Source: Natrialba asiatica DSM 12278 (GTDB taxonomy: Archaea; Halobacteriota; Halobacteria; Halobacteriales; Natrialbaceae). From it: a stretch of 32,521 nt of DNA. How positions within the stretch are numbered: position 1 is the stretch's first letter; every line of letters begins with the position of its first letter. Both the position numbers and the translations under genes were made by a program. Below the pieces are notes generated by a model. The model was not told where the DNA came from. It was given only the letters and a program-made list of their open reading frames with translations, and searched no databases. The stretch spans positions 108,032-140,552 of the forward strand of contig NZ_AOIO01000029.1 of the NCBI RefSeq assembly GCF_000337555.1. The letters run 5' to 3'. Positions 1-32,521 of the stretch are shown here, one piece after another.

Positions 1-237
1 GGCATTCCGGACGAACGGCGCAACGAGGTCCCCAAGGCGTTCGTCGTCCCGACGCCGGACTCCGAGCCCGGTGTCGATATCACCGAATCGGACATCACGG
101 AGTATTTCCTCGACACCATTGCAGCCTACAAGCATCCCCGAGAGGTCGAGTTCATCGACGAACTCCCGCGGACGGCCTCGGGAAAGATCCGGAAATTCAA
201 ATTGGCGACGGGTCACGGATCGATAGACGGCGAGTGA
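1..237 (+). CDS. Acyl-CoA synthetase / AMP-dependent ligase, C-terminal end (partial)
   Basis: Frame 1 is open from the window edge to a TGA at 235-237 and gives the last 78 residues of a longer protein. The segment matches the C-terminal lid domain of the ANL (acyl-CoA synthetase, AMP-binding) family: it reads EVPKAFVV, then YKHPREVEFIDELPRTASGKIRK. The lysine of the GKI motif is the catalytic residue that closes over the acyl-adenylate in this family. The family activates a carboxylic acid with ATP to form an acyl-AMP and then an acyl-CoA thioester in the cytoplasm. The substrate cannot be told from this fragment because the acyl pocket lies upstream of the window. The gene ends 213 nt before the next gene and seems unrelated to the surface-polysaccharide genes further right. 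Confidence 0.85.
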   Translation, partial: GIPDERRNEVPKAFVVPTPDSEPGVDITESDITEYFLDTIAAYKHPREVEFIDELPRTASGKIRKFKLATGHGSIDGE

Positions 238-450
238 CGTGTCGTTGTGAACGCCCTCGCTATTTACAGGTAATTTCTCGTATTCGTATCGCGTTCTATA
301 GAGACGGGCCGCGGGCGAGGATACTGATATACTGATACCACTTCCACAGTCTGTGTGCCCCTCGCTCTAGCACTGGGTTTTCAGCAAGTGGTTCTCTATG
401 GTATCGACACTAATCGGTGGTATTACGGTATCTGACCGAAACGAACGGCT

Positions 451-1263
451 ATGAGCGAAGCGGACGCTGTCGATCGCGTTGCGGAGCCGGCTACCGTCTC
501 CACACTTACCGAGGAGTTTCGTGCACTCGGCGTCGGGGCCGGCGAGGTGGTGCTCGTCCACTCGTCGCTGTCGTCGCTCGGCTGGGTGGCAGGCGATGCC
601 CAGGCCGTCGTCGAAGCCCTTCGAAATGCGGTCACGCCCAGTGGGACGCTCGTCATGCCGACGCACACGACACAGTATTCCGACCCTGCTGTCTGGTCGA
701 ACCCGCCCGTTCCGGACGACTGGGTCGACACCATCCGCGCGTCGCGACCACCGTTCCGACCGGCCGTCACTCCGTCGCGAGGAATGGGTGCGATTCCGGA
801 GTGTTTCCGAACCTACGACGATGTCGTCCGGAGTTCGCATCCGGTCTACTCGTTCGCCGCGTGGGGTGCGGACGCCGAGGCGGTCGTCTCCGAGCACGGG
901 CTCGATTACGGACTCGGCGAGGACTCCCCGCTGGCGACCATCGCTGAACTCGGCGGAACGGTCTTGCTCCTCGGCGTCGGCCACGATTCCAACACGTCGT
1001 TGCACCTCGCGGAATATCGCGCTGCACTCGAGCGGGAGACGACGAGAAATACCGTCCCGATGCTCGAGGACGGCGACCGAGTGCAGCGGGAGTACGTGGA
1101 CATCGCCCAGTCGACCGACGACTTTCCCGAAGTCGGGGCGGCGTTCGAACAGCAGGGAGGATCAGCAGTGACGACGGGGACCGTCAGTGTGGCGACGGCT
1201 AGGCTCCTGTCCCAGCCGGAACTCGTCGACTTCGCTGTCGACTGGTTCGAGGCGAATCGGTGA
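451..1263 (+). CDS. AAC(3)-family aminoglycoside N3-acetyltransferase-like protein
   Basis: A 270-residue cytoplasmic protein with the full motif set of the AAC(3) antibiotic acetyltransferase family: VHSSLSSLGWV (36-46), PTHT (70-73), RSSHPVYSFAAWG (127-139) containing the family's conserved His130, GEDSPL (156-161), and VLLLGVGHD followed by LHLAE with His185. Length is typical of the family. Characterised members transfer acetyl from acetyl-CoA to an amine; several family members in non-producers act on other amines, so drug resistance should not be assumed, especially in an archaeon whose ribosome and envelope differ from the bacterial target. A TATA-like GGTATTAC at 419-426 lies about 28 nt before the ATG, fitting a nearly leaderless transcript. 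It is a single-gene unit between the ligase fragment and the tRNA gene. Confidence 0.85.
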   Translation: MSEADAVDRVAEPATVSTLTEEFRALGVGAGEVVLVHSSLSSLGWVAGDAQAVVEALRNAVTPSGTLVMPTHTTQYSDPAVWSNPPVPDDWVDTIRASRPPFRPAVTPSRGMGAIPECFRTYDDVVRSSHPVYSFAAWGADAEAVVSEHGLDYGLGEDSPLATIAELGGTVLLLGVGHDSNTSLHLAEYRAALERETTRNTVPMLEDGDRVQREYVDIAQSTDDFPEVGAAFEQQGGSAVTTGTVSVATARLLSQPELVDFAVDWFEANR

Positions 1264-1383
1264 TGCGGTCGGCCGCGAGCGGCGGTGAGTCGTGGGCCGA
1301 CCGGTGAGCAAGACGCTGGCGAGTTGGGAGAGCGAAACAATAACTCATAAGCCAGTCTGTCGCTAACCCACAGGTGGATCCGC

Positions 1384-1456
1384 AGTCCCGTGGTGTAGTG
1401 GCCAATCATCTGAGCCTTTGGAGCTCAGGACGGCGGTTCGAATCCGCCCGGGACTA
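1384..1456 (+). tRNA. tRNA-Gln (anticodon TTG)
   Basis: A complete cloverleaf can be drawn. The acceptor stem AGTCCCG (1384-1390) pairs with CGGGACT (1449-1455), discriminator A1456. The anticodon stem TGAGC/GCTCA (1411-1415, 1423-1427) encloses loop CTTTGGA, with anticodon TTG at 1418-1420, reading glutamine codons. The T arm GGCGG-TTCGAAT-CCGCC spans 1432-1448. The variable loop is 4 nt. CCA is not encoded and no intron is seen. It is oriented with the upstream acetyltransferase gene, and a T-arm-like sequence follows just downstream. Confidence 0.96.
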
Positions 1457-1714
1457 TGAACTCGAGGTTTGAATCCTGACAGCCGTGAGCGGAGGCAGTG
1501 AGGCGGGTTTCCACGGCGAGATACGAAGTGCTGCGTTCTTGAATTGTATACGAATTTGAAGCGGCCGTGGTGAATACAGACACAGCAGTGATTGAACGTC
1601 GGCTCTCACTTCTCTCGGAGATAGCCCCTTAGATTGGCTTTGGCAGTCGTTTCATTCCACTACCTGAAACGGCCTTTGGTCGGAAGAAGTCAGTTGTAGG
1701 TGTTCTATGACGGA

Positions 1715-2302
1715 CTAAGTTGACTTCGAGGACAGGAGATACCCACCAATACCGAACGAGATAACTGCGAGGAGGCTGGCTGCAAGGCGAAGCAATTGCG
1801 GAGTCGCACCGAGCGGCGGTGGCCCCTTTGAAAGCGTCATTAAATCGTAGCGCTGGACTTGTTCGCGGTGCTGCTCATACTCTTCGTCATTTTCGCTCGG
1901 GCCTCGATTGGACGGCTCATCCGCTGGCGGGAGATCGGCATCATCCGGTCGTTCAATCGCAATAAACCCGGGTTGGTGTTCCGGATTCTCATCCTGACGT
2001 TGTGCAAGTTCTACACTAGTCATGTAGTCGAATTCAGGGGCTCCCTGCTCTGTCGAGACGCGATACTCGCCGCCATTTTCGAGGGCTTGGACGTACAATT
2101 CTTGTCCCTTCTCGGAGAGGTTATCGTATTCGACGATCTTGGTACCCTGTTCTTCGAGCTGTTCTTGTCCGTCAGAGGTCGAATCCCTCGTGTCGTGAGT
2201 GAGCACCGCCTGCACCGGGAATAGAGCCGGCACAGTAAACAGGACGATCGCAAGGACAACGAAGGCCGTACCGAGTTTGTTGCGTGTGTTCATAGGGATC
2301 AC
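1715..2302 (-). CDS. Two-pass membrane/extracellular protein of ABC export operon
   Basis: A 195-residue protein, last of three co-oriented genes. It has an N-terminal hydrophobic segment (about 10-34), a hydrophilic acidic domain (about 35-165) and a second membrane segment near the C-terminus (about 170-190), so the middle domain most likely faces outside. A GTG start overlaps the permease stop as GTGA at 2299-2302; an in-frame ATG lies 9 nt inside and could be the real start. The middle region (KIVEYDNLSEKGQELYVQAL) resembles small haloarchaeal membrane proteins of unknown function often found beside ABC-2 permeases, but I cannot name a characterised family. It is probably an accessory subunit of the exporter, inferred from translational coupling alone. 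Confidence 0.75.
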   Translation of the reverse strand: MIPMNTRNKLGTAFVVLAIVLFTVPALFPVQAVLTHDTRDSTSDGQEQLEEQGTKIVEYDNLSEKGQELYVQALENGGEYRVSTEQGAPEFDYMTSVELAQRQDENPEHQPGFIAIERPDDADLPPADEPSNRGPSENDEEYEQHREQVQRYDLMTLSKGPPPLGATPQLLRLAASLLAVISFGIGGYLLSSKST

Positions 2303-3189
2303 TCTAGATCGGTTCGTTTGAACGCCCAGAATCCGACGAGAAGCGGGACAACAAGCCAGAACGCCAAAATGACAAGCGAGAACTCATCAGTCAGGTATAC
2401 CGGCAGGTTGAGGTCAACGTCGGTTGCCCACATGGGTTCGTCTCCGTCCAGATTCGTAGCGCTGTCGCGGAACAATTGCTGTTCTAACCGATTGGGAACC
2501 ACAAGATTAATCGCCTTCTGATATGCGAGGAACGGACTCGTGTACTGGACGGCGTTATAGAGATCAGGATTGCTCTCCATTCCCAGTAGCGACGTGTGAA
2601 TTCCCTGAACCACGGTTTTAACCTGGATATCAGGGAACACGTAGAGAATGACCAAGACAAAATATGAAGCAAGTGCATTGGCGATAGCGCGGCTTCGGGA
2701 GGCTGCGGCTGCCGATACTGCGACGGCGATACTGACAAACACTGACCCGTAAAGAATCGTCAGTAGGAGGGTCCCGGCGATAACGCCGAGAGGGAACACG
2801 CCGTGTTTCGTCAGTGAAACGCTACTGGCAGCGATATACATGAAGACAACGCCTGAGGCGACGATGGCTAGTCGGCTCAGAAGCTTTCCAGTGAAGACGT
2901 CCCGTCGGGTATTCGGCAGGGAAAGTAAGAACTTGATCCCGCCGCCCTCACGTTCCCCAGCGATGGCCATGTACGTCGCAGTCAAAGCAATGATGGGCAG
3001 CAGGACTGCTAGTATCTGTGTCAACGTTCGGAACAGGCCTTGGACAGCCTCCACCTCGGTTTGCCTAAAGGCCTGGTTGCCGTAGGCCAGTACCACGGCA
3101 ACCAACCCCAGTAGGACGGCAGCAGCCCAGAGTGATTTGGACCGCCGTGCTCCCTTAAAATCCTTTTTTGCGACGGTGAGCCAGCTCAT
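2299..3189 (-). CDS. ABC-2 type transporter permease
   Basis: A 296-residue integral membrane protein with about six hydrophobic segments, starting with the amphipathic N-terminus MSWLTVAKKDFKGARRSKS that is typical of ABC-2/NosY-like permeases. It also carries the family-like stretch AGEREGGGIKFLLSLPNTRRDVFTGK (about 77-102) between the second and third segments, which contacts the ATPase in this class. The ATG start overlaps the end of the ATPase gene by 4 nt (3186-3189), and its own stop overlaps the next gene, so all three are likely translated from one message. It would form the membrane pore of an ATP-driven exporter; the substrate is not deducible. Confidence 0.88.
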   Translation of the reverse strand: MSWLTVAKKDFKGARRSKSLWAAAVLLGLVAVVLAYGNQAFRQTEVEAVQGLFRTLTQILAVLLPIIALTATYMAIAGEREGGGIKFLLSLPNTRRDVFTGKLLSRLAIVASGVVFMYIAASSVSLTKHGVFPLGVIAGTLLLTILYGSVFVSIAVAVSAAAASRSRAIANALASYFVLVILYVFPDIQVKTVVQGIHTSLLGMESNPDLYNAVQYTSPFLAYQKAINLVVPNRLEQQLFRDSATNLDGDEPMWATDVDLNLPVYLTDEFSLVILAFWLVVPLLVGFWAFKRTDLE

Positions 3190-4142
3190 ACTGGCACCTC
3201 CTCGAACTCGGTGTTCGCCTCTTCCTGAGCCATCCCGTCACGACCACCGCTGGTATACTGGTTGAACAGTTCCTCGAGCGACGTCTCATCGACAGAGATG
3301 TCCACGACATCGGCTTGGTCGTCGACCTGTCTGACTATATCGGCCTTGACCGCTGGATCAGCACAGTACGCGGTCAGCGTTGTTCCCTCGATAAGTACCT
3401 CACTGACGGCGTTGAGATCGTCGACAGCATCTCTCGTCGGCTGCGTTGCACACTCCAGCATGATGCTTTCACGGCCGCCTGCCTTCTTTCGGAGTTCCTT
3501 TATCGTATCCATCGCTACAAGTTGACCCTCGGTCATGACGCCAACTCGATCGCAGACCGCTTCAACCTCCGAGAGAAGATGACTCGAAAAGAACACGGTT
3601 GTTCCGTTGTCAGCTCGATCACGGATCAACGAGCGCATGCGTTGGATCCCATTGGGGTCGAGTCCTGCGGAGGGTTCATCGAGGATAAGGAGATCGGGAT
3701 CGTTGATCAAGGCCATGCCGAAGGCAAGACGCTGTTGCATTCCCGTGGAATAACTGGAAGCTTTCCGGGCCGCGTCGTCACGGATACCAACGGTGTCGAG
3801 TATCTCGTCAGGGTCGTCGTCAGCTGCCTTCGTCTCGATAGTCCACTCAATGTATTCGCGGCCGGTCAGGTGGTCGTCAAATTCGTATCCTTCTGGAAGG
3901 ACGCCGATACATTCGCGGATCGCAGCAGTTTCTTCTTGGGCGTCCATCCCGAGGACCTGTGCGGATCCTTCTGTTGGCCGGATGAAGTCGAGCAACATGT
4001 TAATCGTCGTTGATTTCCCAGCTCCGTTCGGGCCGAGAAAACCGAATATCTCTCCTTTCTCAATAGAAAGGTTAAGATCATCAACAGCGACCATGTCATC
4101 GCCGAATTGTTTCGTCAATCCATTCGTCTGGATGGAGGGCAT
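3186..4142 (-). CDS. ABC-2 type transporter ATP-binding protein
   Basis: A 318-residue ABC ATPase, first gene of a three-gene minus-strand operon. All nucleotide-binding motifs are intact: Walker A GPNGAGKST (37-45), signature YSTGMQQ (131-137), Walker B LLILDEP (151-157, Glu156) and the H-loop His188 in FFSSHLLSE. The C-terminal 90 residues form the extra domain found in DrrA/NosF/CcmA-type exporters. It would hydrolyse ATP at the cytoplasmic face to drive export through the permease encoded next. A TATA box (reverse complement of 4163-4170) is centred about 25 nt upstream of the ATG, which predicts a transcript that starts at or next to the start codon. Confidence 0.93.
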   Translation of the reverse strand: MPSIQTNGLTKQFGDDMVAVDDLNLSIEKGEIFGFLGPNGAGKSTTINMLLDFIRPTEGSAQVLGMDAQEETAAIRECIGVLPEGYEFDDHLTGREYIEWTIETKAADDDPDEILDTVGIRDDAARKASSYSTGMQQRLAFGMALINDPDLLILDEPSAGLDPNGIQRMRSLIRDRADNGTTVFFSSHLLSEVEAVCDRVGVMTEGQLVAMDTIKELRKKAGGRESIMLECATQPTRDAVDDLNAVSEVLIEGTTLTAYCADPAVKADIVRQVDDQADVVDISVDETSLEELFNQYTSGGRDGMAQEEANTEFEEVPV

Positions 4143-4162
4143 AGTTCGGTCTCTACTGAACC

Positions 4163-4170
4163 ACTATAGT
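4163..4170 (-). promoter_or_regulatory. TATA box of the ABC exporter operon
   Basis: On the minus strand the sequence reads ACTATAGT, centred about 25 nt before the ATG at 4142. This is the spacing expected for an archaeal TBP/TFB promoter with a leaderless message, and it supports the chosen start of the ATPase gene. Confidence 0.5.
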
Positions 4171-4554
4171 GTCTAAGTTCTTTCCGTTTCAAGCGAATTT
4201 CATATGTGCCTATCTTTGAACGCTGAGATAACGGATAGAATCCTCTGGCAAGTTCGCGCGTGCAGTGAGCACGTGAAGAACGGGACTTCAACAAAGCCGG
4301 CTGATATGGACGTTTCTGCTTCGATGCTTGGTGGTAATCCGTTTACTTCTGACGAGGAACGGGATCTGTTTCGGAGTCCTTTATCAGAGTTCAAAGCTGG
4401 GATGACTGGGATGACTGGGAGATTCAATATTCGGAGGACGGCGACGGTGATGGACCATGTAGACGAACGCCCGACTCACCAGCGTCACGGCATTTTAAGA
4501 TGCAACACTCGGAACGCCAGCCCCGCTCGGAATTATCTTGTTGCGACCAATTCC

Positions 4555-4716
4555 GCGGGCGGCGAACCCGCTCGTAACTAGTTTGGCGCGACCGAACTCT
4601 TAGAAACGAGTTCTTCCAGTCGATTCGCCGGCCGTTCTAGCGCGAGTTCACCGGCGGCCGGAACGGCAGCGAGTGGGCCGGGGAAGGCTAAGTCCGTCAA
4701 CGGTGTCGTCCCTTCC
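4555..4716 (+). promoter_or_regulatory. Cluster of inverted repeats, possible structured mRNA leader
   Basis: Four stem-loops can be drawn in 162 nt just before the DsbA-FNT start. They are GCGGG/CCCGC (4555-4559, 4567-4571), GAACTC/GAGTTC (4594-4599, 4608-4613), CCGGCCG/CGGCCGG (4628-4634, 4655-4661), and GGAAGG/CCTTCC (4682-4687, 4711-4716) enclosing CCG-TCAA-CGG (4694-4703). The third stem competes with an alternative, GCCGTTC/GAACGGC (4631-4637, 4661-4667), as a switch would require. No known riboswitch class is recognised. In GC-rich DNA short stems arise by chance, so the functional reading is tentative. Confidence 0.3.
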
Positions 4717-4726
4717 AGAAGATCAA

Positions 4727-6241
4727 ATGAGTCGATCGACAGTCTCGACGCTTACGACTTCGGTCACGGAGCGCGATCATAGCCGCGGACCGGACGATGC
4801 GCCGTTGACGCTCGTACAGTACGCTGACTTCGAATGTCCGTCCTGCGGGAACCTATACGACGTCCTCGAGCGGCTACAGAACCAACTCGGCGATCAGTTT
4901 CGAGTCGTCTTTCGCCACTTTCCGCTCACGTCGGTCCATCCGCATGCGCTGCGCGCTGCAGAAGCGGCCGAGGCGGCCGCCGCCCAGGGAAAGTTCTGGG
5001 AGATGCACGACGTTCTCTACGAGAACCAGGGGGCGCTCGCGGCGGACGACCTGGTTCGTTACGCCGCCGAAATCGGGCTTGATACGGATCGATTCGTCCG
5101 CGAGTTAGAGAACGGCGTCCACCAGGAACGCATCGAGGCGGACGTTTCAAGCGGTGCCCAGAGCGGCGTCGACGGGACGCCGACGGTCTTCATTAACGGC
5201 CGTCGGTACGATGGGCCTGCCGAACTCGACGCGCTGCACGAGGCGATCGTTCGGGCGGGAGATATCACCGCTATCCAGGCGTCGATCCGGCATCGCGGGA
5301 GGGCGCTGCGCGATACGATCGACCGTTCACAAAGCGGGGCCCCGGCCGCGGGTGCGGCCATTCGGGATTACTTCTCGGCGGACGAGATTTTCCAGCGGAT
5401 CGTCGCCACCGCCGACGAGGAGTTCAGTCGGAGCAATCGTCTGTTATTCATGAGTGGGCTGGCAGCCGGGTTCGCGGTGACGCTGACGTTTCTTGCGCGG
5501 TCGGCGGTTACTGCGGCTGTTCCGTCCGATTCGGGGGAGTTGATCGGGAATCTGTTCTATCCGGTCGGCTTCGTACTCATCGTGATGGGGCGGTATCAAC
5601 TCTTCACCGAGAACACGCTCACGCCGGTCACGCTCGTGTTGACGCGCATCGCGAGTGTACGAAACCTACTTCGACTGTGGGTGGTTGTTATCGTTGCGAA
5701 CGTTCTCGGGGCGGCTCTCGGCGCTCTCGTCCTTGCGACCACGGGTGTGTTCACGTCCGAAGCTGCCACGGTTGCACGGGGGTTCGGCGAACACGCGTTT
5801 GCGACCGGCTGGTGGGATCTCTTTTTCAAGGCGGTGTTCGCGGGGAACATCGTTGCAGCGATGGTCTGGCTGGTGCACGCGAGTCAGGATACGACGGCGC
5901 GCTTTCTGATCATCGTTTTTCTCATGTTCTTGATCCCGGCGACCGATCTGTTCCACTGTATTACTGGCATGTGCGAGGTGCTTTACTTCGTCTTCCGCGG
6001 GCAAGAAACGCTCTGGGCTGCCATTGTGGAATTCTTCGTTCCGGTTACGCTCGGCAATATCGTCGGCGGCGTCTTGCTGGTTGCACTGCTCAACTACAGC
6101 CAGACGGCCGAGCGGCAATACCCGGATCGAGATGCGAGCCAGCTCAAACTCTCTTGGGCGGAGTGGCTATACAGCCGACAGACGGGTCACCCTCAGTCGC
6201 CATCGTTCAGTGGCGAGAACGACGACGAATTGACTGAGTAA
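4727..6241 (+). CDS. DsbA-like thioredoxin domain fused to formate/nitrite transporter (FNT) channel
   Basis: I place the start at the ATG at 4727 (504 residues); an upstream GTG at 4673 adds 18 residues that run through the GGAAGG/CCTTCC hairpin and add no domain. Residues about 20-180 are a DsbA-type thioredoxin fold: DFECPSCGN with active cysteines C37 and C40, and a TP cis-proline pair at 151-152 in VDGTPTVFINGR. Residues about 232-457 form a six-helix FNT channel: GNLFYPVGFVLIVMGRYQLFTEN, then DLFHCITG with His410 at the position of the central pore histidine, and GNIVGGVLLVALLNY. FNT proteins pass small anions such as formate, nitrite or hydrosulfide. No signal peptide precedes the thioredoxin domain and FNT N-termini face the cytoplasm, so the redox domain is probably cytoplasmic. 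Substrate is unknown; the fused CxxC suggests redox coupling or gating, which is inference. Confidence 0.88.
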   Translation: MSRSTVSTLTTSVTERDHSRGPDDAPLTLVQYADFECPSCGNLYDVLERLQNQLGDQFRVVFRHFPLTSVHPHALRAAEAAEAAAAQGKFWEMHDVLYENQGALAADDLVRYAAEIGLDTDRFVRELENGVHQERIEADVSSGAQSGVDGTPTVFINGRRYDGPAELDALHEAIVRAGDITAIQASIRHRGRALRDTIDRSQSGAPAAGAAIRDYFSADEIFQRIVATADEEFSRSNRLLFMSGLAAGFAVTLTFLARSAVTAAVPSDSGELIGNLFYPVGFVLIVMGRYQLFTENTLTPVTLVLTRIASVRNLLRLWVVVIVANVLGAALGALVLATTGVFTSEAATVARGFGEHAFATGWWDLFFKAVFAGNIVAAMVWLVHASQDTTARFLIIVFLMFLIPATDLFHCITGMCEVLYFVFRGQETLWAAIVEFFVPVTLGNIVGGVLLVALLNYSQTAERQYPDRDASQLKLSWAEWLYSRQTGHPQSPSFSGENDDELTE

Positions 6242-6242
6242 G

Positions 6243-6471
6243 ATGGAGCGGGAACCGATACTGCAGTTGGCAGACGGAGAGTTCACTAGTCGGGAGCCAT
6301 TGCAAGATTTCGGTTTTGAGGGGTTTAACGAACAGATAATGAAGGGCACCGTCTCCGTTGGCTTGAACTAAGACGCGTGCTCGTATCGGCCGGCGAGTGG
6401 CTGTGGTCCGTCGCAGACTGGACGCAGTACCGGTCGGGCTAGCACAGCAGTACCACATACTAGAGGCATGA
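6243..6471 (+). pseudogene. Possible frameshifted small ORF
   Basis: An ATG at 6243, one base after the FNT gene stop, opens a 42-codon frame beginning MEREPILQLADGEFTSRE that stops at 6369-6371. Shifting by one base there, the next frame continues without a stop to TGA at 6469-6471 and reads TRARIGRRVAVVRRRLDAVP, a basic helical segment of protein-like composition. Together they would make a small protein of about 75 residues broken by one frameshift. I do not recognise a family. The alternative is that both pieces are chance open frames. Confidence 0.25.
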
Positions 6472-6475
6472 TACG

Positions 6476-8236
6476 ATGAGTCGGACGTCTAGCCGCGACG
6501 AGATGGTATCGAACGAGAACAATACGGACGGCGAGTCGAGTTCACTCGAGACCTTGGTGATCGGCATCGACGCGGGTTGTTTGCCGGTGTTCGAGCGGTT
6601 GTTCGAAGACGATCGGATTCCGACGATCGAACGGCTGTGTTCCGATGGCGTCACTGCGCCGCTCGAGTCGCAGATTCCGCCGTGGACGCCGAGTGCTTGG
6701 CCCTCGGTGTATACCGGCGTCAATCCGGGAAAGCACGGGGCGATCGGATTCGTCGGCTACGATGGATACGATTGGCACGTGACGAGCAACGACGACGTTG
6801 CCGCACAGCCGTTGTGGACGTTGCTGGACCAGCAGGATCGGTCGAGCGTCGTCGTCAACGCGCCGGTGACGCATCCGCCGGACGAGTTCGATGGCGCGGT
6901 CATTCCCGGGTTCCTCGGCCCCGAAGACCCGCAGTGTCATCCGGCGGGACTGTTAGCGGAGGTTCGGGAGGCGATCGGCGAGTATCGGGTCTATCCGAAC
7001 TACACGCGTGATGACGAGTCGGTTCCGGAGTCCGTGAAGATGGCGGAGTACCAGCAACTGGCTCGTATGCGCGGAGCGGCCTTTCGCTATCTGGTCGACG
7101 AGTACGACCCCGACTTCGGGTTCTTGCAGTTCCAGAAGACGGATACGGTCTTCCACGAGTTCGCGGGAGACGAAGAGAAGGTCGAGACGATATACGAGGC
7201 GACGGACGAGGAGATTACGCGCGTTCTCGAGGCCTGTGATCCGGATCGGGTCTTCCTCGTGAGCGATCACGGCATGGGGCCGTACGAGGGCTACGAGTTC
7301 AGGCTGAACGAGTTCTTGCGCGACGAGGGATTCCTGGAGACGACGACGAGCGGAAAAGGGATGCCGTCGTGGACGCCGATGCGGCGGCGGCTCCGTGAGG
7401 GCGAGGAGTACGATACCTGGGAGCCGGGGACGGTCGCTCGGGCGGCGTCGGTCGCCGCGCAGTTCGGGATTACTGCCAGCCGGATTCGGACGGCGCTCGA
7501 GCGCGTCGGACTCGCCGATCTGGCCATCAAGTACGCGCCAAGCGGTGTGTCGCGGACGGCAAACGAGCAGGTCGACTTCAGCTCGTCGAAGGCCTACGTC
7601 CGCGCTCGCACTGAACTCGGCGTTCGGATCAACCTCGCGGGGCGTGAACCGATGGGCGTCGTTCCCCCATCGGAGTACGAGACCGTTCGCGAGGAGTTGA
7701 TCGAACTGCTTCGCGGCGTCGAAACGCCGGACGGCGAGTCGTTCTTCGAGACGGTCGAGCCGCGCGAGGAGTACTTCCACGGCGAGCACGTCGAGGAGAC
7801 GGTCGATATCGTCACGATTCCGACGGATTTCGAGCACACGATTTCGGAACAGTTCCGCGAGAACGCAACGACCTACTTCGGCCCGGTCGAGCCGTGGAAT
7901 CACAAGCTCGATGGGGTGTTCGTCGCTCTGGGCGAGGGGATCGACGAGACTGCCACACTCGAGCGGGCGCATCTGTTCGACGTTGCGCCCACGGTCATGG
8001 CTGCGATGGGGGTTCCCTACAGTGATCGGATGGACGGTGAGGTCGTTTCGGCCGTCGAACCGACCGACGCGATCGAGTATCCGGAGCACGAGGGTCGAGC
8101 GAGCAGCGGACTGACACGGGGAAACGAACGGGACCAGAATCAGAGCCGGGACCAGGACCAGGACCAGGACCAGACTGGACCCAATGCCGACGACGACGTG
8201 ACGGAGCGACTTGCCGATCTTGGCTACCTCAATTGA
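6476..8236 (+). CDS. Alkaline phosphatase superfamily hydrolase (type I phosphodiesterase/nucleotide pyrophosphatase-like)
   Basis: A 586-residue protein with the metal-binding signature set of this superfamily. It has VIGIDAG with Asp32, then PPWTPSAWPSVYTG (68-81), whose Thr71 is the expected nucleophile, then QKTDTVFHEF with Asp223 and His227, and VSDHGMG with Asp264 and His265. The C-terminus ends ERLADLGYLN, a tail typical of this subgroup. No signal peptide or membrane segment is evident, so it is probably cytoplasmic. Members hydrolyse phosphodiesters or phosphomonoesters, and haloarchaeal relatives are common beside glycan-assembly genes, where nucleotide-sugar or lipid-phosphate turnover is a reasonable guess. 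Residues about 553-567 are a Asp/Gln-rich repeat encoded by a hexamer tract, probably a flexible linker. A second start ATG 27 nt downstream (Met10) is possible. Confidence 0.85.
   Translation: MSRTSSRDEMVSNENNTDGESSSLETLVIGIDAGCLPVFERLFEDDRIPTIERLCSDGVTAPLESQIPPWTPSAWPSVYTGVNPGKHGAIGFVGYDGYDWHVTSNDDVAAQPLWTLLDQQDRSSVVVNAPVTHPPDEFDGAVIPGFLGPEDPQCHPAGLLAEVREAIGEYRVYPNYTRDDESVPESVKMAEYQQLARMRGAAFRYLVDEYDPDFGFLQFQKTDTVFHEFAGDEEKVETIYEATDEEITRVLEACDPDRVFLVSDHGMGPYEGYEFRLNEFLRDEGFLETTTSGKGMPSWTPMRRRLREGEEYDTWEPGTVARAASVAAQFGITASRIRTALERVGLADLAIKYAPSGVSRTANEQVDFSSSKAYVRARTELGVRINLAGREPMGVVPPSEYETVREELIELLRGVETPDGESFFETVEPREEYFHGEHVEETVDIVTIPTDFEHTISEQFRENATTYFGPVEPWNHKLDGVFVALGEGIDETATLERAHLFDVAPTVMAAMGVPYSDRMDGEVVSAVEPTDAIEYPEHEGRASSGLTRGNERDQNQSRDQDQDQDQTGPNADDDVTERLADLGYLN
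8131..8175 (+). repeat. Hexanucleotide repeat (GGACCA) inside coding sequence
   Basis: An imperfect then perfect run of GGACCA units near the 3' end of the hydrolase gene encodes alternating Asp and Gln. Because the unit is six bases, gain or loss changes protein length without a frameshift. It lies between the catalytic domain and the conserved C-terminal tail. Confidence 0.8.
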
Positions 8237-8417
8237 CTCCACCGGGACAGCCGTCCCAGTGTGACCGACGTGGCGTAGTTGTACGCACAGCCGGGTCGGG
8301 TCTTTCTCTCACTCAGTTGCCCCCGTATGACCGTTTCACCGGTTACGGTCAGTACAACGGCGCTTAGTGACACGATAAGTATGAGTTAGTCAAGCTGAGT
8401 GTCAGGCAAACGGTTAC

Positions 8418-9092
8418 ATGGGGTTCATTGCAGAGATCAACGTCGCTCACGACGAACTCGTATTGGTACCAACTATCGAGCGACATCCGAACGTCATGAT
8501 TAGATACGAGTACGAGGTCGAAGCCGACGACGCGGTAACGTACTTCGTCTCGCTGTTTACCGACGAGTACGAGCGACTCGAAGCCTCGATGGAGGCCGAT
8601 CCGACCGTCTCCGATCCGATCCGCGTTGCGACGTTCGACAACCGAGTGATCTACCGCGTCCAACTCGAGACCGAGCGTGAACTCGTGCCGGAGCGCTGTG
8701 CCAAGCACGGGCTGTTCGTCTTTACGATCACGAGCGGTTCAGGCGGCTGGAACGCCCGCGTTCACTTTCCGGACCGGGAGGCGCTGATGGAGTTTCGGGA
8801 GTACTGTCGTGAGCAGGACATCTCGTTTCGGGTGGACCAGTTGTACGAGTCGTCGGCTTCGGACGACGGAACGTACTTTCTGACTGAGCAGCAACACGAG
8901 ATCCTGTCGCTTGCGTACTATGCGGGGTATTACGACATTCCGCGAGAGGCGACGCAGGACGATCTAGCGGAGCAGCTTGATATTACTGATTCGGCAGTCT
9001 CACAGCGGTTGCGGCGGGCTGTCGCGGAGTTGATCGGTGCGACGCTTGATGACGATCGGACGCCGGACGAGTCCAGTCCGAGCAACGACTGA
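8418..9092 (+). CDS. BAT-type transcriptional regulator with C-terminal HTH_10 domain
   Basis: A 224-residue haloarchaeal regulator of the bacterio-opsin activator class. Residues about 1-150 form the associated sensory-type domain, with LVPTIERHPNVMIRYEYE near the start and VHFPDREALMEFREYCREQ before the linker. The C-terminal domain is HTH_10: LTEQQHEILSLAYYAGYYDIPRE (about 155-177), then TQDDLAEQLDITDSAVSQRLRRA, the helix-turn-helix that contacts DNA. There is no N-terminal PAS or GAF module as in long Bat proteins, so the signal is unknown. It is the only recognisable soluble transcription factor in the surface-polysaccharide locus and sits directly before the beta-helix gene, making it a candidate regulator of the locus; that link is by position only. 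Confidence 0.92.
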   Translation: MGFIAEINVAHDELVLVPTIERHPNVMIRYEYEVEADDAVTYFVSLFTDEYERLEASMEADPTVSDPIRVATFDNRVIYRVQLETERELVPERCAKHGLFVFTITSGSGGWNARVHFPDREALMEFREYCREQDISFRVDQLYESSASDDGTYFLTEQQHEILSLAYYAGYYDIPREATQDDLAEQLDITDSAVSQRLRRAVAELIGATLDDDRTPDESSPSND

Positions 9093-9572
9093 GGAGCGGT
9101 ATACTGGGCAGTTGTCGGCTTTGGTGCCGACTAGGCGCGCGTTTCGAGTGCCTCGTGACCGGACGCGTTCGAAGAGCGAAAGGGTATGACTGTAATCGGT
9201 GACTGTAGTGGCTACTCGGGGCGACTCGTCCCAGGTAGCGTTTCCTCAGGATTCAGCGACTATCTGTTTGTTCGATAGGTGAGCCCGCGTTTAACCGGGA
9301 GTTTGTCGGTGTTGGCATCCGATAAGATACGTAGTTGAGTAACGGCAATGACGGATTATCTGGGTATTATACGCGCCATAGGATCGGCGATCAATCGCGC
9401 TTGTTACGGCCTATCAAAGGCGATACCCGTAGAATTGCAACACGTACAATAGTTGCAATTCTCACGTCAGTAATGGTCATCTTCTCAGAGGATTGTCGTA
9501 TCAAACTTAAAGGCTTGCTATCCGAATCCATAGATACTCGGACCAAAGATTACTCAAGTAACTTGGCTATCA
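9093..9572. other. 480-nt intergenic region with candidate operator and promoter
   Basis: No supported gene is present. A 104-codon frame at 9335-9649 has no domain and runs into the start of the beta-helix gene in another frame. The region is less GC-rich than its flanks, carries the perfect inverted repeat at 9431-9462, and has a TATA-like AACTTAAAG at about 9504-9512 that would give the downstream gene a leader of roughly 40 nt. Confidence 0.6.
9431..9462. promoter_or_regulatory. Perfect 11-bp inverted repeat, candidate operator
   Basis: The arm AGAATTGCAAC (9431-9441) is repeated in reverse complement as GTTGCAATTCT (9452-9462) with a 10-nt spacer, so the half-site centres are 21 bp apart, two helical turns. 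It lies about 40 nt upstream of the putative TATA element of the beta-helix gene, where an archaeal activator would bind. It is AT-rich in GC-rich DNA, which makes a chance match less likely. An RNA hairpin is possible but no T-run follows. Confidence 0.55.
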
Positions 9573-11240
9573 ATGTCGAAACGAAGTGGTATGCGGAACG
9601 CGATTCGGGGAAGTGGGGATGGATGGAACGATTCGGCGACAGCATCTGACGACGCTGCTGCGACAGCGACGGGGGGATCTGGCTCGAGTGGTGGGTCCGG
9701 CCGGTCGCGACGGACGTTCTTGCAAGGTGTCTCGGTTGCCGGCGCAACGGCGCTTGGCCTCGGAGCGGCAACGACGAACGGCGCGGCCGTACACGAGTAC
9801 GGTGAAGAGTTCGATAACGTTGTTAACGTCGTCGACGCGGGGATGGACAACACCGGGCGGAGATCGATTACGCCTGTACTCGAGGACCTTCGTGCGGACA
9901 ACACGTTGCTGATCTTCCCCGAGGGCGAATACTACATCGACGAACAGTTCCGGTTTACCGGATTCGAGAAGTTCGGTATGGTCGGGGATGGAGCGACGCT
10001 CGTGCCGGCGAACTATCACGAGTTCGATGGTCCGCAGTTTCGGTTATTCCGTCTCGGCGTCTCCTATAGACCGGGTGGTCACCTGCTGTTCGCAGGGTTC
10101 GACGTCGACCAGACGGCACCGGATACGGGGATTCGGGTCATCGAGGCGACAGCCGAAGACCACCTCGAAGTACGGGACGTGACGATTCACGGCGAACACG
10201 ACAGCGGGACGTGGGGTCCTGGTATGTTCGCCATGGCCGATCCGGACGGTTACGGCATCATCGAACGATTCCGTGCGCCCGACGGCGGCGTCCACGCGGA
10301 TCAGACGCCCAACGCGGGGAATATCTGGCGCGGTCCGATCGGGATCGAAGCGAACACGAACGTCGGTCACCTCGAGTTCAGCGATTGTGAACTCGGCGGC
10401 TTCCCGGACAACGGGCTGTACGCGATTAACGAGGAGGGGACGATCGTCGTCGACGGCGGCGAGTTCAGAAACAGCAACGGCGCGAACGTTCGCGTCGGCG
10501 GTGAGGGAAGCGTCGTCAGGAACGCGACCGTCGAAATCGATCGGACGCGGTCGTACGACCGCGGACAGCGGGGCGTTCGACTCGAGAACGGGAAGAACCT
10601 CCAGATCGACGACGTCGATATCTCGATCACGTCGCTCCAGCCGACCAACCACGCGCTTTCGGTGATGAACACGTGCGAGTCCTCGAAGATCAAAGACACG
10701 AACATCGAGATCAGCGGCGATCGAGTCAACCACGGGATCGTCGTCTCGCCGGAAGCGGGCTACACCTACATCTACGACGGCGAGATCGATTACAACGCCG
10801 CGGGTGGGTATCCGCTGTGGATTCGAGACAGCGACCGGGACGAACGGGTACTCGTCGAACTCCTCGATATCTACGGCGAGGCCGGCGTCACCTCGGCTGG
10901 CTTCCGTGACGACATCCGGTGCAGCCGGGACAACTGTCGGTTCAGTCACGTCTCCGTCGACCAACCGGGTCGCAACGGTGCCGACCGGAACGCCGTCTTC
11001 CTCAACGGGAACGACGCGACCTTCTACGAGTGCACCTTCCGTGCAAACCAGTACCCGTACATCGACAACGGCGACGGGAACCTGCTCCGGAACTCGACGG
11101 TCGAATCCTACGAGGGCCAGGAGGGTATCCGACTCTATCCCGGCATCGATAACCCCCAGTTCAAAGTGAACGAAATCGTCAACGGAATCGACGACCTCGG
11201 TGCGGACGACGTCGTCACCTGGAACAATACGATCGTGTAG
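9573..11240 (+). CDS. Tat-exported right-handed beta-helix protein (pectate lyase-like fold)
   Basis: A 555-residue secreted protein. An unusually long polar N-region of 45 residues, rich in Gly, Ser and Ala, precedes the Tat motif SRRTFLQG (45-52) and a hydrophobic segment ending in AAVHEYG, so cleavage near residue 72 is likely. The rest is a parallel beta-helix: ILLIFPEGEY-type opening (LLIFPEGEYYIDEQF, 112-126), then repeated short strands with Asn/Asp/Gly turns such as EGTIVVDGGEFRNSNGANVRVGGEGSVVRNATVEI. Proteins with this fold bind or cleave acidic polysaccharides as lyases, hydrolases or epimerases. I cannot assign catalytic residues, so the reaction is not called. With the export genes around it, processing or anchoring of the cell's own surface polymer is the likely role. 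Confidence 0.85.
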   Translation: MSKRSGMRNAIRGSGDGWNDSATASDDAAATATGGSGSSGGSGRSRRTFLQGVSVAGATALGLGAATTNGAAVHEYGEEFDNVVNVVDAGMDNTGRRSITPVLEDLRADNTLLIFPEGEYYIDEQFRFTGFEKFGMVGDGATLVPANYHEFDGPQFRLFRLGVSYRPGGHLLFAGFDVDQTAPDTGIRVIEATAEDHLEVRDVTIHGEHDSGTWGPGMFAMADPDGYGIIERFRAPDGGVHADQTPNAGNIWRGPIGIEANTNVGHLEFSDCELGGFPDNGLYAINEEGTIVVDGGEFRNSNGANVRVGGEGSVVRNATVEIDRTRSYDRGQRGVRLENGKNLQIDDVDISITSLQPTNHALSVMNTCESSKIKDTNIEISGDRVNHGIVVSPEAGYTYIYDGEIDYNAAGGYPLWIRDSDRDERVLVELLDIYGEAGVTSAGFRDDIRCSRDNCRFSHVSVDQPGRNGADRNAVFLNGNDATFYECTFRANQYPYIDNGDGNLLRNSTVESYEGQEGIRLYPGIDNPQFKVNEIVNGIDDLGADDVVTWNNTIV

Positions 11241-11290
11241 CGAAAGTGCAACGCGAACGGGTGTGACTCGTAACCGCTGCACTCTCGTTC

Positions 11291-11314
11291 TCGGTATCGG
11301 TATCGGTATCGGTC
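11291..11314. repeat. Hexanucleotide repeat (TCGGTA)4 in convergent intergenic region
   Basis: Three exact TCGGTA units and one TCGGTC unit lie 50 nt after the beta-helix stop, between two convergent genes. The tract is noncoding as annotated and may be a slippage-prone simple repeat. Confidence 0.85.
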
Positions 11315-11362
11315 TCGTTTGAGCCGAGTTCGAGTCACGCTCAGACGGTCATCTTCGGCGTA

Positions 11363-11391
11363 CCCGCAACCCGTTCTGCGGTTGTGCCGGG
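11363..11391. terminator. Stem-loop between convergent genes, possible terminator
   Basis: CAACC (11367-11371) pairs with GGTTG (11380-11384) around an 8-nt loop, and an outer CCCG/CGGG pair (11363-11366 with 11388-11391) can add to it. It lies between the 3' ends of the convergent beta-helix and deacetylase genes. There is no T-run, which archaeal terminators normally need, so this is weak. Confidence 0.2.
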
Positions 11392-11461
11392 AAATCGGTA
11401 CAGCAGTCCGTCTCAAACCACACTGACGACTGCCCACAACCGAGAAGACGACGAGCGACTG

Positions 11462-12523
11462 CTACTCGCTCGTCGCTCGAATCGCATCTCGGAACGTCAC
11501 GACCTGGAGACCGAGTTCGTCGATCCACTCGAGGGTCTCGCGGATGCGGTCGGCCGTGACTTCTTCTTTGAACGTGTGTGCACCCAGGATCGCGATGTTT
11601 TCCTGTCTCGCGACTCGATCGAGTTCGGTCTCGATCGTCTCTTGATTGGTGAACTCGACGAAGTAGGTTCGGTGCGTATCGAACGGATCGAACGCGTCAC
11701 GGTCGTTGTGCATCGAGTCCGGATTCACGTTCGCGATTCCGTCGTAGTACTCCTTTGCGTGCTCGATTGCCCACTCGTCGACGACATCGTAGGGCGCAAG
11801 CAGCGTATCGACTGTCAGGCCGTGGTCCTCGAGCGTGTTCTTTGACGTTTCGAGGAACTCGCCCATGACGTCGTCGGGGTATCGCTCGACGGCCTCCCCT
11901 GCACTGAAGGACTCGCCCAGCGCCTCGTCGAGTTCGAGATAGCCGCCGGTGCCGTCCGTGTTCGAGTTGACGACCGTCCGGCGAACGCTCGTGTCGCCGT
12001 CCGTGATTTCGATCTCGTTCCCGTGGTTGAAGCCGTGGTTGCGCTCTTCGGGGTAGATACGGGTATCGTCCGCCGTGGCATCCTCGACGAGTTCGAACTC
12101 GCCGAGTGCGGTGTGGGAGGTCGTGTGGGACATGATCTCCCAGCCGGCGGATTCGAGTTCGTCGAGGTGCTCGACGGTCATCCAGTCGGAGCCATCGAAG
12201 TCTTGACGTCCCATCCACTCGGTGACGATGCCGGTGCTTGCGGGCGCGTCGAACTCTTGGTGGACCGGAAATGCGGTCTCGTAGTCTGCCATCGGACCGT
12301 CGTCGTAGACGAACACGACGGCTCCGCCGTCGATCGTTGGTACGTCTTCGCTATCGGTCTCGTCGCCGGTTCCGTCGGTTTCGTTTCCGTTTCCGGATTC
12401 GTTTCCGTTCTCGCCGCCCGGTCGAATCGCGCTACAGCCAGCACCCAGTCCGAGACAGCTGACACCAGCCGTGGCGATGAGGTGGCGTCGCGTCAGTCGG
12501 CGACCTGTCGAATCTCTCTCCAT
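11462..12523 (-). CDS. Tat-exported NodB-type polysaccharide deacetylase lipoprotein
   Basis: A 353-residue protein with a Tat signal (RRHLIATAG, 12-20) leading to a lipobox-like LGAGC with Cys30, so it is probably lipid-anchored on the outer face; an acidic Gly/Asn/Asp linker follows (35-62). The NodB domain starts at GGAVVFVYDDGP with metal and catalytic Asp74 and Asp75, and continues to EIMSHTTSH with His133 and His137. These are the residues of a metal-dependent deacetylase of carbohydrate esterase family 4, which removes N-acetyl or O-acetyl groups from polysaccharides. Between His137 and LAPYD (243-247) lies an insertion of roughly 65 residues (about 152-217), which reads as a small beta-rich module and is unusual for the family. 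A TATA box at 12554-12561 supports the ATG at 12523 and an almost leaderless message. Confidence 0.88.
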   Translation of the reverse strand: MERDSTGRRLTRRHLIATAGVSCLGLGAGCSAIRPGGENGNESGNGNETDGTGDETDSEDVPTIDGGAVVFVYDDGPMADYETAFPVHQEFDAPASTGIVTEWMGRQDFDGSDWMTVEHLDELESAGWEIMSHTTSHTALGEFELVEDATADDTRIYPEERNHGFNHGNEIEITDGDTSVRRTVVNSNTDGTGGYLELDEALGESFSAGEAVERYPDDVMGEFLETSKNTLEDHGLTVDTLLAPYDVVDEWAIEHAKEYYDGIANVNPDSMHNDRDAFDPFDTHRTYFVEFTNQETIETELDRVARQENIAILGAHTFKEEVTADRIRETLEWIDELGLQVVTFRDAIRATSE

Positions 12524-12553
12524 CGGTTAGTGTCACGGTCGTGGGTACAGTCC

Positions 12554-12561
12554 TATACTTA
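12554..12561 (-). promoter_or_regulatory. TATA box of the deacetylase gene
   Basis: On the minus strand this reads TAAGTATA, centred about 34 nt before the ATG at 12523, which predicts a leader of only a few nucleotides. Confidence 0.5.
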
Positions 12562-12620
12562 TCAGTCCGGTAATCGCGCCGTCGACGGCCAATCACGTTG
12601 CACGTCTCGTTTAACCGCGG

Positions 12621-12628
12621 TATAATAA
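12621..12628 (+). promoter_or_regulatory. TATA box upstream of the flippase gene
   Basis: TATAATAA lies about 110 nt before the ATG at 12735, predicting a leader of about 85 nt. This is one of the few genes here with a long leader, and accordingly it also has a ribosome binding site. A small hairpin GCCGC/GCGGC follows the TATA element at about 12630-12643. Confidence 0.45.
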
Positions 12629-12722
12629 GGCCGCCGTAGCGGCATCGCTTCACCACTGTGGCTTTCGCTCGCGAGTTGTCGGTTGGTCGACCGAGAAATT
12701 CGATCATCGGACGGCGGTCGCT

Positions 12723-12727
12723 GGAGG
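12723..12727 (+). promoter_or_regulatory. Shine-Dalgarno site of the flippase gene
   Basis: GGAGG ends 7 nt before the ATG at 12735. It complements the 16S rRNA 3' end and fixes the start codon; most neighbours lack such a site and appear leaderless. Confidence 0.7.
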
Positions 12728-12734
12728 ACAAGCA

Positions 12735-14375
12735 ATGAACAGAAGTCTCGCTAGCGGTATCTTTTCGGTCGTCAGCACAAAAGTTATCGTTCTCGTCGTC
12801 ACGGCACTTTCGACGCCGCTTCTGTACCGGTTTCTCGGTGCGTCGGGATTCGGTGACTACTCGTTCTTGATGTCGGTGTTCGCGATCTACATGATCTTCG
12901 TGAGCTCCGGTATCACGGATGGTGTGCGGAAGTTCCTCGCCGAGGACCGACCGAAAGCGAACTGGCGCAAACACGTCGTCGGCTACTACTTTCGTCTTGC
13001 ACTCGTCCTTTCGGCCGCTGGAGCAGTGCTCATGCTTCTTGCCGCCTATTTCGACCTCGTCGGGAGTGCCTTCGGCGGCGGGTTGTCGCAGTACTTCTAC
13101 GCGCTCGCACTGCTCGTCATCACCGCCCAGTTTCGTGACTACGCTCGCAAGACCCTCATGGGATTCGGCCTCGAACGCTACTCCGAACCGCTGAAAGTCC
13201 TCGACAAGGTCGGCTTCGTCATCGTCGCCATCCCGCTTGCCTACCTCGGTGCTGGCGTTTTCGGCGCACTCGTCGGCCACCTCGTCGCGAGTATCCTCGT
13301 CGCGGCCGTCGGTCTCGTCCTCATTCACCGCCGCGTTCCGCTTTCGTCGGTGTTCGACCGACCCGGCGATAACTTCCCCCGGAAGACGATGCTCACGTTC
13401 AACTCGATGAGCATCGCGCTCGTCTTCCTCCTGATGTCGCTCTATCACATCGACATCATCATGCTCCAGCAGTTCCGCACGAGCGCCGACGTCGGGAACT
13501 ATCGCGCCGCCCTCGCTATCGCCGAGTTCCTCTGGTTCGTCGGCATCGCCCTCCAGACCGTGTACGTTCACTCGACGTCCGAACTCTGGTCGCAGAACCG
13601 CCACCGACAGATTACTGAACTCGCCTCCCGGACGACCCGCTATACGTTTCTCCTAACGGCGATTATGGCTGTCGGCCTCGCGTCACTCGCCGATGTCGCC
13701 ATCCCCATTTACTTCGGTTCCGAAGCGAAGCCGGCGATTGAGCCCCTCCTCCTCCTCCTCCCCGGTGCGCTGGGATTCGCACTGGCGCGCCCGATCCTCG
13801 CCATTTCGCAGGGGAACGGCAAACTCCGGTATCCGGTTGCGGCAACCGGAGCTGCAGCCGGCATCAACCTCGTTCTCAACGCGCTGTTGATTCCTCGCTA
13901 CGGGATGCACGGCGCGGCAGTCGCAACGAGCATCGGGTACGGCTCGATGTTCGCGTTTCACTGCCTGAGCGCCCGCGTTATCGGATTCGATCCCCTCGCT
14001 GACGCACGACTCGGCCGTGGTGTGGTTGCAGCGCTGCTCGCCGGCGCCCCCATCCTCTCGCTCTCGATGGCGATTACGAACCCACTGCTCGCGCTCGCGG
14101 TCGTCCCACCGGTCGGCTTCCTGACCTTCGTCGGCTTCGCGCTCCTCGTCGGCGCGCTGGACCCGACGGAGCCGTTCGAAATCCTCGGGATGCTCCCCGA
14201 TCCGATCGGTTCGAAAGCGGATGCGATGCACAACCGAATCGATCGCCGAGTCAGTAGTACTGACACCCCCTCACGCGGCTGGTTCCAGCGCATCCTCTTT
14301 ATCGTCGGCCTCTCGCTGCTCGCGTCCGGGCTCGCACTCGGGCTGCTTGGTCCGGCACTCAATTCCCTACTGTGA
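12735..14375 (+). CDS. Wzx-like polysaccharide flippase (MOP superfamily)
   Basis: A 546-residue integral membrane protein with about 14 hydrophobic segments. The N-terminus (MNRSLASGIFSVVSTKVIVLVVTALSTPLLYRFLGASGFGDYSF) has the classic layout of the polysaccharide biosynthesis/MATE-like flippases, and residues near 150 (ARKTLMGFGLERYSEPLKVLDKVG) match the conserved cytoplasmic loop. The C-terminal third contains ARPILAISQGNGKLRYPV and a final single helix after a polar loop at about 490-515. It would move lipid-linked oligosaccharide from the inner to the outer face of the cell membrane. It is divergent from the deacetylase gene and not part of an operon. Which glycosyltransferase products it carries is inferred from proximity. 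Confidence 0.92.
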   Translation: MNRSLASGIFSVVSTKVIVLVVTALSTPLLYRFLGASGFGDYSFLMSVFAIYMIFVSSGITDGVRKFLAEDRPKANWRKHVVGYYFRLALVLSAAGAVLMLLAAYFDLVGSAFGGGLSQYFYALALLVITAQFRDYARKTLMGFGLERYSEPLKVLDKVGFVIVAIPLAYLGAGVFGALVGHLVASILVAAVGLVLIHRRVPLSSVFDRPGDNFPRKTMLTFNSMSIALVFLLMSLYHIDIIMLQQFRTSADVGNYRAALAIAEFLWFVGIALQTVYVHSTSELWSQNRHRQITELASRTTRYTFLLTAIMAVGLASLADVAIPIYFGSEAKPAIEPLLLLLPGALGFALARPILAISQGNGKLRYPVAATGAAAGINLVLNALLIPRYGMHGAAVATSIGYGSMFAFHCLSARVIGFDPLADARLGRGVVAALLAGAPILSLSMAITNPLLALAVVPPVGFLTFVGFALLVGALDPTEPFEILGMLPDPIGSKADAMHNRIDRRVSSTDTPSRGWFQRILFIVGLSLLASGLALGLLGPALNSLL

Positions 14376-14895
14376 GCCGACCACCTCGAGTTCAGCTTCT
14401 CACTCCACAGCGGTGCAGCTGGGACGACACTGAACTCGTTTTCGGGAAGCGGGTGAACGAGTGGGTACATGATCGCATGTTAGTAGTCAATAGGTGCGTT
14501 TCGCGCGCACCCGCACGGGTGACAAATGCACAACCGGCAGCACGCTCCCCATTATTCACCATTCACCCGGAATCGCTCACCCGCCACGAGATGTGACACA
14601 CAAGAACGCCCGCAGGCGAGTTCACGAAGTTGCTTCGCCAGTGACGGAAGGAACGAGGATACCTGACTGTCGCTTGGGAGGTCACCGGATCGGGTTGGTT
14701 TCTCAAGCCGTCCAACGCAGCAGCTAATCGTGCGGTCCGTGTCCGATGGAGAGACGAGTGTGTCAACAGAGCGTAGTGAACGTCGCGAGCAGTAAGGAGG
14801 AGCCGCCGCTGAGATCGATCCGCGCGTGAGCGGACTCATGCGTGAGCAAAGCGTTCAGAGGTGAGATATCGTGACCGAAGGCACGTGAGCGAGCG
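14376..14895. other. 520-nt intergenic region between convergent genes
   Basis: No gene can be supported. A 95-codon minus-strand frame at 14552-14839 has no recognised domain and is rich in Ser, Arg and Cys; I treat it as spurious. A hairpin GGTGCG/CGCACC occurs at 14493-14511. This lies between the convergent 3' ends of the flippase and the glycosyltransferase genes, and its length is large for such an interval, so a decayed gene or an intergenic repeat element is possible. Confidence 0.5.
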
Positions 14896-15972
14896 CTAGT
14901 ACACCTGCGTCTCGAGGTGCTCGCTCTGGGCCATATCGAACACCATCGCGAAGAGCAAGAGCGCGACGCCGAAGATGAAGACCAGGAAACTCGCCATTCC
15001 CTGGAGGAACGGAAGCGTCAACTGCGAGAGGGCGATGAACAGCGTCCAGAGTCCACCGACCATCCCGATCGCGGAGGTTCCCGCCCCGAGTAGGTAAAAG
15101 AGTGCGAGCGGGTGGAAGTCGAGGGCGAGGTATTTCGTCTTGAGTCGCCAGAGGAAGTTCTTGAGGAGCATCGTCGAGACCTTCGGAATGTACTCCGAGT
15201 AGGTGATGCTCGACTCCTCGTCGCCGTAGACGGCGGGCATCGACACGTCTGCCACGGCCGCGTCGTTGACGTTTAACTTCACCAGCAGGTCGTTGCAGTA
15301 GCCGTAGTACTCGTAGAGTGACTCGAGTTCGATCGCTTCCAGGGCGTCCTGAGAGATGGCCGTGTACCCGTTCTGCGGGTCCATCGTCTTCCAGTAGCCG
15401 GATGCGACCTTGGTGAGGAAGGTAAGCATGGTGTTGCCGATGAACCGAAAGCGGGGCATGGCGTCCCGGTATTCGGCGGCGAGTAGCCGATTCCCCTTGG
15501 TATAGTCGGCGGTGCCCTCGACGATCGGGTCGAGCAGCCGCGACATCTGGGAGAGGTCCATCTGGCCATCCGCGTCGACGGTGACGGTCGCGTCGACGCC
15601 GTCCGCACGAGCGGCGAGGTAGCCGGTTTTGATCGCCCCGCCCGCACCGCGGTTTTCACGGTGCTGGATCGGGACGACGCGCCCGATCGGATCGTGGACG
15701 ACGGCTCGGTTCGACAGGGCCGAGGTGCCGCCGTCAGGTGCGAGTTCAGCCCGGTGGGTCGCGGCTGCACGGTCCGAGCCGGTCTCGGCTGCGCGCTTGT
15801 CACGATCCGCCCTGGCCGCGTCGTGGATTTCCTCCCAGGTGCCATCGGTCGACCGGTCGTCGATGAGGTACAATCGGTCGACGTACGCCGGCATCTCGCG
15901 GATCACGTCGCCGACGAATCCTTCCTCGTTGTAGGCCGGAATCACGACGCCGACGCTGGAGTCTCGGTACAT
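14896..15972 (-). CDS. GT2 glycosyltransferase, dolichyl-phosphate sugar synthase-like, with C-terminal membrane helices
   Basis: A 358-residue protein. The GT-A fold begins GVVIPAYNEEGFVGDVIREMP, has IDDRSTDG (Asp38, Asp39) and the metal-binding DAD at 133-135 in VTVDADGQMDL, followed by MDPQNGYTAIS, the acceptor-loop motif of DPM1-like and DPG synthase enzymes. Two membrane segments (about 280-305 and 320-345) anchor it. The family transfers a sugar from a nucleotide donor to dolichyl phosphate on the cytoplasmic face, supplying a lipid-linked sugar for later glycan assembly. An insertion between about 55 and 97 (Ala-, Asp- and Arg-rich) makes the N-terminal half longer than usual. It ends the minus-strand pair with the deacetylase-like gene upstream, 146 nt away, separated by a hexamer repeat. 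Confidence 0.9.
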   Translation of the reverse strand: MYRDSSVGVVIPAYNEEGFVGDVIREMPAYVDRLYLIDDRSTDGTWEEIHDAARADRDKRAAETGSDRAAATHRAELAPDGGTSALSNRAVVHDPIGRVVPIQHRENRGAGGAIKTGYLAARADGVDATVTVDADGQMDLSQMSRLLDPIVEGTADYTKGNRLLAAEYRDAMPRFRFIGNTMLTFLTKVASGYWKTMDPQNGYTAISQDALEAIELESLYEYYGYCNDLLVKLNVNDAAVADVSMPAVYGDEESSITYSEYIPKVSTMLLKNFLWRLKTKYLALDFHPLALFYLLGAGTSAIGMVGGLWTLFIALSQLTLPFLQGMASFLVFIFGVALLLFAMVFDMAQSEHLETQVY

Positions 15973-15986
15973 CTAGGTAGTGCCTC

Positions 15987-16022
15987 CTGTGGCTGTGGCT
16001 GTGACTGTGACTGTGACTCTAA
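15987..16022. repeat. Hexanucleotide repeat (CTGTGG/CTGTGA)5 upstream of the glycosyltransferase
   Basis: Two CTGTGG units, three CTGTGA units and a degenerate CTCTAA unit run in register, ending 15 nt from the start codon of the minus-strand glycosyltransferase. Since it lies in the 5' region where the promoter or leader should be, variation in copy number could change expression; that is inference. Confidence 0.85.
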
Positions 16023-16118
16023 CTGCGTCTCGGTCTCGATGCGTAGTCGATCGTTGCCGCTCGATACGGCTCGGACCGTCGCGGTCAGGGACGCGGTATC
16101 TCGTGCCCAGTTCGCCGT

Positions 16119-17411
16119 TCATGCATCGGAGAGTTCGGATGCGGTGACGACATCGACATCCGCGGCATCGATGTACTCGAGGAGGTCCTCGAACGCGGTT
16201 TCGGCCATGCCGTCGGGACCGATCTCTTCGAAGTGCAAGACTGCGAGTTGACCGTACGCTTCGGCGTGGTCGACGTACGTTCTCGTCGTTGCACCCGCCT
16301 CCCCGGAGAAGAACCCGAGGTTGTACGGGTCCGAAATCGGCAGTGCGTTCGGAGACCCACCGTACCGGAGCGCTCGGTCGTGATACTCCTGGACGAGTTC
16401 ACGCGTCGTTGGGCCGAGAACGTTTCGTGGAGTGATGAAGGTCCCCGCGCCGTCTTCGAAGCCGCGGGTCTCGAGCCAGCCGGCCGTCTGCTCGATCACT
16501 CGTTCTTGCTCCTCGGCGGAGAAGTCGGTGATGTTCTGGGACCCCGTTCGTGGACGGGCAGCGAGATCCCAGCCGGCCTCGGCTAGCTCGTCGAGTTCAC
16601 TGAGCGAGAGTCGGCCGTTGTCGTCGTTGCCGACGGCTTCGGGGATCACGGCTTCGACGCCGGTGAAGTCGTACGTGGAGAGGTGCTCGAGCGCGATTTC
16701 GTGATGGCTCTGAAGCGTTCCGTTGAACAGGAGCATGACCTTGCCCGTGTCGGGGCGGGGGGCGGTGCGAAGGTCGTCGATCGAACACTCGATCGGGCCG
16801 GAGTCGCTGCCGCGTCGGCGGGCCGAGAGGCGGATCTCGCGGACGGACGAGAGGTCGGGATTGCCGTCGACGTCCGTCGTGCCGAAGTCGACGCGGGTCC
16901 AGCTGTCGTTCGGTCCGACGAGGGTGCGCCGGAGCCGGTGAACGATATTCGAGTTCGGCGCGAAGAGTTCGAGCGTCAGCGTGAGTTGGTCCTGTTCGGC
17001 GAATTTGACCGCCAGCGAGAGGTTCGAGTCGCTCAGGTCCGTTCCGCCGGAGATGGTCCGGTAGATGCCGGCGTATTCGGTCCCCTCGGGTGCGGTGAGG
17101 CGGGCGGACTGGGAGCCGCTGTAGGGGTCGTCCTCATCGGCTTCGAAATCGCCCTCGTCGAGCAACGTGACCCAGTCGTCGAGGGTGTCGAAGGAGTTGA
17201 TGGTTTCACCCGGCAGGTCGGCGGGGTCGGCGTAGTGGAACGGTGTCGTCTCGTCGTCGGAGTCGTCCGCGTCGCCGTTTGAGTCGGCGTCGGAATCGTC
17301 GTCACCGTTCCCGCCACCCCACTCTTCGATGCTCGAGAGGCAGCCGGCGACGCCGAGTGTGCCGACCGCCGCGGTCGCCGCCACGAACGATCGTCGATTG
17401 CTGTTCGTCAT
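16119..17411 (-). CDS. Tat-exported NodB-like lipoprotein with degenerate active site
   Basis: A 430-residue protein with a Tat signal (NRRSFVAAT, 5-13) and lipobox VAGC (Cys24), then an acidic Asp/Gly linker (31-56). Residues about 70-222 form a beta-sandwich domain (FDTLDDW, then GSQSARLT, then SIDDLRTAPRPDTGKVM) that is clearly shared with the gene at 21803-23137. The NodB-fold domain follows, but the two catalytic Asp are replaced in VMLLFNGTLQSHHE (225-238) and the His-x-x-x-His is replaced in WDLAARPRTGSQ (281-292). A metal-dependent deacetylase cannot work without these. It is therefore likely a binding protein or pseudoenzyme derived from a deacetylase. TATA box at 17442-17448, about 34 nt upstream of the ATG, supports the start. 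Confidence 0.85.
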   Translation of the reverse strand: MTNSNRRSFVAATAAVGTLGVAGCLSSIEEWGGGNGDDDSDADSNGDADDSDDETTPFHYADPADLPGETINSFDTLDDWVTLLDEGDFEADEDDPYSGSQSARLTAPEGTEYAGIYRTISGGTDLSDSNLSLAVKFAEQDQLTLTLELFAPNSNIVHRLRRTLVGPNDSWTRVDFGTTDVDGNPDLSSVREIRLSARRRGSDSGPIECSIDDLRTAPRPDTGKVMLLFNGTLQSHHEIALEHLSTYDFTGVEAVIPEAVGNDDNGRLSLSELDELAEAGWDLAARPRTGSQNITDFSAEEQERVIEQTAGWLETRGFEDGAGTFITPRNVLGPTTRELVQEYHDRALRYGGSPNALPISDPYNLGFFSGEAGATTRTYVDHAEAYGQLAVLHFEEIGPDGMAETAFEDLLEYIDAADVDVVTASELSDA

Positions 17412-17441
17412 TGATCCCGTCGAGGACTGGTTGGGTCTTTC

Positions 17442-17448
17442 TTATACA
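17442..17448 (-). promoter_or_regulatory. TATA box of the degenerate NodB gene
   Basis: On the minus strand the sequence reads GTATAAG, about 34 nt before the ATG at 17411. It faces the divergent promoter of the glycosyltransferase at 17574 across roughly 100 bp, so both may share upstream regulatory DNA. Confidence 0.5.
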
Positions 17449-17538
17449 CCTCTTAGCGCCCACAGCAACCCGAATCGTTGCCGGGGACCCAATCTGTGGG
17501 TGGGCAAGGAATCCACTGGTAGCGGTGCTTATGCGCTC

Positions 17539-17548
17539 GATAATAATG
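17539..17548 (+). promoter_or_regulatory. TATA box of the GT2 gene
   Basis: GATAATAATG is centred about 31 nt before the ATG at 17574, predicting a leader of about 5 nt. Confidence 0.5.
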
Positions 17549-17573
17549 CCCTGGGGCCGGGTAGCGTCCTGAA

Positions 17574-18662
17574 ATGGCACACGAACGGTCAGAGCCGCGC
17601 GTCAGCGTCGTGATTCCGACGTACAACAGAGCCGAGACCCTGCCGACGGCGATCGATAGCGCGCTCGAGCAGACGGTCGAGGAAATCGAAGTCATCGTCG
17701 TCGACGATGGCTCGACGGACGACACGCCAGCGGTGCTCGCGAGCTACGACGATCCCCGAGTACAGCCGGTCGTCCACGCGGACAATCAGGGGGCAAATGT
17801 CGCCCGAAACACCGGTATCGACCACGCTCGTGGCGAGTACATCGCGTTCCTCGATTCCGACGACGAGTGGCGTCCCGAGAAACTCGACCGCCAGCTCGAG
17901 ACGCTCGGAACGCGCTCGGAAGCGTGGGTCGCCGCCTACTGTGATACCACGCTGGAACTTCCCGAGACGAGCGACAAATTCCGCGGTCTCGCCGCCGCCG
18001 TCCTCTCCCGGTCGGACGCGGAGCCGACCCGGGAGGGCGGCGAGGAACTGATCGGCGAAATTCTGGCGGACAACGTCCAGCCGGGGGCCGGCTCGACCCT
18101 CCTCGTCGAAACCGAGGTTGCCCGCGATATCGGCGGTTTCGACGAAGAACTCGACCGATTCCAGGATCCGGAGTTCTGTCTGCGCATCCTCAAGGAAGGA
18201 AAACTCGCCTACGTCGACGACGAACTCGTCGTTCGCGAGGAAACCGGCCATCCGCCGGCAGCCGTCATTAAAGCTGCCGATCAGCAGTACCTCTCGCGGT
18301 ACGAAGACGAGGTCGATCGCTTCGAGGCTGCGGGATACGACATTCGTGCGCGTCACAACCTCCTCCTCGGAAAGCGATACCTCGCCGAGGGACGGTTCCT
18401 GCGCGGCGCGTGGCACCTCCGATCCGCAACGCTCTCCCGACGCCGCTATCCGGGGCTGTGCTGGGCTGCTGGAACCGGCGTTCGACGGCGTCCGAAGACG
18501 GTCGCCGCAACCGTGTTCCTCTTTGCGCTGCTCACCGTGGGCCTCGTCACCGCCACCTCCCGAATCCCGCTGTGTAGTGCGACTACAAACAGCCCCGATG
18601 TCGACGAGTTCTCGACGGACGCGGGTTCGACGCGCGCCGAATCGGAGTCGGCAGACGAGTAA
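17574..18662 (+). CDS. GT2 family glycosyltransferase with C-terminal membrane segment
   Basis: A 362-residue enzyme with a textbook GT-A domain: RVSVVIPTYNRAETLPTAI (9-27), VVDDGSTDDTP (42-52), NQGANVARNTGIDHARGEYIAFLDSDDEW with the metal-binding DSDD at 94-97. The segment FDEELDRFQDPEFCLRIL (about 190-207) contains the ED-type acceptor region. One hydrophobic helix near 305-325 and a short Ser/Asp-rich tail suggest membrane anchoring with the catalytic domain in the cytoplasm. It transfers a sugar from a nucleotide donor to a growing lipid-linked glycan; donor and acceptor are not predictable. It is co-oriented with the ATP-grasp gene 93 nt downstream. Confidence 0.93.
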   Translation: MAHERSEPRVSVVIPTYNRAETLPTAIDSALEQTVEEIEVIVVDDGSTDDTPAVLASYDDPRVQPVVHADNQGANVARNTGIDHARGEYIAFLDSDDEWRPEKLDRQLETLGTRSEAWVAAYCDTTLELPETSDKFRGLAAAVLSRSDAEPTREGGEELIGEILADNVQPGAGSTLLVETEVARDIGGFDEELDRFQDPEFCLRILKEGKLAYVDDELVVREETGHPPAAVIKAADQQYLSRYEDEVDRFEAAGYDIRARHNLLLGKRYLAEGRFLRGAWHLRSATLSRRRYPGLCWAAGTGVRRRPKTVAATVFLFALLTVGLVTATSRIPLCSATTNSPDVDEFSTDAGSTRAESESADE

Positions 18663-18755
18663 CCACCAACGTTCCACCTGGCTCAACTGAACTCGCGGCT
18701 GTGAAACGATCTTTTCCGTTCGGTAACTAATACCGTTGCGCTCCCAGCGGAAGCC

Positions 18756-19925
18756 ATGAACGTCCGAACGCTGTACCATACGGCTCGAGGGCTGCAGGGA
18801 CTCGCGGGGACGGAGTACGAGAGCGATGTTTCCCCGCCGCTTCAGCGTCGGCTGTGGCTCTGGCGGCGCGGCTTCCTGAGTCGCTCCGATGCGATCTACG
18901 ATCTGGACGAGGAGTCAGCGCAGGACTACGTCAACGACTATCAGCGGTTCGTTCGAACGAAGCGCATTAACGGTACCTGGTCGGTTGCGCTGTCGAACAA
19001 ACTCCTGTTTCATCGGGTGATGCAGCCCTTCGACGAGCAGCGGATGACCGTCTACGGAATGGTCGCTGACGGCTCGTTCCACTCGGTCGATGCGATGGCC
19101 GAACGGTCCGAACTGACCGACGGTGGAAGCGTCGTCGCCGAGTCCGCGGGCGATGGAGGCGTGGTGGGTGATGCGGGCGACGAGTTCAGTCGAGCAGAAG
19201 GCCGGTCGCATAACGCCGCTCAACGGGTCGTCGAACGCCTCGAAGTCGAGGATTCGCTGGTGCTCAAGTGGGTCCACGGCGGCGGCGGGAACAACGTCTT
19301 GCTGTGTTCCCGTTCACCGGACGGCTACCGGGTGAACGGCGAGCACCACACTGAGGCGGAGTTTCGATCAGTAGTCGCGAACCTGGACGAGTACCTCGTC
19401 TGTGAGTACGTCGAGCAGGGGTCGTTCCCGGACGAGCTGTATCCGGAGACGCCGAACACGCTTCGGTTCATCACGATGTACGACGAGGTCGATCACGAGC
19501 CGTTTATCGCGGCGGTGATCCATCGAATCGGCACCGGTGACTCGGAGCCGCTCGACAACTTCACGCAGGGAGGTCTCTCCGCAGCCATCGATCCCGAAAC
19601 GGGTGAACTCGGGGCCGGTGCACGGCCGCCGGCACACAGCGGTGAGCGCGTGTCGTGGCACGAAACCCATCCGGATACCGGGACGCAGATCGAGGGCAGG
19701 CAGGTTCCCGGCTGGCAGCAGATTCGCGATTCGGTGCTCGAAATGGCGTCGACGGCCTCGTTCCTCCCGTACATCGGCTGGGACGTGATCGTCACCGACG
19801 ACGACGGATCGTTCTCGGTTATCGAAGCCAACAGCTATCCGGGGCTCAAGTCGATCCAGGTTCACGGCCCGCTGCTGGCCGACGACCGAGTGCGGCGGTT
19901 CTACGAACGCCACGACGTGTGCTAA
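18756..19925 (+). CDS. Sugar-transfer-associated ATP-grasp protein
   Basis: A 389-residue cytoplasmic protein matching the ATP-grasp family found in polysaccharide clusters. The ATP-binding lysine and glycine-rich loop are visible in VLKWVHGGGGNNVLL (Lys171, 175-180). The hinge is YLVCEYVEQ (213-221), FTQGGLSAAID follows (269-279), and the metal-binding end is GWDVIVTDDDGSFSVIEANSYPG with Asp343, Glu357 and Asn359. ATP-grasp enzymes activate a carboxylate as acyl phosphate and join it to an amine or other nucleophile. The sugar-transfer-associated branch has no established reaction. Acid-amine ligation onto a glycan precursor, for example an amino acid or other acid on an amino sugar, is the reasonable inference. 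It likely has its own weak promoter (CTAATA about 28 nt before the ATG). Confidence 0.88.
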   Translation: MNVRTLYHTARGLQGLAGTEYESDVSPPLQRRLWLWRRGFLSRSDAIYDLDEESAQDYVNDYQRFVRTKRINGTWSVALSNKLLFHRVMQPFDEQRMTVYGMVADGSFHSVDAMAERSELTDGGSVVAESAGDGGVVGDAGDEFSRAEGRSHNAAQRVVERLEVEDSLVLKWVHGGGGNNVLLCSRSPDGYRVNGEHHTEAEFRSVVANLDEYLVCEYVEQGSFPDELYPETPNTLRFITMYDEVDHEPFIAAVIHRIGTGDSEPLDNFTQGGLSAAIDPETGELGAGARPPAHSGERVSWHETHPDTGTQIEGRQVPGWQQIRDSVLEMASTASFLPYIGWDVIVTDDDGSFSVIEANSYPGLKSIQVHGPLLADDRVRRFYERHDVC

Positions 19926-20146
19926 CAGGATACACTACATGCCCAGAGATATGTCGCCAAATCGTGACTTACAGACCGGGGCCAGTATGGGCACACTCAC
20001 CCCGCTTATACCGGCCAGATCGGACAGTTGTGGACCTGGGACAGTTCGACTAGTTCCGGTACTCCATTCGACCCAACCATTTCGCGAGCGGAACGAAGTC
20101 GCACAATCGTCTTAAACTCGCTATAGTGAACACTCCCCCTTCAAAA

Positions 20147-20151
20147 GGAGG
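20147..20151 (+). promoter_or_regulatory. Shine-Dalgarno site fixing the acylase-like gene start
   Basis: GGAGG ends 7 nt before the ATG at 20159. The longer frame from a GTG at 20126 would bury this site inside the coding region, so the ATG is preferred. Confidence 0.75.
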
Positions 20152-20158
20152 CAGTGGT

Positions 20159-21493
20159 ATGCAGCGGGATTCGATATCACGACGAACAGTACTGTCCCTT
20201 TCTGGACTGGCAGTCACAGGCGCAGGTATTGCAACCGGTACACAAGTGCAGACACGGGCCCAAGACCAATCCGATCCGGGGTCGACTGACGAGGCTAACC
20301 TCTCTCGTTCTTCGTTTACGATTCTGGAAGGAACGGACGGCGAAACGACCGTCACCGTTACAGAGGCTCCAACCGACGGTCCAACGGTTTTCGTCATCGG
20401 TGGCATCCACGGCAACGAGACTGCCGGCTACACCGCCGCCGAAGAGATTACCGAGTGGACGATCGACGCCGGGACGCTGGTCACGCTCCCCCGAGCGAAC
20501 CCCGTCGCCATCGAACGCACGACTCGCGTCGACGACGAGGGCGTCGACCTCAACCGACAGTTCCCCGAGGGAAGCGACCCCGGAACCGAACTCGCCACCG
20601 CGATCTGGGACGTCATCTCCGAGTTCGATCCCGACATCGTGATCGATCTTCACGAATCGCGCGGGATCTACGCGGGCGACCCCGTCGACGGCGTCGGACA
20701 GGCGATCTTTCACTCTCGCCGGAACGATGTCGCCCAACTGGCAGCGGACACCGCCGACGCGGTCAACGAGACCTACATCGACGATTCGAACCGCGCGTTC
20801 CAGACCGGGTACTACTCCGCCCCCGATAACGATCCGAGCGGGCTCCTCGTCCACAAGGCGTCCCGCGAGCTGAACGCCGATACCTTCCTCGTCGAAACCG
20901 TCTCGACCCAGAACGAACTCGAAACGCGAGTCACCTGGCACTCGGCGATCGTCGAACACCTGACCACCGACGCGCTGTTCCCGACGGACGAACCCGACAA
21001 CGGCCACGAACCCGACGAACCACTCGACGAAGAGGAAGAACCGGACGACCCGCCGGCGAACGAGAACGGTCCGGACGAGACCGAACCCGACGATGGTGAC
21101 GATAGTAGTGGAGAGAACGGCGACGACGGCGAAGACGGCGAGAACGGTGCGGATTCCGGCGACAACGCCGGCGGTGACGACAGCAACACCGACGGCGACG
21201 TCCCAGCGGATCACACCGCCCCAACCGCAACAATCCGCACTGAGCCAGCGAACGCTGCCGACCGAACCTTCGCTCCCGACGAAACCATCACCCTCGATGC
21301 CACCTGTTCCCGTGCTCCCGACGGTGAACTCGTCAGCTACGAGTGGAGCATCCAGAGCGACGGCACCTACGACGAATCCGGTCAAACGGTCGACGTCACG
21401 GTCAGTGCCACCGGCGAACACCGCGTCCTCTTGCGCGTCACCGACGACGCCGGCGCACGCGATACGACCGAACTAACGCTCACCGTCAACTAA
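20159..21493 (+). CDS. Tat-exported aspartoacylase/succinylglutamate desuccinylase-like hydrolase with PKD-like C-domain
   Basis: A 444-residue secreted protein. The Tat signal SRRTVLSLSG lies at 7-16. The catalytic domain (about 60-270) has a zinc-peptidase-like layout of the AspA/AstE (M14-related) family: GGIHGNE with His84 and Glu87, VDLNRQFP (129-136), IDLHESRG with His165, and a late LVETVST with Glu246 as the likely catalytic acid/base. It would hydrolyse an amide bond of an N-acyl or carboxypeptidase-like substrate outside the cell. A very acidic linker of about 75 residues (275-350) follows, then a PKD/Ig-like beta domain (352-444) of a type that usually binds carbohydrate or protein. 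Most AspA/AstE proteins are cytoplasmic and lack such an export signal and PKD tail. The ATG at 20159 is chosen for the ribosome binding site. Confidence 0.85.
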   Translation: MQRDSISRRTVLSLSGLAVTGAGIATGTQVQTRAQDQSDPGSTDEANLSRSSFTILEGTDGETTVTVTEAPTDGPTVFVIGGIHGNETAGYTAAEEITEWTIDAGTLVTLPRANPVAIERTTRVDDEGVDLNRQFPEGSDPGTELATAIWDVISEFDPDIVIDLHESRGIYAGDPVDGVGQAIFHSRRNDVAQLAADTADAVNETYIDDSNRAFQTGYYSAPDNDPSGLLVHKASRELNADTFLVETVSTQNELETRVTWHSAIVEHLTTDALFPTDEPDNGHEPDEPLDEEEEPDDPPANENGPDETEPDDGDDSSGENGDDGEDGENGADSGDNAGGDDSNTDGDVPADHTAPTATIRTEPANAADRTFAPDETITLDATCSRAPDGELVSYEWSIQSDGTYDESGQTVDVTVSATGEHRVLLRVTDDAGARDTTELTLTVN

Positions 21494-21802
21494 TACTGTC
21501 AGACAGCACCATTTGAAGACCGGTCGCTCGAACTCGACTGTCGCCGTTGGAGACAGCCGGACTGTCGCGACCGACTTCTCACTGACTCCTGTCCGACGGT
21601 ATACCCACCGACGCGATTGGGAGACCAACTGCTTCAACCGACCGTTCGGGTATCAGCTATCGGCTTCTCCCTCGCTCTCACTGAGCACCGAGCGACGACG
21701 ACAGCGGTCGTATTGATCGACGTGCCGTCCGATAGCACTCAAGAAACAGTTCGTCCCTCGGCCTGAAGTAGCGTTCAGTACTGCTCGCGACCCGTGCCCC
21801 GC
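21494..21802. other. 309-nt intergenic region between convergent genes
   Basis: No gene is supported. Just after the acylase-like stop is CTGTC-A-GACAG (21496-21506), a short palindrome, and the following sequence carries scattered CTGTC and GACAG copies. I see no T-run terminator. Confidence 0.5.
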
Positions 21803-23137
21803 TCAAAACGGGTCCGTTCGTAGCTTCCACAGGTCATCGAAAGTAATAACCTCGACATCCGCATTATCGACGTACTCGAGGAACGTCTCGTAATCGCCCT
21901 CGGGCATCGTGTTATTCGCGTCGAACTCGTGGAAGTTCAGGATCGTACACTGGTTGTGCGCCTCGGCGAGATCGACACACCGTTTCGACGTACTCAGGTC
22001 GTGTCCGATCGTCCGCGGCAACGCCATCGGGTCGAATCCGTAGACGGTCGTCGTGTTGACGTTCCCCGACTGGTTGAATCCGCCGCAGTAGTGATAGTCC
22101 GTGAGATACTCGAGGCTCGTCTTGTCGTAACTGTTGTTCGGATAAACGATGTAATCCGCGCCCTCGAACTCGTTCTCGATGAACCAGTTCTTATCGCTCC
22201 GGATACGGTTCTCGAGTTCAGCGTCGTCGTCGTACTCGTGGAGCGACGTGTGCGTTCCGTGGACGACGATTTGATCGCCTTCCTTCTGGCGATCCTGGAG
22301 TTCCGAAACGGACATGATGCCGTTTCGCCCTTCGACTACCCACCGCGGGACGACCGCCTGGACCGCCGTGAAGCCGAACTCGTCGTGCAGCGGCGCGGCC
22401 GTGTCGTAGAAATCGCGCGTGCCGTCGTCCCAGGTCAGCATGACGTAGCCCGTCTCCGGTTTCCGGTGGGTCCGAAGGTCGTCGATCCAGATCTCGGCCT
22501 CGTCCATGGAGTGGAGAACCCGAATTTCGAGTCGGTCGGCATTGTCCAGCGTCGGCGCGATATCGCTCTCTTCGAAGACGCCGGGGCTTGCGCGGAACCA
22601 GCCGATATCGGGAGTGCGATACGTGATCTCGCGAAGCGAGTAGATCCGATCGCTCCCGTAGGAGTCGACGACGCGCAGGTTGACTGTGATGTCCTGGGGC
22701 GTCGTGGTCCGAACGGCAAAGGAGTAGTCGTTGTCGGTCAGGTCCGTTCCCGAGACATCGCGTTGTGCGACGATGGTCTGGCCGTTCTCGCTCGTCAGAT
22801 GGAGGCTTTGGGAGCCGTCGAAAGCAACGTCCTGGTCGGTCTCGCCCGATCCGCGCGTGATCTCCCAAGCATCGAGATCCTCGAAGTCATCGAGGGAGTC
22901 GCCCGGTTGGCCGTACTCCGTACGGCTATTGTACTCGGTTTCGAGGGGCGGAACGCCATCGGTGAGTGCGGCGACGTCTGACTCCCCGTTCTCGGCGGAC
23001 TCGTTTCCCGACGACCCGTCGTCGACCGAGCCGCCGCGCAGTGACTTGAGCCGGTCAGTACAGCCTGCCAATCCAGCAACCGCGGCGACGCTCGATCCGG
23101 CGAGAAAGCGGCGTCGCGTTGCTCGTCCATCTGTCAT
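21803..23137 (-). CDS. Tat-exported NodB-type polysaccharide deacetylase lipoprotein, with N-terminal beta-sandwich
   Basis: The protein is taken from the ATG at 23137 (444 residues). A longer frame to 23188 would place its first 17 residues across a TATA box, and the Tat motif TRRRFLAG (residues 7-14) fits the shorter start. A lipobox AGC (Cys26) suggests lipid anchoring. A beta-sandwich domain (about 80-228) matches that of the 16119-17411 gene. The NodB domain keeps its active site: YVMLTWDDGT with Asp237 and Asp238, and VHGTHTSLH with His296 and His300. It should be a metal-dependent deacetylase acting on a polysaccharide at the outer cell surface. Later motifs include IVYPNNSYDKTS and NFHEFD. 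It lies tail-to-tail with the acylase-like gene. Confidence 0.88.
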   Translation of the reverse strand: MTDGRATRRRFLAGSSVAAVAGLAGCTDRLKSLRGGSVDDGSSGNESAENGESDVAALTDGVPPLETEYNSRTEYGQPGDSLDDFEDLDAWEITRGSGETDQDVAFDGSQSLHLTSENGQTIVAQRDVSGTDLTDNDYSFAVRTTTPQDITVNLRVVDSYGSDRIYSLREITYRTPDIGWFRASPGVFEESDIAPTLDNADRLEIRVLHSMDEAEIWIDDLRTHRKPETGYVMLTWDDGTRDFYDTAAPLHDEFGFTAVQAVVPRWVVEGRNGIMSVSELQDRQKEGDQIVVHGTHTSLHEYDDDAELENRIRSDKNWFIENEFEGADYIVYPNNSYDKTSLEYLTDYHYCGGFNQSGNVNTTTVYGFDPMALPRTIGHDLSTSKRCVDLAEAHNQCTILNFHEFDANNTMPEGDYETFLEYVDNADVEVITFDDLWKLRTDPF

Positions 23138-23164
23138 GGTGCTCAACCGTACCGATAGTGACGG

Positions 23165-23174
23165 CATTATTATG
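23165..23174 (-). promoter_or_regulatory. TATA box that sets the start of the second deacetylase
   Basis: On the minus strand this reads CATAATAATG, centred about 32 nt upstream of the ATG at 23137. It lies inside the longer open frame, so transcription would begin after the upstream possible starts and only the shorter protein is made. Confidence 0.6.
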
Positions 23175-23381
23175 CCTCCGATAGGCACCGGCGCGGTGTT
23201 CGTGCAATTCGACTAAAACGCTCTATTTCGACCGATCCGGGCCTTAGCAACGGCATAGTTAATTGGAACTCGACCCCAGATTCGAGGAGAGACAGACCCT
23301 CGGGGACAGCCGGACCGTTTCGGCATCTCCGCGACGAAATGCCGTCTACTCCCACCACAGCGGAGAGTACTGATACTAACG

Positions 23382-25088
23382 ATGAACAAAGAACTGTTTG
23401 GTGTATTCGGTGGTAGCGAGACGTTCGAGCGGTTTCGATCGCGCGACGAGTTCGACGAGGTCCTCTCCGGACCGTCGCTTACAGTTGCGATCAGAGATCC
23501 CGGCCTCGACTATCCGGGCTGGAGCGCGACGTATGCGGACGAAACCGGCTGCTGTGTGATCTGGGGCGAGGCCTACGTTCCCGGTGACGAGCAAAACGCC
23601 GCACGCTGGCTGCTCGACCGGTACGACGCGAACGGCCTCGATGCGCTGGACGCGCTCAACGGTTCGTACCTGGCCGTCCTCGATATCGACGGTGAAACGC
23701 CGTTCGTCGCAACCGATCTCGTGCGCTCACGGGAGTGTTTCTACACCGACGACCCCGGTCCGCTCGTCTTCGGTACCGACGCCGCCGAAGTCGGACGGAC
23801 GATTCCGGGCCCCTCACTCGACCGGAACGGTATCCTCGAGTTCCTCCACATGGGCCTCGCGCTCGGAGAGAAGACGTGGATAGACGAACTCTCGCGGCTC
23901 CCGATCGATAGCCGGCTGACACCGCACGGCGTCGACTCCCTTTCCCGGTTCGTCTACCGGCCGGCCGACCCCGACGCCTTCGACTACGTGGACGAACTCG
24001 CGTCTCGACTCGAACGGGCGCTGCGACGGCGCTCGTCGAATCCCGGGCCGAAGGGGCTCTTGCTCTCTGCGGGGTACGATTCGCGCATCGTGCTCTCACA
24101 GGTCGACGACATCGACCACTGTTACACCGTCGGCTCGCCGGAGGCACAGGAAGTGCAGGGTGCAAAACGGGTTGCGAACCAGTACGGTGCAACACACACC
24201 GCGTTCCAACCGGACGAACGCTATCTGCTCGCCGACGAGTTCAAGGTCCAGTACTCACAGGGGATCAAAGAGTCGCTCCATATTCATCACGCCGGCTATA
24301 CGGACGAACTCACGGACGAAGTCGAGACGATGTACCACGGCCTGCTCTGTGATACGTTCTTCCGCGGGCACTTTACCGCACAAGACGGGGTCGACGTGCT
24401 CGGGACGTGGGTGCCGTTTCAGCGACTCGATCCCGATCCCGACCCGGTTGCGGTCTTCCTCGACAAGTACGGGTACAGCCGCGAGCAGAGCATCGAACTG
24501 ACCGAGCGGACGGGAATCGACAACGATCCGGAACGGTTCGTCGAAGAGGCGGTCGCCGCCGAATTTGCCGCCAATCGCTCGCGCGCAGATTGCATTCAAA
24601 ACGCCCTAACCTGCTGTGGTATCGCCAATCAGCCGTCCGTTCCGTTCCACAATCACCTCGCCGACCAGTTTTTTGCCCCGTTTCTGGCAACCGATCGCGA
24701 ACTGCTCGAGTGGCACCTCCGAACGCCCCCGCGCCTCCGGACGACTGAGACCTTCTTACAGGCTTGCAAACAGCTCGATGACGATATCCTCCGTCACCGA
24801 CCGCCGGATCGTCCACACGACGGCATGCTGCTAAACGAAGTCGAAGGGTTCGTCAGGCGCAAGACGCCGCTTCTGACCTCGTTTGAGCCCCCGTGGCCCG
24901 ACCGGCGAACGCTCTTCGAGCAACACGGATTCAATGACCGACTGCTCGGTGACTACGAGAACATCCACCCGATAGCACCCAGACACAAACTCCGCGTGGC
25001 CGACCTGCAAACGTGGCTCGACTCCTGGGATGCAGTTGCTAGTGACACAATCCCATGGTTGCAATCACCACCACGGATTATGTCCTAG
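23382..25088 (+). CDS. Asparagine synthetase-like protein lacking the glutaminase cysteine
   Basis: A 568-residue cytoplasmic protein with the two-domain layout of AsnB. The N-terminal half (about 1-170) has the class II glutamine amidotransferase fold, including LNGSYLAVLDIDGE and LVFGTDAAE, but begins MNKELFGVFGG: the essential Cys2 of the family is absent, so glutamine cannot be the ammonia source through this domain. The C-terminal half has the pyrophosphate loop LLLSAGYDSR (226-235; SGG-x-DS in the family), so ATP-dependent adenylation of a carboxylate is plausible. Such AsnB-like proteins in surface glycan clusters have been linked to amidation of sugar acids; which substrate is used here is unknown. 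It follows the deacetylase divergently and has no clear TATA box nearby. Confidence 0.85.
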   Translation: MNKELFGVFGGSETFERFRSRDEFDEVLSGPSLTVAIRDPGLDYPGWSATYADETGCCVIWGEAYVPGDEQNAARWLLDRYDANGLDALDALNGSYLAVLDIDGETPFVATDLVRSRECFYTDDPGPLVFGTDAAEVGRTIPGPSLDRNGILEFLHMGLALGEKTWIDELSRLPIDSRLTPHGVDSLSRFVYRPADPDAFDYVDELASRLERALRRRSSNPGPKGLLLSAGYDSRIVLSQVDDIDHCYTVGSPEAQEVQGAKRVANQYGATHTAFQPDERYLLADEFKVQYSQGIKESLHIHHAGYTDELTDEVETMYHGLLCDTFFRGHFTAQDGVDVLGTWVPFQRLDPDPDPVAVFLDKYGYSREQSIELTERTGIDNDPERFVEEAVAAEFAANRSRADCIQNALTCCGIANQPSVPFHNHLADQFFAPFLATDRELLEWHLRTPPRLRTTETFLQACKQLDDDILRHRPPDRPHDGMLLNEVEGFVRRKTPLLTSFEPPWPDRRTLFEQHGFNDRLLGDYENIHPIAPRHKLRVADLQTWLDSWDAVASDTIPWLQSPPRIMS

Positions 25089-25196
25089 TCAGCACCCGAA
25101 CGACCTGTTTCTTGACATAGGGAACGTATTCTAACGGTTCGTCAAACAGCCGCTAACAACCATTTAGATCGTTTACCGGATTTGAATCGTGAGAAT

Positions 25197-25207
25197 ACTT
25201 ATATACC
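25197..25207 (+). promoter_or_regulatory. TATA box that sets the start of the first DUF7344-like gene
   Basis: ACTTATATACC is centred about 26 nt before the ATG at 25228. The longer open frame begins at a GTG at 25189, upstream of this box, so that start would lie before the transcript. The message is predicted to be leaderless from 25228. Confidence 0.75.
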
Positions 25208-25227
25208 ACGAAGATTTAGGCTGGAAT

Positions 25228-26043
25228 ATGCGTCTGACGCCGTCTTGGTTGCGCTCTTCGTCAGCCGATACAGTCGAAGAGCAATCAGTAGATGGCGATT
25301 CATTGGGGGTCTCACTGCGCAATATCGCCGGAGTGGCCGGTGCCAGTCCTCACCCCCGAACTAGTACTACCGCCGCTACGACCTCCGAAAGTCCGAGTAC
25401 AAGCACAAGTACAAACACGAGTTCAGGTTCTGGCTCAAGTTCTGGGTCGAGTCCACCGGCCGACCGCGACACTGACGCCGACACCGACGGCAACCACACT
25501 GCCGATTCCACTCCTACTGCGGTTCCCGACTCCGACGAGGACCTTCTCGCGCTCCTTGCGGACATGCGAACACCAGTTACCGTCGATGAACTCGTCGACC
25601 GACTGGTTCACAGTGCTGACCAGCAAGAGACAGTACATGCGTCTGCCACGGTGCAGTCGACACGAACTCGAACGCCGTCAAATCCATCGGCGGTACAGCA
25701 ATCGCAGTCGACATTAATTTTCTCGTCGACCCCGCCGACCCCACCCTCTTCCGTCCCGATCGAAACGTGGGCGACTATTCACGAACACCTCCATCAGAAA
25801 CGCCTTCCTGCGCTCGACGACGCCGGTTCGATCACGTTCGATCCGGAACGCGGTCTTGTGGAACTCCCCGAGACGGCTGCAGACGAACAGTCATTTTCGC
25901 CGCCGCTCCTTGGTCCGGTTCTAGTCGGACTCCTGTTTCTATTCGTTGCACTCGCATCGGCATCGGTACTGACGGCAGTAACGCTTACAGTGGCTGCAAC
26001 GACGTTTGCAGTGTGGATGTTCCCGGTTTACGGGCTAGTATAA
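25228..26043 (+). CDS. DUF7344-like winged-helix protein with C-terminal membrane helices, split by low-complexity insert
   Basis: A 271-residue protein from the ATG at 25228, chosen because the TATA box excludes the upstream GTG. Residues 40-100 are a Ser/Thr/Asp/Pro-rich region coded by repeats. Then LLALLADMRTPVTVDELVDRLVH (about 106-128) looks like the first half of a winged helix, and WATIHEHLHQKRLPALDDAGSITFDPERGLVELP (181-214) like the second half including the wing. Between them is about 50 residues of Ser/Thr/Gln-rich sequence. Two membrane helices (about 226-249 and 250-268) end the protein. The architecture is the same as in the adjacent 26072-26677 protein, so it probably is a membrane-tethered DNA-binding protein. 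Function is unknown. Confidence 0.7.
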   Translation: MRLTPSWLRSSSADTVEEQSVDGDSLGVSLRNIAGVAGASPHPRTSTTAATTSESPSTSTSTNTSSGSGSSSGSSPPADRDTDADTDGNHTADSTPTAVPDSDEDLLALLADMRTPVTVDELVDRLVHSADQQETVHASATVQSTRTRTPSNPSAVQQSQSTLIFSSTPPTPPSSVPIETWATIHEHLHQKRLPALDDAGSITFDPERGLVELPETAADEQSFSPPLLGPVLVGLLFLFVALASASVLTAVTLTVAATTFAVWMFPVYGLV

Positions 26044-26071
26044 GGAGTTTCGTTGATCGCGGTCGTCCGGG

Positions 26072-26677
26072 TCAATTGATGAATCGACTGGCAGTGACCA
26101 GTGTGAATAGCAGCAAGATCAGTGCGCTCAGTCCGATTCCTGAAACGATCGAGAGGACCGGGAGTTCGAGGACGGCACCCAGCAGCGCGACGTAACAGAC
26201 GGCGGTCGCACCGATGTAGTAGTCGTCGCTGACGGAAATCGACGTCTCGTCGTTTTCGGTCGATTCGTCCGTCTGCTCGTCGACCTGCAGGTATTGATCG
26301 ACCTCGTCCGCGAGCGGCTTCCGTTCGACGATCCCGCGGTTTTGCTGATAGTCGATGACGCCGGCTTCGTCCAGTTTCGAGAGGTGGGACTGATACAGCG
26401 GGATGTAGACGCGCTGGCGCTCTGTCGAAGTGAGTTCTGCAACCGTCGTGTCGTGTTCCCACGCAGCTACCTGCTCTGCAACGTCACGCATGCGGACGGC
26501 TTCATCGGTACCGCGAAGGTACCGTAGAACCAGCCGCCGGCGTTCATTTTGCAGCAGGTGAAATATTTCGTCTTCAGTGAACGACTCCACGTCTGAAACG
26601 TCGGCTGCATCGTTAACTGCGTCATCTGCAGTTCCCTGCCCGTTCTGTCCTTCCGAACTGATATATGTCGTTGTCAT
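26072..26677 (-). CDS. DUF7344-like membrane-anchored winged-helix protein
   Basis: A 201-residue protein with FTEDEIFHLLQNERRRLVLRYL (about 35-56), the start of a winged-helix domain common in haloarchaeal regulators, continuing to VYIPLYQSHLSKLDEAGVIDYQQNRGIVE (about 98-126), which supplies the recognition helix and wing. An acidic linker leads to two membrane helices (about 150-170 and 175-195). It would bind DNA from the membrane in the cytoplasm; the signal is unknown. It converges with the related gene at 25228-26043, with only 28 nt between stops. A TATA element (reverse of 26707-26714, CTTTATTA) about 33 nt upstream supports the ATG at 26677. Confidence 0.8.
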   Translation of the reverse strand: MTTTYISSEGQNGQGTADDAVNDAADVSDVESFTEDEIFHLLQNERRRLVLRYLRGTDEAVRMRDVAEQVAAWEHDTTVAELTSTERQRVYIPLYQSHLSKLDEAGVIDYQQNRGIVERKPLADEVDQYLQVDEQTDESTENDETSISVSDDYYIGATAVCYVALLGAVLELPVLSIVSGIGLSALILLLFTLVTASRFIN

Positions 26678-27063
26678 CGAACCAGTCTTCCCTAATCAGG
26701 TGTAGGTAATAAAGTGTAGAAACCGAACATTCCAATTGAATCGGTTTCACGATGTTTCATCAGCCGGAATCCTATTTTATGCCATTTTATAACACCAGAA
26801 ACACGCCCATTCGGGCCATATAGGTCCGATCTCAAAATACTCTCTCCCATTAATTACTTCGGTTATGGGGTGAATACTTCAAAACACTATCGCTGAATTT
26901 TCGATAGTTCCGCTCATCGTGACTGTCCAGAACCAGCGAAAGACATTAGTCCAATACATATGTCCGCATTGTGGTATGATGGGTGATGTTCGGGGGTGAT
27001 TTCACCGGGTGAGCGGCCCTTACCGGGGCGATAATAAACCACCTTGGACCCGTCGTCGACACC
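26678..27063. other. 386-nt AT-rich intergenic region with divergent promoters
   Basis: No gene is supported. This is the most AT-rich interval in the central locus. It holds the TATA element of the minus-strand gene (26707-26714), that of the DUF1616 gene (27030-27038), a 7-bp inverted repeat ACTATCG/CGATAGT (26886-26892, 26902-26908; 9-nt spacer), and small hairpins GCCC-ATTC-GGGC and GGTG-ATTT-CACC. The 7-bp repeat is a possible operator. Confidence 0.6.
27030..27038 (+). promoter_or_regulatory. TATA box of the DUF1616 gene
   Basis: GATAATAAA is centred about 30 nt before the ATG at 27064, predicting a leader of only a few nucleotides and supporting that start. Confidence 0.55.
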
Positions 27064-28059
27064 ATGAGCGACACCGACTGGTGGTTTCTCGACCTGGCGA
27101 TCGTCATCGCGAGTACTGGTGCCCTCTCACTCGGGCTTTTCCTCCCGCTTCCGGGTCCTGTTCGCATCGGGCTGGCGCTCCCGCTGTTGCTCTTCCTCCC
27201 CGGGTATGCGCTTGTCTCCGTGCTGTTTCCGGACGAAGCCGCCGACGACGATCAGGCGTTCGACGAGGAAAAAACGGGCCTTGGAAATCCCTTATTGCAC
27301 ACCCGGGGTCTCGAACTCACTGAGCGAGGGATCTTGTCAGTCGTATTCAGTGTTGCGCTCGTCCCGGGAATCACCCTTCTTGCCAGCATAACCCCCTGGG
27401 GTATTACCTTCGAACCGGTGCTTTACGGGATTACGCTGGTAACCATCGTGCTGTCCCTACTCGGAATCGTTTCTCGCTATCGGTGTCCACCGGATCGACG
27501 ATTCGCGATGACCCCTACCGAGAACTCGCTGTTTTTCACACAGGTCCAGAATCGAGCGTACTCTGGCACGAACCCGCGCCCGTACAATCTCGGAATCGCG
27601 CTCGGTGTCGCCGTGTTGCTCTTGAGCGCAGGGTTTGCCGTCGCCAATCCCGCACAGCACGATGGCTACACCGAGTTCGCAGTCGACACCCAGGAAGTCG
27701 ACGGCGATATGCAGACGATGTACAATGACACGTACACGGCCGGTGAAACGCAGGAGTTGACGGTATCGATCACAAACGAAGAGCACACGGAGCAGACGTA
27801 TACGACGGTAATGCTGTTGCAGCGGGTAAACGAAACCGACGGCGGTGATTCCGTGACCGTCGCGGAGGAAACCCAACTTGCCACTACCTCGACGACGGTC
27901 GCCGACGGCGAGACGAGTGAACCGACACTCGAGTTCACGCCGTCGATGCAGGGTGAGTCCCTTCGGCTGACGCTCTTGCTCTACAAGGGTGAGCCGCCGG
28001 CGGATCCGAGTTCGGAGTCCGCCTACCGGGAGGTCTCGTTACCGATCGTCGTCGAATAG
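27064..28059 (+). CDS. DUF1616 family membrane protein
   Basis: A 331-residue archaeal membrane protein. It has two N-terminal hydrophobic segments (about 7-27 and 32-52, with LPLPGPVRIGLALPLLLFLPGYALVSVLFP), two more (about 90-112 and 115-138), and a fifth (about 173-193), followed by an outward-facing C-terminal beta-rich domain of about 135 residues with many Thr and Asp and an AGETQELTVSITNEEHTEQTYTT stretch. This matches the DUF1616 architecture. No biochemical role is established for the family; it is frequent in haloarchaeal surface-glycan loci, so an assembly or anchoring role is plausible but unproven. Confidence 0.85.
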   Translation: MSDTDWWFLDLAIVIASTGALSLGLFLPLPGPVRIGLALPLLLFLPGYALVSVLFPDEAADDDQAFDEEKTGLGNPLLHTRGLELTERGILSVVFSVALVPGITLLASITPWGITFEPVLYGITLVTIVLSLLGIVSRYRCPPDRRFAMTPTENSLFFTQVQNRAYSGTNPRPYNLGIALGVAVLLLSAGFAVANPAQHDGYTEFAVDTQEVDGDMQTMYNDTYTAGETQELTVSITNEEHTEQTYTTVMLLQRVNETDGGDSVTVAEETQLATTSTTVADGETSEPTLEFTPSMQGESLRLTLLLYKGEPPADPSSESAYREVSLPIVVE

Positions 28060-28285
28060 ACTCGTCGCGAAGACGGATTACGGCCCGGTCAGTCCTATCA
28101 TTTGTTCCAGTCGTCCGCTCCGGTCTGGTCGCTCTCGAGTTCTCCGAAGACCGGCCCTCGACGGGTTTATCTCGAGTCGCGTCCGCGATCGATCTGGCGG
28201 TGTGTTGAACTCGGCTCACCGCAGCGATCACCGTGTTCTTTGCCGTGGAACTCCGCTGCCACCATCAACCAGACACGGTGGCCGG

Positions 28286-29215
28286 CTACTCGGGGAAGTC
28301 GATGACGAGCCCCGTCTCGATCCACGGCCGCCCGAGCAAACCCGGCCGCGGGACTAGCTGTGCGACTCGCAACCGATATCTGCCGTCGCCCGGAGAGACG
28401 TACAGTCGTTTGTATCGGACGACGTGGGCGAGGGTGTCCCCGGGCGTCCACGAATACAGCTCTCCGCGCCCCTCGTATCCCGGGTCCGACGAATACAGTT
28501 CGTCGATCCGCTTGGACGGCGGGGTCGCGTCGGCCACCGAATCGGGCGTTCCGTGGAGCCCGTACAGCAGCCCAGCACGGGTCAGCCGCCCGTCGTGCTC
28601 ACCGTCGTACCGGTCGAGGAGCGCACCGCTCAGTCGGAAGTCGGTCCAGAGTCGGTCCGTGCGGTTCGCGTCGTTCGTGTCCGCCCTAGGGAAGCGACCG
28701 TCCTCGATAAGCCGGCGGATCGATGCCTCGTCGTCGAGTCGTTCGGGTGGGAGCGGCAGGGCATCCGCAACCGTCTCGGGCGGCCGCAGTGGGCCGCCAC
28801 GCACGTAGGGGACCTCCCCGCTGTCCCAGGCGGTTGTTCCGGACTCGTTCTCGCCGCGGACCCCGAGAAAGCGCGGCTCAACGAGCGTCCGCTCTCCGAA
28901 CAGCGTCGACCGCCGGCCGATGACCACGCCGAAGACGTCGAACGTGTGGTCGGTGGTGGATTCGTCGATCCCGGTATACTGGACGCCGAGGAGGTGGGTG
29001 ACGGACGCCTCCGGCAGTTCTGATCCAGACTGGTACTCGCTGTACCAGAGCGTTCCGACCGCCGGAGTACCGTCGAGACGCCGTGTGTCAAACCGTTCGA
29101 TATCGGATCGGTGAACGGGGTTATCAGTTACGTATCCGACCACGCCGATACCGCCAACACCGGCGGTACCACCGATTCCGAGGATCTGTCGTCGGCTGAG
29201 AATGTCTCGAGTCAT
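28286..29215 (-). CDS. Tat-exported protein of unknown function
   Basis: A 309-residue protein taken from the ATG at 29215; the open frame extends upstream to 29509, but only the ATG at 29215 puts the Tat motif SRRQILGIGG (7-16) near the N-terminus. A Gly-rich hydrophobic segment (10-28) follows with no lipobox cysteine, so it is either cleaved or a membrane anchor. The mature part includes VGTLWYSEYQSGSELPEASVTHLLGVQYTG, then YVRGGPLRPPETVADALPLPPERLDDEAS and a C-terminal ETGLVIDFPE. I recognise no domain. The sequence is not low-complexity and has typical haloarchaeal codon use, so it is probably a real exported protein. It is convergent with the DUF1616 gene. Confidence 0.75.
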   Translation of the reverse strand: MTRDILSRRQILGIGGTAGVGGIGVVGYVTDNPVHRSDIERFDTRRLDGTPAVGTLWYSEYQSGSELPEASVTHLLGVQYTGIDESTTDHTFDVFGVVIGRRSTLFGERTLVEPRFLGVRGENESGTTAWDSGEVPYVRGGPLRPPETVADALPLPPERLDDEASIRRLIEDGRFPRADTNDANRTDRLWTDFRLSGALLDRYDGEHDGRLTRAGLLYGLHGTPDSVADATPPSKRIDELYSSDPGYEGRGELYSWTPGDTLAHVVRYKRLYVSPGDGRYRLRVAQLVPRPGLLGRPWIETGLVIDFPE

Positions 29216-29613
29216 GCGCTCAGTCGCTTGCCGTTCGCGTCGCACTGCGTTCGGATCCCGGGCAGTCACGAGTGGACACCCTGCTGCAGGCGGTTGCGAG
29301 CGTCGCCCGTCGACGGTCGCTGATAAGCGGACTGCAGCGGCGAGGACCGTTTCGTCAGTGTGGAGGTTCGGGCAAGTCGTCTGTCCCGTTCTGCTCACCG
29401 TTTTGAAATATATCCTGTGGTTTCTAGATGACCGCGTGGAGACCGGCATTACAGTTACAACCCGACAGCAGCAGGGCGTCACAGAAGAGAGGTCACCCTC
29501 AATGAGCACTCGTATATTCTCCGACTTGATCGCCTGAAACGGCTGTTAGAATGAGTATGCAGACTGGCCGGTACCGATGCATATATCCTTTCACCATGAT
29601 TACAACTCCCAAA
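29216..29613. other. 398-nt region upstream of two divergent genes
   Basis: This is the noncoding part between the Tat-exported unknown gene and the SGNH esterase gene. The minus-strand frame continues through part of it but has no domain. AAATATAT at 29406-29413 could be a minus-strand TATA box, which would give the exported gene a leader of about 165 nt. The plus-strand TATA box lies at 29579-29588. Confidence 0.5.
29579..29588 (+). promoter_or_regulatory. TATA box that sets the start of the SGNH esterase gene
   Basis: GCATATATCC is centred about 30 nt before the ATG at 29614. The longer frame from 29551 contains this box, so its first 21 codons would not be transcribed. Confidence 0.65.
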
Positions 29614-30306
29614 ATGAGGACCGAGTCGATCACTGTTCACCTGATCGGGGATTCTACGATGGCCGAGAAATCGGCAAGCGAACGTCCTGAGACCGGTTGG
29701 GGAACGCCCTTCACTCACTGTCTGGACGATTCGGTGACGGTGGAAAATCACGCCCGCAACGGGCGCAGTACTCGTACGTTCTTGGAAGAGGGGCGCTGGA
29801 AGCCCGTGGTGCGTCGCTTGGGTGAGAACCACTACGTGTTCGTCCAGTTTGGCCACAACGACGAGGTGCCCTCGAAAGAACAGCACACGACCGAGGAGCA
29901 GTTTGTAACCAACCTTGAGACGTTCGTCGAAGGGACACGCGAACGCGGAGCAAAGGCGGTATTGCTCACGCCCATCGCGCGCCGTCACTTCGACGAGGAT
30001 GGAGAACTGAAAAACACCCATCGAGTCTACTCGGAACTGATACGAGACGTAGCACGGGCGCGTGACGTGCCGCTCATCGACGCGGACGAGCGGAGCCAAT
30101 CACTCTTACGAGAACTGGGACCGGAGAGATCAAAATCCCTCTACAACCATCTGCCGCGGGGGGAACATCCCAACTATCCAGACGGGGTGGCCGACAACAC
30201 GCACTTCAGTGAGTACGGGGCTCGCCAGATGGCCGAACTAGTACTGGACGGGATCGAAGAATTGGACCTTGAGCTGGCTGCCCACGTCGTCCGGGACGAT
30301 CAGTAA
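29614..30306 (+). CDS. SGNH hydrolase, rhamnogalacturonan acetylesterase-like
   Basis: A 230-residue protein from the ATG at 29614 (the TATA box excludes starts at 29551 and 29596). All four SGNH blocks are present: VHLIGDSTM with nucleophile Ser14, HARNGRST with Gly50, VQFGHND with Asn82, and VADNTHFSEYGA with Asp194 and His197. The order and spacing match the rhamnogalacturonan acetylesterase group, which removes O-acetyl groups from sugars. There is no signal peptide, so it is probably cytoplasmic and would act on precursors or imported sugars rather than on exported polymer. It stands alone on the plus strand at the right edge of the polysaccharide locus. Confidence 0.9.
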   Translation: MRTESITVHLIGDSTMAEKSASERPETGWGTPFTHCLDDSVTVENHARNGRSTRTFLEEGRWKPVVRRLGENHYVFVQFGHNDEVPSKEQHTTEEQFVTNLETFVEGTRERGAKAVLLTPIARRHFDEDGELKNTHRVYSELIRDVARARDVPLIDADERSQSLLRELGPERSKSLYNHLPRGEHPNYPDGVADNTHFSEYGARQMAELVLDGIEELDLELAAHVVRDDQ

Positions 30307-30411
30307 TCGGCTTGTATTGAGCGATCCACTGTCTCGAAGCTGGAGGCGATTTCGTGCGAGATACGCGCTGTGTAAGCTGTGTGGTGTGAATCATTGACTC
30401 TCTCAGAGATG

Positions 30412-30940
30412 CAACTTCCAACAAACGGCACCTTTGGAGTCGATGCGTCAGGATTCGACCGCAGTCACGCCTCGAAACACTACACGAAACGAACTGAACT
30501 CACGATTCGGCACCTCAAAGTTACACTGCTGGTCGATACGAAGGAGAACGCAACTCCTTATTTACACACATCGGAGACAGGGGAAAACAGATGGCCAGAT
30601 CGCTCCGTCTTTGATCAAGCGAAATCCGAAAGTATTGATATTCTTCTCGGTGAGAAAGGGGACGACGATCAGAAAATTAGGCAACTCGTCCATCAATACG
30701 AGGTTCGTCCACTGATCAAGCATCGTGAATTTACTTCGCTTCATAAGGTATGGAATGCACGTTTAGACGCTGATCTCTACGACAACGGAGTCAATCGGAG
30801 ACAGTCAACTTAACGCTCAGGCGAAAGTACGGTGCGTTCGCTCACGACGGTGGTGGAAGCAACTCCACGAACTCACTACCGTCTGTCTCACTCACAACAT
30901 CGACAGATCACTCCGAGCAGTCAATACGGGAAAGCAGTGA
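30412..30940 (+). pseudogene. Decayed IS transposase (DDE type, IS4/IS5-like haloarchaeal element)
   Basis: Joined across frames, this region reads as the catalytic part of a haloarchaeal DDE transposase. It begins GVDASGFDRSHASKHYTKR and runs to LLVDTKENA in frame 1, shifts to frame 2 for DGQIAPSLIKRNP, and returns to frame 1 for SIDILLGEKGDDDQKIRQL and VRPLIKHREFTSLHKVWNARLD. It then passes to frame 3 for LRRKYGAFAHD and to frame 2 for WWKQLHELTTVCLTHNIDRS, ending at TGA 30938-30940. At least four frame changes and a missing N-terminal part make it non-functional. Terminal inverted repeats and target-site duplication could not be found. Confidence 0.85.
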
Positions 30941-31019
30941 CGCCAGCAGGCACATTATCTTAGTTCTGTTACTGAGGGTTGGAAAAGAATTTCAATTCGC
31001 GGACGGCACCGTTTGGACA

Positions 31020-31442
31020 GTGGCCAGTAGTGACTCTCGGAACATTTTAAACGGTCTGACTGAAGGGTCGTTTGGTACTGCGATTCTTCTCGGTCTCGCT
31101 TCGGTCCCGCTTACACTGATCGTCTCGCGGGAAAGTACAACCCTCGTTCATGGCGGTCCGATGATAGCGGTTGGACTTATCGTCGGATATCTCTACGATG
31201 GAAGATCCACTGACAGTCATCGAGCCGGATTAATTTGTGGTTTTGCCTCGTCAATCGGGGGAATTATGGCATTTGGTACAGGAGCGGTTACGAAAATTCC
31301 CACGCCCCTGACTGAGAGTTCGGTAATCGAGATCGTTACAATACCGTTTGTGTTCATTCTACTGGCCCTGTGTTTTGCTACACTAGTGATGATCTGTGCG
31401 ATGGTTGGGAACTGGTTGGCGACAATCAGCCCTCGTTTCTGA
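31020..31442 (+). CDS. Small four-helix membrane protein, DUF5518-like
   Basis: A 140-residue protein from a GTG at 31020 with four predicted membrane segments: about 15-35 (GSFGTAILLGLASVPLTLIV), 43-60 (GGPMIAVGLIVGYLYDG), 68-90 (AGLICGFASSIGGIMAFGTG) and 105-133. The arrangement, with a short polar N-terminus and a YDGRSTDSHRAG loop between helices two and three, is like the haloarchaeal DUF5518 membrane proteins, whose function is unknown. Codon use is more AT-rich than in the polysaccharide genes, matching the decayed transposase region beside it. The GTG start is not confirmed by a clear promoter. Confidence 0.65.
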   Translation: MASSDSRNILNGLTEGSFGTAILLGLASVPLTLIVSRESTTLVHGGPMIAVGLIVGYLYDGRSTDSHRAGLICGFASSIGGIMAFGTGAVTKIPTPLTESSVIEIVTIPFVFILLALCFATLVMICAMVGNWLATISPRF

Positions 31443-31806
31443 TCTATTCGGACGCACAGATAATTTGTGACAGTCCAGACGGTTGGTCCATTTCTTCCGT
31501 TCCGTCGTACGGAGACTGAAACTGGTGGAATATTCAGCGGTACACTCGCAGTTTTCAATAATCAGCTGTTTCACCTCTATTACATTTGGAGAACAAGGTT
31601 TCAACAGAGTCGATAATTCTATGACACCCTCAGACAGCAGGATTAGTCGAAGGACAGTCGGTAGTGGCCGAGACACTCCTCGAAGAGTGCATCTGTACTC
31701 ACGTTCGAGTCTTCGCGACGACGGGTACAATCGGGGCAGTGAACTCTCGACCGCTCGACCGGGACCGAACGTGAACGGAAAATAGCGCGGCGACGAAACC
31801 GACCGA
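31443..31806. other. 364-nt intergenic region, convergent
   Basis: No gene can be supported. Open frames on both strands are short and lack domains; a minus-strand frame at 31643-31831 contains a CPDC motif but overlaps the end of the next gene. It lies between the convergent 3' ends of the small membrane protein and the large membrane protein. Confidence 0.5.
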
Positions 31807-32521
31807 CTAACTCGCCGGCGAGGGCGTACACATGGTTACCTCGCCGTTCGTGTAGACCGTCGCCTGGTCCGGACTACAGAGGCGATCCTGACTGACCTGT
31901 TCGATACGACCCGGGCCGTCGGCGGTACCGAAGTACGTCGCGTCGGTCGATTGCTCGGTCCGGTAGACGACGTAGTCGTGGTCGGCGGACCCCCCGTCGG
32001 GGACCGTGGCCGTCGTCGTCGACGGATAGGCTCCCGTCCGACTGAAGACCGTTTGATACGGATGGTCCGTGTGGAGTTGTTGATCGGGTCTGATATTGTC
32101 GCCGTCGGGACTCCCGGTGAGTTCTCCGATGCTGTCGACGGCGGCGAGTTCAGCCTCGCTGTAGGCGAGTTGTTCGTGCTGCTCGGAGAAGACCGGATTC
32201 TCGGTGTTGCTTTCGGCGGCGAGGAACATCGCGCCGGGGTAGATGAGTGCAAACAGCACGAGGCAGGTGACGACGATGCCGGGAGAGAGGTTCCGCGCGA
32301 ACGTGCGCAGCCCGATCGCACCGAGGATGGCCATCGGCGCGTAGAGGAACGCGAACCAGCGCGTCGGAATGAAGTTTCGAATGCCGAACATCGGCAGGAC
32401 GAGGACGAACACGAGCATGATCGCGGCGGCGAGCAGGAGGGTGAACACCGACTGTTCGGCCCGGCGGCGGTGGACGACGTAGAGACAGCCGACGAACGTC
32501 GCACCGAGCAGGAACAGGAAG
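31807..32521 (-). CDS. Multi-pass membrane protein, C-terminal part (partial), possible GT-C type glycosyltransferase
   Basis: The frame is open from the window edge (N-terminal side) to a TAG at 31807-31809, giving the last 237 residues. The visible part has membrane segments FLFLLGATFVGCLYVV, then LLLAAAIMLVFVLVLPMF, FAFLYAPMAILGAIGL and IVVTCLVLFALIYPGAMFLAA, followed by an outward C-terminal domain of about 135 residues. The sequence MFGIRNFIPTRWFAFLYAPMAILGAIG has the look of the last helices of haloarchaeal oligosaccharyl or dolichyl-phosphate-sugar dependent glycosyltransferases (GT-C fold), which transfer glycans outside the cell. The N-terminal catalytic region is outside the window, so this is tentative. 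Confidence 0.7.
   Translation of the reverse strand, partial: FLFLLGATFVGCLYVVHRRRAEQSVFTLLLAAAIMLVFVLVLPMFGIRNFIPTRWFAFLYAPMAILGAIGLRTFARNLSPGIVVTCLVLFALIYPGAMFLAAESNTENPVFSEQHEQLAYSEAELAAVDSIGELTGSPDGDNIRPDQQLHTDHPYQTVFSRTGAYPSTTTATVPDGGSADHDYVVYRTEQSTDATYFGTADGPGRIEQVSQDRLCSPDQATVYTNGEVTMCTPSPAS

Follow-up and report, generated by a model that had tools for sequence, protein, structure and literature searches.

In the haloarchaeal family Natrialbaceae, we observe a lipoprotein of NodB-type architecture in which the metal-site residues have given way to a fixed new signature while the gene has stayed under purifying selection. The gene was examined in a window of 32,521 nucleotides from Natrialba asiatica DSM 12278 (contig 29, positions 108032-140552, within a 4.4-Mb genome) and is referred to below as the pseudo gene. 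Our preferred reading, to which we give a probability of about 0.55, is that its product would be a non-catalytic, glycan-binding surface lipoprotein descended from a NodB-type protein with a metal site.

The pseudo protein consists of a twin-arginine (Tat) signal, a lipobox at Cys24, an acidic linker, a β-sandwich region, and a NodB-like region (Table 1). A twin-Arg motif followed by a lipobox Cys, as expected of haloarchaeal Tat lipoproteins, occurs in all 62 distinct orthologs, among which the closest named relatives of the window copy are those of Natrialba taiwanensis and N. aegyptia (97% identical). An earlier note on this DNA, made from the sequence alone, described a complete frame and an architecture shared in full with a second, intact NodB-type protein in the window. 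Both descriptions hold: the gene runs from ATG to stop, and the two proteins align end to end with 30% identity (149 bits, E = 6e-45), or 32% in a second alignment.

Table 1. Features of the pseudo gene and its neighbours, in positions of the window; "regions" are the 55 compared cluster regions.
Feature	Position	Strand	Basis and occurrence
Pseudo-NodB Tat lipoprotein	16119..17411	(-)	Complete 430-aa ORF from ATG to stop; metal ligands absent
Tat signal with lipobox Cys24 (MTNSNRRSFVAATAAVGTLGVAGC)	17340..17411	(-)	Sequence reading; pattern in 62/62 orthologs
β-sandwich, presumed carbohydrate-binding	16764..17220	(-)	Approx. residues 65-216; region homologous to the HFTV1 gp31 galactose-binding-like domain
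Former motif 1, LLFNGTLQSH	16704..16733	(-)	Residues 227-236; metal Asp to Gly231, catalytic Asp to Asn230; alignments
Former motif 2, RPRTGSQ	16536..16556	(-)	Residues 286-292; RPxTG fixed in all intact orthologs; alignments
Former motif 5, LHFEEIG	16218..16238	(-)	Residues 392-398; catalytic His to Glu395; alignments
Promoter-like element CTAAGAGGTGTATAAGAAAG	17437..17456	(-)	About 25 bp 5' of ATG; conserved in nearly all orthologs
Intact NodB-type Tat lipoprotein	21803..23137	(-)	WDDG, HGTH, motif-5 His; PF01522 1.3e-8
Pectate-lyase-like β-helix protein	9573..11240	(+)	Weak PF12708 1.8e-5, below curated cut-off; 50/55 regions
Flippase, Wzx-type polysaccharide exporter	12735..14375	(+)	PF01943 7e-13; 51/55 regions
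GT2a, glycosyltransferase family 2	14896..15972	(-)	PF00535 6.1e-17; downstream of pseudo gene, co-directional; adjoins it in 37/55 regions
GT2b, glycosyltransferase family 2	17574..18662	(+)	PF00535 5.1e-37; divergent from pseudo gene; 52/55 regions
Sugar-transfer-associated ATP-grasp protein, accessory	18756..19925	(+)	PF14397 1.4e-32; 18/55 regions
Asparagine-synthase-like protein	23382..25088	(+)	PF00733 4.2e-7; 50/55 regions

We assign the pseudo protein to NodB because it aligns with its paralog, because a profile of the ortholog group matches chain TC of 8qpg over nearly its full length (E = 1.1e-27), and because profile-profile comparison returns NodB at 100% probability. The same ortholog-group profile also matches 6dq3, a polysaccharide deacetylase, at 9e-4, and by homology to solved NodB domains the protein would have the NodB homology domain as its fold. 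In Pfam searches, the window pseudo copy shows no domain at E < 0.1, whereas the intact copy is recognized as Polysacc_deac_1 at 1.3e-8; 8 of 16 members of the pseudo group match PF01522 weakly, the best at 0.0021. AlphaFold models of the two proteins, made with sequences from the window and two close species alone, have pLDDT values of 37 and 39, too low for judging a distorted (β/α) barrel. The matched structure, 8qpg, shows the turret of HFTV1, a virus of haloarchaea (PMC12494034). Its head protein gp31 is described as a trimer that combines a galactose-binding-like domain with a deacetylase domain that has a Zn site, and a role in binding and modifying host glycans has been proposed for it (PMC12494034). 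In our alignment the metal site of gp31 is intact, with D211-D212, HGYNH at 266-270, and the motif-5 His. By homology, the sandwich of the pseudo protein is probably galactose-binding-like as well.

The residues on which CE4/NodB enzymes depend are replaced in three motifs. In motif 1, LLFNGTLQSH stands opposite LTWDDGTRDF of the intact neighbour (pairwise alignment), placing Asn-Gly at the site of the Asp pair; in motif 2, AARPRTGSQ stands opposite VVHGTHTSLH, with the Arg and Thr of RPxTG at the positions of the two metal His; and in motif 5, LHFEE stands opposite LNFHEF, with Glu395 at the position of the catalytic His (Glu or Asp in 50 of 51 non-redundant sequences). The metal His are missing from 62/62 orthologs, in agreement with the earlier note, which had also regarded both Asp as gone. 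The latter is true of the window protein. Across the orthologs it holds for the metal Asp, which is absent from all 62 distinct sequences (its position is always Gly, Ser, or Ala), but not for the catalytic Asp230, which most orthologs keep; Asn takes its place only in the window species, in N. taiwanensis and N. aegyptia, and in an extra copy from another genome (G113). The window protein is altered beyond its orthologs in two positions, Asp230 to Asn and Glu234 to Gln. A shifted but intact D-D/HxxxH set was looked for in the ortholog alignments and none was found, there being no conserved alternative HxxxH with a paired Asp. Among 23 relatives of the intact protein, D237, D238, H293, H296, and H403 are invariant; of the motif first read there as HGTHTSLH, the invariant His are those of HGTH (H293 and H296), and the last His varies. 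Lacking its metal ligands, the pseudo protein could not follow the mechanism described for CE4 enzymes (PMC4505593, PMC10967932), and we infer that it has lost both activity and metal binding.

Profile searches across 125 Natrialbaceae genomes recover the pseudo gene in 60, as 63 copies (62 distinct sequences) of which one is frameshifted. The group is sharply bounded, with intact pseudo orthologs scoring above 620 bits and the next family member 365. Every intact ortholog has RPxTG in place of the metal His. In a non-redundant set of 51 sequences, Arg286 is invariant despite the use of five different Arg codons, as are Pro287, Thr289, Gly290, Trp281, His236, Pro328, and Asn330, and the stretches LFNGTLQSH and GWDLAARPR rank among the most conserved of the protein. 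For close pairs, dN/dS is 0.08-0.17 in the pseudo gene, compared to 0.06-0.15 for the intact gene in matching pairs. Catalytic residues have thus been lost while purifying selection has been kept, the pattern of a conserved pseudoenzyme. The orthologs keep the same substitutions rather than random ones in disrupted frames, and the retained pseudoenzyme that the earlier note had proposed is supported at the sequence level by fixed replacements in 62 orthologs, purifying selection, and the conserved promoter described below. The seemingly frameshifted copy (L167; G135 contig C38, approximately 175015-176282) is split into two overlapping frames and may be a real pseudogene or a sequencing error. 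Genome G113 holds three extra pseudo copies (L146, L149, and L151 on contigs C3, C2, and C4) outside the polysaccharide cluster, with genes for a P-type ATPase, a universal stress protein, and a CNNM/CorC-type protein near L151.

When the motif columns are left out of a maximum-likelihood tree, the pseudo orthologs form one clade (support of 100/100) and the group of the intact neighbour another (100/100), with other lineages separating the two (100/99). A recent duplication of the intact neighbour is ruled out by these two distant, fully supported clades, and with it the history implied at first, that of a broken paralog of the neighbour. The closest relatives of the pseudo clade (L192-L206) are instead sequences mostly from other families of the order, at 36-53% identity, although the exact sister group has moderate support (87/79). 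These relatives read TFDDSH..H, AHPNVQ, and LFHEV, so that both Asp (catalytic and metal), the first His, and the motif-5 His are still in place. Their motif 2 already lacks the second His of the classical HxxxH, which was therefore seemingly lost or replaced earlier. Three of them (L192, L194, and L205), together with a sequence from the same family as the window (L048 of G007), lie beside cluster genes in varying combination, namely a flippase, glycosyltransferase, asparagine-synthase-like, or pectate-lyase-like gene, and in the stretches around these four we detect no further NodB belonging to the intact group. Because the nearest relatives keep the Asp pair, the first His, and the motif-5 His, some of them in the same kind of cluster, the loss of the metal site maps to the stem of the pseudo ortholog group. 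The simplest history would be that the cluster began with one metal-bearing NodB lipoprotein and that the family gained a second, intact NodB, with the resident protein losing its metal site but being kept. That second NodB may have taken over deacetylation.

Such losses recur more widely. By parsimony, the metal Asp changes at least seven times on the sampled trees, and the wider haloarchaeal family includes further lineages with lost triads. One of these is represented in the genome of the window strain by a third full-length paralog that lies outside the window (L002; G000:C29:152707-153966), lacks the metal His, and reads FYDG and SYPSVS; members of its group elsewhere are often longer. 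Only 31 of 91 sampled relatives keep the full triad, in a sample biased towards the pseudo protein, and this serves as a warning that the name "polysaccharide deacetylase" often stands, in haloarchaea, for something other than a typical deacetylase.

We compared 55 cluster regions, each of up to 20 kb, and observe the recurring order HTH, pectate-lyase-like, (NodB3), flippase, (GT2a), pseudo gene, GT2b, (ATP-grasp), (AspA/PKD), intact NodB, and asparagine-synthase-like; the intact NodB is present in 47 regions. The polymer of this cluster is probably an exopolysaccharide. In the genome paper of Natrialba magadii, two genes, Nmag_3271 and Nmag_3278, appear as polysaccharide deacetylases, and the product of Nmag_3272 is given as a polysaccharide biosynthesis protein. 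Gene order would make Nmag_3271 NodB3, Nmag_3278 the intact NodB, and Nmag_3272 the flippase, and the N. magadii pseudo gene between them was apparently left out of the deacetylase count. The asparagine-synthase-like protein of the window starts with MNKELFGVFGG, without the Cys that a class II glutamine amidotransferase should have at its N-terminus; therefore, glutamine use may be absent. Elsewhere in the window, an ORF at 4673-6241 (+) has the unusual fusion of a DsbA/thioredoxin-like domain to a formate/nitrite transporter domain, and one at 451-1263 (+) strongly matches the aminoglycoside 3-N-acetyltransferase family (3.6e-89), whose true substrate in a haloarchaeon may differ.

Upstream of the pseudo gene, what had been called a good-looking promoter is a putative TATA-type element that recurs before nearly all orthologs at a near-fixed distance, in the form CTAA-N6-TATAAGAAAG, i.e., CTAA-N6-TATAAG[A/G]AAG. 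It is a single site in the window genome at ≤1 mismatch, and its spacing to the ATG would suit a leaderless or short-leader transcript in haloarchaea. We also read the interval between GT2a and GT2b in ten clusters that have only the intact gene (within L178-L187). The CTAA-N6-TATAAG element is kept in 10/10, and most of the ten visibly retain the first pseudo codons (MTNRNRR...), after which a short open frame of 38-87 codons ends at or overlaps the GT2a start. The retained pieces differ: bases 1-50 and 180-251 of the pseudo gene in L178 and L183, 1-252 in L182, 1-85 and 1209-1263 in L184, 1-106 in L187, and just the first 20-30 or so in L179, L180, L185, and L186. The remaining promoter and start remnants rule out that the gene was never present in these clusters. 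From the differing pieces behind a kept promoter and start, we conclude that the gene was once present and that several deletions, different from one another and spread over three genera, took it out. The pseudo gene is useful, but its repeated deletion in relatives shows that its role is dispensable. The scar frames (e.g., L184, approximately 6536-6980) resemble short upstream ORFs, retained as though for translational coupling.

These observations can be assembled into a glycan-binding role as follows. The ancestor would have been a NodB-type protein that had the Asp pair, a metal His, and the motif-5 His and probably already belonged to this cluster. These residues were replaced along the stem of the ortholog group, while the two-domain architecture, the surface anchoring, the promoter, and the former cleft stayed under selection. 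Judging by its signal, the protein would be exported by Tat, anchored by lipid, and surface-facing where the cluster polymer is assembled, and the separate intact NodB found in most clusters of the family could supply any deacetylase activity. The galactose-binding-like sandwich and a rebuilt cleft (RPxTG, H236, N330, R349, and D361) would then bind the cluster glycan and so tether, organize, or protect the polymer at the cell surface. The glycan-binding role is argued from a homologous domain whose own ligand is a proposed one. The fixed position between glycosyltransferase and flippase genes and the homology to gp31 over nearly the full length favor this glycan-facing reading; against it are the repeated deletions and the Asp230 that most orthologs keep, where some residual or new chemistry could still take place.

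The earlier note had offered two roles, a surface lectin or a partner of the active deacetylase, and the distribution of the two genes bears on the choice. Among the 125 family genomes, 57 carry both genes, 3 the pseudo gene only, 20 the intact gene only, and 45 neither (Fisher p = 1e-14, uncorrected for kinship), and for 56 of the 63 pseudo copies the intact gene is found 1.2-8.6 kb upstream in the same orientation. That the intact gene accompanies the pseudo gene in 57 of 60 genomes, often this close, is what a non-catalytic partner or regulator would call for, and the homologous HFTV1 protein is a trimer; in a mixed oligomer, the dead copy could position the substrate or activate the live one. 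However, linkage is expected of any two genes in one cluster, ten clusters dropped the pseudo gene while the intact one stayed, and the three extra copies in G113 lie away from the cluster. Because each gene occurs without the other, the partner proposal is weakened to an unlikely one, and a surface lectin appears to fit better.

It is rather improbable that the pseudo protein is a re-tooled enzyme, in which the cleft would run another, metal-free reaction on the polymer, in the way that PuuE allantoinase does in a NodB fold. Asp230 is present in nearly all orthologs, an acidic residue is found at 395 in 50/51, and His236, Asn330, and RPxTG are invariant, all of which would suit such a site, and a metal-independent NodB-fold enzyme does exist (PMC10967932). 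Nonetheless, no known active-site pattern was recognized, and the window clade has changed Asp230 to Asn and Glu234 to Gln without a rise in dN/dS, so that the best candidate catalytic residue is unneeded there. New metal-free chemistry is thus possible in the Asp230-bearing orthologs and less likely for the window copy. A more specific version, with a new metal-free site of Asp230, His236, RPxTG, Asn330, Arg349, Asp361, and Glu395 that performs a different polysaccharide reaction and is again reduced in the window clade, is distinctly improbable. That the gene is an inactive remnant being lost is very improbable, since the ten clusters with truncated remnants and the frameshifted L167 weigh less, over the whole ortholog family, than the invariant replacement residues, the low dN/dS, the complete frames, and the conservation of the promoter element across approximately 60 genomes.

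The pseudo protein offers a well-resolved example from nature of a protein of enzyme type turned likely non-enzyme in place. The switch maps to one branch, relatives that bear a metal site occupy clusters of this kind in other families, a new residue signature has become fixed, and the later deletions provide natural knockouts in close relatives. These features make a pseudo-deacetylase role in surface-polysaccharide assembly directly testable in archaea. Our literature searches found no description of the pseudo protein or its haloarchaeal family.

When compared to known systems, the closest solved relative by profile is HFTV1 gp31 (8QPG), which shares the sandwich and NodB domains over the full length (PMC12494034). 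Unlike the pseudo protein, gp31 has an intact DD/HGYNH/motif-5 His site with bound Zn and is a virus structural protein without Tat signal or lipobox, whereas the pseudo gene sits in a conserved chromosomal polysaccharide cluster rather than a virus genome. HFTV1 is the sole relative in phage records, and a search of IMG/VR with the ortholog profiles found no viral relatives. The gp31 gene (L213, 245-1486) is homologous to host surface lipoproteins over both sandwich and NodB, and capture from a host is possible. Among cellular proteins, the intact neighbour and its orthologs are likewise Tat lipoproteins with sandwich and NodB in the same cluster, but they belong to a separate clade in which both the catalytic and the metal Asp are retained, as are HGTH and the motif-5 His; L192-L206, the closest clade, some of which lie with the same cluster genes, differ from the pseudo protein in keeping the catalytic and metal Asp, the first His, and the motif-5 His but not the second HxxxH His. 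BA0330 and BA0331 of Bacillus anthracis are lipoproteins without measurable deacetylase activity that stabilize the cell wall, and they resemble the pseudo protein in joining an N-terminal β-sandwich to a NodB domain (PMC4505593). They differ in retaining the zinc ligands (BA0330 binds zinc), in binding peptidoglycan, and in having an Fn3-like sandwich (PMC4505593), whereas the pseudo protein has no metal ligands, belongs to an archaeal host without peptidoglycan, and is encoded in a polysaccharide cluster. EcCDA (2VYO) and Ba0150 (4M1B) are NodB-fold CE4 proteins described as inactive, the former without both metal His and the catalytic Asp (PMC10967932). Their hosts and architectures are different and no fixed RPxTG has been described for them, whereas the pseudo protein is conserved across approximately 60 species. 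Pseudo-deacetylases are therefore already known elsewhere, and the protein described here is an archaeal variant rather than a new kind.
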